From Hoeflea sp. (GTDB lineage: Bacteria > Pseudomonadota > Alphaproteobacteria > Rhizobiales > Rhizobiaceae), in assembly GCF_030682515.1 (NCBI RefSeq), contig NZ_JAUXOD010000070.1, forward strand, positions 1 through 56,529: DNA of 56,529 bases, in the 5' to 3' direction. The translations under genes and the position numbers were made by a program. How positions within the stretch are numbered: the stretch's first letter is position 1; every line of letters starts with the position of its first letter. Shown piece after piece: positions 1 through 56,529 of this stretch. A model generated the notes under the pieces. The model did no database searches, was not told where the DNA came from, and worked only from the letters and a program-made list of their open reading frames with translations.

Positions 1-652
1 CCGACCCCGCCATGAATTCATGGTCGGCCAGATGCCGGTCGAGCACGTCGAGCTGGCGCTTGACCTCCATGGCGAAGCGGTCGATGGCGTATTTGATCTT
101 CATCGGCGCATAGGCGTAGAAATGCCCGAAGCCGCCGCCGAGATAGGGGCCGGCGCCCATCTGCCACATCAGCCAGTTCATGGTCTCGGCGCGGGTGCGC
201 GGGTCGGTCGACAGGAACGCGCCGTATTTCTCGGCGAGGTAGAACAGGATCGAGCCGCTCTCGAACACGCGGATCGGCGCGCCGCCGCCCCGGGGCGCGT
301 GATCCATCAGCGCCGGGATCTTGGAATTCGGGTTGACGTCGACAAAGCCCGAGCCGAACTGGTTGCCCTCGCCGATGTCGATGCGCCAGGCGTCATATTC
401 GGCGTCCGCGTGCCCGGCTTCGAGCAGCTCTTCCAGCATCACCGTGACCTTGACGCCATTGGGCGTGGCCAGCGAATAGAGCTGCAGCGGATGCTTGCCC
501 ACCGGCAGCTCCTTGTCGTGGGTGGCGCCTGCGATCGGCCGGTTGATATTGGCGAACTGCCCGCCATTGCCCTTCTCCCACTGCCAGACGTCCTCCGGCT
601 GGTAGCCTGCGGGGAAGTTCTTCTCGGGCGGAAATTTTGTCTCGTCAGTCAT
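1..652 (-). CDS. yghU: YghU-type glutathione S-transferase (3' end outside window)
   Basis: Reading the minus strand from the ATG at 652 gives 217 residues before the window ends, so the C-terminus is missing. The product matches the YghU/nu-class glutathione transferases, which act in the cytoplasm as glutathione-dependent disulfide-bond reductases rather than conjugating enzymes. Visible hallmarks are a long N-terminal extension, the stretch FANINRPIAGATHDKELPVG, the thioredoxin-fold segment HPLQLYSLATPNGVKVTVMLEE, the glutathione-contacting VNPNSKIPAL and ESGSILFYLAEKYG, and the helical-domain start around MNWLMWQMGAGPYLGGGFGHFY. Similarity to E. coli YghU is obvious along the whole visible part. 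The gene stands alone, separated from its neighbour by repeats. Family assignment is very secure; the physiological substrate is not known. Confidence 0.95.
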   Translation of the reverse strand, partial: MTDETKFPPEKNFPAGYQPEDVWQWEKGNGGQFANINRPIAGATHDKELPVGKHPLQLYSLATPNGVKVTVMLEELLEAGHADAEYDAWRIDIGEGNQFGSGFVDVNPNSKIPALMDHAPRGGGAPIRVFESGSILFYLAEKYGAFLSTDPRTRAETMNWLMWQMGAGPYLGGGFGHFYAYAPMKIKYAIDRFAMEVKRQLDVLDRHLADHEFMAGS

Positions 653-1026
653 GGATCGGGATCCTTTTTGGTGAAGGTGGGTTCACCGGGAATATAGGGT
701 ATATGCGGCTGATTGCAGCAGTTTGTGTGCATGAGGGGACTCCCTCTTTAAGGGAGTTGCCAGAGGGTTTTCCCCACCTCCCCTCAAGGGGGAGGCGGGG
801 AGTCTGCAGGCGAATCCCGCACTCAAGGCCTGGGTGTTGACCAAAGCCCGCCCCACCGTCATGCCGGACTTGATCCGGCATCCAGCCAGCCCGGGTCCCC
901 GGGCTGAAACGAGTCCTTTGACCCGGCAGACGCCGGGTCGCTGGATCCCGGATCAGGTCCGGGATGACGGAAGACGCGATATCTCTCGCCGTTTCGGGCC
1001 GCGTGCAGTGGGTAGCCGTCCTCGCC
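653..1026. other. Intergenic region filled with repeat elements
   Basis: This 374-base gap has no credible gene. It holds a small hairpin of the form ACTCCCT...AGGGAGT near 739-756, a CCTCCCCTCAAGGGGGAGG-type palindrome at about 775-795, and the 114-base palindromic element listed separately (857-970). Short open frames across it are read-through of the repeat sequence. Confidence 0.7.
857..970. repeat. Alphaproteobacterial palindromic intergenic repeat, copy 1
   Basis: The ends are imperfect inverted repeats of about 30 bases: CGTCATGCCGGACTTGATCC at the left, and the complement of a GGATCAGGTCCGGGATGACG end at the right. An internal hairpin CCCGGC-agac-GCCGGG lies at about 922-938. The same unit recurs at 1730-1837 and, more diverged, at 29042-29125. 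Such GTCAT-CCGGACTTGATCCGG repeats are common between genes in alphaproteobacteria. They behave like small non-autonomous elements and can form stable RNA hairpins. Confidence 0.8.
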
Positions 1027-1437
1027 TCAGACATCGTCGCTCCAGCCGCCGTAATCATCGTCGCTCACCTGTTCGAGCCAGGTGACAGCCACGCCGTCGA
1101 GCGCCTCCTGGATGGCGATGTGCGTCATCGCCACGTCGGGCGCGGCGCCGTGCCAGTGCTTCTCGCCCGGCGGAAACCAGACCGCGTCGCCCGGCCGGAT
1201 CTCCTCCACCGGCCCGCCATCGTGCTGGGCCCGGCCGAGGCCGGAGGTGACGATGATCGTCTGCCCCAGCGGATGGGTGTGCCAGGCGGTGCGCGCGCCG
1301 GGCTCGAACGTCACCGCCGCGCCCTGCACCCGGCCCGGCGCTTCGGCTGTGAACAATTTGTCGAGGCGGACGGCGCCTGTGAAGTAATCTTCCGGGCCCT
1401 TGGCCGAGGGCGTCGATCCTGCGCGGGTGATCTTCAT
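1027..1437 (-). CDS. Cupin protein of the (R)-mandelonitrile lyase-like family
   Basis: A 136-residue single-domain cupin. The sequence is very close to the manganese-dependent bacterial cupin hydroxynitrile lyases (the GtHNL/AcHNL type). It starts [21 protein letters not shown], has the metal-binding motif in [20 protein letters not shown] (His, His and Gln ligands), then the second cupin motif [18 protein letters not shown] with its His ligand, and [13 protein letters not shown]. Proteins of this group are small cytoplasmic metalloenzymes; cyanohydrin cleavage has been shown for a few, but the natural role of most is unknown. The gene stands alone between two copies of a composite repeat (about 772-970 and 1648-1837), which may matter for its mobility. 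The cupin fold and family are sure; hydroxynitrile lyase activity is only a possibility. Confidence 0.85.
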
Positions 1438-1470
1438 GGGATGGTCCTTTGATGTGGGCGGCTAGGACTT

Positions 1471-1671
1471 CCCAACCTCCCCCTTGAGGGGAGGTCGGAG
1501 AAGCAAGCCGGACGCGAAGCGGACGGCACAGCTGATCCGGGTGGGGGTATGAGGGCAAGGCGGGCTTGATTGACCCCCACCCGGCTCTGTCGCGCTGCGC
1601 ACGCCAATCGCCCCGGGGCCGAGCCACGGGTCTCGTCCCGTCCTTCGGACCCCCTCAAGGGGGAGGTTGGG
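1471..1671. repeat. About 200-bp MITE-like element with terminal inverted repeats
   Basis: The left end (1471-1496, core AACCTCCCCCTTGAGGGG) and the right end (1648-1671, core CCCCTCAAGGGGGAGGTT) are near-perfect inverted repeats about 22 bases long. Inside is a second inverted pair, CCGGGTGGGGG near 1537 and CCCCCACCCGG near 1575, so the element is a nested palindrome. It has no coding capacity. A piece of the same end sequence is found at 772-803. Together with the palindromic repeat at 1730-1837 it fills the gap between the cupin gene and pccB. Confidence 0.7.
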
Positions 1672-1729
1672 CGCCAGCATGTGAGTCCCACACTCAAGGC
1701 CCGGATGTGGACGCGAGTACCCGCCACTC

Positions 1730-1837
1730 CGTCATACCGGACTTGATCCGGTATCCAGCCAGCCCAAGTCCTGATAAGAGTCTTCCGACCCGGCAGACGC
1801 CGGGTCGCGGGATCCCGGCTCAAGGCCGGGATGACGG
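1730..1837. repeat. Alphaproteobacterial palindromic intergenic repeat, copy 2
   Basis: Same unit and orientation as 857-970: it starts CGTCATACCGGACTTGATCC, has the internal hairpin CCCGGC-agac-GCCGGG and ends GGCCGGGATGACGG. The 60-70 bases before each copy (CCTCAAGGGGGAGG followed by ACTCAAGGCC) are also alike. The real repeated unit is therefore a composite of about 190-200 bases placed as direct repeats on either side of the cupin gene. Confidence 0.8.
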
Positions 1838-1875
1838 GAATTCCAGCATATGCCGATGCAACAGCCATCATCCCC

Positions 1876-3408
<1,533 letters not shown>

Positions 3409-3520
3409 CCATAGCCTCTCTTTTCAAACCCCGTGCCGCCATGCCGGTCCATCCCGACTGGTAGCGCGAATGCGGCGCGCGGAACAGGGTTGAAAAGGTA
3501 AGCATGTTGCATTAGCAATC

Positions 3521-3549
3521 ATTGCAATTGTTTTTTGCAAACTTGCGAA
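3521..3549 (+). promoter_or_regulatory. Candidate PccR operator in the pccB/pccR divergent promoter
   Basis: The 148-base gap between the divergent genes holds repeated TTGCAA-type words: ATTGCAAT at 3521-3528, TTTGCAA at 3534-3540 and TTGCGAA at 3543-3549. PccR of Rhodobacter is reported to bind a TTTGCAAA-type repeat. The match is by eye; the spacing here (2 bases) is shorter than I recall for the described motif. Confidence 0.45.
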
Positions 3550-3556
3550 GTTGTCC

Positions 3557-4999
3557 ATGCGCGCACGCAAACTCTTCATCGGCGGCCGGATCCGCGCCAT
3601 TCGCGGCGAGCACGGATTGACGCAGGCGGGCTTTGCCACGCGGCTCGGCATCTCCGCCAGCTATTTGAACCAGATCGAGAACAACCAGCGCCATGTCAGC
3701 GCCTCGGTGCTGCTAGCGCTCGCCGAAGCCTTTGCGGTCGACATCACCACGCTGTCGGACCAGGACAGCGACCGGCTCTTGGCCGATGTGTCGGAGGCGC
3801 TGGCCGATCCGGTCTCGGGCGGGACCCAGCCGTCGCTCAACGACGTCAAGCTGGTGGTGCAGAACGCGCCGTCCTTTGCCCGCGCCTTCGTCGCCCTGCA
3901 CCAGGCGATGCGGCGCTCCGGCGACCAGCTGGCCGAACTCGACGAGACGCTGGAGCGTTCCGGCGCGCTCTCCGATCCCACGCCCTATGAGGAGGTGCGG
4001 GACTTCTTCCACTATGTCGACAACTACATCCACGAGCTCGATTTGGCCGGCGAGGCGCTGAGCCGGGAGCTTGCGAAAAGTCGCGGCGCGAGCCTGAAGG
4101 CGCTGGCCGACCACATCGAGCGCCGCCACCGGGTGCGGGTGGCGATCGGCGGCGGCGGCGACCCGGGGACAGGGCAGGGCGATGCGGCTGGCGGCGGGCT
4201 GCGCCGCTTCGATCCGTTGAGCCGCGTGCTCTGGCTCAACCCGCGCACGCCTGCCTCGACGCAGGCCTTCCAGATCGCCTTCCAGATCGCGCTGATCGAG
4301 CATGACGCGGCGATGACGCGGATCATCGCGGATGCGAAGTTCCGCTCGGCGGATGCCGCCGGCATCTGCCGCATCGGGCTCGCCAATTACTTTGCCGGCG
4401 CCGCGATCTTGCCCTATGGCGCGTTTTCGGCCGCCGCGCGCGAGCTGCGCCACGACCTGGTGCTGCTCGCCGACCGGTTCTCGACCAGCCTCGAGCAGGT
4501 GGCGCACCGGCTCTCGACCCTGCAGCGGCCGGGGCAGAAGGGCGTGCCGTTCTTCTTCGCCCGGGTCGACAAGGCAGGGAACATCACCAAGCGGCATTCG
4601 GCCACCAAGCTGCAATTCGCCCGTTTCGGCTCGGCCTGTCCGCTGTGGAACGCGCACTCCGCCTTCGAGACGCCGAACCGCATCATCCGCCAACTCGCCG
4701 AGACGCCCGACGGCGTGCGCTATCTCTGCCTCGCCACCGCGGTCACCAAGCCGGCGGGCGGCTGGCGCGATCCGGTGCAGACCTATGCCCTGGCGCTCGG
4801 TTGCGAGGTGACCCATGCGGGCGAGCTGGTCTATGCCGACGATCTCGACATCGCCCGCGCCAGGGCCTTCGAGCCGATCGGCGTCTCCTGCCGCATCTGC
4901 GAGCGCCGCGACTGCCACCAGCGCGCCGTTCCTCCGCTCAAGCGCCGGCTGATCGTCGACCCCAACACCCGCAAGACGGTGCCCTACGGGCTGGAGTGA
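3557..4999 (+). CDS. pccR: PccR/ScfR-type XRE regulator of propionyl-CoA metabolism
   Basis: A 480-residue transcription factor of the short-chain fatty acyl regulator family. Residues 1-65 form an XRE helix-turn-helix (GLTQAGFATRLGISASYLNQIENNQR). A helical middle and an IrrE-like region follow, and the C-terminus carries the conserved cysteine motif VSCRICERRDCHQRAVPP, characteristic of DUF2083. Relatives (PccR, RamB, MccR) sense short acyl-CoA status and control propionyl-CoA, acetate and glyoxylate-cycle genes. The ATG at 3557 is preferred over an in-frame TTG two codons upstream because other family members begin near MRARKLFIG. A glycine-rich insert (about residues 193-206) interrupts the IrrE-like part. 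The gene diverges from pccB, as expected for its direct regulator. Confidence 0.88.
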   Translation: MRARKLFIGGRIRAIRGEHGLTQAGFATRLGISASYLNQIENNQRHVSASVLLALAEAFAVDITTLSDQDSDRLLADVSEALADPVSGGTQPSLNDVKLVVQNAPSFARAFVALHQAMRRSGDQLAELDETLERSGALSDPTPYEEVRDFFHYVDNYIHELDLAGEALSRELAKSRGASLKALADHIERRHRVRVAIGGGGDPGTGQGDAAGGGLRRFDPLSRVLWLNPRTPASTQAFQIAFQIALIEHDAAMTRIIADAKFRSADAAGICRIGLANYFAGAAILPYGAFSAAARELRHDLVLLADRFSTSLEQVAHRLSTLQRPGQKGVPFFFARVDKAGNITKRHSATKLQFARFGSACPLWNAHSAFETPNRIIRQLAETPDGVRYLCLATAVTKPAGGWRDPVQTYALALGCEVTHAGELVYADDLDIARARAFEPIGVSCRICERRDCHQRAVPPLKRRLIVDPNTRKTVPYGLE

Positions 5000-5098
5000 C
5001 GCCGCCCGCTCCCGGCCTGTGCGGCCAAGACTTGCGGCGGGGAGTGCGCCGGGCTAGGAATTTGCACCCCGCGAAGGGAAAAGCGAAAGGCGGATGCG

Positions 5099-5545
5099 GT
5101 GACCAGCACGATCTATGTTCTCAACGGACCCAATCTCAATCTCCTGGGCAAGCGCCAGCCGGAGATCTATGGCCGCGAGACGCTCGCCGATGTCGAGATC
5201 GCCTGCCTGAGCCAGGCTGAAAGCTACGGCCTTCAAGTCCGCTTCCTGCAGTCCAACGCCGAGCACCAGTTGATCGACTGGATTCACGAGGCGCGCGACG
5301 AGGCGGCCGCCATCATCATCAATCCCGGCGCCTTCACCCATACCTCGATCGCCATCCTCGACGCGCTCAACGCCTTCGAGGGGCAGGTGATCGAGGTGCA
5401 TATCTCCAATGTGCACAAGCGCGAGGAATTCCGCCGCCATTCCTATGTCTCGCTCCGCGCCGACGGCGTCATCGCCGGCTGCGGCACGCAGGGCTATCTG
5501 CTCGCCATTGACCGTGTCGCCAAGCTGGTGACCGCCGCCAACTGA
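5099..5545 (+). CDS. aroQ: Type II 3-dehydroquinate dehydratase
   Basis: A 148-residue AroQ, the small dodecameric class of dehydroquinase that converts 3-dehydroquinate to 3-dehydroshikimate in the shikimate pathway (or, in reverse context, in quinate use). The motif [17 protein letters not shown] carries the active-site Arg19 and Tyr24. [12 protein letters not shown] and [17 protein letters not shown] carry the substrate-binding Asn and catalytic His region. The start is GTG at 5099, preceded by AAAGGCGG; no ATG is available near the conserved N-terminus. It ends 10 bases from the convergent acdR gene, and a short dyad CTGAGC...GCTCAG (5542-5559) spans both stop codons. No other shikimate gene is nearby, so the exact pathway role cannot be set from context. 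Confidence 0.93.
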
Positions 5546-5555
5546 GCAGTCCCGC

Positions 5556-6020
5556 TCAGAAGTCGAGCGGCGCGTTGTCGGTCACTTCCTTGATGACGAA
5601 GAAGCTGCGGATCTGGCGCACGCCCGGAAAGCCGATCAGCTGCTCGCCGTGCAGCCGGTTGAAATCGGCCATGTCGCGCACCCGGACCTTCAGGAAATAG
5701 TCGAAATCGCCGGCCACCAGATGGCAGTCGAGCACGAAGCTCAGCTTGCGGATGGCCGCCTCGAAGGCGGCGAAGCTTTCGGGCGTTGACCGATCGAGCA
5801 CGACGCCGACCATGACCAGCGCCCCGCGCGACACCGAGTGCGGATTCACCACGGCCCTGAAACCCTTGATGAAGCCCTCGTCGATGAGCCGCTGGGTGCG
5901 GCGGTGGCAGGTGGCCGGGCTGACGCTCACGCGCTGGGCGAGCTCGGCATTGGAGAGCCGGCCGTCGGACTGGAGCAGCTTGAGCATCCTGCGATCGATC
6001 TTGTCGAGTTCGGCTGTCAT
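5556..6020 (-). CDS. acdR: Lrp/AsnC-family regulator, AcdR type
   Basis: The product has 154 residues from the ATG at 6020, which has GGAAGG seven bases upstream; a start at 6050 would add ten residues without a ribosome site. The N-terminal helix-turn-helix is LDKIDRRMLKLLQSDGRLSNAELAQRVSVSPATCHRRTQRL, followed by the RAM ligand-binding domain (VMVGVVLDRS, CHLVAGDFDYFLKVRVRDM). It faces the ACC deaminase gene across a short divergent promoter. That is the arrangement known for acdR/acdS in plant-associated proteobacteria, where this Lrp-like protein activates acdS when ACC is present. Family assignment is certain; the AcdR name rests on the neighbour. Confidence 0.88.
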   Translation of the reverse strand: MTAELDKIDRRMLKLLQSDGRLSNAELAQRVSVSPATCHRRTQRLIDEGFIKGFRAVVNPHSVSRGALVMVGVVLDRSTPESFAAFEAAIRKLSFVLDCHLVAGDFDYFLKVRVRDMADFNRLHGEQLIGFPGVRQIRSFFVIKEVTDNAPLDF

Positions 6021-6062
6021 GAAAGAACCTTCCGCAGTTTTGCCATTCAATGGAAGACTGGC

Positions 6063-6101
6063 CTAGATTATGACCATTTTCATGGCAGATCTTAAATCTA
6101 G
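6063..6101. promoter_or_regulatory. Candidate AcdR operator in the acdR/acdS divergent promoter
   Basis: An AT-rich island in the 181-base gap contains nested dyads: outer CTAGATT (6063-6069) with AATCTAG (6095-6101), inner CCAT-tttc-ATGG (6074-6085), and AGAT-CTTAA-ATCT (6087-6099). Multiple weak dyads at helical spacing are typical of Lrp-type binding regions. The assignment is inference. Confidence 0.45.
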
Positions 6102-6201
6102 CGACGTCACTTTGAAAGCACCTTTCATCGCCTTTCGGCTAGTATTTTCTCCTGCGCATCCCCGCCTTTGCCAGACCCGGCCTCAACCACGGACACGACC
6201 C

Positions 6202-7221
6202 ATGAACCTTTCCAAATTCGAACGCTACCCACTCACCTTCGCAGGCCCCACCCCCATCGAGCACCTGCCGCGGCTGACGGCGGCCATCGGCGCCGGTGTC
6301 GAGATCTACGCCAAGCGCGACGATTGCAATTCGGGCCTGGCGCTCGGCGGCAACAAGCTGCGCAAGCTCGAATACATCGTGCCCGACGCGATCGCCGCGG
6401 GCGCCGACACGCTGGTCTCGATCGGCGGGGTGCAATCCAACCACACCCGCATGGTCGCCGCCACCGCCGCCAAGATCGGCATGAAATGCGTGGTCGTCCA
6501 GGAAAGCTGGGTGCCCCATGACGACGCGGTCTATGACCGGGTCGGCAACATTCTGTTGACGCGCCTGATGGGCGCCGACAGCCGGCTGGTCGACGAGGGC
6601 TTCGACATCGGCATCCGGAGAAGCTGGGAGGACGCCATGCAGTCGGTGCGCGACCGCGGCGGCGTGCCCTATCCGATCCCGGCCGGCGCCTCGGTGCACA
6701 AATATGGCGGGCTCGGCTATGTGGGCTTCGCCGAGGAAGTGCGCGCCCAGGAGGCCGAGATGGGCATCAAGTTCGACTTCATCGTCGTCTGCGTCGTCAC
6801 CGGCTCGACCCAGGCCGGCATGATCGTGGGCTTTGCCGCCGACGACCGCGCCGATCGCGTCATCGGCATCGACGGCTCGGGCACGCCCGGGCAGGTGCGC
6901 GCGCAGGTGCGCTTAATCGTCGACAACACCGCCGAGCTGGTGGAATTGGGCCGCATGGTGCGCGACGACGAGATCATCATCAACCCGGACTACGCCTACC
7001 CGGCCTATGGCGTGCCGAGCCACGAGACCAACGAGGCGATCAGGCTTGCCGCAAGGACCGAGGCGATGATCACCGACCCGGTCTACGAGGGCAAGTCGAT
7101 GCAGGGCATGATCGATCTCGCCCGCAAGGGCTTCTTCCCCGCGGGATCGAAGATCCTCTACGCCCATCTCGGCGGCGCGCCAGCGCTCAACGGCTACAGC
7201 TACACCTATCGCAACGGCTGA
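6202..7221 (+). CDS. acdS: 1-aminocyclopropane-1-carboxylate (ACC) deaminase
   Basis: A 339-residue fold-type II PLP enzyme that opens the cyclopropane ring of ACC, the ethylene precursor of plants, giving 2-oxobutyrate and ammonia. The PLP lysine is K52 in [10 protein letters not shown], and [11 protein letters not shown] and [11 protein letters not shown] are conserved. The two residues used to separate true ACC deaminases from D-cysteine desulfhydrases are those of a deaminase: E296 in [11 protein letters not shown] and L323 in YAHLGGAP (E295 and L322 in the Pseudomonas enzyme). The ATG at 6202 is chosen because [13 protein letters not shown] is the family N-terminus; longer in-frame starts run into the promoter. 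Together with divergent acdR this suggests contact with plants, algae or other ACC sources. Confidence 0.95.
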
Positions 7222-7384
7222 ACAGGCCCGGCGACTGGGCCACGCAAACCGCCTCGCCCGCCGCCTCGCCCCCATGGGCGGGGCGCCGTCCGTCCGGCTT
7301 TTCTTTGCGGCGATTTGACACGGGTCAAGGCAGATATCCCGCTTCGGTGTCAAACTACTTTCTTTCAACAGAAAGGGGCTCCGC

Positions 7385-8491
7385 GTGGACGACATCAAAA
7401 GCGAACCGGTTGTAAAGCTTATGGACGGAGCCGCGCCGGAAAATCCGGCGGCCGCGCTCGACACCGGGGTGATGGACGAGATCCCGCCGGGGGCGAGCCA
7501 GGCCAGCCCGTCCCTGACTCAGACCGTCAGTCCGCCCGAGACCACCCGCGGCGGGGGCGCCGGGACCGACGAGGCGGACCTGCCCGAGGCGAGGCCCGGG
7601 CGCCTGCGGACCGCCGAGATCCGCAAGGACGACGCCGCCATCGCGCAACTGTTCGAGCAGGGCGTCTATCCCTACAGGACCAAGATGCGCCGCCTGGCCT
7701 ACGAGCACGAAAAGGCGCTGCTGCAGGTCGAGCTGCTCAAGGCCCAGCGCTGGATCGAGGCCACCGGCCAGAAGGTGATCATGCTGTTCGAGGGCCGGGA
7801 TGCCGCCGGCAAGGGCGGCACCATCAAGCGCTTCATGGAGCACCTCAACCCGCGCATGGCCCGCGTCGTGGCGCTGTCCAAGCCCACCGACCGCGAGCGC
7901 TCGCAATGGTTCTTCCAGCGCTATGTCGAGCATCTGCCGGCTGCCGGCGAAATGGTGCTGTTCGACCGGTCCTGGTACAACCGCGCCGGCGTCGAGCGGG
8001 TCATGGGCTTCTGCTCGCCCACCGAATATCTTGAATTCATGCGCGAGGCGCCCGAGATCGAGCGCATGCTAACCCGCTCCGGCATCCTGCTGTTCAAGTA
8101 CTGGTTCTCGGTCACGCAGGGCGAGCAGCTCAGGCGCTTCGCCGAGCGCGAGAAGGACCCGCTCAAGCAGTGGAAACTGTCGCCCATCGACAAGGCGTCA
8201 CTCGACAAATGGGATGACTACACCGAGGCCAAGGAAGCGATGTTCTTCTACACCGACACCGCGGACGCGCCCTGGACCATCGTCAAGTCCGACTGCAAGA
8301 AGCGCGCGCGGATCAACTGCATGAAGCATTTCCTCTCGAGCCTGCCCTATCCCAACAAGGACCGGTCGGTCGTGCATGCGCCGGACCGGCTGATCGTGGG
8401 ATCGAGCAGCCACGTCATCGGCGCCGATGACCATATTCTCGGCAAGACCCTGCATCCCGATATCCGCAAGCCCAAGGCTTCGGCCGGCTGA
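7385..8491 (+). CDS. ppk2: Polyphosphate kinase 2 (PPK2)
   Basis: A 368-residue PPK2-family kinase. It transfers phosphate between polyphosphate and nucleotides (typically GDP/ADP to GTP/ATP) in the cytoplasm. About 75 Pro/Ala/Gly-rich residues precede the kinase core. The core carries the Walker A MLFEGRDAAGKGGTIKRF, the lid-region SQWFFQRYVEHLPAAGEMVLFDRSWYNRAGVERVMGF with Walker B Asp, and KYWFSVTQGEQLRRF and WKLSPIDKASLDKWDDYT near the end. A single PPK2 domain of this length fits class I. The start is GTG at 7385, behind AAAGGGG. A strong intrinsic terminator follows at 8521, so the gene is probably transcribed alone. Confidence 0.93.
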   Translation: MDDIKSEPVVKLMDGAAPENPAAALDTGVMDEIPPGASQASPSLTQTVSPPETTRGGGAGTDEADLPEARPGRLRTAEIRKDDAAIAQLFEQGVYPYRTKMRRLAYEHEKALLQVELLKAQRWIEATGQKVIMLFEGRDAAGKGGTIKRFMEHLNPRMARVVALSKPTDRERSQWFFQRYVEHLPAAGEMVLFDRSWYNRAGVERVMGFCSPTEYLEFMREAPEIERMLTRSGILLFKYWFSVTQGEQLRRFAEREKDPLKQWKLSPIDKASLDKWDDYTEAKEAMFFYTDTADAPWTIVKSDCKKRARINCMKHFLSSLPYPNKDRSVVHAPDRLIVGSSSHVIGADDHILGKTLHPDIRKPKASAG

Positions 8492-8520
8492 ACTGCACGC
8501 CCCGCGGATCCATGCCTGGA

Positions 8521-8546
8521 AGCGCCGCCACAAGCGGCGCTTTTTC
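8521..8546 (+). terminator. Intrinsic terminator after ppk2
   Basis: Perfect 8-bp stem AGCGCCGC (8521-8528) and GCGGCGCT (8534-8541) with a five-base loop, followed by TTTTTCT. It separates ppk2 from the sulfur genes. Confidence 0.85.
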
Positions 8547-8563
8547 TGTGGGCTTCGGACCCG

Positions 8564-8606
8564 TATATATTTCGTCCCTTGAATATGGATTTTCGCTTAT
8601 ATATAT
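8564..8606. promoter_or_regulatory. AT-rich promoter/operator island before the sulfur genes
   Basis: In otherwise GC-rich DNA, the segment before the first YeeE/YedE gene holds TATATAT (8564-8570), GAATAT and TATATATAT (8598-8606). Similar persulfide operons in Rhizobiales and Xylella are controlled by the ArsR-type repressor BigR/SqrR at AT-rich dyads. That makes this the best place for such an operator, but no regulator gene is present in the window and the motif match is loose. Confidence 0.35.
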
Positions 8607-8666
8607 GGAGAGGAGAAACGCCAACGCCCCCGCAGCAAGATGGGCATGACGCAAGAGGGAAGCCGA

Positions 8667-9092
8667 ATGGAGACAGTTTTCACACCATGGATGTCGCTCG
8701 CGGGCGGCGTGCTGATCGGGATTTCGGCCACGCTATTGATGGCGATGAACGGCCGCATCGCCGGTATGACCGGCATCATGACAGGGATCATCCCGCCGTT
8801 TTCGACCGACTGGCCCTGGCGCGTTGCCTTCCTCGCCGGCGCCGTGATCGCGCCGGTCATCTATCTCGCCGCCGGCGGCGCCATCCCCTATGCCGTTCCC
8901 GTCGCCCTGCCGCTCCTGGCGCTGGGCGGCCTGATCGTCGGCGTGGGCGTCTATTTCGGCGCCGGCTGCACCTCCGGCCATGGCGTCTGCGGCATGGCGC
9001 GGCTGTCGCCGCGGTCGATTGCGGCGACCGTGACCTTCATGATCTTCACCGGACTGACCGTCTATGTCGTCCGCCATGTGGCGGGGCTCTGA
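8667..9092 (+). CDS. pmpA: YeeE/YedE (PmpA-type) sulfur transport half-protein
   Basis: A 141-residue membrane protein of the YeeE/YedE (DUF395) family, first of a pair. Four hydrophobic segments are visible, starting at WMSLAGGVLIGISATLLMAMNG. The diagnostic cysteine motif is FGAGCTSGHGVCGMARLS, which in the thiosulfate transporter TsuA/YeeE forms part of the sulfur-anion path through the inner membrane. Full-length TsuA has two such halves; here they are split into two genes, like PmpA/PmpB. The ATG at 8667 has GAGGGAA at good distance and is chosen over the ATG at 8640. The neighbours point to persulfide or sulfane-sulfur handling. Confidence 0.88.
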   Translation: METVFTPWMSLAGGVLIGISATLLMAMNGRIAGMTGIMTGIIPPFSTDWPWRVAFLAGAVIAPVIYLAAGGAIPYAVPVALPLLALGGLIVGVGVYFGAGCTSGHGVCGMARLSPRSIAATVTFMIFTGLTVYVVRHVAGL

Positions 9093-9095
9093 GCC

Positions 9096-9536
9096 ATGGC
9101 CAAGCTGTTTGCATCGCTCGTCATCGGCGCCATCTTCGGCCTCGGCATCGCCATCTCCGGCATGGCCAATCCGGCAAAGGTGCTCAATTTCTTCGACGTC
9201 GCGGGCACCTGGGACCCGAGCCTGATCTTCGTCATGGGCGGCGCGCTGCTGACCACGGCGCTTGGCTACCGGCTGGTGTTCGGCCGGCGGCAGAAGCCGA
9301 TGTTTGACGCCGCGTTTCATCTGCCGGTCAACAAGGCGATCGATACACGGCTTCTGGCCGGCTCGGCCACCTTCGGCATCGGCTGGGGCATCGCCGGTTT
9401 CTGCCCGGGCGGGGCCATTCCCGCGCTCGGCTTCGGCGGCGTTACGGTGATCGTGTTCACGGGCGCGATGGTGATCGGCATTGTGCTGGCCCGCTCCCTA
9501 GACGGGCTGCGCCAAAAGCCCGCCAAGGCATTCTGA
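9096..9536 (+). CDS. pmpB: YeeE/YedE (PmpB-type) sulfur transport half-protein
   Basis: A 146-residue membrane protein, second half of the pair, starting three bases after the stop of the first. Hydrophobic helices include LFASLVIGAIFGLGIAISGM and the last FTGAMVIGIVLARS. The cysteine motif here is GIGWGIAGFCPGGAIPALG. Split YeeE/YedE proteins of this type (DUF6691 in part) go with rhodaneses or persulfide dioxygenases in many proteobacteria. The two halves presumably form one inner-membrane transporter. The exact substrate (thiosulfate, sulfide or persulfide species) is not fixed by sequence. Confidence 0.87.
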   Translation: MAKLFASLVIGAIFGLGIAISGMANPAKVLNFFDVAGTWDPSLIFVMGGALLTTALGYRLVFGRRQKPMFDAAFHLPVNKAIDTRLLAGSATFGIGWGIAGFCPGGAIPALGFGGVTVIVFTGAMVIGIVLARSLDGLRQKPAKAF

Positions 9537-9544
9537 ACGAGTTT

Positions 9545-9567
9545 CCGGGCCAACTGGCGTGGCCCGG
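9545..9567 (+). other. Stem-loop between pmpB and the metallohydrolase gene
   Basis: Perfect 8-bp stem CCGGGCCA (9545-9552) with TGGCCCGG (9560-9567), loop of seven. There is no T-run, so it is more likely a processing or attenuating hairpin than a full terminator. Confidence 0.5.
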
Positions 9568-9637
9568 GCAATCCACATAAGCGCCGCAGCAAACAGGTGG
9601 CGTGCCAACAGATTTTCCGAAAAGAGGAGATGATACA

Positions 9638-10522
9638 GTGTCGAACTATCCAGTGGACATGTCGGTCACACCCGAGGTCAAAGCCTTTTTCGATCCCGAC
9701 ACCAACACCATCAGCTATGTGGTCAAGGACCCGGGCTCGAGCGCCTGCGCGGTCGTCGATTCGGTGATGGACATCGATTATGCCGCCGGCCGCATCACCT
9801 ATGGCCACGCCGACGAGATGATCGCCTGGATCAAGGCCCACGGGCTCACGCTCGAATGGATCATCGAGACCCATGTCCATGCCGACCATCTGTCGGCAGC
9901 GCCCTACATTCAGGACAAGCTCGGCGGCAGGATCGGCATCGGCGACAAGATCATGGTGGTGCAGGACACCTTCGGCAAGATCTTCAACGAAGGCACCGAG
10001 TTCCAGCGCGACGGCTCCCAGTTCGACGCCCTGTTCAAGGACGGCGACACCTATCAGGTAGGCACCATGCAGGCCTTCGCCATGTACACGCCGGGCCATA
10101 CGCCGGCCTGCATGGTCCATGTCATGGGCAATGCGGCCTTTACAGGCGACACGCTGTTCATGCCCGACGGCGGATCGGCGCGCGCCGATTTCCCCGGCGG
10201 CGACGCGGGCGTGCTCTATGATTCGATCCAGAAGGTGCTGGCGCTGCCCGACGAGATGCGCCTGTTCATGTGCCACGACTACGGCCCCAATGGCCGCGAC
10301 ATCCAGTGGGAGACCACGGTCGGCGAGGAAAAGGCCCACAATATCCATGTCGGCGGCGGCAAGAGCCGCGAGGACTTCATCACATTCCGCACCGAGCGCG
10401 ACAAGCAACTTGGCATGCCGCGGCTGATCATCCCGTCGCTGCAGGTCAACATGCGCGCGGGCGAGGTGCCCACCGACAAGGACGGCCGGCCGATGCTGAA
10501 GGTGCCCGTCAACGGCCTCTGA
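9638..10522 (+). CDS. blh: Metallo-beta-lactamase-fold persulfide dioxygenase-like protein (Blh type)
   Basis: A 294-residue enzyme of the ETHE1/persulfide dioxygenase branch of the metallo-beta-lactamase fold. The metal motif is ETHVHADHLSAAPY, followed by the further ligands in YTPGHTPACMVHV, FTGDTLFMPDGGSARADFPGGDA and FMCHDYGP. ETHE1-like enzymes oxidise glutathione persulfide to sulfite using one iron. The start is taken as GTG at 9638, because AAGAGGAGA sits seven bases upstream and the product then begins VSNYPVDMSVTPEVKAFFD; a GTG at 9602 would also be in frame. It lies after pmpAB and before a SulP carrier, so the operon looks built for oxidising and moving sulfur compounds. No rhodanese domain is fused. 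Confidence 0.85.
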   Translation: MSNYPVDMSVTPEVKAFFDPDTNTISYVVKDPGSSACAVVDSVMDIDYAAGRITYGHADEMIAWIKAHGLTLEWIIETHVHADHLSAAPYIQDKLGGRIGIGDKIMVVQDTFGKIFNEGTEFQRDGSQFDALFKDGDTYQVGTMQAFAMYTPGHTPACMVHVMGNAAFTGDTLFMPDGGSARADFPGGDAGVLYDSIQKVLALPDEMRLFMCHDYGPNGRDIQWETTVGEEKAHNIHVGGGKSREDFITFRTERDKQLGMPRLIIPSLQVNMRAGEVPTDKDGRPMLKVPVNGL

Positions 10523-10685
10523 GCCAGGCCCGATGCCCCGACGCCCCGCTCCAGACCGCTTCCGGGCGCGGGGCTGCTGACGCGGCCGGTAATCCCGTGC
10601 CAAGACACGGCCGGCGGTCCTTTGGGGCCGCAGGCCGCACCCGATAAGCACTCTCTCCCGCCGCTGATACGGCAAGGATCCCGTC

Positions 10686-12428
10686 ATGCCATCCAGCCCC
10701 GCCCTTCTTGACCGCCTGGCGCGCTTCATGCCGGTGTTTGACTGGGGCCGCCGCTATGACCGCGCGGCACTTGGCAACGACCTGGTGGCAGCCGTGATCG
10801 TCACCATCATGCTGATCCCGCAGTCGCTGGCCTATGCGCTGCTCGCCGGACTGCCGGCCGAGACCGGGATCTATGCCTCGATTGCGCCGATCCTGCTTTA
10901 CGCGATCTTCGGCACCAGCCGGGTGCTGGCGGTGGGGCCCGTGGCGGTGGTGTCGCTGATGACGGCTGCAGCCATCGGCAATCTCGCCGCGCCCGGCTCG
11001 CCGGAGCTGCTCACGGCCGCCATCACGCTGGCCTTCCTGTCGGGCCTGATCCTGATCCTGCTCGGCGCGCTGCGGTTGGGCTTTCTCGCCAATTTCCTGT
11101 CGCACCCGGTGGTGGCGGGCTTCATCACCGCCGCGGGCATCCTGATTGCCATGAGCCAGCTGCGCCATATCCTGGGCATTCCGGCGGGGGGCGATACCTT
11201 GCCCGAGCTCCTCGCGTCGCTCTCCGCAAACCTGGGCGGCATCAACCCGATCACGCTGGCGCTCGGCGTTGCCGCCACCGCCTTCCTGGTCTGGGTGCGC
11301 AAGGGGCTGATGCCGCTGCTGCTCAAGACCGGCATGACGCCGAGGCTCGCCGGCGTGCTCGCCAAGGCGGGGCCGGTGGCGGCCGTGGTCGTCACCACCT
11401 GGGCGACCTGGGCGTTTGGCCTGTCGGAAAATTTCGGCGTGCGTGTGGTGGGCGAGGTGCCGCAGGGCCTGCCGCCGCTCACCATGCCCTCCTTCTCGCT
11501 CGAGCTCTGGGGAACGCTGATCGGGTCGGCGGTGCTGATCTCGGTCATCGGCTTTGTCGAATCGGTGTCGGTGGCCCAGACGCTGGCGGCCCGCAAGCGC
11601 CAGCGCATCGTGCCCGACCAGGAGCTGATCGGCCTGGGTGCGGCGAATGTCGGCGCGGCCTTCACCGGCGGCTTTCCCGTGACCGGCGGCTTTGCGCGAT
11701 CGGTCGTCAATTTCGACGCCGGCGCCGAGACCCCGGCGGCGGGCGCCTACACCGCCATCGGCCTGCTGCTGGCGGCCCTGGTGCTGACGCCGCTGATCCA
11801 TTATCTGCCGCAGGCGACGCTCGCCGCCACCATCATTGTCGCGGTGCTGTCGCTGGTCGACTTCTCCATACTGAAGAAGACCTGGGCCTATTCGCGCGCT
11901 GATTTCGCCGCCGTCAGCACCACCATCGCGCTGACGCTCGGCTTCGGCGTCGAGTTGGGCGTGACGGCGGGCGTGGTGCTGTCGATCCTCATCCACCTCT
12001 ACAAGTCCTCGCGCCCGCACATGGCCGTGGTGGGCCGGGTGCCGGGCACCGAGCATTTCCGCAACGTCAACCGCCACGCGGTCGAGATCGACGAGACCGT
12101 GCTGACGCTCAGGGTCGACGAAAGCCTCTATTTCGCCAATGCGCGCTACCTGGAAGACAGCCTGTACGACATGGTTGCCGCCCGTCCGAAGCTCAAGCAT
12201 GTCGTGCTGATGTGCCCGGCGGTCAACGAGATCGACATGAGCGCACTCGAATCGCTCGAGGCCATCAACGAGCGGCTGAAGGCGCTGGGCGTCACCTTCC
12301 ATCTGAGCGAGGTCAAGGGCCCGGTGATGGACCGGCTCAAGACCTGCGATTTCCTCACGCATCTGAGCGGCAAGGTGTTCCTGAGCCAGCACCAGGCAGC
12401 GCTCGAGCTCGCCGCCAAACCGACATGA
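10686..12428 (+). CDS. SulP-family anion transporter with STAS domain
   Basis: A 580-residue inner-membrane carrier. The N-terminal two-thirds holds 10-14 hydrophobic segments with the SulP signature around AAVIVTIMLIPQSLAYALLAGLPAETGIYAS. The last ~130 residues are a cytoplasmic STAS domain containing CPAVNEIDMSALESLEAIN, where the Ser in the DxSA element is the usual phosphorylatable residue. SulP proteins carry sulfate, bicarbonate or other anions. Its place between a persulfide dioxygenase-like enzyme and a peroxiredoxin suggests a sulfur oxyanion such as sulfite or sulfate, but this is inference. AAGGAT precedes the ATG. It reads with the genes on either side and probably shares their transcript. 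Confidence 0.9.
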   Translation: MPSSPALLDRLARFMPVFDWGRRYDRAALGNDLVAAVIVTIMLIPQSLAYALLAGLPAETGIYASIAPILLYAIFGTSRVLAVGPVAVVSLMTAAAIGNLAAPGSPELLTAAITLAFLSGLILILLGALRLGFLANFLSHPVVAGFITAAGILIAMSQLRHILGIPAGGDTLPELLASLSANLGGINPITLALGVAATAFLVWVRKGLMPLLLKTGMTPRLAGVLAKAGPVAAVVVTTWATWAFGLSENFGVRVVGEVPQGLPPLTMPSFSLELWGTLIGSAVLISVIGFVESVSVAQTLAARKRQRIVPDQELIGLGAANVGAAFTGGFPVTGGFARSVVNFDAGAETPAAGAYTAIGLLLAALVLTPLIHYLPQATLAATIIVAVLSLVDFSILKKTWAYSRADFAAVSTTIALTLGFGVELGVTAGVVLSILIHLYKSSRPHMAVVGRVPGTEHFRNVNRHAVEIDETVLTLRVDESLYFANARYLEDSLYDMVAARPKLKHVVLMCPAVNEIDMSALESLEAINERLKALGVTFHLSEVKGPVMDRLKTCDFLTHLSGKVFLSQHQAALELAAKPT

Positions 12429-12469
12429 TGCCGCGCCACACTGCCGCAAAACCAAGAAAAGGATTTCCC

Positions 12470-13099
12470 ATGACCACGCGCATCGGCGACACCGCCCCCA
12501 ACTTCAAGGCTGACACCACCAAGGGCCCGATCGATTTCCATGACTGGATCGGTTCGTCCTGGGCCTTCTTCTTCAGCCATCCGGCCGATTTCACCCCGGT
12601 CTGCACCACCGAGATGGGCCGCACCGCCCAGCTCGCGGACCAGTTTGCAGCCCGCAACGTCAAGCCGATCGGGCTGTCGACCGACGGCGTCGAGGAGCAC
12701 ATGGCCTGGATCAAGGACGTCAACGCCACCCAGGCCACCACGCTGACCTTCCCGATCGTCGCCGACAAGGACCTCAAGGTGGCCGAGCTCTACGGCATGA
12801 TCCACCCCAATGCGAGCTCGACGGCGGCGGTGCGCTCGGTGTTCATCATCGATCCCGCCAAGAAGATCCGGCTGACCATGACCTATCCGATGAATGTCGG
12901 CCGCAACTTCGACGAGATCCTGCGCGTCATCGATGCGCTGCAACTGGCGGATGCGAAGACGGTGGCCACGCCCGCCGACTGGCGCCCGGGCGGCAAGGTG
13001 ATCATCCCGACCTCCGTCTCCAATGAAGACGCCAAGGCCAGGTTCCCCCAGGGCTGGGAGGAAATCCGCCCCTATCTGCGCGTCACCGACGTGAGCTGA
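12470..13099 (+). CDS. 1-Cys peroxiredoxin (Prx6 type)
   Basis: A 209-residue peroxiredoxin reducing hydrogen peroxide and organic or persulfide-type peroxides in the cytoplasm. The peroxidatic Cys is C45 in SHPADFTPVCTTEMGR. The C-terminal extension with RPGGKVIIPTSVSNEDAKARFPQGWEEIRPYLR is typical of the Prx6 group. No second (resolving) cysteine at a conserved place is seen, which supports the 1-Cys class. The start is the ATG at 12470, behind AAAAGGA, not the longer in-frame upstream frame that overlaps the SulP gene. It lies 41 bases after the SulP stop and is followed by a terminator, making it the last gene of the sulfur group. Confidence 0.92.
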   Translation: MTTRIGDTAPNFKADTTKGPIDFHDWIGSSWAFFFSHPADFTPVCTTEMGRTAQLADQFAARNVKPIGLSTDGVEEHMAWIKDVNATQATTLTFPIVADKDLKVAELYGMIHPNASSTAAVRSVFIIDPAKKIRLTMTYPMNVGRNFDEILRVIDALQLADAKTVATPADWRPGGKVIIPTSVSNEDAKARFPQGWEEIRPYLRVTDVS

Positions 13100-13121
13100 A
13101 AAGGCCCGCCGCAAGAGAGAA

Positions 13122-13158
13122 ACCGCCCGCCTGCAGGACAGCAGCGCGGGCGGTCTTC
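13122..13158 (+). terminator. Terminator after the peroxiredoxin gene
   Basis: Stem ACCGCCCGC (13122-13130) pairs with GCGGGCGGT (13146-13154), then TCTTCGT. It closes the sulfur gene group before the minus-strand gene that follows. Confidence 0.7.
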
Positions 13159-13189
13159 GTCAAGGAGCCGAGTTTGCGGGCCTCGCCGC

Positions 13190-14452
13190 TCAGTTGGCCG
13201 GGCGGATCCGGACGGCCAGCAGGTCGATGCCCTTGCCGCCGCCGGTGATATCGCTGTTGATCACCAGGTTGCCGCCCTCGTTGGGGGCGAGCGCCCGGTC
13301 ATAGTTGAGATCGAACAGGATGTCGGTGGTGTCGTAGGTGACGTTGAAGCGGTGGCGGCCGCAATCGCCCAGGACCGAGAATTCGCACGTGACATAGATC
13401 TGCGTCGGCTCGGGCTCGGCGGTGCGCACGGTGAGCGCCAGCACGGACTGGCGTCCCGCCAGCGCCTGCATCACCTGGGCCGACAGTGGAACCCTGACCT
13501 CGCCGCCGGCCGCCCCGGTGCGCGAGACGATCCTGAGCACGGTGCCGTCCGTGTCCTCGATGATCTCCGCCGAGGCCTCGCCGCCCGCCTCCGGCGTGCC
13601 GTCGCGGCCGGGCCTGTAGACATTGGTCCAGTCGCTGGAGAAGCCGGCACCGGGATTGAGCGATTGCGGCCCGCCGTCAAAATCGTCGCGGCTGAGCGAG
13701 GGCGGCGGGTTGGGCACGCCGGTGTCGCGTTCGGCCGCACTCTTGAGCGCGCCGCTGTCAATCAGCCACCAGACGCCCATGCCCAGGAACGACAGCATCA
13801 CCACCGCCGAGAACAGGCCGGCGAAAACGCCGCGCCGGCGTTTTTCCTTGCGCGGCTTGGGGACCTTGGCCGGTTTCGCGGCCCTGGCCTGCCTGCCCGC
13901 GGGCGCGGGGCTTTGCGGCGCGCGCTCGGCGCCGAGCCCAGCCTGGTGCTCGAGTCCGGCGTGACCGGCAGCGTCGGGCGCAATGTCGAGGCTTGCTTCG
14001 CTCATACCTGCCTCGGGCGGCCGCGGCGCGCGCGACACCGGGGCAATCGTCGGGGCCGCGTCTGACCCGGCGGTCGCGGCAGGCGCGGACCAGGCCGGCC
14101 CGACCGGCTCGGCGCGGCCGACCGGAACGGATGCGGCGGGCGAGGCGATGACGGGGGCGGGGTCCGAAGGAGAGGCGCGCGGGGCCGGTGCGTCAGGCCA
14201 GTCATCGGCCGCAGCCGCGGGGGCGGTGACCGCGGGCGCTCCGGTCTCGCCGGGCGGTGTCCATTCCGCCTCGATGCCGGCGATCAGCAGCTCCAGCCGG
14301 CGCCGGTGCTCGGCGATCTTGTCGGCGTCCAGGATGCCTTGGCGCTCCAGGCTGCGGTCGAGCGCGCCGCGCGCCGAATCATAGATCCTGCGGCGCGCCT
14401 GCGCCCCGGGAATCCCCGCCTTTTCCAATGCGCCGCGAATAGCCGCTTCCAT
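13190..14452 (-). CDS. Membrane-anchored protein of unknown function
   Basis: Not recognised. With the start at 14452 the product has 420 residues. A helical N-terminus (MEAAIRGALEKAGIPGAQ... to about residue 64) comes first, then some 140 residues rich in Ala and Pro. A Lys/Arg cluster precedes one membrane segment (about 209-232, VFAGLFSAVVMLSFLGMGVW). A compact C-terminal region of about 150 residues follows, including FSSDWTNVYRPG, TQIYVTCEFSVLGDCGRHRF and GGNLVINSDITGGGKGIDLLAVRIRP, which looks like a beta-rich periplasmic domain. The topology (long cytoplasmic part, single helix, periplasmic domain) would suit a scaffold or envelope protein. A longer in-frame start at 14566 is less likely because the extra part is low in coding character. 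No operon partner. Confidence 0.6.
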   Translation of the reverse strand: MEAAIRGALEKAGIPGAQARRRIYDSARGALDRSLERQGILDADKIAEHRRRLELLIAGIEAEWTPPGETGAPAVTAPAAAADDWPDAPAPRASPSDPAPVIASPAASVPVGRAEPVGPAWSAPAATAGSDAAPTIAPVSRAPRPPEAGMSEASLDIAPDAAGHAGLEHQAGLGAERAPQSPAPAGRQARAAKPAKVPKPRKEKRRRGVFAGLFSAVVMLSFLGMGVWWLIDSGALKSAAERDTGVPNPPPSLSRDDFDGGPQSLNPGAGFSSDWTNVYRPGRDGTPEAGGEASAEIIEDTDGTVLRIVSRTGAAGGEVRVPLSAQVMQALAGRQSVLALTVRTAEPEPTQIYVTCEFSVLGDCGRHRFNVTYDTTDILFDLNYDRALAPNEGGNLVINSDITGGGKGIDLLAVRIRPAN

Positions 14453-14685
14453 GCCGGTCAAATGTCTGTCTCCGTGCCCGTGCGCCGCCGGCGCCTGGGG
14501 CCGATTGCACGCGCTGCCATGCCGCGGCCACGAGGTTGCCGCCCGCGGGCCGCCGCGGTTTTTCAATTGCCTATCCGCTTACCCGGCAAAACTCAAGCGC
14601 GGTGCCGGGGCGGCGCGCGTCCCCCGCGGTGGCGGCAGAAGGCCGGCCGAGCCTTTCCAGCCCCGGCCGGCTCTGCTATGGGGAT

Positions 14686-14705
14686 TGACGTTTGCGTAAA
14701 CGTCA
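14686..14705. promoter_or_regulatory. Palindromic operator candidate before the nitronate monooxygenase gene
   Basis: Perfect 8-bp arms TGACGTTT (14686-14693) and AAACGTCA (14698-14705) around a GCGT centre, 20 bases before the ATG. The ACGTTT/AAACGT dyad resembles operators of MerR-family LiuR-type repressors of fatty- and branched-chain acid breakdown. The regulator is not in the window. Confidence 0.45.
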
Positions 14706-14725
14706 TCCGTGATTTGCGAGGCCCC

Positions 14726-15685
14726 ATGACCCTTCCCGCCATCCTCAAGGACAATTTCCGGCTGCCCGTCGTCGCCGCTCCCTTGTTCATCATCTCGCAT
14801 CCGCCGCTGGTGCTGGCCCAGTGCAAGGCCGGCGTGATGGGCTCGTTCCCGGCGCTCAACGCCAGGCCCGAGGCCCAGCTTGACGAGTGGCTGGCCGAAA
14901 TCACCGAGGGTCTCGCCGATCACAACGCCAGGAATCCCGACCGCCCGGCGGCCCCCTTCGCGGTCAACCAGATCGTCCACCGCTCCAACACGCGGCTCGA
15001 GCACGACCTGACCATGTGCGTCAAATACAAGGTGCCGGTGGTGATCTCCTCGCTGGGCGCCGTGCCCGAAGTCAATGCGGCGATCCATTCCTATGGCGGC
15101 ATCGTGCTGCACGACATCATCAACAACCGCCACGCCCAGTCCGCCATCAACAAGGGCGCCGACGGCCTGATCGCGGTGGCCGCCGGCGCCGGCGGCCATG
15201 CGGGCCCGCTCTCGCCGTTTGCGCTCATCCAGGAAATCCGCGAATGGTTCGACGGCCCGCTGCTGCTGTCGGGCTCGATCTCGACCGGCGGCTCGGTGCT
15301 GGCGGCCCAGGCCATGGGCGCCGACATGGCCTATATCGGCACCCCCTTCATCGCCACCGACGAGGCCCGCGCGGTGGACGAATACAAGCAGATGATCGTC
15401 GATTCGACGGCGAAGGACATCGTCTATTCCAACTATTTCACCGGCATTCCCGGCAATTACCTCAAGCCCTCGATCGCAGCCTCCGGCATGGACCCGGACA
15501 ATCTGCCCCAGGCCGATCCGACCAAGATGGATTTCGACAAGGCGAGCTCCGGCCCCAAGGCCTGGAAGGAGATCTGGGGATCCGGCCAGGGCATCGGCGC
15601 GGTGAAGAGCATTGGCCCGGTGGCAGATCTCGTCGACCGGCTCGAGCGCGAATACAGAGCCGCGCGCGCGCGGCTGGCGCTGTAG
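14726..15685 (+). CDS. Nitronate monooxygenase family FMN enzyme
   Basis: A 319-residue TIM-barrel flavoprotein of the nitronate monooxygenase (2-nitropropane dioxygenase) family. These enzymes oxidise alkyl nitronates with FMN and oxygen, or in related groups act as quinone or enoyl reductases. Visible features are PVVAAPLFIISHPPLVLAQCKAGVMGSFPALNAR at the N-terminus, PVVISSLGAVPEVNAAI, and the FMN phosphate loop GADGLIAVAAGAGGHAGPLSPFALIQEI with LLSGSISTGGSVLAAQAMGADMAYIGTPF. The ATG at 14726 is taken because the family begins near here; upstream in-frame sequence lacks a sensible N-terminus. A palindromic operator candidate sits just before it. The gene stands alone. The substrate is unknown. 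Confidence 0.85.
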   Translation: MTLPAILKDNFRLPVVAAPLFIISHPPLVLAQCKAGVMGSFPALNARPEAQLDEWLAEITEGLADHNARNPDRPAAPFAVNQIVHRSNTRLEHDLTMCVKYKVPVVISSLGAVPEVNAAIHSYGGIVLHDIINNRHAQSAINKGADGLIAVAAGAGGHAGPLSPFALIQEIREWFDGPLLLSGSISTGGSVLAAQAMGADMAYIGTPFIATDEARAVDEYKQMIVDSTAKDIVYSNYFTGIPGNYLKPSIAASGMDPDNLPQADPTKMDFDKASSGPKAWKEIWGSGQGIGAVKSIGPVADLVDRLEREYRAARARLAL

Positions 15686-15807
15686 CGCCAAAAAAACCGG
15701 GCGGGCGCGCATGGTCGCTTGAAATTGCCGGGCAATCACGTTAATTGCCTGCATCCCGTCGGCAACGGCAACGGCATCGACCGCCCAGCCCGCGCGACAT
15801 CTGGTAC

Positions 15808-15883
15808 GCCGCTTTAGCTCAGGTGGTAGAGCACATCATTCGTAATGATGGGGTCGCAGGTTCGAGTCCTGCAAGCGGCACCA
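15808..15883 (+). tRNA. tRNA-Thr (anticodon CGT)
   Basis: A full cloverleaf can be drawn: acceptor GCCGCTT with AAGCGGC, D arm GCTC...GAGC, anticodon stem CATCA with TGATG around loop TTCGTAA (anticodon CGT), T arm GCAGG-TTCGAGT-CCTGC, discriminator A at 15880 and an encoded CCA at 15881-15883. CGT reads the Thr codon ACG. Confidence 0.95.
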
Positions 15884-15903
15884 GTTTTTCTTCGCACTGA
15901 ACA

Positions 15904-17073
15904 CTACACTCCCGCCCCCTCGCTCAAGATGTCGAGATAGGCGCTGTAGGCAAACACGCGTCCGCGCTTGCGACCGGTGATCTCTTTGACGATCCCAAGC
16001 ACTTGAAGCTGAGCCAGGGCCGCATTGACGGTCGGCATAGTCAGCGTGGTTTTTTCCGCCACGGCAACGGCGGTCAGGAACGGGCGGGTTCGCATCAGGT
16101 CGTGGACCTTCAGGACGGAGGCCGTGCGGTTGGCTTCCGCGACGATGCGCTCGCGATCTGCAGCCAAGAGGGTGGCGATCCGGTGGGCGGTGTCGAAGGC
16201 TTGATTGGCGGTTTCGGCAGTGCCGTCGAGGAAGAATTCAAGCCAGGCTTCCCAGGCCCCGCGCTCGCGCACTTCCTGCAAGAGACGATAATAGTCGGCG
16301 CGGTGCGTCTTGAAATAGAGCGATAGATAGAGCAAAGGCTGCCGCAGAACGCCTTCAGTACAGAGGAAAAGCGTGATCAGCAGGCGGCCGAGCCTGCCGT
16401 TGCCATCCAGAAAGGGATTGATCGTCTCGAACTGGACATGCAGCAAGCCCGCCTTGATGAGCGGCGGAATCCCCGGCGTTTCCGCATGCGCGAAGCGTTC
16501 CCACTCGCCGAGGCAGTTCATGACCTCGTTGGGGGGAGGAGGAACGAACATCGCGTTGCCGGGACGCGTGCCGCCGATCCAGTTTTGCGAGCTGCGGAAT
16601 TCACCGGGATTCTGCGTTGCCCCGCGCCCGCTGTCGAGCAACCTGCCGTGCATCTCCCGGATGAGGCGCAGCGAAATCGGTAGTTCGGGCATGCGTTCCA
16701 GGCCGTACATCATCGCATCGACATAGTTGGAGACTTCTCGGACATCGTCCAGGGGCTTGCCGGTCACGGCTTCGGTTTCAAACCGTAGCAGATCGGACAG
16801 GGTCGATTGCGTGCCTTCGATCTGCGAGGACAGAACCGCTTCCTTGCGCACATACATATAGAGGAAGAGTTCCTTGTTGGGCAGGAGGATGGACACGCCG
16901 TCAAGCCGTCCTAGCGCACGCTCCGCCGCGCTCAAGCGGGTCAGCAGTTGTGACATATCGATCGGCGGCTCCGGCGGCAAAGGTGGCGGAACGAAGGCTC
17001 TCACGCGCTCCCCGGCAACAGCCGTTTCGACTGACAGGCCTAGGCGTCCGTCAAAGCTCGAAGTCTGAGGCAC
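15904..17073 (-). CDS. Fic-domain protein with C-terminal winged helix, catalytic His replaced by Asn
   Basis: A 389-residue Fic protein. Fic enzymes usually attach AMP to target hydroxyls using the motif HPFxDGNGRxxR. Here the motif is HVQFETINPFLDGNGRLGR, with N219 where the catalytic His is expected; the ATP-binding GNGR part is intact. The N-terminal autoinhibitory helix motif S/TxxxE(G/N) is present (S82-E86-G87, in LSSQIEGTQST), making it a class II architecture. Residues 315-380 form a winged-helix-like DNA-binding segment (LTMPTVNAALAQLQVLGIVKEITGRKRGRVF), common in this subgroup. The gene follows a tRNA-Thr gene tail to tail, but no integrase or attachment repeat is seen. Lower GC than its neighbours hints at transfer. 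Fic fold is certain; enzymatic activity is doubtful. Confidence 0.9.
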   Translation of the reverse strand: MPQTSSFDGRLGLSVETAVAGERVRAFVPPPLPPEPPIDMSQLLTRLSAAERALGRLDGVSILLPNKELFLYMYVRKEAVLSSQIEGTQSTLSDLLRFETEAVTGKPLDDVREVSNYVDAMMYGLERMPELPISLRLIREMHGRLLDSGRGATQNPGEFRSSQNWIGGTRPGNAMFVPPPPNEVMNCLGEWERFAHAETPGIPPLIKAGLLHVQFETINPFLDGNGRLGRLLITLFLCTEGVLRQPLLYLSLYFKTHRADYYRLLQEVRERGAWEAWLEFFLDGTAETANQAFDTAHRIATLLAADRERIVAEANRTASVLKVHDLMRTRPFLTAVAVAEKTTLTMPTVNAALAQLQVLGIVKEITGRKRGRVFAYSAYLDILSEGAGV

Positions 17074-17434
17074 GGCTTGGCTCCGTTGATCAATGCACAG
17101 GATTTAAATAGCGGAGAGCATTAATAAAGAGAACTGCTTTTTTCTTTATTAGCGGCGATCGCTGATTAAACTCCACTCCTCAGTCCCGCCAGTCGCCCCC
17201 TGACTCATTTCTGGGTGCATCGGGCCGGGGCCTGCAAAGGCCGTTGCTCGGGGCTGGCGGTTGGGCCTAAGAGGGGGCGCCTTTCCGGAGACATGTCATG
17301 GCTTTGCCTCTTTGCTGCCCGCGCGCCTTTTGCGCGCCCGTTCCCCTGTCGGTTTGTGCCGCATCCATCCGCGGGGCCGGCGATGGCGGTAGCGCGGTCC
17401 TCTGGATGATCGGGTCCTGCAGGGCGAGGGCGGC
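17074..17434. promoter_or_regulatory. Divergent control region between the Fic gene and the Cache/ion-channel operon
   Basis: This 361-base gap has an AT-rich core (about 17100-17175). A dyad TAATAAAGA (17122-17130) with TCTTTATTA (17143-17151) lies about 50 bases before the Fic start, a plausible operator for the Fic protein's own winged-helix domain or for another regulator. The right part (17200-17434) returns to high GC, contains only short unconvincing frames, and ends with GGGCGAGGG as the ribosome site of the Cache gene. Confidence 0.5.
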
Positions 17435-18547
17435 ATGAGGCTCGACCGGTCCCTGTCGCTGATCTCGGCGTCGCTGATCGCGGGCATCCTGCTGGCAGGC
17501 GGCCTCGTGACGCTGGCGGGCCAGCGCGCGCTGCTCAGGGATGCCCAGACGATCCAGATCGAGGATGCGTCGACGGTGCTGTCCACGGTGATGGAGCAGG
17601 CGGCGACGCTGTCGGCGACCCATTCCGAGGCGATCGGCGCCGACGCGGACATCGCCGGCCTGATGACTTCGGGCGACCGCGCCGCGCTGCTCGCCCACGC
17701 GGCGCCGCTGTTGGCGCGGCTCGATGCCGGCGGCGGCATCAATGTCCTGCATTTCCACACACCCGACATGACCTCGTTCCTGAGGGTCTGGGAGCCCGAC
17801 AATTTCGGCCAGGATCTGTCGACGTTCCGCCCGATGGTCGTGGCGGTCAACCGGGACCGGCGCACGCGCAAGGGGCTGGAGCTCGGCCTCAAGGGCCTGT
17901 CGCTGCGCGCGGTCTCGGCGATCGAGACACCGCGGGGCCTCGCCGGCACGGTGGAGATCGGCGTCGACCTGACCGCGCTGCTGCACCTTGCCAAGGCTGC
18001 CACCGGGGCCGACTACGCGCTGTTCCTCGATCCCGCGGCCGCCGTGCGGCAGGACGGCACGCGGCTTGACGGCAAGGCCGGCCTCGCCCTGGAAGCGGCC
18101 ACCGAAGCCGCCTTCTTCGGCACATTGCAGCAGGCAAGCGCCATTGAGCTGTCGCGCGCGCCCAAGTTCACCACCTACAAGACCGAGGGCCGGATCTTCG
18201 GGGTAATGGGCCGGCCGCTGCTCGACTACAGTGGCAATCTGATCGGGACGATCGTCATCGCCCGCGATTTCACCAGCCTCGAAAGCCACCTGTCCCGCGC
18301 CTTCGTCACGCTGGCCGTCATCTCCATCTGCGGCTTCCTGATCGCCTTCCCGCTATTCATGAGCGCGATCCGCGCTTTCGTCATCCGCCCGCTTGGCGAC
18401 CTGGCGGCTTCTTGCGCGATGGACGCCGGAGCCGTTGCGCCGCCGCCTTCAAGCCGGCTGCGCGACTATCTCGACCTGCGCGCGGGCATCGAGCGCCTGC
18501 GGGCGGGGCAGGACGCAGCGGCCGGGGACCGGGGCGAGGCGCCATGA
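17435..18547 (+). CDS. Double-Cache sensor protein without an output domain
   Basis: A 370-residue inner-membrane sensor. Residues 7-29 form the first membrane helix, about 30-287 a periplasmic double-Cache domain, about 289-312 a second helix. A short cytoplasmic tail follows, beginning AFVIRPLGDLAA like the first turn of a HAMP linker and stopping at 370 with no histidine kinase, methyl-accepting or cyclase domain. The Cache signature is clear at residues 103-160 (VLHFHTPDMTSFLRVWEPDN, then FRPMVVAVNRDRRTRKGLELG), which matches the dCache_3 pattern, and at RGLAGTVEIGVDL. Such domains bind small metabolites such as amines, carboxylates or amino acids. The stop codon overlaps the start of the ion-channel gene in an ATGA, so the two products are probably made in step. 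Coupling to the channel is inference. Confidence 0.85.
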   Translation: MRLDRSLSLISASLIAGILLAGGLVTLAGQRALLRDAQTIQIEDASTVLSTVMEQAATLSATHSEAIGADADIAGLMTSGDRAALLAHAAPLLARLDAGGGINVLHFHTPDMTSFLRVWEPDNFGQDLSTFRPMVVAVNRDRRTRKGLELGLKGLSLRAVSAIETPRGLAGTVEIGVDLTALLHLAKAATGADYALFLDPAAAVRQDGTRLDGKAGLALEAATEAAFFGTLQQASAIELSRAPKFTTYKTEGRIFGVMGRPLLDYSGNLIGTIVIARDFTSLESHLSRAFVTLAVISICGFLIAFPLFMSAIRAFVIRPLGDLAASCAMDAGAVAPPPSSRLRDYLDLRAGIERLRAGQDAAAGDRGEAP

Positions 18548-19605
18548 GGCGGATCTGGCTGCGCGCCCTGTGGATCGCCTGCCTGCTGCTTGCCGCGCTT
18601 CCTGCCGCGCCGGGCGCGGCCGGCGAGGCGCTGCCGCAGGCCATGCATCTGCCGGCGCGCGTGCATCTCGCCGTGCGCATCCTCGATGTCTCGGGGGTGG
18701 ACGAGACCTCCGGCATGACCTCCGCCGTGGTCGAGGTGACCCAGCGCTGGAACGATCCGTCCGAGCGGTTTGACCGGGTACGCGAAGGCGCGGGCCGCAA
18801 GGATTTTACCGAAACGGCGGCAACCGACAGGCTTGCGACGATGTGGACCCCGGCGGTCGGCCTCGAGAACCAGATCAGCGACGCCCGCGCCGATGCCACG
18901 TCGCTCTCGATCTTCGCCAATGGCGACGTGATGCTATTGCGCACGCTCGATGCAGACTTCCGCACGACAATCGCGCTCTCCGCCTTTCCGTTCGACACCC
19001 AGCGGCTTGTCTTCCCGATCGCGTCCCACATGCACGCCGCCGACGAGGTCATCTTCATCGTCGATGAGCGGGACCGCGAGCTCTCGTCGCTGGCCCACAG
19101 CCTCACCGATTCCGACTGGATGCCGCGCCGGCTCGAATTCGCGCTGGCGCAGTTCTACGGCTGGAATTCCAAGCCGTTCATGCGCGTGGAGGCGACGGCC
19201 GTGCTCAGCCGCGCCTGGCCGCGCTACGTGCTGCGGATCTTCGTTCCGCTCGTCGCGGTCCTGAGCATATCGCTGTTCGTGCTGTGGGCGCCGCGCGGCT
19301 TTGTCGGCGACATTCCGGGGATCACCTACGCCGCCCTGCTGGCGCTCGCCGCATTGAGCTTCACCTTCGAGGGCAATTTTCCGGGCAGCATGTCGGTGAA
19401 TTCGCCGATCGCCTTCATGATCTCGCTCGGCTATTTCTATCTCATCCTGGCGCTGATGGCCGATCTCCTGCTGGAGAGCGACCGGTTTTCCGCCAAGGCC
19501 GCCTATCCCTATCTGGTCCAGGAAGCACGGCGGTCGATCCGCTACGTGCTGCCGGGCATTTTCACGGTGATCAGTGTGGGAACCATCCTGAGGGCACTTG
19601 CATGA
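18544..19605 (+). CDS. Prokaryotic pentameric ligand-gated ion channel (Cys-loop receptor family)
   Basis: A 353-residue channel subunit of the GLIC/ELIC type. A signal peptide (about 1-26) leads a periplasmic beta-sandwich domain (35-225) with ATMWTPAVGLENQ (99-110, loop A-like) and LSAFPFDTQRLVFPIAS (145-161), the conserved Pro-loop; the two loop cysteines of animal receptors are absent, as usual in bacteria. Four membrane helices follow: M1 from RYVLRIFVPLVAVLSISLFVLW (227-248), M2 about 257-276, M3 about 285-310, M4 334-351. The M2 end FEGNFPGS aligns with VETNLPKT of GLIC and puts D256 at or next to position -1', which favours cation selectivity. It overlaps the preceding and following genes by four bases each. 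The ligand cannot be read from sequence. Confidence 0.88.
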   Translation: MRRIWLRALWIACLLLAALPAAPGAAGEALPQAMHLPARVHLAVRILDVSGVDETSGMTSAVVEVTQRWNDPSERFDRVREGAGRKDFTETAATDRLATMWTPAVGLENQISDARADATSLSIFANGDVMLLRTLDADFRTTIALSAFPFDTQRLVFPIASHMHAADEVIFIVDERDRELSSLAHSLTDSDWMPRRLEFALAQFYGWNSKPFMRVEATAVLSRAWPRYVLRIFVPLVAVLSISLFVLWAPRGFVGDIPGITYAALLALAALSFTFEGNFPGSMSVNSPIAFMISLGYFYLILALMADLLLESDRFSAKAAYPYLVQEARRSIRYVLPGIFTVISVGTILRALA

Positions 19606-20177
19606 TCCGTCTGGCCTGTCCTCCCCAAGCATGGCGATTGCGGTGCGTGGCGATCCTCGCAGGCCTGCTCGCGGCGCCGATGGCCCAGGCGGTGCCGCGC
19701 TGCGAGATGGCCGCGATCGCCCATTGCGCCAACGCCAGCCAGTTGCTCCGGGCGCCCGGCTTCGAGGAAGCTCTCGGCAGGGTCCTCGACGGCAGGCAGG
19801 TCACCTGGCTCGCCCGGCAGCGCGGCGTGGGCGATGTCGTGCGCGAGGTTCTGAGCGGAGCGCCGGATGACGCGACCCAAGTCGCGCATGGGCTGCTGCG
19901 GTTTTCGGCCGTCCGGGCAGGGAGTGCGACGGAGAGGGGCGCGATCTTCGTTTCCGGCGACGGGACGATCGCGGCGATCGGCGTCCTGCATTTCAACTGC
20001 GCCAAACGCTGCGACAAGACCTATTCGCTGTCGATCCTGGTCAACCACGACGATGCAAGGCCGGTCGCCCTGGTTCGGGCCTGGGGCGCCGAGCAGATGG
20101 CGCTCAACCGGGAGCGCGGCTTTGAGGAGGACCTCGCCGTGATCGCCCGCGTCGAGGTGCTGACGCGCCAAGACTGA
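19602..20177 (+). CDS. Small secreted protein, possibly Ivy-like (lysozyme inhibitor fold)
   Basis: A 191-residue exported protein, third gene of the Cache/ion-channel operon; its ATG overlaps the channel stop codon (ATGA). A signal peptide ending near PMAQAVPRC is clear. The mature part has four cysteines: two near the N-terminus (RCEMAAIAHC) and two in FNCAKRCDKTYSLSILV. The layout FEEALGRVLDGRQVTWLARQ followed by a C-x3-C turn and a beta strand recalls the Ivy family, in which a CxxxxC loop plugs the lysozyme active site, but the match is loose. It could equally be a periplasmic partner that binds the channel or its ligand. I would call it a periplasmic protein of unknown function with weak Ivy resemblance. 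Confidence 0.5.
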   Translation: MIRLACPPQAWRLRCVAILAGLLAAPMAQAVPRCEMAAIAHCANASQLLRAPGFEEALGRVLDGRQVTWLARQRGVGDVVREVLSGAPDDATQVAHGLLRFSAVRAGSATERGAIFVSGDGTIAAIGVLHFNCAKRCDKTYSLSILVNHDDARPVALVRAWGAEQMALNRERGFEEDLAVIARVEVLTRQD

Positions 20178-20210
20178 CGCGCGCGGCCCGCCGGCCTGGC
20201 TCGCGCGGCC

Positions 20211-21140
20211 TTAGCCCGCGTGTACCAAAGCGGCGACGGTCCCGGCCTCGAGGCGGGCCTGCGCCTGGTCAAAGGCCCTGGCGATCGCCTCGAACTTGAG
20301 CGACTGCCACAGGCAGTAGTCCTGCACGAGCTCCGGGGAGACGAAGAGGTCGCCGCGATTGCCCGCCAGGCCCCAGACGAGCAGCCCCTCGGTTCTCGCC
20401 CGCGCAAACATGCGCTGCACATGGCCACGCGACAGGGTGTGCCGCGTCGAGATCTCGCTGGCATGGACCTGGCCGAGGCAGACCGGCTGGCCGGGGCCTG
20501 GCGGCCCGGCCGGCAGACGGCAGATCAGGTCATGCAGGATGTTGCTTCCGGTTTCGGTGCGCACGAACAGATCGACGCTTGGAGGCGGATGGACCCACCG
20601 GGGATCGAAGGCGAGGCTGCGGGCGGCGAGCGGCTGGATGATGCCAGCGAGACGCTTGTCGCGCGCCATGCACGCGGCCCTGCAGCCGCCGTCGAGCCGG
20701 TCCAGCGCCGAAAGATGGGCCTCGAGCCATTGGCCGATCAGCTCCTCGCTGCCCGTGCTCAGGCGCAAGGGCCGCGAGCGCCGGTCGCCGCCCGCAACAT
20801 CGACCAGCAGCCCGTAGGCACGCATCTCGGCCAGGTGGGCGATCAACGTGTTCTTGCTGAAGGGTTGATGGTACCCGAAGAAGCCCACGAGCGATGTCCC
20901 CGTCAATGGCGGCCGCGTCGCGTCGCCTGCCCTTTCGAAATGCAGCGCGATGATTGCCTGGGTGATCAGCCATTTCTGCATGCTGGCCAGGTAGCGCACC
21001 ACCCGGGGGGCGCTGTCGTGCATGGCGAGCAGATGCTGGGCGGCGTCGCGCAGGACGGCCAGGAAAGCGGGATTGTCGCCGAGCGCCAGGAAACCTGGCC
21101 CGCCCGCGGCCATGGGCCCGGTTTCGGGTGACTGCCTCAT
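20211..21140 (-). CDS. Putative transcriptional regulator with two winged-helix-like segments
   Basis: Not assigned to a named family. The 309-residue product has a helix-turn-helix-like region at about 60-115 (KWLITQAIIALHFERAG, then GYHQPFSKNTLIAHLAEMRA), MarR-like in pattern. A second region at about 220-260 (VHASEISTRHTLSRGHVQRM followed by FARARTEGLL) looks like another recognition helix. No membrane segment or enzyme motif is seen. It converges on the Cache/ion-channel operon, 33 bases from the end of its last gene. Arg- and His-rich, high GC. The start could also be the ATG ten codons further in. The function as DNA-binding protein is inferred from these patterns only. Confidence 0.55.
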   Translation of the reverse strand: MRQSPETGPMAAGGPGFLALGDNPAFLAVLRDAAQHLLAMHDSAPRVVRYLASMQKWLITQAIIALHFERAGDATRPPLTGTSLVGFFGYHQPFSKNTLIAHLAEMRAYGLLVDVAGGDRRSRPLRLSTGSEELIGQWLEAHLSALDRLDGGCRAACMARDKRLAGIIQPLAARSLAFDPRWVHPPPSVDLFVRTETGSNILHDLICRLPAGPPGPGQPVCLGQVHASEISTRHTLSRGHVQRMFARARTEGLLVWGLAGNRGDLFVSPELVQDYCLWQSLKFEAIARAFDQAQARLEAGTVAALVHAG

Positions 21141-21331
21141 CTCGCCAAGCCTCGCCTCGTCGTCATTGCGGCCGATCGGCCGCCCCGATCAATCGGATCC
21201 ACGGTAGGAACGCCAGTTATCAGGGTTTCTCCCCGCCACTCAAGCGGCGTCTGTGAGGCGGCGGCTCCAGGGCCGCAGCGATCCGGTTCACCCCGGCTGC
21301 TGCAGGTCGCGATCCGCCTGCCCGAGAATCA

Positions 21332-21355
21332 GATCGGGGCCCGAAGGCCCCGATC
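21332..21355 (-). terminator. Hairpin closing the glp transporter operon
   Basis: Perfect 10-bp stem GATCGGGGCC (21332-21341) with GGCCCCGATC (21346-21355). On the minus-strand transcript the loop is UUCG closed by a C-G pair, a very stable tetraloop. There is no clear T-run, so it may also act to protect the 3' end. Confidence 0.7.
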
Positions 21356-21389
21356 CATGATCCACGTGTCCCGTGCGAACGGGGCTGGC

Positions 21390-23111
21390 TTACTGCCAGC
21401 TCTTGACCAGCTCGTCGTAGTTGACGGTCAGCGGCTGCTCTTTCTCGTTCTCGATCTTGAGCTGCGGCGCGAGGTTGCCCTTGGCGACGGCATCCGCGTT
21501 CCACTCCTCGAGCGTCTTCACTTCGGCCATCTTCGGGCCGATGTCGCCCTGGACGCCAGCGCGTTCGATGCGCTCCATCACCTTTTCCTGCTCTTCGCAG
21601 AGCGAGTCCATGGCTTGCTGAGCGGTCTTGGCGCCCGACGAGGCGTCACCGATCGCCTGCCACCAGAGCTGCGCCAGCTTCGGATAGTCCGGCACGTTGG
21701 TTCCGGTCGGCGACCACTGCAGGCGGGCCGGCGAGCGGTAGAACTCGACCAGGCCGCCGAGCTTCGGCGCGCGCTCGGTGAAGGACGGATGGTCGAGCGT
21801 CGACTGGCGGATGAAGGTGAGGCCCACATGGCTCTTCTTCACGTCGACGGTCATGGAGGTGACGAACTGCGCGTAGAGCCAGGCGGCCTTGGCGCGGTCT
21901 TCGGGAGTGGACTTCATCAGCGTCCAGGAGCCTGCGTCCTGGTAGCCGAGCTTCATGCCTTCCTTCCAGTAGACGCCGTGCGGGCTGGGGGCGAAACGCC
22001 ATTTCGGCGTGCCGTCCTCATTGACCACGGGCAGGCCTTCCTTGACGAAGTCGGCGGTGAACGCGGTGTAGGTGAACATCTGCTGGGCGATTTCGCCCTG
22101 CGACGGCACCGGACCGGATTCGCCGAAGGTCATGCCCTGGGCGGACGCCGGCGCATATTTGGACATCCACTCGAGATATTTCTCGATCGAATAGACCGCG
22201 GCAGGTCCGTTGGTGTCGCCGCCGCGCGCGACGCAGGAGCCGACGGGACGCGAGTTCTCGTCGACCTTGATGCCCCATTCGTCGACCGGCAGGCCGTTCG
22301 GGATGCCGCGGTCGCCATTGCCGGCCATCGACAGCCAGGCGTCGGTGAAGCGCCAGCCGAGCGACGGGTCCTTCTTGCCGTAGTCCATGTGGCCATAGAC
22401 CTTCTTGCCGTCGATCTCGCGGCCGGTGAAGAATTCGGCGATGTCCTCATAGGCCGACCAGTTGACCGGCACGCCGAGATCGTAGCCGTACTTGGCCTTG
22501 AAGTCTGCCTTGTTGGTCTCGTCGTTGAACCAGTCGTAGCGGAAGAAGTAGAGGTTTGCGAACTGCTGCGTCGGCAGCTGGTAGAGCTTGCCGTCGGGCG
22601 CGGTGGTGAACGAGCGGCCGATGAAATCCTCCACATCGAGCGTCGGGCTGGTGACGTCAGCGCCTTCGTTGGCCATCCAGTCGGTCAGGTTGCGGACCTG
22701 CTGGTAGCGCCAGTGGGTGCCGATCAGGTCGGAATCGTTGACATAGGCGTCATAGATGTTCTCGCCCGACTGCATCTGCGTCTGCAGCTTTTCGACCACG
22801 TCGCCTTCGCCGATCAGGTCGTGGGTGATCTTGATGCCGGTGATCGCTGTGAAGGCCGGGGCCAGCACCTTGGACTCGTATTCATGGGTGGTGATGGTTT
22901 CCGACACGACCTTGATGTCCATGCCGACGAACGGCTGGGCGGCGTCGATGAACCATTGCATTTCGGCTTCCTGGGCGGCGCGGTCGAGCGTCGACATGTC
23001 GCCGATCTCGGCGTCGAGGAAGCTCTTGGCCTCGTCCATTCCGGCGTAAGCGACGCCCGCGCTGAAAACCAGCGCCAGTGCCGCCGATGAGAGCAGTAGA
23101 TGTTTCCGCAT
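21390..23111 (-). CDS. glpV: Glycerol ABC transporter, periplasmic substrate-binding protein
   Basis: A 573-residue solute-binding protein, long for the class, with signal peptide MRKHLLLSSAALALVFSAGVAYA. The mature start GMDEAKSFLDAEIGDMSTLD and the segments VSETITTHEYESKVLAPAFT and GENIYDAYVNDSDLIGTHWR match GlpV of the rhizobial GlpSTPQUV system, which binds glycerol in the periplasm. The start at 23111 has GGGAGGAAA in front; the ORF upstream of it is not conserved. It is the last gene of a six-gene minus-strand operon and is followed by the UUCG hairpin. The gene set (two ATPases, two permeases, DUF2160 protein, large binding protein) is specific for this transporter. glpR, glpD and glpK are not in the window. 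Confidence 0.92.
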   Translation of the reverse strand: MRKHLLLSSAALALVFSAGVAYAGMDEAKSFLDAEIGDMSTLDRAAQEAEMQWFIDAAQPFVGMDIKVVSETITTHEYESKVLAPAFTAITGIKITHDLIGEGDVVEKLQTQMQSGENIYDAYVNDSDLIGTHWRYQQVRNLTDWMANEGADVTSPTLDVEDFIGRSFTTAPDGKLYQLPTQQFANLYFFRYDWFNDETNKADFKAKYGYDLGVPVNWSAYEDIAEFFTGREIDGKKVYGHMDYGKKDPSLGWRFTDAWLSMAGNGDRGIPNGLPVDEWGIKVDENSRPVGSCVARGGDTNGPAAVYSIEKYLEWMSKYAPASAQGMTFGESGPVPSQGEIAQQMFTYTAFTADFVKEGLPVVNEDGTPKWRFAPSPHGVYWKEGMKLGYQDAGSWTLMKSTPEDRAKAAWLYAQFVTSMTVDVKKSHVGLTFIRQSTLDHPSFTERAPKLGGLVEFYRSPARLQWSPTGTNVPDYPKLAQLWWQAIGDASSGAKTAQQAMDSLCEEQEKVMERIERAGVQGDIGPKMAEVKTLEEWNADAVAKGNLAPQLKIENEKEQPLTVNYDELVKSWQ

Positions 23112-23174
23112 TGCAGTTTCCTCCCGACTTGCGAAAACGGAGGCGGCGGTATTGCCGCGTCCGGTAGTCAAACC

Positions 23175-23456
23175 CTAGACATAGCGGAACACGCCGATGG
23201 CGTAGACCACGGACAGGGCAAGAGCCCACCACAGGTTCGGACCGACAAGTCCGAGCCAGGCGAGATGGATGAACGCCGAACCCAAGAGCGAGACGAACAG
23301 ACGGTCGCCGCGCGTGGTTTCAAAGCGAAGGATGCCGACCCGCGGCGCACCGCCGGGCCGGGCGTATTCCCAGATTCCCATGCCGACCAGCAGCAGGAAG
23401 ATGACGAGGAAGAAGATGGCGGTCGGCCCGGTCCAGGCCATCCAGGAGAGATTCAT
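23175..23456 (-). CDS. glpU: DUF2160 small membrane protein of the glycerol transporter
   Basis: A 93-residue membrane protein starting MNLSWMAWTGPTAIFFLVIF, with hydrophobic segments at about 9-27, 55-70 and 74-92 and a conserved middle YARPGGAPRVGILRFETTRGDRLF. This is the DUF2160/GlpU protein always found between the second permease and the binding protein in glpSTPQUV operons. Its exact role is not known; it is thought to assist the permease complex. The longer frame to 24149 in the same phase is a shadow of the permease gene. It starts 11 bases after the permease stop and ends 63 bases before glpV. Confidence 0.88.
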   Translation of the reverse strand: MNLSWMAWTGPTAIFFLVIFLLLVGMGIWEYARPGGAPRVGILRFETTRGDRLFVSLLGSAFIHLAWLGLVGPNLWWALALSVVYAIGVFRYV

Positions 23457-23467
23457 AGCGCGCCTCC

Positions 23468-24355
<888 letters not shown>

Positions 24356-24364
24356 GGTCGCCCC

Positions 24365-25231
24365 TCAGCCCTTGGCGTCATTGGTGATCATCACGGTGTA
24401 GAACACCCATGACAGCAAAAGGACGATCAGGAAGTAGATCAGGCTCATCGCCGCCGCCGGCCCGAGGTCGAACTGACCGATGGCGGTCTTGACCAGGTCG
24501 ATCGACAGGAAGGTGGTGGCGTTGCCCGGTCCGCCGCCGGTGACGACGAAGGGCTCGGTGTAGATCATGAACGAGTCCATGAACCTCAGAAGCACGGCGA
24601 TCAGCAGCACCCGGTTCATCTTCGGCAGCTGGATGTAGCGGAACACCGAGAACCGCGAGGCGCCGTCGATCTTGGCCGCCTGGTAATAGGCGTCGGGGAT
24701 CGACACCAGGCCGGCATAGCACAGAAGCACCACCAGGCTGGTCCAGTGCCAGACATCCATGACGATGACCGTCACCCAGGCGTCGAACGGGTCGCTGACA
24801 TAATTGTAGTCGACGCCGATCGCGTTGAGCGTGTAGCCGAGCAGGCCGATGTCGACGCGGCCGAACACCTGCCAGATGGTGCCCACCACGTTCCACGGGA
24901 TAAGCAGCGGCAGCGACATGAACACCAGGCAGAACGGCACGCCCAGGCCCTTGCGCGGCATGTTGAGCGCGATGAAGATGCCGAGCGGCACCTCGATCAG
25001 CAGGATGATTGCGGAGAAGGCGAGGTTGCGCAGAAGCGCGTCATGAAAGCGCGACGAGGACAGCACGTCGGAGAACCAGTCGGTGCCGGCCCAGAAGAAC
25101 TGGTTGTTGCCGAACGTGTCCTGCACCGAATAATTGACCACCGTCATCAGCGGGATGATCGCCGAGAACGCCACCAGCAGGAGCACCGGCAGCACCAGGA
25201 ACCAGGCCTTGTTGTTCCAGCTCTTCTCCAT
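24365..25231 (-). CDS. glpP: Glycerol ABC transporter, permease
   Basis: A 288-residue permease of the MalF/UgpA type with about six helices (first at WFLVLPVLLLVAFSAIIPLMTVV). The EAA-type ATPase-contact loop is SIPDAYYQAAKIDGASRFSVFRYIQLPKM. It is the first permease of the operon, one base after glpT, and works as heterodimer with GlpQ. Length and order match the rhizobial glycerol system. Confidence 0.92.
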   Translation of the reverse strand: MEKSWNNKAWFLVLPVLLLVAFSAIIPLMTVVNYSVQDTFGNNQFFWAGTDWFSDVLSSSRFHDALLRNLAFSAIILLIEVPLGIFIALNMPRKGLGVPFCLVFMSLPLLIPWNVVGTIWQVFGRVDIGLLGYTLNAIGVDYNYVSDPFDAWVTVIVMDVWHWTSLVVLLCYAGLVSIPDAYYQAAKIDGASRFSVFRYIQLPKMNRVLLIAVLLRFMDSFMIYTEPFVVTGGGPGNATTFLSIDLVKTAIGQFDLGPAAAMSLIYFLIVLLLSWVFYTVMITNDAKG

Positions 25232-25232
25232 T

Positions 25233-26303
<1,071 letters not shown>

Positions 26304-26312
26304 GGCTGCTCC

Positions 26313-27386
26313 TCATGCTCCCTGCCGGGCGCGAACCGTGCGCCCGTCGCGGTCGAACACCAGGAGGTGCTGCGTGTCGAGATGGACGTCGAGCGTCACG
26401 TCGGCGTCGATGTCGTGGATGCCCATGGTCAGCATCACCCAGCGCTGGTCCTCGTGGATGAGATGCACATAGCTTTCCGAGCCGGTGATCTCGGTCACCA
26501 TCACCTGGGCCGAGATCGGCGTCGTGCCGGCGCCGGGGCTGAGCGAGAGATGGTGCGGGCGGAAGCCCAGCGTGCAGGGGCCGTCGGCCAGATGCATCAG
26601 CCCCGCGGGCACCGCGATGTCGCGCAGGCCGGGCTTGACGAACAGGCCCTGGCGCTTCTCCATCGGCAGCAGGTTCATCGGTGGATCGGAGAATGTCTGC
26701 GCGGTGACGAGGTCGACCGGCTCGCGGAACACGTCGATGGTCGGGCCGAACTGGGTGACGCGGCCCTGGCTCAGCGTCGCGGTCCTGCCGCCCAGAAGCA
26801 GCGCCTCGGAGGGTTCGGTTGTGGCGTAAACGAAAATGGCGCCCGATTCCTGGAAGATCCGGGGCAGTTCGGCGCGCAGTTCCTCGCGTAATTTGTAGTC
26901 GAGATTGGCCAGCGGCTCGTCGAGCAGCACCAGGCCCGCCTTCTTGACGATGGCGCGCGCCAGCGCCGTGCGCTGCTGCTGGCCGCCCGACAGGTTGAGC
27001 GGCAGGCGCTGAAGGTAGTGCCCGAGCCGCAGCAGCTCGGCGGCGCGGGCGACTTCGCGCTCGATCGTCGCCTTGTCGGCGCCGGCGATGCGGAGCGGCG
27101 AGGCGATGTTCTCGTAGACCGTCATGGCCGGGTAATTGATGAACTGCTGGTAGACCATGGCGACGTTGCGCTTCTGCACGGCCTCGCCGGTGACGTCGCG
27201 CCCGTCGCTCAGCACGCGTCCGCGCGTCGGACGGTCAAGCCCCGCCATGATCCGCATCAGGCTGGTCTTGCCCGAGAGTGTCGGGCCCAAGAGCACGTTC
27301 AGCGACCCGCTTTCGAGCCGCAGCGACACGTCACTGATATGGGCTTCTCCGTTGGAAACCTTGGAGACGTTGTCCAGTTCCAGCAT
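26313..27386 (-). CDS. glpS: Glycerol ABC transporter, ATP-binding protein
   Basis: A 357-residue MalK-type ATPase, first gene of the operon. Walker A is LLGPTLSGKTSLMRIMAGL (with TLSGKT in place of the usual SGCGKT), signature LNLSGGQQQRTALARAI, Walker B LVLLDEPLANLDYKLREELR, H-loop variant VYATTEPSEALLLG where the switch His is replaced by Thr-Glu. The C-terminal TOBE domain is normal. The canonical signature here complements the degenerate one in GlpT, and the missing switch His fits an asymmetric ATPase pair. The ATG at 27386 has GGGAGG in front; the ORF continues upstream to 27611 through the promoter and is not coding there. Confidence 0.92.
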   Translation of the reverse strand: MLELDNVSKVSNGEAHISDVSLRLESGSLNVLLGPTLSGKTSLMRIMAGLDRPTRGRVLSDGRDVTGEAVQKRNVAMVYQQFINYPAMTVYENIASPLRIAGADKATIEREVARAAELLRLGHYLQRLPLNLSGGQQQRTALARAIVKKAGLVLLDEPLANLDYKLREELRAELPRIFQESGAIFVYATTEPSEALLLGGRTATLSQGRVTQFGPTIDVFREPVDLVTAQTFSDPPMNLLPMEKRQGLFVKPGLRDIAVPAGLMHLADGPCTLGFRPHHLSLSPGAGTTPISAQVMVTEITGSESYVHLIHEDQRWVMLTMGIHDIDADVTLDVHLDTQHLLVFDRDGRTVRARQGA

Positions 27387-27490
27387 GTAGAAGAAGCCCT
27401 CCCAAGCTTCGCCTCCAGAGTGCGGACCCGACGCGCCGGCAAGCCGTCGCAAGGGTCCGCCGCAGGTCAATGTATCACCTGCGCTCCTTA

Positions 27491-27545
27491 TTTCGTTAAG
27501 AATTAAAAGGAACCTTAATTGAATGTCAAACGAAAATAAACGAAA
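27491..27545 (-). promoter_or_regulatory. glp operon promoter with TTTCGTTT repeats
   Basis: Read on the minus strand: two direct copies of TTTCGTTT ten bases apart (27545-27528), then TTGACA (27529-27524), an 18-base spacer and TAATTC (27505-27500) as a -10 candidate. A third copy, inverted and imperfect (TTTCGTTA read on the plus strand, 27491-27498), lies at the start of the transcript. TTCG repeats are the usual binding words of DeoR-family repressors such as GlpR, so this is a likely GlpR-controlled sigma-70 promoter. The gap 27546-27671 shows nothing else. Confidence 0.6.
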
Positions 27546-27671
27546 CTCGCCTGTGCCTTCGCAAAAGCCGGTTTTTTCGTGAGGAGGATACGGCAGGCCT
27601 TGCCGCTCCACCGGAAGGCCGCGTTGGCGCTCGGCAGTGTCCGCGTCGCTTTTCCATGGCGGCTATGACGC

Positions 27672-28208
27672 CTACGGCTCTATCAGGATGCTGCCGAGCA
27701 CTTCGATGTCCCCGGCCTTGGCACGGATGATCAGGACTTCGCCCGAACGGGTGAACTCACCGGTCAGGGCGGAAATATTGACTTGATGGGTGACCAGAAA
27801 AACGCGGCCCTGTTGCTCGCCGATCCGCGCCCGGGTCGCCTCGGTCTGGCTGTCGCGCGTCGAGACGTCGCCAAAGAATGAGTTGAGCGCCGGGACCTCG
27901 GTGACCGGGCCGAGGTTCAGCAATTCGGCGGTCTCTCGGGTCCGGCACCATTGCCCGGTGAAGACATGGTCAAAGACGATGCCGCGCGCCCGGAACGCAT
28001 CACCGATGGAGCGGGCCTGCTCTCTTCCCGCTTCATTCAGATTGCGCTGGGTGGAACAGTCGCCCAGTTGGAAGCTGGCCGGATCGCCGGTGCCGGGTGC
28101 CAGCGCATGGCGCATGATTGCGATGGCGCCGGGTTGATCCAGCGCGGCCCAGTCATTGGCTGCTGCGGCCATCGGCCAGAGAAAGACAACAAATGCCAGC
28201 AATTTCAT
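27672..28208 (-). CDS. Periplasmic histidine phosphatase family protein
   Basis: A 178-residue protein of the histidine phosphatase (phosphoglycerate-mutase-like) superfamily. The signal peptide is MKLLAFVVFLWPMAAAAND. The catalytic RH motif is AIAIMRHALAPGTGD, with QRNLNEAGREQARSIGDAFR, the FTGQWCRTRETAELL helix carrying the Arg of the phosphate pocket, and VTHQVNISALTG with the second His. Short exported members of this family often remove phosphate from small organic phosphates or sugar phosphates, but the substrate is not known. The gene stands alone behind the glp promoter region. Confidence 0.8.
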   Translation of the reverse strand: MKLLAFVVFLWPMAAAANDWAALDQPGAIAIMRHALAPGTGDPASFQLGDCSTQRNLNEAGREQARSIGDAFRARGIVFDHVFTGQWCRTRETAELLNLGPVTEVPALNSFFGDVSTRDSQTEATRARIGEQQGRVFLVTHQVNISALTGEFTRSGEVLIIRAKAGDIEVLGSILIEP

Positions 28209-28547
28209 GAAACACGATCTCCGTGATTGAACGTCGGGCCTGCCCCCGCGCGCCTCCGGCGGGGCTTCGTTCCAGGTCTTCCGACCGCATGGGGCGAACG
28301 CTCCTTCAGATAGGGCGTGACGCTGTCAAGCCCAGCCTGGCAAGACGGGTGACGAATTTCCCGGCGCGACGGTGCTGCACGGGTCATGCTTCAGTCGGGC
28401 GTCAGCTGACATGCCCCGCGACGGCTTGAGGCCGGATTTTCCTTTGACAATTGCGATGGGCGATTTGAAGCAGGGATGATGAAAGGGCTCGCGGGATCCA
28501 GGGAGCGCTGATAGGCATGGGCGCCTGAAACCCGGAGACTGTCCGCC
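28209..28547. other. Intergenic region without recognised gene
   Basis: These 339 bases between the histidine phosphatase start and the DUF423 start hold only short shadow frames. A TTGACA-like word at 28444-28449 might be part of the DUF423 promoter, but a good -10 element is not visible. CCGGAG (28532-28537) is the ribosome site of the next gene. Confidence 0.4.
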
Positions 28548-28892
28548 ATGACCATTTTCATCTTTGCCGGCGGTCTGATGGGCGCGGCCGGCGTTGGCTT
28601 GTCCGCCTATGGCGCCCATGCAGGCGGCGACACTGTCGCCACGGCCGCCCAATTCCTCATGCTCCATGCGCCGCTTTTCGTGGCGCTGGGCCTTGCCGGA
28701 AATCTCAACCGGATGCGCACCGCGGGCGCGGGCCTTCTGGGCCTTGGGCTCGCGCTGTTTTGCGGCGATCTGCTGATGCGGCATTTTGCCGGCGCGCGAT
28801 TGTTTCCGATGGCGGCCCCCGCCGGCGGCATCACGATGATGCTCGGCTGGCTGGCGGTCGCAGTCTCGGCATTCGGCAGAAGATCCCGCTGA
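28548..28892 (+). CDS. DUF423 small membrane protein
   Basis: A 114-residue integral membrane protein of the DUF423 (YwdK/YgdD) family. About four hydrophobic segments are seen. The start FAGGLMGAAGVGLSAYGAHAGG is the family's GAxG...GAHG motif, followed by AAQFLMLHAPLFVALGLAG (typical YHalalL position), LGLALFCGDLLMRHFAG and MAAPAGGITMMLGWLAVAVSAF. It acts in the inner membrane; no biochemical role is known. It stands alone. Confidence 0.8.
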   Translation: MTIFIFAGGLMGAAGVGLSAYGAHAGGDTVATAAQFLMLHAPLFVALGLAGNLNRMRTAGAGLLGLGLALFCGDLLMRHFAGARLFPMAAPAGGITMMLGWLAVAVSAFGRRSR

Positions 28893-29041
28893 GCGGACTG
28901 GCCGGCGAGGGGCTCTGGGCAAGTGCGCGGCCGGGCTTCGGGCTTCGTCGTCTCCAACCGAATCAAAAGAGCCGGGATGTGTGAACTGGCCTCATGCTTG
29001 TTGACAAAATCACGCCCGGGATGGACGGGCCCATGTCCTCT

Positions 29042-29125
29042 GTCATTCCGGCCCCCGCGCCGGAATCCAATTACGGCGCGTCCGCGCCGTGAGAGAGTCT
29101 TTTGCGATCAAGTCCGGCATGACGG
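29042..29125. repeat. Palindromic intergenic repeat, copy 3 (diverged)
   Basis: A shortened, diverged member of the repeat seen at 857-970 and 1730-1837: it begins GTCATTCCGGCCCCCGCGCC, keeps the GAGAGTCTTTTGCG middle and ends AAGTCCGGCATGACGG. It lies in the 357-base gap between DUF423 and doeD, which otherwise contains only the terminator at 29187-29208. Confidence 0.65.
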
Positions 29126-29186
29126 GTGTCGATGGATTGCCATACAAAACGACAAGCGGGAATTATCGGCGTGTCAGCACGCGGAA

Positions 29187-29208
29187 GCCGGGATCATCTA
29201 GTCCCGGC
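29187..29208 (-). terminator. Hairpin downstream of doeD
   Basis: Perfect 7-bp stem GCCGGGA (29187-29193) with TCCCGGC (29202-29208), 42 bases beyond the doeD stop on the minus strand. No T-run; probable end of the doeX-doeC-doeD transcript. Confidence 0.5.
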
Positions 29209-29249
29209 CTCCATCTTTGTTCCGACCGTGCGGCGCGCGGCGCCTGCGC

Positions 29250-30620
29250 TCAGCCCAGCACTTCTTTCACGGCATCCGTCATGGCCGAGACCACGGTGTC
29301 GGCTTCTTGACGGCTCAGGCACAGCGGCGGAGCGAAGCCGATGATGTCGCCCTGCGGCATGGCCCGGGCGATGACGCCGCGCTTGAGCAGTGCCGCGGCA
29401 ATGGCCGGGCCGGTCTTTTTCGCCGGGTCGAAGTACACGCGGTTGTCCCTGTCCTCGACCAGTTCGACCGCGCAGAGCATGCCTTCGCCGCGCACGTCGC
29501 CGACATGCTTGTGGTGGCCCACGGCGTCGCGCATCGCCTCATTGAAATAGGCGCCGGTCTCGCCGGCGTTGGTGACGAGGCCGAGGCTGTCGATCAGCTT
29601 GAGGTTGGCGACGCCCGCGGCCGCCCCGATCGGGTGGGCGGAATAGGTCCAGCCATGGCCGATGGCGCCAAATTCGTCGGTGCCCTGTTCCAGAACCTTC
29701 CAGACCTCCTTGGAGATGATCGATCCCGACAGCGGCGCGTAAGCCGACGTCAGGCCCTTGGCGATGGTGATGATGTCGGGTGTGATGCCGTAATGGGTCG
29801 ATCCCATCATGGTGCCGAGACGTCCGAAGCCGGTCACCACCTCGTCGGCAATGAGCAGGATGTCATGCTTTTTCAGCACGTCCTGGATCGCCGCCCAGTA
29901 GCCTTCAGGCGGCGGCACCAGGCCGCCGGTGCCGAGCACCGGCTCGCCGATGAAGGCGGCGATGGTGTGGGCGCCCTCGCGCTCGATCATGGCTTCAAGC
30001 TCGGCCGCGCAATGGGCGACGAACTGGGCTTCGGACTGCGCAAGGTCGGCGCGGCGGAAGTAATAGGGCGCCTCGGTGTGCAGCACCTGCGACAAGGGCA
30101 GGTCGAACTTCTTGTGAAACAGCTCGAGGCCGGTGAGCGACCCCGTCATCAGGCCCGAGCCGTGATAGCCGCGCCAGCGCGAGATGATCTTCTTCTTCTC
30201 GGGGCGGCCCAGAATGTTGTTGTAGTACCAGATCAGCTTGACATTGGTCTCGTTGGCGTCCGAGCCGGACAGGCCGAAATAGACCCGGCTCATGTTGTCG
30301 GGCGCCCGGTCGATGACCATCTTGGCGAGCGTCACCGAGGCTTCGGTGCCGTGGCCGACATAGGAGTGGTAATAGGCGAGTTCCTTGGCCTGGGCGGCGA
30401 TGGCTTCCGCCACTTCCTGGCGGCCATAGCCGACATTGACGCAATAGAGGCCGGCAAAGGCATCAAGCAGGCGGTTGCCCTCGCGGTCGGTAATGTGGAC
30501 GCCGTCACCACCGGTGATGATGCGGTTCTTGATCTCGCCGCGGGCGAACTGGGCGAGATGGGTCGAGGGATGGAAGAAGTGATCGTGATCCCATTGGTCT
30601 AGCTGATCATTGCGCAACAT
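29250..30620 (-). CDS. doeD: L-2,4-diaminobutyrate aminotransferase (ectoine breakdown)
   Basis: A 456-residue class III (omega) PLP aminotransferase. In ectoine catabolism DoeD (also called Atf) converts L-2,4-diaminobutyrate to aspartate semialdehyde. Seen are [20 protein letters not shown] (phosphate contacts), [36 protein letters not shown] (the PLP-binding Asp), and the Schiff-base lysine in [16 protein letters not shown]. By sequence alone it could be a putrescine or GABA transaminase. The assignment to DoeD rests on its place after doeC and doeX in an operon divergent from the enuR-ueh-eut-doe genes, the known arrangement in Ruegeria. It lies 24 bases after doeC. Confidence 0.88.
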
Positions 30621-30644
30621 TGGTCTGTCCTTTTTGAAAATGCA

Positions 30645-32156
30645 TCATGCCCAGTCGCGGCATACATATTTGACTTCGGTGAAGGCTTCCATGCCGAGCC
30701 GCGAACCTTCGCGCTCGAGCCCCGATTGCTTCATCCCGCCAAACGGGATCGGCGCGCCGGTGACCTTGGTGCGGTTGACCGCGACCATGCCGAACTGCAG
30801 CGCCCGGCTCGCCCGGTAGATGCGGCGCGGATCCTGGGTGTGCAGATAGGCGATGAGGCCGTACTCGGTGTTGTTGGCGCGTGTCAGCGCCTCCTCCTCG
30901 GTGTCGAAGGCGGCGATCGCCGCGACCGGACCGAAAGTCTCCTCCTGCATGATAAGCGCGTCGGCGGGCACGTCGGCGAGCACGGTGGGCTCGTAGAACA
31001 GCTTGCCTGCCTTGTGCCGCTTGCCGCCGGTGAGCAGCCGGGCGCCCCTGGCGAGCGCGTCCGCGACATGCTCCTCCTGCTTGGCCACCGCCTTCTCGTT
31101 CATCAGCGGGCCGATATCGGGATCGTCCATGCCGATGCCTACGGACAGTTGCGATGCGGCTTCGGCAAAAGCCTTGCAGAAGTCTTCATAGACCGGGCGC
31201 TCGACGAAGAAACGGTTGGCGCCGAGGCAATCCTGGCCGGAGGTGGCGAACTTGGCCTTGACGGCTTCCGCGACGGCCTGGTCGAGATTGGCGTCGGCGA
31301 ACAGCAGGAACGGCGCATGGCCGCCGAGTTCCAGCACCATCCGCTTCACCGTGTCGGCGCTCTGCCGGTAGAGCAGCCGGCCGATTTCGGTGGAGCCGGT
31401 GAAGGAGACGGCGCGCACGCGCCGGTCTTCCATCCACGGCTCGACGACGACAGGCGCCACGCCCGTGACGACATTGAAGGCGCCCGCAGGGAAGCCGGCG
31501 CGCTCGGCGAGTTCCGCCAGCGCCAGCGCCGAATAGGGCGTCTCGGCGGAGGGATGAGCAACCACCGTGCAGCCGGCCGCCAGCGCGGCCGCGGCCTTGC
31601 GCGTCAGCATCGCCGCAGGGAAATTCCATGGCGTGATCAGGGCGGCGACACCCACGGGCTCGCGCCAGACCTCGACCTCGGCGTCGGGCAAGTGCGACGT
31701 CACGCTCTCGATATTGGGGCGCTTGGCCTCCTCGGCGAAAAATTCGACGAAGGATGCGGCATAGTCGATCTCGCCGCGCGCCTCCGAGATCGGCTTGCCC
31801 TGTTCGAGCACCATGATCCGCGCCAGGTCGTGAGCGTTCTCGAGGATGAGCTCGAACCAGCGCCTGAGGATCTTCGAGCGCTGTTGCGGCAGCAGCTTGG
31901 ACCAGACGCCGAAGGCGGATTGCGCCGCGTCGACTGCCAGCCGGCTGTCGTCCGCCGACAGGCTCGCGACATCGCCCAGATGGCTGCCGTCCGCGGGATT
32001 GGAGACGGCGAAGGTCTTTGACTGCGCGCCGGCCGTCCAGCGGCCGCCGATATAGGAGAAGCCGCGCAGGAGCGCCGGATCGGACAGATCGAGCGGCGTG
32101 GCGGCGAAGGGGGAGGGCCCGGAGTTGGCCGTGGTGGTTTTACTGGAATGTGCCAT
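30645..32156 (-). CDS. doeC: Aspartate-semialdehyde dehydrogenase of ectoine breakdown
   Basis: A 503-residue aldehyde dehydrogenase of the succinate-semialdehyde type. DoeC (also called Ssd) oxidises aspartate semialdehyde to aspartate with NAD(P), the last step that feeds ectoine carbon and nitrogen into central metabolism. Motifs: TPWNFPAAMLTRKAAAALAAG, the coenzyme site FTGSTEIGRLLYRQSADTVK, the general base Glu in VLELGGHAPFLLF, the catalytic Cys in TSGQDCLGANRFFV, and EETFGPVAAIAAFDTEEEA. GabD-like by sequence; context makes DoeC the likely role. Two downstream functions (DoeD, DoeC) and the DoeX regulator share one minus-strand operon. Confidence 0.88.
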   Translation of the reverse strand: MAHSSKTTTANSGPSPFAATPLDLSDPALLRGFSYIGGRWTAGAQSKTFAVSNPADGSHLGDVASLSADDSRLAVDAAQSAFGVWSKLLPQQRSKILRRWFELILENAHDLARIMVLEQGKPISEARGEIDYAASFVEFFAEEAKRPNIESVTSHLPDAEVEVWREPVGVAALITPWNFPAAMLTRKAAAALAAGCTVVAHPSAETPYSALALAELAERAGFPAGAFNVVTGVAPVVVEPWMEDRRVRAVSFTGSTEIGRLLYRQSADTVKRMVLELGGHAPFLLFADANLDQAVAEAVKAKFATSGQDCLGANRFFVERPVYEDFCKAFAEAASQLSVGIGMDDPDIGPLMNEKAVAKQEEHVADALARGARLLTGGKRHKAGKLFYEPTVLADVPADALIMQEETFGPVAAIAAFDTEEEALTRANNTEYGLIAYLHTQDPRRIYRASRALQFGMVAVNRTKVTGAPIPFGGMKQSGLEREGSRLGMEAFTEVKYVCRDWA

Positions 32157-32244
32157 GCCCGATCCTAACCGGACCTTGGCAGAGGAATCCTCTGATGCGC
32201 CCGCGGCCCAAAGAGAGATCTTCCGAATTTGCCGCGCCGGGGCG

Positions 32245-32745
32245 TCAGTTCGTCTCCGGATCCAGGCCCATCAGGATGTCGAAGGGCGGCAGTGTCGAGT
32301 GCTTGACCGGCTTGGTGACGATGTAGGTGAAATAGCGCGCGAGACCCGCCCGCCGCGCCAGAAGATCGTCGATCAGCCGCTGGTAATGGTCGATGTCGCG
32401 GGTGACGACATGCATGAGGTAATCGAAGCCGCCGCCGAGCGCCCAGCAGGAGAGGATCTCGTCATAGGAGGCGATGGCGGCCTCGAAGGCCTGGAACGTG
32501 GCGGCGCGGTGATTGTCGAGTTCCGCCATGACGAACACCGAGACCTGCGGCGCCATATGCTTGAGCTCGATGTCGGCGTGATAGCCGGAAATGATCCCGG
32601 CCTTTTCCAGCCGGCTCAGCCGCTCCCAGCAGGGCGTGGCGCTCAGGTTGACCCGCTTGGCGAGATCCGATTTCGAGATCCGGCCCTCCCGCGACAGGAT
32701 TGCAAGGATCTTGATATCGCGGTCATCGAGTTTGATCGGGGCCAT
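32245..32745 (-). CDS. doeX: Lrp/AsnC-type regulator of ectoine catabolism
   Basis: A 166-residue Lrp-family protein. The DNA-binding part is LDDRDIKILAILSREGRISKSDLAKRVNLSATPCWERLSRLEKAG and the RAM domain contains VFVMAELDNHRAATF, CWALGGGFDYLMHVVTRDIDHY and the YFTYIVTKPVKHS end. DoeX/AsnC regulators of this type are found in nearly all ectoine catabolic clusters and are thought to respond to an intermediate such as N-acetyl-diaminobutyrate or diaminobutyrate. The gene starts 65 bases from the divergent enuR and leads the doeC-doeD operon after an 88-base gap. Confidence 0.9.
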   Translation of the reverse strand: MAPIKLDDRDIKILAILSREGRISKSDLAKRVNLSATPCWERLSRLEKAGIISGYHADIELKHMAPQVSVFVMAELDNHRAATFQAFEAAIASYDEILSCWALGGGFDYLMHVVTRDIDHYQRLIDDLLARRAGLARYFTYIVTKPVKHSTLPPFDILMGLDPETN

Positions 32746-32802
32746 GGCAGCGACTTTTGAGCCAGCACGGGGGGCTTGTCAATTTCCCCGATTGGGGTCA
32801 TC

Positions 32803-32818
32803 AATAAATCATGACAAT
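32803..32818. promoter_or_regulatory. EnuR operator candidate, site 1 (overlaps the enuR start codon)
   Basis: The word ATCATGACAAT (32808-32818) includes the enuR ATG itself (32811). A closely similar word occurs twice before uehA (34304-34312 in the other orientation, 34358-34370). A regulator bound here would block both the short divergent promoter and enuR expression. Inference from shared words only. Confidence 0.4.
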
Positions 32819-34199
32819 TTGGCCTCCAAAATCCGACGAGCTTCGCCGCCCCGCCTATAAATCCCTTGCCGATACCCTCGTTCGTGCGGTCGACGCGGGC
32901 GAATTGCGCAGCGGCGACCGCCTGCCGACCCATCGCAATCTCGCCATCGACCTGGGGCTGAGCGTGCAGACGGTGAGCCGCGCCTATGACGAACTGATCC
33001 GCCGCGGCGTCATCGCCGGCGAGGTCGGTCGCGGCACCTTCGTGCGTGCCGGCCGCAGCGACACCAAGACCCCCTACGTGCCCGACAGGGAGAACGAGGA
33101 ATTCATCGATTTCTCGATCCTGATGCCGGTGTTCGAGCCGATGCACCTGGAGACCATGAAGCAGGCGCTGACCCGGCTTGGCGCCGATCTGCCGGCCTCG
33201 ACCGTCTCGGCCTTTCGGCCATCGACGGCGCTCAGGAAATACAATGGCGCCGCCGTGAAGTGGCTGATGCGCTGCGGCCTGGTCCCGGGAACCCAGGGCC
33301 TGCTCATGACCAATGGCAACACCTCGGCGATGACGATCGCCCTGATGACGGTGGCCGGTGCGGGCGACCTGATCGTCACCGAGGAGCTGGGCCATCACAC
33401 GCTCAAGGCGCTCACCCGCTATCTCGGGCTCAGGATCCAGGGACTGGAAACCGACGCCGAAGGGATCGTTCCGGCGGCCTTTGCCGCTTCCTGCCGCAGA
33501 TCGGCGGTGAAAGCGATCTATCTGATGCCGTCGGGCCTCAACCCGCAAACCCTGATGATGTCGGCCGAAAGGCGCGCCGAACTGGTGGCGATCGCCCGGC
33601 GCCACGACGTGCTGATCATCGAGAACGACGCCTGGGGGCCACTGCAGCCCGGCCGGCCGGCGCCGATCGCGGCGCTGGCGCCCGAGCGCACCTTTTATTT
33701 CACCAGCCTCACCAAATGCATCATGCCCGGGCTGCGCTTCGGCTTTCTCACCATGCCCGAGGCGTTTGAATCGGCGGCCGCCAACCGCCATCTCGTCACC
33801 AGCTGGATGGCCACGCCCTTGATGGCCGAGATCGGCAGCCGCTGGATCGAGGACGGCACCGCCGAACATCTGCTGACCTGGCAGATCGAGGCGCTGGGCG
33901 TGCGCAACCGTCTTGCGGCCAGGGTTCTCTCGGGCATCCCGTTCCTGTCGAGTCCGAACGGCATGCACATCTGGCTGCCGATGCCGGGCCTGTGGACCGA
34001 GGAGGCCTTCGTGGCCCATTCCCGGCTGAACGGCGTGGCGATCGCGCCCGGCTCGGCCTTCGAGATGTCGGAAAACCTGCGCACCCATGGCGTCCGCATC
34101 TGCCTGGGCGCGGAGACGCTGCAGGCGCTCGAGCGGGGCCTCACGATCATCGCGCGGCTGGCGCGCAGCAATCCGGAGCCGGCGCTGCTGACGCTCTAG
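32811..34199 (+). CDS. enuR: EnuR, MocR-type repressor of ectoine and hydroxyectoine use
   Basis: A 462-residue MocR/GntR-type regulator: N-terminal winged helix (LRSGDRLPTHRNLAIDLGLSVQTVSRAYDELIRRG), then an aminotransferase-like PLP domain. The PLP lysine is K302 in FYFTSLTKCIMPGLRFG, the same residue number as the lysine shown to be essential in EnuR of Ruegeria pomeroyi. EnuR represses ectoine uptake and breakdown genes and is released when its PLP reacts with breakdown intermediates such as N-alpha-acetyl-L-2,4-diaminobutyrate or diaminobutyrate. It is the first gene of the right arm of the cluster. No good ribosome site precedes the ATG, so translation may be leaderless or weak. Very secure from sequence and context. 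Confidence 0.93.
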   Translation: MTIWPPKSDELRRPAYKSLADTLVRAVDAGELRSGDRLPTHRNLAIDLGLSVQTVSRAYDELIRRGVIAGEVGRGTFVRAGRSDTKTPYVPDRENEEFIDFSILMPVFEPMHLETMKQALTRLGADLPASTVSAFRPSTALRKYNGAAVKWLMRCGLVPGTQGLLMTNGNTSAMTIALMTVAGAGDLIVTEELGHHTLKALTRYLGLRIQGLETDAEGIVPAAFAASCRRSAVKAIYLMPSGLNPQTLMMSAERRAELVAIARRHDVLIIENDAWGPLQPGRPAPIAALAPERTFYFTSLTKCIMPGLRFGFLTMPEAFESAAANRHLVTSWMATPLMAEIGSRWIEDGTAEHLLTWQIEALGVRNRLAARVLSGIPFLSSPNGMHIWLPMPGLWTEEAFVAHSRLNGVAIAPGSAFEMSENLRTHGVRICLGAETLQALERGLTIIARLARSNPEPALLTL

Positions 34200-34537
34200 G
34201 CCGGGCCGGCCTGACCCTCCGGCGTCCGCTTCTCCTTCTCCTGCCGGCGTCCTCATGCCACGTCCGATCGCGATCGGGCGTGAAGGCGGCGAAGCGTCAA
34301 AAGTGTCATGATAAAATAATCGGATTGACTCTTGATTGTCCTTGTTTCACCTTTAGCAAATCATAACAATAAACAGGGGAGGGAATTGACATCACATCAA
34401 ACCGCTCTGGCAGGACGCGAGGCGCCAGGGGCGGGACGATGTGAGGGGACGCCGGGCAAGGGCGGCCCGCATCGCTTTCCGCCGGCCGGTGGCCGGAAAC
34501 CAACCACAGCACGCAATCAAAAAAGAGAGGAACTGAC
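34200..34537 (+). promoter_or_regulatory. uehA promoter region with two EnuR-like operator words
   Basis: This 338-base gap holds an AT-rich part (about 34300-34375), strikingly different from the GC-rich surroundings. Candidate operators are TGTCATGAT (34304-34312, the complement of ATCATGACA) and AAATCATAACAAT (34358-34370). A TTGACT at 34325-34330 might serve as -35 element. The end holds AGAGAGGAA before the uehA ATG. Such a promoter is expected to be induced by (hydroxy)ectoine through EnuR. Confidence 0.5.
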
Positions 34538-35557
34538 ATGACATCCATAGTTCGCACCTTGCTCGGAGGCACCGCCGCCGCAGCACTCCTGGCCGCCGGC
34601 ACGCTCGCCGCCCAGGCCGACAACTGGAAATACGCCATCGAGGAGTCCCTGACAGAGGTTCAGGGCGTCTACGCCACCAAGTTCAAGGAGGCCGTTGAGG
34701 CCAATTCCGACCACACGATCGAGATCTACCCCTATGGCACGCTCGGCGAATCCGCCGACATCATGGAGCAGGCCCAGGCCGGCATCCTGCAGTTCGTCGA
34801 CCAGTCGCCCGGCTTCACCGGCGCGCTGATCCCCGAAGCCCAGGTCTTCTTTGTCCCCTACCTGCTGCCCACCGACCAGGACCACCTCGCCCGCTTCTTC
34901 AAGGAGAGCAAGGCGATCAACGAGGACTTCACGAGCCTCTATGCCGAAAAGGGCCTGGAGCTGCTGGTGATGTTCCCGGAAGGCGAGGTGGCGATGACCA
35001 CCAAGCAGCCGGTCAAGAGCTGCGCCGATCTGAACGAGGTCAAGTTTCGCGTCATGACCAATCCGCTGCTGGTGGAAGCCTACAAGGCCTTCGGCGCGAC
35101 GCCGACGCCGCTGCCCTGGGGTGAAGTCTATGGCGGCCTGCAGACCAACATCATCCAGGGCCAGGAAAACCCCACCTTCTACCTGTACTCGACCAAGATG
35201 TACGAGGTGACCGACCACATCACCTATACAGGCCACAACAATTTCACCACCGCGGTGATGGCCAACAAGGACTTCTATGACGGCCTGTCGGACGAGGACA
35301 AGAAGGTGATCGAGGACGCAGCCGCCTCGGCCTTCGACTACATCGTTGAATACCAGAAGGGCCTGGCCGACAGCGAACTCGAGAAGATCATGGCAGCCAA
35401 GCCCGAGATGACGGTGACCGTGCTCAGCGAAGAAGAGCGCGCCTGCTTCAAGGAAGCCGCCGTTGAAGTCGAAGCCAAGTTCATCGAGATGACCGGCGAA
35501 AGCGGCAAGGCGATCCTCGATCAGCTCAAGGCCGACCTGGACGCGACCAAGGGCTGA
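34538..35557 (+). CDS. uehA: Ectoine/hydroxyectoine TRAP transporter, binding protein
   Basis: A 339-residue DctP-type periplasmic binding protein with signal peptide ending near [11 protein letters not shown]. It captures ectoine and hydroxyectoine for the UehBC TRAP permease. The ligand-site region includes the conserved Arg in [19 protein letters not shown] and [22 protein letters not shown], whose Trp and Asn correspond to contacts described in UehA. The final KADLDATKG is typical. It is followed by a strong intercistronic hairpin, which fits the need for much more binding protein than permease. Substrate assignment rests on the surrounding catabolic genes and on family similarity. Confidence 0.92.
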
Positions 35558-35579
35558 TCCCAGCCTGGTATCGAGACAA

Positions 35580-35607
35580 CCGGAGGCCATGCCATATTGG
35601 CCTCCGG
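35580..35607 (+). other. Intercistronic stem-loop between uehA and uehB
   Basis: Perfect 10-bp stem CCGGAGGCCA (35580-35589) and TGGCCTCCGG (35598-35607) with an eight-base loop, 22 bases after the uehA stop. It would protect the 3' end of uehA mRNA or lower read-through. It also buries the ATG at 35589, ruling that codon out as the uehB start. Confidence 0.7.
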
Positions 35608-35636
35608 TTCAGTCAGCCACAGGCCGGGAGGCGATC

Positions 35637-36215
35637 TTGGACGAGTTAAGGGAAAGACATCCGCACGAGTCCTCGCTGCCGGGGTGGTTGGGGACACTCG
35701 ATTCCACCATCAGCCGGGTGGAGTCGGTGATGCTTGCCGCCGGTGTGCTGTTGATGGCGTTCAACACCATCGCCAACGTCGTCGGACGCTTCGTGTTTCA
35801 AAGCAGCCTGTTCTTTTCCGAGGAACTCAACAGCATCCTGATCATTCTCATCACCTTCGCCGGGATCAGCTATGCCGCGCGCCAGGGCCGTCACATCCGC
35901 ATGTCGGCGATCTATGACGCGATGCCGCCGCGCGCGCGCAAGGGCTTCATGGTGCTGATTGCCTCCGTCACGGCGGTGTCGATGTTTGCGCTGTGCTACT
36001 TCTCCATCGGCTACATCACCAAGGTGGCGGTCTCCGGCCGCCTGCTGCCGTCGCTGCAGGTGCCGATCTACTGGATGTTCCTCTGGGTGCCGGTCGGCTT
36101 CTTCATGACCGGCCTGCAATATGCGCTCACCGCCATCAAGAACCTGGTCGAGAAGGACATCTACCTCTCGACGCGCGTGCTCGAGGGTTACGACAACGAC
36201 GAACTCGAGATCTGA
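35637..36215 (+). CDS. uehB: Ectoine/hydroxyectoine TRAP transporter, small permease
   Basis: A 192-residue DctQ-type membrane protein with four helices (first at [23 protein letters not shown]) and the family pattern [30 protein letters not shown]. It forms the small subunit of the TRAP permease. The start is taken as TTG at 35637 because GGGAGG lies six bases before it, while the in-frame ATG at 35589 is inside a strong hairpin. The gene ends nine bases before uehC. Confidence 0.88.
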
Positions 36216-36224
36216 GGCAAGACG

Positions 36225-37508
36225 ATGGCGCTGACCATTTTCCTGATCATGATCGTGCTGCTGCTGCTCGGCTTCCCGATGATGATTCCGCTGCTTGTGG
36301 CCACCTTCGCGGGCTTCGTCTTCCTGTTCGGCGACATCGGCAGGATGGATTTCATGGTCCAGCAGATGTTGGCGGGCATCCGCCCGGCGTCGCTGATCGC
36401 GGTGCCGATGTTCATTCTCGCCGCCGACATCATGACCCGTGGCCAGTCGGCCAACCGGCTCATCGACATGGTGATGAAGTTCATCGGCCATATCAAGGGC
36501 GGGCTCGCGGTCTCCACCGTCACGGCCTGCACCCTGTTTGGCGCTGTGTCGGGGTCGACCCAGGCGACGGTCGTGGCCGTCGGCTCGCCGCTCCGGCCGC
36601 GGATGCTGAAGGCTGGCTACAAGGATTCCTTCGTCATGGCGTTGATCATCAACGCCTCGGACATCGCCTTCCTGATTCCGCCGTCGATCGGCATGATCAT
36701 CTATGGGGTGATATCGAGCACGTCGATTTCGGAACTGTTCATCGCCGGCATTGGCCCCGGTCTTCTGCTGATGGTGCTGTTCTCGGCCTACAGCATGATC
36801 TACGCCACCGTCATGGGCGTGCCCACCGAACCCAGGGCCAGCTGGGCCGAACGCGGTCAAGCCGTCAAGCAGGCGATCTGGCCGCTCGGCTTCCCGGTCA
36901 TCATCGTCGGCGGCATCTATGGCGGCATCTTCAGCCCGACCGAGGCCGCCGCCGCCTGCGTGCTCTACGCGATCATCCTGGAATTCATCGTCTTCCGGTC
37001 CCTGAACATCCCCGACATCTACCGGATCGCCAAATCGACCGGCCTGATCACCGCGGTGGTCTTCATCCTGGTCGCCGCCGGCGCGGCCTTCGCCTGGGTG
37101 ATCTCATTCGCCCAGATTCCGCAGGAGATCCTTGCCGCCGTCGGCATCGCCGACATGGGACCCAAGGGCGTGCTGGCGGTGATCTCGATCGCCTTCTTCA
37201 TCGGCTGCATGTTCGTCGACCCGATCGTGGTCATCCTGGTTCTGGTCCCGATCTTTTCGCCGGTGGTCAATGCGGTGGGGCTCGACCCGGTGCTGGTCGG
37301 CACGATCATCACGCTGCAGGTGGCGATCGGATCGGCGACGCCGCCGTTTGGATGCGACATCTTCACGGCGATCGCCATCTTCAAGCGGCCCTATATCGAG
37401 GTCATCCGCGGCATCTTCCCGTTCACGGTGATCCTGCTCTCGGTCTCTGTGGCCCTCATTTATTTCCCGCAGATCGCGTTGTTCCTGCGCGACCTGGCAT
37501 TCCGGTGA
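36225..37508 (+). CDS. uehC: Ectoine/hydroxyectoine TRAP transporter, large permease
   Basis: A 427-residue DctM-type permease with about twelve hydrophobic segments. Recognisable parts are MIVLLLLGFPMMIPLLVATF, VFGAVSGSTQATVVAVGSPL-like TLFGAVSGSTQATVVAVGS, NASDIAFLIPPSIGMIIYGV, and GSATPPFGCDIFTAIAIFKR near the end. It is the sodium-driven transport subunit that takes the solute from UehA. Confidence 0.92.
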   Translation: MALTIFLIMIVLLLLGFPMMIPLLVATFAGFVFLFGDIGRMDFMVQQMLAGIRPASLIAVPMFILAADIMTRGQSANRLIDMVMKFIGHIKGGLAVSTVTACTLFGAVSGSTQATVVAVGSPLRPRMLKAGYKDSFVMALIINASDIAFLIPPSIGMIIYGVISSTSISELFIAGIGPGLLLMVLFSAYSMIYATVMGVPTEPRASWAERGQAVKQAIWPLGFPVIIVGGIYGGIFSPTEAAAACVLYAIILEFIVFRSLNIPDIYRIAKSTGLITAVVFILVAAGAAFAWVISFAQIPQEILAAVGIADMGPKGVLAVISIAFFIGCMFVDPIVVILVLVPIFSPVVNAVGLDPVLVGTIITLQVAIGSATPPFGCDIFTAIAIFKRPYIEVIRGIFPFTVILLSVSVALIYFPQIALFLRDLAFR

Positions 37509-37520
37509 CGGAGAGACACG

Positions 37521-37958
37521 ATGTTTGAACGAATCCTGGTGGCGGTCGACGGCTCGGAGGGCTCCAAGAAGGCCCTGGTCCTGGCGGCGCGGCTGCAGCA
37601 GACCTGCGACAGCGAACTCTTGATCCTGACCGTTTTCCGGCACCATTCGCTGCTCGAGGCGTCGATGTCGATGGTGCGTCCGGACGATCCGGACAATATC
37701 GACGACGCCATGCGCGGCTACGCCAAGGAAGTGGCCGAGGAGGCCAAGAAGATCGCCGCGGACACCGGAGCGGCCAGGGTCCGCGCCTTCGTCAAGGCCG
37801 GGCAGCCGGCGCGGATGATCGTCAAGTTCGGCGAGGACCACAAGGCGGACCTGATCATCGTCGGCAGCCGCGGCCAGGGCGACGTGCAGGGGTTCCTGCT
37901 GGGCAGCGTGTCCCACAAGGTCACCAGCCTGGCGAAGATCCCGGTGATGGTTGTCTGA
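37521..37958 (+). CDS. Universal stress protein of the ectoine cluster
   Basis: A 145-residue UspA-fold protein. The ATP-binding motif G-2x-G-9x-G-S is present in VGSRGQGDVQGFLLGSVSHKV. Usp genes directly after TRAP transporter genes are common; in Halomonas the relative TeaD binds ATP and lowers the activity of the ectoine TRAP transporter TeaABC. A comparable control of UehABC is likely. It starts 12 bases after uehC. Confidence 0.9.
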   Translation: MFERILVAVDGSEGSKKALVLAARLQQTCDSELLILTVFRHHSLLEASMSMVRPDDPDNIDDAMRGYAKEVAEEAKKIAADTGAARVRAFVKAGQPARMIVKFGEDHKADLIIVGSRGQGDVQGFLLGSVSHKVTSLAKIPVMVV

Positions 37959-38013
37959 GGCAAGTGGGACGGATCGGCGTGAGACACGTGGCGGCACATA
38001 GGGGAGGGACAGC

Positions 38014-38811
38014 ATGAGCACGGACAGGGTCAAGGTGTCGGCGGAGCCGGTCCGGTTCAACGACCGGGAGGCGACCGCGCGGTTCGGTCTGATCGCGCTC
38101 GCGACCGACATGACCAGCGAGCGCGACCTCTACCGGCAGCTGCCGCAGGACCATGTGGCGATCCATGTCACGAGGGTTGCCTACGAGAACCCGACGACGC
38201 CCGACAATCTGCGCAGGATGACGCCGCGGCTGACGGACGCCGCCGCGCTGCTGGCGCCGCTCGCCCCGCTCAAGGCCATCTGCTACAGCTGCACCGCGGC
38301 CTCCGTGGTCATCGGCGACGCCGAGGTCACGGACGCGATCCGGCGGGCGGCGGGCCCGGTGCCGGTGGTCACGCCTACAGCTGCGGCGCGGATGGCGTTC
38401 CGGGCGCTCGGCGCCAGGCGTCTGGCGATCCTCACGCCCTACACGGTGGCCACCAGCCAGCCGATGGCCGAGTATTTCGCGGGCCACGGCCTGGAGATCG
38501 CGAACTTCGAATGCCTGGATCTCGACGACGACCGCGACATGGCGCGGGTCAGCGACGCGACCATCATTGACGCAGCGCTTGCCGCCGACAGGCCGGACGC
38601 CGAGGCCTTCTTCCTGTCCTGCACCGGCCTGCCCGCTATCAATGTCATCGCCGAGATCGAGCGGCGCACCGGCAAGCCGGTCGTCACCTCCAACCAGGCG
38701 AGCGCCTGGGCGATGGCGCGGCTGGGCGGGTTCGGAGATCACGCTCCGGCGGAATTCGGCAGGCTGTTTGCCTGCGCGCTGCCGGACCGCGCCTTTGGAG
38801 ACGCCGCATGA
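38014..38811 (+). CDS. eutA: EutA, maleate-isomerase-like hydroxyectoine utilisation protein
   Basis: A 265-residue protein of the Asp/Glu racemase-like maleate isomerase family. The two active-site cysteines are in CYSCTAASVVIGD and FFLSCTGLPAINVI. In ectoine clusters EutA, with EutB and EutC, is linked to the removal of the hydroxyl group of hydroxyectoine to give ectoine; the individual chemistry is not fully settled. GGGGAGGGA precedes the ATG. The stop overlaps the eutB start (ATGA). Confidence 0.9.
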   Translation: MSTDRVKVSAEPVRFNDREATARFGLIALATDMTSERDLYRQLPQDHVAIHVTRVAYENPTTPDNLRRMTPRLTDAAALLAPLAPLKAICYSCTAASVVIGDAEVTDAIRRAAGPVPVVTPTAAARMAFRALGARRLAILTPYTVATSQPMAEYFAGHGLEIANFECLDLDDDRDMARVSDATIIDAALAADRPDAEAFFLSCTGLPAINVIAEIERRTGKPVVTSNQASAWAMARLGGFGDHAPAEFGRLFACALPDRAFGDAA

Positions 38812-39812
38812 CCGGACAGCACTCCTTTGTCGATCTCGCCGAGATCGAGCAGGCGCGGGCGGCCATTGCCGGGACCGTGCGGCTGACGCCGGTCAATCTC
38901 TCGCCGCAGCTCTCGGATCTCGTCGGCCAGCCGGTCCATCTCAAGCTCGAGCACACCCAGATCACCGGCAGTTTCAAGTTGCGCGGCGCGACCAATGCGG
39001 TGGCGAGCCTCTCTGACGACGAGAAGCGCCGCGGCGTCATCGCGGTCTCAACCGGAAATCACGGCCGCGGGCTCGCCTTTGCGGCGAAGGCGTCCGGAGT
39101 GAAATGCATCATCTGCATGTCGAAGCTGGTGCCGCAGGCCAAGATCGACGGCATCAGGGCGCAGGGCGCCGAGGTGCGCATCATCGGCCGCTCCCAGGAC
39201 GAGGCGCAGGAGGAAGTGGCCCGGCTGGTGGCCGACGACGGCATGACGATGATCCCGCCGTTTGACCATCGCGCCGTCATCGCCGGTCAGGGCACGCTCG
39301 GCCTCGAGCTTCTCGACCAGATCCCTGATGTCGCCACGGTTCTCGTGCCGCTGTCGGGCGGGGGGCTGATTTCCGGCGTCGCCGCGGCGCTCAAGGCCAG
39401 AAGGCCGGACATAAGGATCATCGGCATCTCCATGGAGCGGGGGGCGGCGATGCATGAATGCCTGAAGGCCGGAAGGCCGGTCCATGTCGAGGAACTGGCG
39501 ACGCTGGCGGACTCGCTCGGCGGCGGCATCGGGCTCGACAACACGCTCACCTTCGCCATGACCAGCAAGCTGGTCGACGAGGTCGTGCTGGTGAGCGAGA
39601 CGGAGATCGCCGCAGCGATCCGCCACATCTACTGGCAGGAACGCCAGATCGTCGAGGGTTCGGGCGCGGTGGGTGTCGCGGCGCTGCTTGCGGGAAGGAT
39701 CAAGAGCGCGGGTCCTGTCGTTTCCATCCTCAGCGGCGGCAATATCGACATGAACCAGCACTTCCGCATCATCTCCGGCGAGGATGTCGACGTGACCAGG
39801 GAGGCTGCCTGA
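38808..39812 (+). CDS. eutB: EutB, threonine-dehydratase-like PLP enzyme for hydroxyectoine
   Basis: A 334-residue fold-type II PLP protein. The Schiff-base lysine is in ITGSFKLRGATNAV, the substrate loop is VSTGNHGRGLAFAAK, and the phosphate-binding glycine loop is VPLSGGGLISGVAAAL. It resembles threonine/serine dehydratase but belongs to the ectoine clade, where it is proposed to dehydrate the hydroxylated ring or its open form. Start overlaps eutA by four bases; eutC follows after one base. Confidence 0.92.
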   Translation: MTGQHSFVDLAEIEQARAAIAGTVRLTPVNLSPQLSDLVGQPVHLKLEHTQITGSFKLRGATNAVASLSDDEKRRGVIAVSTGNHGRGLAFAAKASGVKCIICMSKLVPQAKIDGIRAQGAEVRIIGRSQDEAQEEVARLVADDGMTMIPPFDHRAVIAGQGTLGLELLDQIPDVATVLVPLSGGGLISGVAAALKARRPDIRIIGISMERGAAMHECLKAGRPVHVEELATLADSLGGGIGLDNTLTFAMTSKLVDEVVLVSETEIAAAIRHIYWQERQIVEGSGAVGVAALLAGRIKSAGPVVSILSGGNIDMNQHFRIISGEDVDVTREAA

Positions 39813-39813
39813 C

Positions 39814-40806
39814 ATGGCCCCAATCAAGATCCTGACCGAAGCCGATCTGCGCCGCGCGGTGGCGCTCGATCTCGACGCGATCGCCTGCGTCGAGGACGCC
39901 TTCGCGGCACTCGCCACTGGCGACGTGGTGATGCCGCCGATCCTGTCGATGGCGATCGCGCCCTTCAACGGCGAGGTCGACGTCAAGACCGCCTTCGTGC
40001 CCGGCATCGACAGTTTCGCCATCAAGATCTCGCCGGGATTCTTCGACAATCCCAAGCTTGGCCTGCCCAGCACCTCGGGGCTGATGGTGCTGTTCTCCGC
40101 GAAAACCGGCATGCTCGAGGCGCTGCTGCTCGACAATGGCTATCTCACCGATGTGCGCACCGCCGCCGCCGGCGCGGTCGCGGCAAAGCATCTGGCGCGC
40201 GCCGATGCCTCAACCGCCTGCATACTCGGCGCAGGCTGCCAGGGCCGGCTGCAGCTCAAGGCGCTGACCCTGGTGCGGCCGATAACAAGCGCCACCATCT
40301 GGGCGCGCGACCCGGCAAAGGCCGTGGAAGCGGCGACGGAGATGACCCAGGAGCTCGGCATCGAGGTGCGCGCCGCGCAGGACCCGGCAGCCGCAGTGCG
40401 CGAGGCCGACATCATCGTCACCACGACGCCGGCGACGACGCCAGTGCTGATGGCCGAATGGCTCAGGCCCGGGCAGCACATCACCGCCATGGGCTCGGAC
40501 CAGGAGCACAAGAACGAGATCGATCCGGCCTGTCTTGCCAGGGTCGATCCCTATGTGCCCGACCGGCTGTCGCAGACACGGCTGATGGGCGAGTTGCGCG
40601 CGGCGATTGCGGAGGGCCTCGTCGACGCCCGCGCCGAATTCGCCGAACTCGGCGCCATCGTCTCGGGCAAGGCCCCTGGCCGCATCTCCGACGACGCCAT
40701 CACCCTTGCAGATCTCACCGGCACCGGCGTCCAGGACACCGCGATTGCCACCTTCGCACTCGCCCGCGCGCTGACGCTCTCAGCCGGCGCCGATTTCTCG
40801 AACTGA
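39814..40806 (+). CDS. eutC: EutC, ornithine-cyclodeaminase-like enzyme for hydroxyectoine
   Basis: A 330-residue NAD-dependent protein of the ornithine cyclodeaminase/mu-crystallin family. The substrate part has the conserved DVKTAFVPGIDSFAIKISPGFF, the coenzyme fold is ACILGAGCQGRLQLKALTLV, and GSDQEHKNEID contains the catalytic Asp. It is proposed to complete the conversion of hydroxyectoine to ectoine with EutAB. It is the third gene of a tightly packed set. Confidence 0.92.
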   Translation: MAPIKILTEADLRRAVALDLDAIACVEDAFAALATGDVVMPPILSMAIAPFNGEVDVKTAFVPGIDSFAIKISPGFFDNPKLGLPSTSGLMVLFSAKTGMLEALLLDNGYLTDVRTAAAGAVAAKHLARADASTACILGAGCQGRLQLKALTLVRPITSATIWARDPAKAVEAATEMTQELGIEVRAAQDPAAAVREADIIVTTTPATTPVLMAEWLRPGQHITAMGSDQEHKNEIDPACLARVDPYVPDRLSQTRLMGELRAAIAEGLVDARAEFAELGAIVSGKAPGRISDDAITLADLTGTGVQDTAIATFALARALTLSAGADFSN

Positions 40807-40849
40807 CCGTCACTCCCGACCGCATACCCAGAAAGGAACACTCTCTCCG

Positions 40850-42037
40850 ATGTCCGCGCCAGTGCTCAATTTCAGCCGCGACGAATATGCCGACCGCCTT
40901 GCCAGGACGCGCAAGGCCATGGAGGCAACAGGGGTCGATGTCATAATCGTCTCAGACCCCTCCAACATGGCCTGGCTCACCGGCTATGACGGCTGGTCCT
41001 TCTATGTCCATCAATGCGTGGTCGTAGGCCCCGATGGCGATCCGGTCTGGTTCGGGCGCGGCCAGGACGCCAATGGCGCGCGGCGTACCTCCTATCTCGG
41101 CGACAGCACGATCATCGGCTATGCCGACCATTATGTGCAGTCGACCGAGCGCCACCCCATGGATTATCTCGCAGCCAAGATCGAGGAGCGCGGCTGGGGG
41201 GCCAAGCGCATCGGCGTGGAGATGGACAATTACTGGTTCTCGGCCGCCGCCTTCGCCTCGCTGCAGAAGCACCTGCCGAACGCGCGGTTTTCCGACGTCA
41301 CGGCGCTGGTCAACTGGCAGCGCGCCGTCAAGTCGCCCCAGGAGCTCGACTATATGCGCAAGGCCGCCCGCCTGGTCGAGCGCATGCATGAGACCATCAC
41401 CGACAAATGCGAGGTGGGCTACCGCAAGTGCGATCTGGTGGCCGACATCTATGAGGCCGGCCTGCGCTATGACGAGGATCTGGGCTTTGGCGGCGATTAT
41501 CCGGCGATCGTGCCGTTGCTGCCCTCGGGCGCGGACGCCTCGGCGCCGCACCTGACCTGGGACGACCAGCCGATGAAGTCAGGCGAGGGCACCTTCTTCG
41601 AGATCGCCGGCGTCTACAAGCGCTACCACTGCCCGCTGTCGCGCACCCTGTTCCTGGGCAAGCCGACGCAGACCTTCATCGATGCCGAGAAGGCCGTGCT
41701 CGAGGGCATGGAGGCGGGGCTCGAAGCCGCCAGGGCCGGAAACCTCTGCGAGGACATCGCCATCGCCTTCTTCCAGGTTCTGAACAAATACGGGATCACC
41801 AAGGACAACCGCACCGGCTACCCGATCGGCCTGTCCTATCCGCCGGACTGGGGCGAGCGCACCATGTCGCTGCGGCCCGGCGACAAGACCGTGCTCGAGG
41901 AGAACATGACCTTCCACTTCATGACCGGGCTGTGGATGGAGGACTGGGGCTTCGAGATCACCGAGAGCATCGTCATCGGCAAGACCGGGCCCGAGTGCCT
42001 GGCCAATGTGCCCCGCCGGATGTTTGTGAAGGATTGA
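40850..42037 (+). CDS. doeA: Ectoine hydrolase
   Basis: A 395-residue M24 (pita-bread fold) hydrolase. DoeA opens the ectoine ring to N-alpha-acetyl-L-2,4-diaminobutyrate. The creatinase-like N-terminal domain has DPSNMAWLTGYDGWSFYVHQ. The C-terminal domain carries GFGGDYPAIVPLLPSG, ASAPHLTWDDQPMKSGEGTF, and RTGYPIGLSYPPDWGERT, and ends KTGPECLANVPRRMFVKD. AAAGGA lies before the ATG. In Halomonas and Ruegeria it forms an operon with doeB as here. Confidence 0.94.
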   Translation: MSAPVLNFSRDEYADRLARTRKAMEATGVDVIIVSDPSNMAWLTGYDGWSFYVHQCVVVGPDGDPVWFGRGQDANGARRTSYLGDSTIIGYADHYVQSTERHPMDYLAAKIEERGWGAKRIGVEMDNYWFSAAAFASLQKHLPNARFSDVTALVNWQRAVKSPQELDYMRKAARLVERMHETITDKCEVGYRKCDLVADIYEAGLRYDEDLGFGGDYPAIVPLLPSGADASAPHLTWDDQPMKSGEGTFFEIAGVYKRYHCPLSRTLFLGKPTQTFIDAEKAVLEGMEAGLEAARAGNLCEDIAIAFFQVLNKYGITKDNRTGYPIGLSYPPDWGERTMSLRPGDKTVLEENMTFHFMTGLWMEDWGFEITESIVIGKTGPECLANVPRRMFVKD

Positions 42038-42043
42038 TCAGTC

Positions 42044-43033
42044 ATGGCCGGCAATCCGATTGTTCCGACAATACCGCTCCACGAGGACGGCGCCCATCAC
42101 GGCTTCCTCAGGCTGCCCTACAGCCGCGACGATTCGGCCTGGGGGTCGGTGATGATCCCCATCACCGTGATCAAGAACGGTGTGGGGCCGACGGCACTGC
42201 TCACCGGCGCCAACCATGGCGATGAATACGAGGGTCCGGTCGCGTTGATGGAACTGGCGGTGACGCTCAGGCCCGAGGACATCGAGGGCAGGGTGATCAT
42301 CGTGCCGGCCATGAACTATCCGGCGTTCCGCGCCGGCACCCGCACCTCGCCCATCGACCGGGGCAACATGAACCGGTCCTTTCCGGGCTCGCCCAGCGGC
42401 ACGGTGACGGAAAAGATCGCGGATTACTTCCAGACGGTCCTGCTGCCGGAGGCGAGCATCGTGCTCGACTTCCATTCGGGCGGCAGGACGCTGGATTTCA
42501 TCCCCTTCGCTTCCGCCCATGTGCTGGAGAACAAGGACCAGCAGGCGGCCTGCGTCGCCGCGGTCGAGGCGTTCAATGCGCCCTACTCGATGATCATGCT
42601 CGAGATCGACACGGTCGGCATGTACGACACCAGCGTCGAGGACCAGGGCAAGGTCTTCGTCACCACCGAACTCGGCGGCGGCGGCACCTCGACGGCGCGC
42701 TCGAACGCGATCGCCAAGAAGGGCGTGCGCAACGTGCTCAAGCACGCGGGCATCATGAAGGGGGAGCTGGAAAAGGCGCCCTCGGTGATGCTCGACATGC
42801 CCGACGGTGATTGCTTCGTGTTCTCTGAGGACGAGGGCCTGTTCGAGGCGATGAAGAACCTCGGCGATCCGGTGGACAAGGGCGAGATCGTCGCCCGCGT
42901 CTGGCCCGCCGACCGCACCGGCAGGCCGCCGATCGACTACCGCGCCAACCGGTCGGGCCTGCTGGTCTCGCGCCATTGCCCGGGCCTGATCAAGCCGGGC
43001 GACTGCATGGCGGTGGTGGCAATCACGGTCTGA
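42044..43033 (+). CDS. doeB: N-alpha-acetyl-L-2,4-diaminobutyrate deacetylase
   Basis: A 329-residue zinc hydrolase of the succinylglutamate desuccinylase/aspartoacylase family (M14-like). The zinc motif is LTGANHGDEYEGP (His and Glu ligands), the third ligand is in SIVLDFHSGGRTLDF, and TSPIDRGNMNRSFPG contributes the substrate Arg/Asn contacts. DoeB removes acetate from the DoeA product to give diaminobutyrate, the substrate of DoeD. The gene starts six bases after doeA and its last bases overlap the convergent EamA gene. Confidence 0.94.
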   Translation: MAGNPIVPTIPLHEDGAHHGFLRLPYSRDDSAWGSVMIPITVIKNGVGPTALLTGANHGDEYEGPVALMELAVTLRPEDIEGRVIIVPAMNYPAFRAGTRTSPIDRGNMNRSFPGSPSGTVTEKIADYFQTVLLPEASIVLDFHSGGRTLDFIPFASAHVLENKDQQAACVAAVEAFNAPYSMIMLEIDTVGMYDTSVEDQGKVFVTTELGGGGTSTARSNAIAKKGVRNVLKHAGIMKGELEKAPSVMLDMPDGDCFVFSEDEGLFEAMKNLGDPVDKGEIVARVWPADRTGRPPIDYRANRSGLLVSRHCPGLIKPGDCMAVVAITV

Positions 43034-43940
43034 GCGCCGCCTGCTCCTGCCGGCTTCGCGCACGGCTTTCGCCGCTGATGTTGATCCAGTTGGCGAGAAT
43101 GATGACGCCGCCGCCGATCAGGATCAGCAGATCGGCGCTCTCGCCGAACAGCACCATGCCGACGACCGCGATCAGCGGCAGCCGGGTGAAATCGATCGGC
43201 ATCACGAAGCTCGCCGGCGCCAGCGACAGCGCCGTCGTCAGGCAGTAATGCGCCAGGAGCCCGGTGACGCCGACCACCAGCAGCCAGGGGAAGGTCGCAA
43301 GCGTCGGCCATGTCACCGGGCCCGGCATCATCAGGGGCCCCTGCAGCATCAGGCTCAACCCGCCAAAGCCCAACTGGATCAGGGTCAGCCAGAACAGGAT
43401 CGAGACAATGCTCTCATGGCGTGTCAGCGACTTGGTCATGATGATGGTGGCGGCAAAGAAGATGGCCGAGGCCGCAGCCGTCATCAGCCCGGGTTCGAGC
43501 GCGCCGAAATCCGGTCGGGCGACGATCAGAATGCCGGCGAAGCCCAGCGCCGCCGCGACCACGCGGTACAAGGTCAGCCGCTCGCCCAGGAACAGAAGCC
43601 CAAGCACGATCACCCAGACCGGCGTGGTGAACTCCAGCGCGAACACCTGCGCCAGCGGAATCGTGGCGAGCGCGAAGAACCACAGGTTCTGGCCGGTGAA
43701 ATGAAACAGGTTCCTGAAGAAATGCAGTTTCAGCCGCTCGGTGCGGATCTCCCGGAGCCTGCCGTAGGCCCCCGCCACGAAGAGCACGATGAGCAGCCCG
43801 GCCAGCGAGCGGAAGGTCATGATCTCGAAGGTCGAGTGCACGCCCGAGACATAGCGGCCGGCGACCGCCATCGTCGAGAACGACAGGATCGATCCGATCA
43901 TCCAGAGTGCGGCAAGGCCCGGCCGGTGGGTGTGAGGCAT
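43023..43940 (-). CDS. EamA/DMT-family transporter
   Basis: A 305-residue membrane protein with about ten helices in two EamA repeats (first repeat from ALWMIGSILSFSTMAVAGRYVSG, with FRSLAGLLIVLFVAGAYG; second from GLMTAAASAIFFAATIIMTKSL). Such drug/metabolite transporters mostly export amino acids or small metabolites. Its last 11 bases overlap the end of doeB on the other strand, tail to tail, so there is no room for a terminator between them. Substrate unknown; it is outside the conserved ectoine set. Confidence 0.88.
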   Translation of the reverse strand: MPHTHRPGLAALWMIGSILSFSTMAVAGRYVSGVHSTFEIMTFRSLAGLLIVLFVAGAYGRLREIRTERLKLHFFRNLFHFTGQNLWFFALATIPLAQVFALEFTTPVWVIVLGLLFLGERLTLYRVVAAALGFAGILIVARPDFGALEPGLMTAAASAIFFAATIIMTKSLTRHESIVSILFWLTLIQLGFGGLSLMLQGPLMMPGPVTWPTLATFPWLLVVGVTGLLAHYCLTTALSLAPASFVMPIDFTRLPLIAVVGMVLFGESADLLILIGGGVIILANWINISGESRARSRQEQAALRP

Positions 43941-44236
43941 GCGCTTGATGTCCCGGAGCGCACGCGAGGCGCGGCGTGTGAGTGAGGATAGGCAAGGCCC
44001 GGACGGTCGTCATCGAGACCCGGGCCGTTCGGTCCCACTCAAACGGATTCGGGCCGGCAATGCAAATGGCGGGCAGCGAGGGCAGGTTGGCGGTGCTGCG
44101 GGAAGCCGCGGACCCGACAAGGCGCGCTGGAAGTCCGAGCGGTCGAGCCGCCTGGGGACAAGGCCGCATCCGGCATTTGCGGTCCCGGGCGTTAGGTCCT
44201 ATCGTCGCGCCACGGTTCAGTCTTGGGGAGAGCGGG

Positions 44237-45220
44237 ATGCATGTGTTGATTGTTGGTGCGGCGGGCATGATCGGCCGCAAATTTGCGGGCGCGATCGCCA
44301 GTTCGGGCCTGTCGGGGACGGGGCCGGTCGAGCAACTGACCCTGGTCGACGCGGTCACGCCGGAGACACCAGCGGGGTTTTCGGGGGAAGCGACCTGCCT
44401 GGCGCTCGACATCTCCGACCCGCTTTCAGCGCCGAAGATGCTGGCAGGCCGGCCCGACGTGATCGTCCATCTGGCCGCCATCGTCTCGGGCGAGGCGGAG
44501 CAGGATTTCGACAAGGGCTACCGGGTCAATCTCGACGGCACGCGCCATCTGTTCGACGGCGTGCGTCAGCTTTCGCTTACCGATGGATATTGTCCGCGGC
44601 TGGTGTTCGCCTCCTCGATCGCGGTCTTCGGCGCGCCGATGCCCGATGCGATCGACGACGAATACCTCACCGCGCCGATGACCAGCTACGGCACCCAAAA
44701 GGCGATCGGGGAACTGCTGCTGCAGGACTACACGCGGCGCGGATTTTTCGACGGGCTGGCGATCCGGCTGCCCACCATCTGCATTCGCCCGGGACTGCCC
44801 AACAAGGCGGCGTCGGGCTTCTTCTCGGGCATCCTGCGCGAGCCGCTTTCGGGCAAGCCGGCCGTGCTGCCGGTCGAAGACAGCGTGCGCCACTGGCACG
44901 CGAGCCCGCGCGCGGCGGTCGGGTTCCTGACCCGGGCGGCGACCATGGACCTGGGCCCGGTCGGGCATCGGCGGGTGCTGACCATGCCCGGACTTTCGGC
45001 CACCGTCGCCGAGCAGATCGAGGCGCTGCGCCGCATCGCCGGCGACAAGGCCGTGGCGCTGATCGAGCCCAGGCCCGATCCCGACATCATTCGCATCGTC
45101 GCCAACTGGCCGCGCGGCTTCAAGGCGGAGCGTGCGACAGCCCTCGGCTTTCGCGCGGAAAGCTCGTTCGACGAGATCATCCGCATTCACATCGAGGACG
45201 AGCTGGGCGGCAGCCTCTGA
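44237..45220 (+). CDS. denD: NAD-dependent dehydrogenase/epimerase, D-erythronate dehydrogenase-like
   Basis: A 327-residue extended short-chain dehydrogenase. The NAD motif is LIVGAAGMIGRKFA, the active site is SSIAVFGAPMPDAID with YGTQKAIGELLL (Tyr and Lys), and IRLPTICIRPGLPNKAASGFFSGI and PVEDSVRHWHASPRAAVGF match the D-erythronate dehydrogenase (DenD) group, which oxidises D-erythronate at C2. The start at 44237 follows GGGGAGAG; the frame extends upstream without coding character. The usual partners OtnK and OtnC/OtnI are absent here, so the in vivo substrate may differ. The 296-base gap before it shows nothing recognisable. Confidence 0.8.
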   Translation: MHVLIVGAAGMIGRKFAGAIASSGLSGTGPVEQLTLVDAVTPETPAGFSGEATCLALDISDPLSAPKMLAGRPDVIVHLAAIVSGEAEQDFDKGYRVNLDGTRHLFDGVRQLSLTDGYCPRLVFASSIAVFGAPMPDAIDDEYLTAPMTSYGTQKAIGELLLQDYTRRGFFDGLAIRLPTICIRPGLPNKAASGFFSGILREPLSGKPAVLPVEDSVRHWHASPRAAVGFLTRAATMDLGPVGHRRVLTMPGLSATVAEQIEALRRIAGDKAVALIEPRPDPDIIRIVANWPRGFKAERATALGFRAESSFDEIIRIHIEDELGGSL

Positions 45221-45248
45221 GGCGGGGACCGGAGCGGCCGCGAGAAAA

Positions 45249-45632
45249 TCACGCCACCTGGGCGGTGACCTCGATCTCGATCAGCATGTCCGGCCGGATC
45301 AGCTGGCAGACGATCATCGTCGCCGCCGGATCGATGCCGCCCAGATGGTCTGCCAGCACCGGCGCGACAGCGTCGAAATGATCGGGGCTGGTGACATAGT
45401 ACCGCACCCGCACGATGTCGCTGAGGCTTGCGTCCAGCGCTGCCAGCGAGGCGGCGATGGTTTTGAAGCAGTTGCGCGCCTGATCCGCCACGTCGGCGGG
45501 CATTGCCATCGTGGCGTAGTCATAGCCGGTCGTGCCCGAGACATGCACGAACGGCCCCTGCCGCACAGCGCGGGAGTAAGCTGCCGCCTTCTCGAAGGGC
45601 GAGCCGGTGGAATGCTTGCGTCTGTCCGTCAT
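45249..45632 (-). CDS. RidA-family (YjgF) protein
   Basis: A 127-residue RidA-like protein. RidA hydrolyses reactive enamine/imine intermediates that PLP enzymes release. Features: SPFEKAAAYSRAVRQGPFVHVSGTTGYDY at the N-terminus, QARNCFKTIAASLAALDASLSDIVRVRYYV in the middle, and CQLIRPDMLIEIEVTAQVA at the end. The catalytic Arg position is R113 in LIRPDMLIEIE. It follows the aminotransferase gene by 29 bases on the same strand, so both are likely made together and act on related intermediates. Subfamily (RidA versus Rid2-Rid7) is not decided. Confidence 0.88.
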   Translation of the reverse strand: MTDRRKHSTGSPFEKAAAYSRAVRQGPFVHVSGTTGYDYATMAMPADVADQARNCFKTIAASLAALDASLSDIVRVRYYVTSPDHFDAVAPVLADHLGGIDPAATMIVCQLIRPDMLIEIEVTAQVA

Positions 45633-45661
45633 CTTCTGCCTCCGATGCTCGGTCGGATCCC

Positions 45662-46528
45662 TCAGCCGTGCGCCCAGTCCATGTAGAGTTCGCGCGCATT
45701 GCGCGCCACCGGGCCCGCCTGCAGCTCGCGGCCCTCGATGCGGATGATGGGAACCACCTTGGAGTGGTTGCCGGTCGAGAAGATCTCGTCGGCATCCATG
45801 AAGTCGCCGACCGACAGCGACTTCTCGACCACCTCGGTTCCGGCCTCGCGCAGCAGCCTGATGGTGCGCGAGCGGGTGATGCCCGACAGGAACGTGCCGT
45901 TCGGCGCCGGCGTGAACACCACTCCGTCCTTGACCATGAAGATGTTCGAGGTGCCGGTTTCGGCGACATTGCCGAGCATGTCGAGCACCAGCGCGTTGTC
46001 GAAGCCGCGCGACTTGGCCTCCATGATCGCCCGGCCGTTGTTGGGGTAGAGGCACCCGGCCTTGGCGTTGGTCGGCGCGGTCTCGTAGGTCGGACGCCGG
46101 AACGGCGAGACCGAGACCGAGAATCCCGACGAGGCGATCATCGGGCTTTCGAACAGGCACAGGCAGAACCGCGTCGAGTCCGGATCGGCCGGCACCGACA
46201 TGTAGCCGCCATGCTCGGCCCAGTACATCGGCTTGATATAGACGGCGGTCTTGCCGTCGAATTTCTTGAGTCCCTCGCGCGCCAGGCCTTCGATCGTCCC
46301 GGCCTCCATCGTCGCGCGCATGCCCAGCGCATCGGCCGAGCGGTTGATCCGCGCGCAGTGCAGGTCGAGATCCGGGGCCACGCCGTCGAACCAGCGCGCG
46401 CCGTCGAACACGGTCGATCCCAGCCACATGGCATGGCTGACCGGGCCGATCAGCGGCGGATTGCCCTCGATCCAGTCGCCGTCCACATAGGTCCAGGTCT
46501 TGGTGCGCGCTTGGGTGTTGACGGCCAT
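45662..46528 (-). CDS. Branched-chain-type (class IV) aminotransferase
   Basis: A 288-residue class IV PLP aminotransferase. It shows WIEGNPPLIGPVSHAMWLGSTVFDGARWFDG (N-terminal fold), AVYIKPMYW, GCLYPNNGRAIMEAKSRGFDNALVLDMLGNVAETGTSNIFMV and FLSGITRSRTIRLLREAG, which places it near branched-chain aminotransferase (IlvE-like). Such proteins exchange the amino group between branched-chain amino acids or related amines and 2-oxoglutarate/pyruvate. The ATG at 46528 has AGGAGA in front; upstream frame to 46672 is not used. It pairs with the RidA gene. IlvE itself or a beta-transaminase cannot be separated by eye. Confidence 0.83.
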   Translation of the reverse strand: MAVNTQARTKTWTYVDGDWIEGNPPLIGPVSHAMWLGSTVFDGARWFDGVAPDLDLHCARINRSADALGMRATMEAGTIEGLAREGLKKFDGKTAVYIKPMYWAEHGGYMSVPADPDSTRFCLCLFESPMIASSGFSVSVSPFRRPTYETAPTNAKAGCLYPNNGRAIMEAKSRGFDNALVLDMLGNVAETGTSNIFMVKDGVVFTPAPNGTFLSGITRSRTIRLLREAGTEVVEKSLSVGDFMDADEIFSTGNHSKVVPIIRIEGRELQAGPVARNARELYMDWAHG

Positions 46529-46796
46529 GGGGATCTCCTGAAGGGTATTGTCGGTTCGCGATAGACAATCGGACGCCGCCGCCGCCGCCGTCAAGTCATG
46601 GCGGAGGTCCGGCGCCCACGAATTCTCGCAATCGCACGATCCTTGCGCGCGCCCCGGTGGATCGGGAAACAAAAGGGCGTGATCGGCGGCGCGGAGGCCC
46701 GGGGGCCGCGGTCATCGGACCGGGCGCGGCGTGCGCGACCGCTTGACTGTTGCACTGCAACATGAGCATCGTGGACTGAAACGGGAGACAGTGCTG

Positions 46797-47450
46797 ATGG
46801 CCCACGCCGCCTATGTGTTCGACGCCTATGGAACCCTGTTCGACGTACATGCGGCGGTGCGCCGTCATGCCGACGCGATTGGCCCCGGCGGGCAGCAATT
46901 GTCCGACATCTGGCGGGCCAAGCAGCTCGAATATTCCTGGACCCGGGCCCTGATGCGCGAGTGGAAGGATTTCTGGACATTGACCGAAGAGGCGCTCGAC
47001 CATGCGCTCGAGCGGGTCCCCAGCGCCGACAAGAGCCTGCGCGCCGATCTGCTCGACGCCTATTTCAAGCTCGACTGCTACCCGGAAGTCCCCGCAGTGC
47101 TGAAATCGCTCAAGGCCGGCGGCGCGCGGGTGGCGATCCTGTCGAACGGCTCCGTGGCGATGCTCGATTCGGCGGTCAGGAACGCCGCGCTCGACATGGT
47201 CATCGACGATGTATTCTCGGTCGATGCGCTCAGGACCTTCAAGACCGATCCGGCGGTCTACGACATGGTCACCACCGCCTACCGTCTTTATCCCGACGCC
47301 GTGTCGTTCCAGTCCTCCAATCGCTGGGATGTGGCGGGCGCGAAGAAGTTCGGCTTCCGCACGGTATGGATCAACCGCGCCGGGATGCCCGACGAATACA
47401 GGGATCTGTCGCCATCGCTGATCCTGCCCGATCTCAACGGCGTCGGATGA
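46797..47450 (+). CDS. Haloacid dehalogenase, type II
   Basis: A 217-residue HAD-family hydrolase. The nucleophile is D9 in YVFDAYGTLFDVHA. The type II L-2-haloacid dehalogenase pattern follows: LEYSWTRALM, ILSNGSVAML, FKTDPAVYDMV (Lys) and SSNRWDVAGAKKFGFRTVWINRAG, whose Ser-Asn-x-x-Asp cluster is diagnostic. It cleaves halide from 2-haloalkanoic acids with inversion. Start at the ATG 46797 behind GGGAGA; a GTG two codons earlier is also possible. A weak hairpin CCCCGC...GCGGGG (47453-47478) follows. Natural substrate unknown. Confidence 0.88.
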   Translation: MAHAAYVFDAYGTLFDVHAAVRRHADAIGPGGQQLSDIWRAKQLEYSWTRALMREWKDFWTLTEEALDHALERVPSADKSLRADLLDAYFKLDCYPEVPAVLKSLKAGGARVAILSNGSVAMLDSAVRNAALDMVIDDVFSVDALRTFKTDPAVYDMVTTAYRLYPDAVSFQSSNRWDVAGAKKFGFRTVWINRAGMPDEYRDLSPSLILPDLNGVG

Positions 47451-47658
47451 AGCCCCGCCCGCGGGCCTTCACGCGGGGTTCACGGCTATTTCATCTCAAA
47501 CGCGGCCACTGTGGCAAGTTCACCACAAGCCTGGCGCGTCATGGTCACAATCGGGCCGCAAACCTCACCCCGCTCGATGAGTCGAACCGGCTCGTTTTCG
47601 TCTGACCATTTCCAAGAGGGTGCTTTCCCGGCGCCCTGACCACAGGACCGCCTGCCCC

Positions 47659-48426
47659 ATGACCGGACACAAAGACCACACCCCGACGCGGCTCGGCGCC
47701 GCACCGCGCGGCCCTGACCTCACCGCCTTGACCCGGCGCGGGTTCCTGGCGCTCGGAACCGCCGCCACCGCGACCCTCGCCGGCTGCGCCGCAACGTCGA
47801 CCCAGCAATTCGTGGCCGAGACGTCGCCGATCTACCGCACCCCGGACAACCGCGGCAGCGGCATGGGCCGCACCTCGCCTCTGTATGACAGCATGTACGG
47901 CCCCAAGCTCGACGAGCCGTTTCCGCTGCCCGCCATTCCCTATCACGAGATCGATCCGGCCTATCTGCGCCAGGAAGTGGCCGATCCGACCGGCGAGCGG
48001 CCCGGCACCATCGTGGTCAGCACATCCGACCGCTTCCTCTATCTCGTGCGCGAAAACGGCCGGGCCATGCGCTACGGCGTCGGCATCGGCCGGGCCGGAT
48101 TCTCCTGGTCGGGCAGGGCTATCGTGCAGTGGAAGCAGAAATGGCCGAAATGGACCCCGCCAACGGACATGATCGCGCGCCAGCCGGAACTCGAGCGCTG
48201 GTCGGCCGCCAATGGCGGCATGCCGCCCGGTCTCGACAATCCGCTCGGCGCCCGCGCGCTCTACATCTTCCAGGACGGCGTGGACACGCTCTACCGCGTC
48301 CATGGCAGCCCCGAATACAAATCCATCGGCCAGGCGGTGTCGTCAGGCTGCGTGCGGCTGATCAACCAGGACATCTGCGATCTCTATGACCGGGTGCCGA
48401 CACGGACTCCGATCCTGGTGGTCTGA
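47659..48426 (+). CDS. L,D-transpeptidase (YkuD family) lipoprotein
   Basis: A 255-residue exported enzyme. The N-terminus has a twin-arginine-like LTRRGFLALGTAATATLAGC, whose Cys43 forms a lipobox. The catalytic domain ends with HGSPEYKSIGQAVSSGCVRLIN, holding His215 and the nucleophile C231 of the HxxS(...)SSGCxR motif. L,D-transpeptidases make 3-3 cross-links in peptidoglycan or attach proteins to it in the periplasm. Rhizobiales have many such genes, in line with their unipolar growth. The start at 47659 is preferred over 47620. An M23-type lipoprotein gene follows on the same strand. Confidence 0.92.
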   Translation: MTGHKDHTPTRLGAAPRGPDLTALTRRGFLALGTAATATLAGCAATSTQQFVAETSPIYRTPDNRGSGMGRTSPLYDSMYGPKLDEPFPLPAIPYHEIDPAYLRQEVADPTGERPGTIVVSTSDRFLYLVRENGRAMRYGVGIGRAGFSWSGRAIVQWKQKWPKWTPPTDMIARQPELERWSAANGGMPPGLDNPLGARALYIFQDGVDTLYRVHGSPEYKSIGQAVSSGCVRLINQDICDLYDRVPTRTPILVV

Positions 48427-48629
48427 CGCCTGTCGCGCCCGGATAGGGTCATCCCGGCGACACTGGACAGGCAGTCCGCGATGGCAGCCGCTTTTCCCTG
48501 CGGCGAGATGCCCATCAGGCTGTGCATGACGGCCCCGAGCGGATTGAGAGCCGGCGCAGGATCATGCTACCAGAACAGGCGTGGCCGGACGGCAATAAGG
48601 TCGCTCCGGCGGGCCGCAGGGGCGGGCGC

Positions 48630-49247
48630 ATGACCGAGCGGGGTCTCTTATCCGTGGTTCTGGCCGTGGTGGCGTCAGCGATGCTCGCCGCAGGATGTGT
48701 TCCGCAGGACCATGGATGGACTTCGCTCTACAAGCCGGCGCAGGAGCGCAAGATCAGGGTGACGATGCCGCGGAACGCGCCGTCGATCTCGCAGCAGTTC
48801 CTGTTCACCACCCATGACGCCAAGCATATCGGCATCGATGTCATTGGCAAGGTCGGAACCCCCGTCATCGCCGTCGCCGACGGATGGGTCCGGGATTCGT
48901 ATTTCGAGCCGGCCTATGGCAACCGGATCGAGATCGACCACGGCTCCGACGTCCGCGGCAGGCGCACGGTGACGGTCTACAAGCATCTCAAGGACCGTCT
49001 TGTCAGCGATGGCGCCTGGGTTGCGCGCGGCCAGCAGATCGCCTCGCTCGGAACCACCGGCATGCTCGGCGGCGGCATCCCGCATCTGCATTTCGAACTG
49101 TACCGGCAACAGGGCTCGCAGGGCGAGACGCCCACCGATCCGCATCTCTTCTGGGCCGACGGGGTCGGCCGGGTGACCTGCTTCGATGCGCTTGCGACCT
49201 ATCCGTCCGGCGATTTCCGGATGACCTATCCGGTACCCTGCCGCTGA
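48630..49247 (+). CDS. M23 (LytM) family peptidase lipoprotein
   Basis: A 205-residue lipoprotein: signal GLLSVVLAVVASAMLAAGC ends in a lipobox. The LytM fold has AKHIGIDVIGKVGTPVIAVADGWV (His and Asp zinc ligands) and GIPHLHFELYRQQG (the HxH motif), so the zinc site looks complete and the protein is probably an active cell-wall endopeptidase. The start at 48630 gives a proper signal peptide; the frame opens earlier at 48522. It lies 203 bases after the L,D-transpeptidase gene, suggesting related work on peptidoglycan. Confidence 0.88.
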   Translation: MTERGLLSVVLAVVASAMLAAGCVPQDHGWTSLYKPAQERKIRVTMPRNAPSISQQFLFTTHDAKHIGIDVIGKVGTPVIAVADGWVRDSYFEPAYGNRIEIDHGSDVRGRRTVTVYKHLKDRLVSDGAWVARGQQIASLGTTGMLGGGIPHLHFELYRQQGSQGETPTDPHLFWADGVGRVTCFDALATYPSGDFRMTYPVPCR

Positions 49248-49279
49248 GAGCGGCTGCGGGAGCCTCCGCCCCGGCGGGG

Positions 49280-50857
49280 TCAGAACCCCTTCTTGATCGA
49301 CCCCAGAATGCCGCGCACCAGGGCCCGGCCGAGCGAATTGGCCGCCGAGCGCGCCACCGACTTGATCACCGTTTCGGTAACCGTCTGGCGCTGATAGCCC
49401 GGCCGCGACCGGGGTGCGGTCTTGCGGGGGGTGGGAGCGCGCTCCTCCGCCGCGTCGTCGCCATAGCCGGGCAGGGTCCAGCGGCGGCTTTCGGGGCGCT
49501 TCGCCTCCGTTGCCTCCTCGCGGGCGCGCTCCTCGTCTTCCGCCTTGGCGGCTTCCTCGGCGCGGCGCTGCAGCATCTCGAAGGCGCTGTCGCGATCCAG
49601 ATCTTCGTCATACTGGCCGGCGACGGGGCTGACCGCCATGACCTTCTGCCGCTCGGCCTCGGTGACCGGCCCGAGCCTTGACGCGGGCGGCCGGATCAGC
49701 GTGCGCTCGACCATCGATGGCACGCCCTTGGCGCCAAGGGTCGAGACCAGCGCCTCGCCGACGCCCAACTGGGTGATGGCCTCGAAACAGTCGAAGGCCG
49801 GGTTGGGCCGGAAGGTCTGGGCCGCCACTTTCACCGCCTTCTGCTCGCGCGGCGTATAGGCCCGGAGCGCGTGCTGGATCCGGTTGCCGAGCTGCGACAG
49901 CACGGTTTCGGGCACGTCGAGCGGGTTCTGGGTGACGAAATAGACGCCCACGCCCTTCGAGCGGATCAGCCGGACCACCTGCTCGACCCGGTCGATCAGG
50001 ATCTTGGGCGCCTCGTCGAACAACAGATGCGCCTCGTCGAAGAAGAACACCAGCCGCGGCTTGTCGGGATCGCCGACCTCGGGCAGTTCCTCGAACAGCT
50101 CCGACAAGAGCCACAACAGGAACGTGCCGTAGAGCCTCGGATTCATCATCAATTTGTCGGCCGCCAGCACCGAGATCGCGCCGCGCCCGTCATTGGTGGT
50201 GCGCATGATGTCGGCGATCCTGAGCGCCGGTTCGCCGAAGAAATGCTCCGCGCCCTGCTGCTCGAGCACCAGCAGACCGCGCTGGATCGTGGCCAGCGAC
50301 TGCTTGGTGATGTTGCCATACCTGGCCGACAATTTCTCGGTCTCGCCCGCCATGTGGGTCAGCAGCGCCTGCAGGTCCTTGAGATCGAGAAGCGGCAGGC
50401 CGTTTTCGTCGGCCAGCTTGAAGGCGATGTTGAGCACGCCCTCCTGGGCCTCGGACATGTTCATCAGCCGCGCCAGCAGAAGCGGGCCCATTTCGGTGAT
50501 CGTGGTGCGGACCCGGTGGCCCTTCTCGCCGAACAGGTCCCAGAAGATCACCGGGAATTCCTGGAACTCGTAGGGGTCAAGGCCGATCGCCTTGGCGCGC
50601 TTCTCCAGGAAATCCTTGTGTTCGCCGATCGCGGCGATGCCGGACAGATCGCCCTTGATGTCGGCGCAGAACACCGGCACGCCGGCATTGGAGAAGCTTT
50701 CGGCCAGGATCTGCAGCGTCACTGTCTTGCCGGTGCCGGTAGCGCCGGTGATCAGCCCGTGCCGGTTGGCGAAAGTGAGGTCGAGATACTCGCCCTTGTT
50801 GACGCTGTCGTCGGGATTGCGGCTGGTGCCTAGATAGAGCTTGCCTTCTTCGAGCAT
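49280..50857 (-). CDS. HerA/YjgR-like ATPase (DUF853)
   Basis: A 525-residue P-loop ATPase of the HerA-type helicase C-terminal family (DUF853, YjgR). Walker A is [21 protein letters not shown], Walker [17 protein letters not shown], and the N-terminus [20 protein letters not shown] is the YjgR signature. The central part binds ATP and likely forms a hexamer. The C-terminal ~110 residues are charged ([20 protein letters not shown]) and then basic, ending in [26 protein letters not shown]. The precise function is unknown despite wide distribution. Start at 50857; the in-frame ATG at 50899 is less conserved. Confidence 0.88.
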
Positions 50858-51173
50858 GTCGTCCTCGTGCTGCGCCGGTCGTGTCTGTCGCTGTCGCATG
50901 CGCCGCGCGCAGGCTTCGGGGATTCCTTATAGGCAAGCCGCGCCGCCGGAACAATGGTTTGATGGCGATCCATCGCGGCCCGCGCGGCCCGCGCCGCAAC
51001 AGCCTCGGGAAAGCTTGTCCGCCTAGGGTTCGACAGCACAGAGCCAGGGGAAATGCGGGCGCCATGGAGCATGGGGCGACACCAGAGCCTGAACGCGCCT
51101 GCCGGCTGCCAAGCCCGGCGGGCCCTCCCGCCTGTGCGCGACGACCGGCCCGGCCGGTCGCGGGAGCCGTGGC
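50858..51173. other. Intergenic region without recognised gene
   Basis: This 316-base gap separates the divergent HerA-like and rfbF genes. It is GC-rich throughout, with no repeat, hairpin or RNA gene that I can see. GGGAGCC (51161-51167) is the likely ribosome site of rfbF. The promoters of both neighbours must lie here. Confidence 0.4.
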
Positions 51174-51944
51174 ATGAAAGTCGTCATCCTCGCCGGCGGG
51201 CTCGGCTCGCGCCTGTCCGAAGAGACCCATCTCAAGCCCAAGCCCATGGTCGAGATCGGCGGCCGCCCGATCCTGTGGCACATCATGAAGCTCTATCACG
51301 GCCATGGCCTCAGAGATTTCGTCATCTGCTGCGGCTTCCGCGGCTATGTGATCAAGGAATATTTCGCCAACTACGCCCTGCACATGTCGGACATGACCTT
51401 CGACATGTCCGACAACACCGTGCATTTCCACCGCCAGAGCGCCGAGGACTGGCGGGTCACGCTGGTCGACACCGGCGAGACCACCCTCACCGGCGGAAGA
51501 TTGAAGCGCGTCGCGCCCTATCTCGAGACCGAGGAGAGCTTCTGCTTCACTTATGGCGACGGCCTCTCGGATGTCGACATCTCCGCCACCATGGCGTTCC
51601 ACAAGACCCATGGCCGCCTGGCGACGGTGACCGCGGTGCGCCCGCCCGCCCGCTTCGGCGCGCTCAAGCTCGACGGCGACAGGGTCGAGGGCTTCATCGA
51701 GAAGCCCGAGGGCGAGGGCGGGTTCATCAATGGCGGGTTCTTTGTCCTGTCCCATGGGGTGCTCGACCGGATCGAGGGCGACCGCACCAGCTTCGAGGGC
51801 GAACCGCTGGCGCAACTCGCGGCCGAGGGCGAGTTGCGCGCCTTCTTTCATCGCGGCTTCTGGCAGCCGATGGACACGCTGCGCGACAAGACCATGCTGG
51901 AAACGCTCTGGACGGAAGGGGCGGCGCCTTGGAAGAGCTGGTGA
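51174..51944 (+). CDS. rfbF: Glucose-1-phosphate cytidylyltransferase
   Basis: A 256-residue nucleotidyltransferase making CDP-glucose from CTP and glucose 1-phosphate. The nucleotide loop is VVILAGGLGSRLSEETHLKPKPMVEIGGRPILWHIMKLY, the CDP-glucose enzymes' hallmark. It also has FCFTYGDGLSDVDISATMAFHK with the metal Asp, and FGALKLDGDRVEGFIEKPEGEGGFINGGFFVL. It is the first step of CDP-deoxysugar synthesis for surface polysaccharide or O-antigen. The stop overlaps the next start (GTGA). Confidence 0.94.
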   Translation: MKVVILAGGLGSRLSEETHLKPKPMVEIGGRPILWHIMKLYHGHGLRDFVICCGFRGYVIKEYFANYALHMSDMTFDMSDNTVHFHRQSAEDWRVTLVDTGETTLTGGRLKRVAPYLETEESFCFTYGDGLSDVDISATMAFHKTHGRLATVTAVRPPARFGALKLDGDRVEGFIEKPEGEGGFINGGFFVLSHGVLDRIEGDRTSFEGEPLAQLAAEGELRAFFHRGFWQPMDTLRDKTMLETLWTEGAAPWKSW

Positions 51945-53029
51945 CCCAGGCCTTGCCCGATCCGGACTTCTGGCGGGGGCGCAAGGTGCTCCTGACCGGC
52001 CACACCGGGTTCAAAGGCTCGTGGCTGCTGTTCTGGCTCGAAGCCATGGGCGCCGAGGTGAGCGGCTGCGCCTTGCCGCCCGAACAACCCGCCGCGCTGT
52101 TTCCGCTGCTGCATGCCCAGGACCGTCTCTCGGGCGAGATCGCCGACATCCGCGATGCCCATGAGCTTGGCAATCTTGTCGAGCGGGCCCGGCCGGAGAT
52201 CGTGCTCCACCTGGCGGCCCAGTCGCTGGTCAGGCGCAGCTATGCCGATCCGGTGGGCACCTTCGCCACCAATGTGACCGGCACCAACAATCTGATGCAG
52301 GCGCTGGCGCGCACCGGCACGGCGCGTGCCATCGTGGTGACCACGACCGACAAGGTCTACCGCAATTCCGGCGACGGCCACAGGTTTCGCGAGACCGATC
52401 CGCTGGGCGGCGAGGATCCCTATTCCGCCAGCAAGGCGGCCTGCGAAATGGTGGTGGCCGGCTGGCGCGCCCATTTCGAGAACGCCCGCTGCGGCATCGC
52501 CACGGCGCGGGCCGGCAACGTCATCGGCGGCGGAGACTGGGCCGAGGACCGGCTGTTTCCCGATGCGGTCCGGGCCTGGTCGAAGGGAGAGGTCCTGACG
52601 GTGCGCCGGCCCTTCGCGACAAGGCCATGGCAGCATGTGCTCGAACCGCTGCGCGGCTACCTGGTGCTGGCCGAACGGCTGGCCTCCGGCGCCGACCTTG
52701 CGCCCGCCTACAATTTCGGCCCCACGGGGGACAGCGCCGCGGTGCGCGACGTGCTGACGCTCGCCGCCAGCCATTTCGGCAGCGCCGGCATCGAATATGA
52801 TGAGACGCCTGAAGGCCCGGCGGAGGCCCATGCGCTGGCGCTCGATCCCGCGCTCGCCGCCGCCGATCTCGACGTCTCCGGCCTCTGGAAGCTCGACCAG
52901 ACCGTGGCCCTGACCGCGCGCTGGTACCGCGATCTGCTGGATGGCCGCCCCGGCCGGGATCTGTGCGAGGAAGACCACAGCGCCTACATCCATGCGGCGC
53001 GGTCCGCCTCCGCGGGAAGCGGGCGGTGA
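51941..53029 (+). CDS. rfbG: CDP-glucose 4,6-dehydratase
   Basis: A 362-residue extended short-chain dehydrogenase that converts CDP-glucose to CDP-4-keto-6-deoxyglucose. The NAD loop is VLLTGHTGFKGSWLLFWLEAMG, and the active site is VTTTDKVYRNSG with YSASKAACEMVV (Tyr/Lys). AAQSLVRRSYADPVGTFATNV and ARAGNVIGGGDWAEDRLFPD are characteristic of the CDP-glucose enzyme. The GTG at 51941 is taken as start because it overlaps the rfbF stop as GTGA and follows GGAAGAG; TTG at 51929 is an alternative. Confidence 0.93.
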   Translation: MTQALPDPDFWRGRKVLLTGHTGFKGSWLLFWLEAMGAEVSGCALPPEQPAALFPLLHAQDRLSGEIADIRDAHELGNLVERARPEIVLHLAAQSLVRRSYADPVGTFATNVTGTNNLMQALARTGTARAIVVTTTDKVYRNSGDGHRFRETDPLGGEDPYSASKAACEMVVAGWRAHFENARCGIATARAGNVIGGGDWAEDRLFPDAVRAWSKGEVLTVRRPFATRPWQHVLEPLRGYLVLAERLASGADLAPAYNFGPTGDSAAVRDVLTLAASHFGSAGIEYDETPEGPAEAHALALDPALAAADLDVSGLWKLDQTVALTARWYRDLLDGRPGRDLCEEDHSAYIHAARSASAGSGR

Positions 53030-53589
53030 GCGCGCCGGTCTTTGCCCTGACGTCGCTGATGCCGGACCTGCCGGCAGGTCCCGTGCTTGTGGGCCGCACG
53101 CCGCTTGTCGACGACCGCGGCGCCTTTGCCCGGATCTTCTGCGCCGAAGCGTTGGCCGAGATCGGCTGGCCCGGGCCGGTCGCCCAGATCAATCACAGTC
53201 ACACGGTGCGGCGCGGCACCGTGCGCGGCCTGCATTACCAGCTTGCGCCCCATGCCGAGGCCAAGCTCGTGGTCTGCATTCGCGGTGCGGTGCAGGATGT
53301 GGCCGTCGATATCCGCGCGGGAAGCCCCACCCGCTACGCCCATGTCGCGGCCGAACTGTCGGCCGAAACCGCGACCGCGATGTATGTGCCGGAAGGCTTC
53401 GCGCACGGCTTCCAGGCGCTCAGCGACGATGTCGAGCTGATCTACATCCATTCGGCGCCCTATCAGGCGGACGCGGAGGCCGGCCTGCGCCATGACGATC
53501 CGCGCCTGGCCATCGCCTGGCCACTGCCGGTGACGGGCCTGTCGTCGCGCGACGCATCGTTTCCGTTGATCGGGAGCGTCGCGCCATGA
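53026..53589 (+). CDS. dTDP-4-dehydrorhamnose 3,5-epimerase-like sugar epimerase
   Basis: A 187-residue cupin-fold epimerase of the RmlC family. It has DDRGAFARIFCAEALAEIGW, INHSHTVRRGTVRGLHYQLAP (His63-type catalytic region), VCIRGAVQDVAVDIRAGSPT and VPEGFAHGFQALSDDVELIYIHSAPYQADAEAGLRHDDPRLAIAWP. In CDP-sugar cassettes such proteins epimerise the 4-keto-6-deoxy intermediate at C3 and/or C5. The GTG start overlaps the rfbG stop (GTGA); its own stop overlaps the next start (ATGA). Confidence 0.88.
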   Translation: MSAPVFALTSLMPDLPAGPVLVGRTPLVDDRGAFARIFCAEALAEIGWPGPVAQINHSHTVRRGTVRGLHYQLAPHAEAKLVVCIRGAVQDVAVDIRAGSPTRYAHVAAELSAETATAMYVPEGFAHGFQALSDDVELIYIHSAPYQADAEAGLRHDDPRLAIAWPLPVTGLSSRDASFPLIGSVAP

Positions 53590-54818
53590 TGCGCTGCAGG
53601 CATTGCGGCGGCGGCGGTTTCATCCCGTTCCTCGACCTCGGACGGACACCGCCGTCCAATTCCTATCTCCGGGCCGAGGATCTCTCCGGGTCGGAAAAGC
53701 GCTATCCCCTGGTCATCCGTACCTGCACCGCCTGCTGGCTGACCCAGACCGAGGATTTCGCCGACCGGGAAGAGTTCTTTTCGGGCGACTACGCCTATTT
53801 CTCCTCCTTCTCCCGCACCTGGCTCGACCACGCGAGGGCCTATGTCGCGGACATGCGCGACCGCTTCGGCCTCGGCCCCGACAGTCTGGTGGCGGAGATC
53901 GCCGCCAATGACGGCTACCTGCTGCAATATGTGAAGGAACTCGATATTCCCTGCTACGGCGTCGAGCCGACCTATGGCACGGCGCAGGCCGCTCGGGCCA
54001 AAGGCATCGACATCGTCGAGGCGTTCTTCGGGCGCGATCTCGCGACCAGACTTGCGAACGAGGATAGGCAGGCCGATCTTATCGCCGCCAACAATGTGCT
54101 GGCCCATGTGCCCGACATCAACGATTTCGTTTCGGGCTTCGCCCTCCTGCTCAAGCCCGCGGGCGTGGCCACCTTCGAGTTTCCGCATGTGCTCGAAATG
54201 GTGCGCGGCAACCAGTTCGACACCGCCTATCACGAGCACTATTCCTATCTGTCGCTGCTGGCGGTGGAGCGCATTTTCCGTAAGAACGGACTTACGGTGT
54301 TCGATGTGGCCACGACGCCGCACCATGGCGGCAGCCTCAGGGTCTATGCCTGCCGCGCCGACCAGTCCGCCCACGCGGTGGCGCCCGAGGTTGCAGCGAT
54401 GCTCGAGACCGAGCGCCGGGCCGGGCTTGACGGCGAGGCCTTCTATGCGGGCTTCCAGGCGAGCGCGGAAGCCGCGCGGGATGCGTTCCGCCAGTTCCTC
54501 GCCGATGCCCGGGCCGAAGGCCTCAAGGTCGCCGCCTATGGCGCTGCGGCCAAGGGCAACACGCTGTTGAATTTCGCGGGCGCGACCGCGCGCGACATCG
54601 CTTTCGTCGTCGACCGGAACCCGGCCAAGCAGGGGCGCTTCATGCCCGGCTCGCAGATTCCGATCGTGGGCGAGGACCGGCTCATCTCCGAGCAACCAGA
54701 CCGAGTGGTGATCTTGCCATGGAATATCGAGACAGAAATCAGGACCCAGCTTTCCTGTATCAGAGACTGGGGTGGACAGTTCGTGACCGCGATCCCGAGC
54801 CTCGCGATCCGGTCGTGA
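53586..54818 (+). CDS. Sugar C-methyltransferase (NovU/TylC3-like)
   Basis: A 410-residue SAM-dependent methyltransferase of the sugar C-methyltransferase family. The N-terminal zinc-binding domain has CRHCGGGGF and IRTCTACWLTQ (four Cys). The central SAM fold has LVAEIAANDGYLLQYV and NNVLAHVPDINDFV. The motif FEFPHVLEMVRGNQFDTAYHEHYSYLS contains the residues of the active site. The C-terminal domain carries VAAYGAAAKGNTLLNFAG. Relatives methylate C3 of 4-keto-deoxysugars (for example TylC3, NovU for C5), so this cassette should make a branched CDP-deoxysugar. It is the fourth coupled gene of the set. Confidence 0.9.
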   Translation: MMRCRHCGGGGFIPFLDLGRTPPSNSYLRAEDLSGSEKRYPLVIRTCTACWLTQTEDFADREEFFSGDYAYFSSFSRTWLDHARAYVADMRDRFGLGPDSLVAEIAANDGYLLQYVKELDIPCYGVEPTYGTAQAARAKGIDIVEAFFGRDLATRLANEDRQADLIAANNVLAHVPDINDFVSGFALLLKPAGVATFEFPHVLEMVRGNQFDTAYHEHYSYLSLLAVERIFRKNGLTVFDVATTPHHGGSLRVYACRADQSAHAVAPEVAAMLETERRAGLDGEAFYAGFQASAEAARDAFRQFLADARAEGLKVAAYGAAAKGNTLLNFAGATARDIAFVVDRNPAKQGRFMPGSQIPIVGEDRLISEQPDRVVILPWNIETEIRTQLSCIRDWGGQFVTAIPSLAIRS

Positions 54819-54889
54819 CCAAGGAGGTCACGATCGAGCTGACCGATCCGGCGCCGGTCGCGCCGCGGACAAAGGCGCCCGACGCCTGA
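54815..54889 (+). other. 24-codon frame overlapping the methyltransferase stop
   Basis: A GTG at 54815 overlaps the methyltransferase stop in a GTGA, the pattern that links rfbF/rfbG and rfbG/epimerase upstream. It opens 24 codons (VTKEVTIELTDPAPVAPRTK and four more). It may be a tiny coupled gene, a remnant of a lost gene, or chance. No similarity recognised. Confidence 0.2.
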
Positions 54890-54910
54890 GATCCTTCAGG
54901 TGCTGGCAGG

Positions 54911-56023
54911 TCAACGGGCCTTGAGCAGCCCCGTGAGCACTGCGGCGACGCGCGCCTGGGCGTCTTCGTCCATGTCGTGGTAGCTCGGCAGGTTGATGGC
55001 CCGGCCGGCAATGTCCCGCGCAATGACGTTCTCCGGGCGGGCTTCAAACATCGGCAGGTCCGACAGCGGCCAGAAGAACACCCGCGCGTCGATATTGGCG
55101 GCCGCGAAAGCGCGGATCAGTGCCTCGCGGGTCACGCCGGTCTTGCGGTCGAACACCGCGGTCGGCATCCAGAAACCGTTGGTCACGCCCTCGGGCTCTA
55201 CATTGAGCGCGATGCCGTCGAGGCCCGACAGCAGCTCGCGATAGCGCGCCATGATCTTGCGCTTGCCATCGATCAGCTCGCCGATCCGTTCGACCTGGGC
55301 GCAGCCGATGGCCGCTGAGACATTGGCCATCTTGAACTTGTAGCCGGTCACGGTGGGGAAGAACTGGCGCGGTTCGCTCGCGTCCCTGCCGTGATTGGCG
55401 AGCGTCGTCACCCGCGCGTGGAGCGCCGGGTCATTGGTCACGAACATGCCGCCCTCGCCGGTGGTCATGGTCTTGGTGCCGTGAAACGAGAACGTCCCGA
55501 AAGCGCCCAGGGAGCCTGCCCGCCTGCCGCCCCAGGCGGAGCCGATGGCTTCGGCCGCGTCCTCGATCACCGGGATGCCATGGCGTGCGCCGATATCGAG
55601 AAGCCGGTCCATGTCGCACATCGAGCCGTAGAGATGGACGGCGATGATCGCCTTGGTGCGCGGCGTGATCGCGGCCTCGACCAGCGCCGGGTCTAGGCAC
55701 CAGGTGTCTTCGAGAATATCCACGAAAACCGGCGTGGCGCCGAGATGGACGACCGGAGCCACCGAGGCGATCCAGTTGCTATCGGCGAGGATCACCTCGT
55801 CGCCCGGGCCGATGCCGAGGGCCGCCAGCCCCAGATGCAGCGCCCCGGTGCAGCTCGAGGTGGCAATAGTGTGGGAAACGCCGAGATGGACCGCGAAATC
55901 GCGCTCCAGCCGGTGGATATAGTCATAGCACTGCGCCCCCCAGCCATTGCGGGCAGCATCGGTCGCATAGGTGACCTCGAGCTCGGTGATCGAGGGTCTG
56001 GTATAGGCGATGCGCTCGGTCAT
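54911..56023 (-). CDS. DegT/DnrJ/EryC1/StrS-type sugar aminotransferase
   Basis: A 370-residue fold-type I PLP enzyme that aminates keto-sugar nucleotides (perosamine synthase/PseC group) or, in some members, dehydrates. The PLP lysine is K184 in TFSFHGTKTMTTGEGGMF, the ring Asp is D155 in PVIEDAAEAIGSAWGG, and ATSSCTGALHLGLAALG and ADSNWIASVAPVVHLGATPVF are conserved. The presence of Lys argues for an aminotransferase rather than a dehydratase with His. The ATG at 56023 follows AGGAA; the upstream frame to 56152 is not used. It faces the CDP-sugar cassette tail to tail and may serve the same polysaccharide. Confidence 0.9.
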   Translation of the reverse strand: MTERIAYTRPSITELEVTYATDAARNGWGAQCYDYIHRLERDFAVHLGVSHTIATSSCTGALHLGLAALGIGPGDEVILADSNWIASVAPVVHLGATPVFVDILEDTWCLDPALVEAAITPRTKAIIAVHLYGSMCDMDRLLDIGARHGIPVIEDAAEAIGSAWGGRRAGSLGAFGTFSFHGTKTMTTGEGGMFVTNDPALHARVTTLANHGRDASEPRQFFPTVTGYKFKMANVSAAIGCAQVERIGELIDGKRKIMARYRELLSGLDGIALNVEPEGVTNGFWMPTAVFDRKTGVTREALIRAFAAANIDARVFFWPLSDLPMFEARPENVIARDIAGRAINLPSYHDMDEDAQARVAAVLTGLLKAR

Positions 56024-56163
56024 GGCGGGGTTCCTGCGGCGGGTGCGGCCCTGTCTAGCGCGCTGAACCTGCGCGGAGATTGCGCCGGATCCTGAAAAAT
56101 CCCGTTGGCGGGGCCGGTGATTTTCTGGCAAGAGGGGCAGGATCTGAAACAAGGGGACCCGCG

Positions 56164-56529
56164 ATGCGAACGGTGTATGTCAACGGAGAGTACCTGCCGG
56201 AAAACGAGGCCAAGATCTCGGTGTTCGACCGCGGGTTCCTGTTTGCCGACGGGATCTACGAAGTGGCCTCCGTGCTCGGCGGCAAGCTCATCGATTTCCC
56301 GGCTCACATGGCGCGGCTGCACCGCTCGGCGGGTGAGCTCGGCATGCGCTTCACCGTGAGCGACGACGACCTGCTGGCGATCCACCGCGAGCTCGTCAGC
56401 CGCAACGCCGTGGAAGAGGGCGTCGTCTACCTGCAGATGACCCGCGGCGCGGTCGACCGCGAATTCACCTTCGACACCGAGACACAGACGCCGACCCAGG
56501 TGCTGTTCACCCAGGCCCGCGCGCTCATC
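56164..56529 (+). CDS. dat: D-amino-acid aminotransferase (3' end outside window)
   Basis: Only the first 122 residues lie in the window. The product is a class IV PLP aminotransferase. YVNGEYLPENEAKISVFDRGFLFADGIYEVASVLGGKLIDFPAHMARL is the classic N-terminus of D-alanine aminotransferase (Dat), with VVYLQMTRGAVDRE next, and FTFDTETQTPTQVLF. Dat swaps the amino group between D-alanine and 2-oxoglutarate, giving D-glutamate for peptidoglycan or using D-amino acids. The catalytic lysine (about residue 145) is beyond the edge. AAGGGGA precedes the ATG. Confidence 0.9.
   Translation, partial: MRTVYVNGEYLPENEAKISVFDRGFLFADGIYEVASVLGGKLIDFPAHMARLHRSAGELGMRFTVSDDDLLAIHRELVSRNAVEEGVVYLQMTRGAVDREFTFDTETQTPTQVLFTQARALI

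Follow-up and report, generated by a model that had tools for sequence, protein, structure and literature searches.

To our knowledge, the natural roles and opening ligands of bacterial pentameric ligand-gated ion channels (pLGICs) are largely open. The same question over role and ligand has been voiced for ELIC (PMC3119659). Tasneem et al. (2004; PMC549065) described pLGICs with fused Cache domains and, in Rhodopseudomonas, a stand-alone Cache gene and a pLGIC gene in one predicted operon; they suggested functional cooperation and a chemotactic role. In animals, the alpha2delta subunit of voltage-gated calcium channels has a Cache domain (PMC4822843; PMC549065). The dCache_3 type is found in kinases and c-di-GMP proteins as well, and Table 1 of the 2016 Cache census, which apparently counts within-protein domains only, covers 883 dCache_3 proteins without an entry for ion channels (PMC4822843). 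The main text of a later pLGIC inventory mentions neither Cache, operon nor chemotaxis (PMC4795631). Within the open-access literature, we found no experimental study of such a Cache/pLGIC pair.

Here we analyzed a stretch of 56,529 nucleotides from Hoeflea sp. (hereafter the window) in which a separate Cache gene stands in the same predicted operon as a pLGIC gene. The initial annotation took this split arrangement to be undescribed, a view that the Rhodopseudomonas operon, in print as a prediction since 2004, overturns (PMC549065). The kind of arrangement is already known as a prediction; new are the strict pairing of the two genes, their co-inheritance and the kinship of the sensor with MCP chemoreceptors.

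Predicted products of the overlapping genes

Three open reading frames follow each other on the + strand at 17435-18547 (gene 1, 370 aa), 18544-19605 (gene 2, 353 aa) and 19602-20177 (gene 3, 191 aa when counted from the in-frame ATG at 19602). As had been annotated, both junctions are ATGA overlaps on this strand, at 18544..18547 and at 19602..19605; the second reads TGATG at locus L012 of Pararhizobium antarcticum (L and G numbers denote loci and genomes). The overlap of genes 1 and 2 is not chance, since the same overlap recurs in relatives. Among RNA elements sought across 15500-21500, only a tRNA at 15808-15880 attained its gathering score.

Gene 1 (17435..18547) encodes a predicted dCache_3 sensor protein, an assignment based on Pfam, the AF2 model and synteny. 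Residues 43-280 match Pfam dCache_3 (PF14827) with 83.5 bits against a cut-off of 25.7, and the AF2 model (pLDDT 92.5) has a double Cache fold preceded by a helix at 2-68 and followed by one at 280-328. The hydrophobic start of the first of these is the likely first membrane helix (about residues 8-30, 17456..17524, limits by inspection); hydropathy places the second at residues 290-308 (18302..18358), including G300. The membrane-distal Cache module, delimited by inspection around invariant residues, spans about residues 100-178 (17732..17968). No HAMP, MCPsignal or other output domain was matched at E<=1, the sole other Pfam match being PAS_4 below its cut-off, and the 370-residue product thus lacks the MCPsignal cytosolic domain that marks an MCP chemoreceptor. 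The earlier description of a double-Cache receptor with two membrane helices and no output domain is borne out by the Pfam match, the model and the missing HAMP and output matches. As a single query against PDB sequences, the window Cache had no match at E<=0.1. A PDB profile search gave HAMP and weak CitA matches, which were set aside because MCP rows and one misframed row had entered the profile.

The fold of the Cache matches DctB, a succinate- and malonate-binding sensor, and CitA, and also amino-acid, uric-acid and other receptors. Its distal module contains the arginines R117 and R132 as well as R158, the last kept in 18 of 20 channel-linked Caches. These three arginines make an anionic ligand possible, and we regard it as a tentative guess because the fold matches also cover amino-acid, uric-acid and other receptors.

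The gene 2 product (18544..19605, + strand) is a predicted subunit of a pLGIC, a family marked by pentamers that carry a gated current. It matches Pfam Neur_chan_LBD (PF02931) with 48.4 bits against a cut-off of 26; the Pfam membrane model PF02932 has no match in it. The AF2 model (pLDDT 88.2) consists of ten strands and then helices at 226-248, 251-278, 288-311 and 322-352. Together with fold matches to glycine, GABA-A, DeCLIC, GLIC and ELIC structures (E between 1.6e-21 and ~3e-20), it points to the four-helix pLGIC membrane domain with its M2 pore helix. PDB sequence matches include glycine receptor beta and GLIC (8e-10) and DeCLIC (2e-8). An F-P-F-D pro-loop is a mark of the pLGIC (Cys-loop/pro-loop) ligand-binding domain. 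FPFD lies at 148-151, with P149 and D151 in 35/35 aligned rows and F150 in at least 90%. The annotation of a bacterial Cys-loop-type channel with four membrane helices therefore agrees with the Neur_chan_LBD match, the modelled helices and the fold matches. By analogy with nicotinic receptors, an acidic residue before M2 hints at cation selectivity. The window channel has D256 at this place, which gives cation selectivity an even chance by that analogy; a non-acidic residue replaces it in L003, L088, L089 and L095.

Pairing and co-inheritance of the two genes

Channel homologues were gathered in one scan of genome contigs, which gave 9 loci, and by searching 101 relatives as well as 385 class, 397 order and 398 phylum genomes. 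These genome samples overlap; the class search used a single sequence query at E<=1e-10, and the profile searches covered the best 5 candidates per genome. A profile of 12 channels splits the loci into a clade at 144-602 bits and distant pLGICs at 92 bits and less. The clade comprises 21 distinct loci, as L021 and L022 are repeats of L014 and L003 and some further loci are duplicates too. Its 21 channels are monophyletic (100/100) against 14 other pLGICs, those being the part of the 30 distant ones that entered the tree after exclusion of fused, partial and near-duplicate rows.

A Cache gene lies directly upstream on the same strand at 21/21 distinct loci found of this supported clade. At 17/21 loci the Cache stop and a possible start of the channel gene share 4 or 1 bases (ATGA, GTGA, TGATG). 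The exceptions are L017, with candidate channel starts 41 bases inside or 34 beyond; L018, with a gap of 4; L094/L028, with a gap of 16 and a TTG start; and L096, where the reading frames overlap and the channel start is not fixed. The initial annotation would have put the pairing down to chance had related channels lacked the Cache neighbour, and no such clade channel was seen. It had also asked whether both neighbours recur beside homologous channels: the dCache_3 gene does so at all 21 clade loci, the third gene at two.

Gene 3 (19602..20177, + strand) is thus an optional accessory outside the conserved core, judging from the loci compared. Its small product looks exported by eye only and matched no family in Pfam (E<=10) or NCBIfam (E<=0.1); an assignment as a lysozyme-inhibitor-like protein, considered for its CxxxC motif, was dropped for want of a Pfam match at E<=10. 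The sole close relative found sits in the same position at L012 and is 51% identical (dN 0.39, dS 1.11), values which indicate that gene 3 is under selection. The window and L012 are the only clade loci with the gene, and G005, of the same genus and with a channel 77-78% identical, is without it, so the membership in the system that had been claimed for gene 3 is not supported. Two further weak matches to gene 3 appeared among the 101 relatives (E 6e-5 and 1e-4).

Among the best 5 candidates per genome, the 397 order genomes yielded at least 11 clade channels and, with scores of 184 bits or more, at least 11 Caches, all of them adjoining and in the same 10 genomes. The distribution is patchy: the channel occurs in 2 of 18 genomes searched of the window's genus, while one pair lies outside the class (L096 in G860). 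No tblastn match in a plasmid collection was obtained at 1e-10. The distant pLGICs amount to 30 loci, 23 after removal of two repeats plus 7 more, with L080, L083 and L084 outside the Cache scans. A Cache of the gene 1 family was found within 1.5 kb of 0/23 of them and in wider flanks of 0/20 (usually 3-5 kb, with a minimum of 168 bases at one flank of L113), so Cache pairing is a trait of a single clade rather than of pLGICs in general. L102 and L104, the two distant loci checked within one family, are each followed downstream by another kind of gene with weak similarity to Cache.

The linked Caches form a clade of their own. Twenty of them are monophyletic (100/100) against 9 outside relatives, the count of 20 against 21 channels being due to the Cache of L092 (312 bits), which was left out. 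With midpoint rooting, L095/L096 split first in both trees, then L089 on a long branch, and most later groups agree. The trees disagree on which of the L003/L088 and L019/L091-L094 groups branches earlier, at nodes of lower support, and they conflict over L090, whose placement is supported in both. Pairwise distances of channels and Caches correlate at 0.82, a value reached in 0/10000 permutations; related sequences are non-independent, and this permutation leaves shared species history in. G506 carries two pairs: L088 is most closely related to L003 by channel and Cache alike, and L089 is remote by either gene. So far as searched, the pair is co-inherited and inseparable in several families, reaching beyond the class.

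On these comparisons, the main idea of a Cache/channel unit gains strong support from comparative genomics, with a sensor-to-ion-flux unit as the simplest reading of the pair. We consider it very probable that Cache and channel depend on each other functionally. Strict adjacency argues for shared function, not for contact, because a dedicated factor for channel assembly or trafficking, with sensing lost or secondary, would leave the identical trace. Constant pairing and gene overlap would suit such a factor, as they suit any stoichiometric partner; the conservation of ten residues of the distal module, described below, makes it a rather improbable explanation, since the sensing pocket seems kept.

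The channel clade has marks of its own. The tip of loop C, in the turn between strands 192-205 and 211-223, is G206-W207 (19159..19164, + strand) in 21/21 Cache-linked channels against 0/14 other aligned pLGICs. The pore helix M2, placed by alignment and the AF2 model at residues 256-276 (19309..19371, + strand), contains A267, which we take to be M2 position 10'; this residue is Ala in 21/21 clade channels and Thr in 14/14 others. The M2-M3 stretch of the clade is one residue longer, with the sequence PGSMSVNSP in the window. These marks may represent an adaptation to the Cache partner or to another ligand, and the conserved loop C suggests that the clade channel may bind a ligand of its own. 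The Cache might then capture or concentrate a ligand in the periplasm and deliver it to a binding site on the channel itself, a role that Tasneem et al. proposed for such partners (PMC549065). An invariant G206-W207 would fit a channel that has retained a ligand of its own. Against this, two membrane helices are predicted for the Cache, and the closest of its relatives that were scanned are receptors rather than soluble carriers; we hold this hand-over to be unlikely.

Kinship of the Cache with chemoreceptors

The order genomes were also searched in reverse, with a profile of 12 Caches and the best 5 candidates per genome. All matches of 184 bits or more lie next to clade channels, in frames no longer than 659 aa (ORFs of 330-456 aa where listed). 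From 171 bits downwards, most matches fall in frames of 600-800 aa. Of these lower matches, nine were taken and six of the nine scanned by Pfam: 6/6 have dCache_3 and MCPsignal, 5/6 a HAMP match as well. The nearest outside relatives identified, sought in genomes of this one order, are thus chemoreceptors. Three short-frame matches (G074:C402, G790:C345 and G735:C70) sit at contig ends and, as possible orphan short Caches, count neither way. In view of the six scanned relatives, the claim of a pathway without chemoreceptor has to be qualified. The Cache probably descended from an MCP, a direction that we infer because the trees are midpoint-rooted.

Ten residues of the distal module (R117, P121, D127, R132, G147, E149, G154, G171, E174 and G176) are invariant in 20/20 channel-linked Caches and in 9/9 outside relatives, 6 of which were shown to be MCPs, so the sensing module seems intact. 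MCPs signal through the second membrane helix. In this helix, G300 is found in 18/20 linked Caches against 1/9 outside relatives and is hence not invariant. The tail beyond it has 62 residues in the window Cache and 8-11 residues in the Caches of L019, L091, L093 and L094. Those four leave no space for a cytosolic output or signalling domain, and any output there must go via the membrane or the periplasm.

Such short tails also speak against the Cache entering chemoreceptor dimers or arrays as a truncated decoy with a channel that is merely co-expressed. Kinship with MCPs would suit a decoy, as would CheW, present in 12/12 pair-bearing genomes tested; CheW is present in 70/91 order genomes anyway, the linked Caches group apart from the outside relatives in the tree, and among the best 5 candidates per genome the search of 397 order genomes gave no such Cache without a channel. 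A decoy is therefore very unlikely. Flagellin matched in 11/12 pair genomes (G606 has a pair and no flagellin match) against 62/91 order genomes; the background of 91, for CheW and flagellin, includes three pair genomes. Chemotaxis as the pathway served by the pair was set aside, CheW and flagellin being too common to discriminate.

We moderately favour the Cache as a chemoreceptor-type sensor that regulates the channel in a two-protein receptor. In this view, the Cache protein would derive from the sensory half of an MCP, stripped of HAMP and signalling domains and now produced together with a pLGIC. Its membrane-distal module would bind a small metabolite, perhaps an anion, in the periplasm. 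The Cache would then serve as a regulatory subunit dedicated to the channel and alter its opening via contacts in the membrane or periplasm, with ion flux through the channel as the output. That the Cache physically gates the channel is, by itself, somewhat likelier than the opposite. In the stronger version, an MCP sensor module without its former kinase-control half has turned into a gating subunit that acts in trans, is obligate for the pLGIC and signals laterally via the membrane or periplasm, and the G206-W207, M2 and M2-M3 residues are adaptations to this; we give it slightly less than even chances. Against a two-protein receptor, a presumed Cache dimer fits a pentamer awkwardly.

Comparison with known systems

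The ELIC operon with a putative glutamate decarboxylase resembles the present locus as a pLGIC operon that hints at a ligand and differs in that the partner is an enzyme (PMC3119659). A similar operon occurs at L102-L104, where the channels fall outside the Cache-linked clade. Fused prokaryotic pLGICs (PBP-I and MCP-N plus Cache, PMC549065; also DeCLIC) share the combination of a pLGIC core with an extracytoplasmic domain. They are single polypeptides, in contrast to the two proteins here; PBP-fused channels were also met in our searches, at L108, L113, L114 and L115. The Rhodopseudomonas pair of a Cache and an ART-LGIC likewise has a separate Cache gene beside a pLGIC of simple architecture in one predicted operon; the account of that pair, as considered here, concerns one bacterium and carries no analysis of Cache subtype, conservation or origin (PMC549065). 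A co-inherited sensor partner would offer, via the Cache ligand, a direct handle on what bacterial pLGICs do.

With dCache_3 MCP chemoreceptors, the window Cache shares the sensor module, its invariant residues and a helix before and after it; unlike them, it has no signalling domain and has a channel gene instead. If the Cache ligand gated the channel only with both proteins present, ion current would join kinases and cyclases as a Cache output. The alpha2delta subunit is likewise a Cache-bearing auxiliary partner of an ion channel. It differs in serving another channel family, in its Cache type and in an extra von Willebrand domain. Were the gating-subunit reading true, the pair would be an independently built bacterial counterpart of the Cache-bearing auxiliary subunits of animal channels.

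Genes flanking the Cache/channel pair

Upstream of the pair in the window lies a gene on the opposite strand (15904-17073, minus strand) that encodes a Fic/DOC family protein with Fic_N and Fic domains. A 309-aa protein is encoded at 20211-21140, also on the minus strand; it had no Pfam match at E ≤ 1, and by eye it contains two winged-helix-like parts. This protein is possibly a regulator. Its homologues adjoin the pair, in differing arrangements, in another genome of the same genus (G005, L002/L086) and in Pararhizobium antarcticum (L012) and were absent from all other fetched loci.

Two pairs in one genome

One genome (G506) carries two diverged Cache/channel pairs (L088 and L089) approximately 160 kb apart, indicating that the unit can be present twice as a whole.

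Channel loci outside the Cache-linked clade

An ELIC-like operon was observed at L102 (718-8447), L103 and L104, all in one family (f215) and in the window's order. At L102 it encodes a glutamate decarboxylase (TIGR01788, 414 bits versus a cut-off of 380), the pentameric ligand-gated ion channel (pLGIC), a product that matches PDC/dCache_1 weakly, and an MFS transporter, with ABC transporter genes upstream. L104 possesses both the decarboxylase (Pfam) and the Cache-like gene, and L103 was assigned to this operon type from gene order only. The Cache-like neighbour would represent a second, different split sensor-channel pair. A decarboxylase adjoining ELIC is already described in PMC3119659.

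Part of the ectodomain is missing from the alignment rows of two very divergent pLGIC-like proteins (L107:4516-5508 and L116:4502-5644), which cluster with each other in the tree. Four further pLGIC-like proteins (L108:3189-5498, L113:3375-5690, L114:4601-6925 and L115:3064-5658) carry a periplasmic binding protein domain (Peripla_BP_6) at the N-terminus, a fusion of the kind described in PMC549065.
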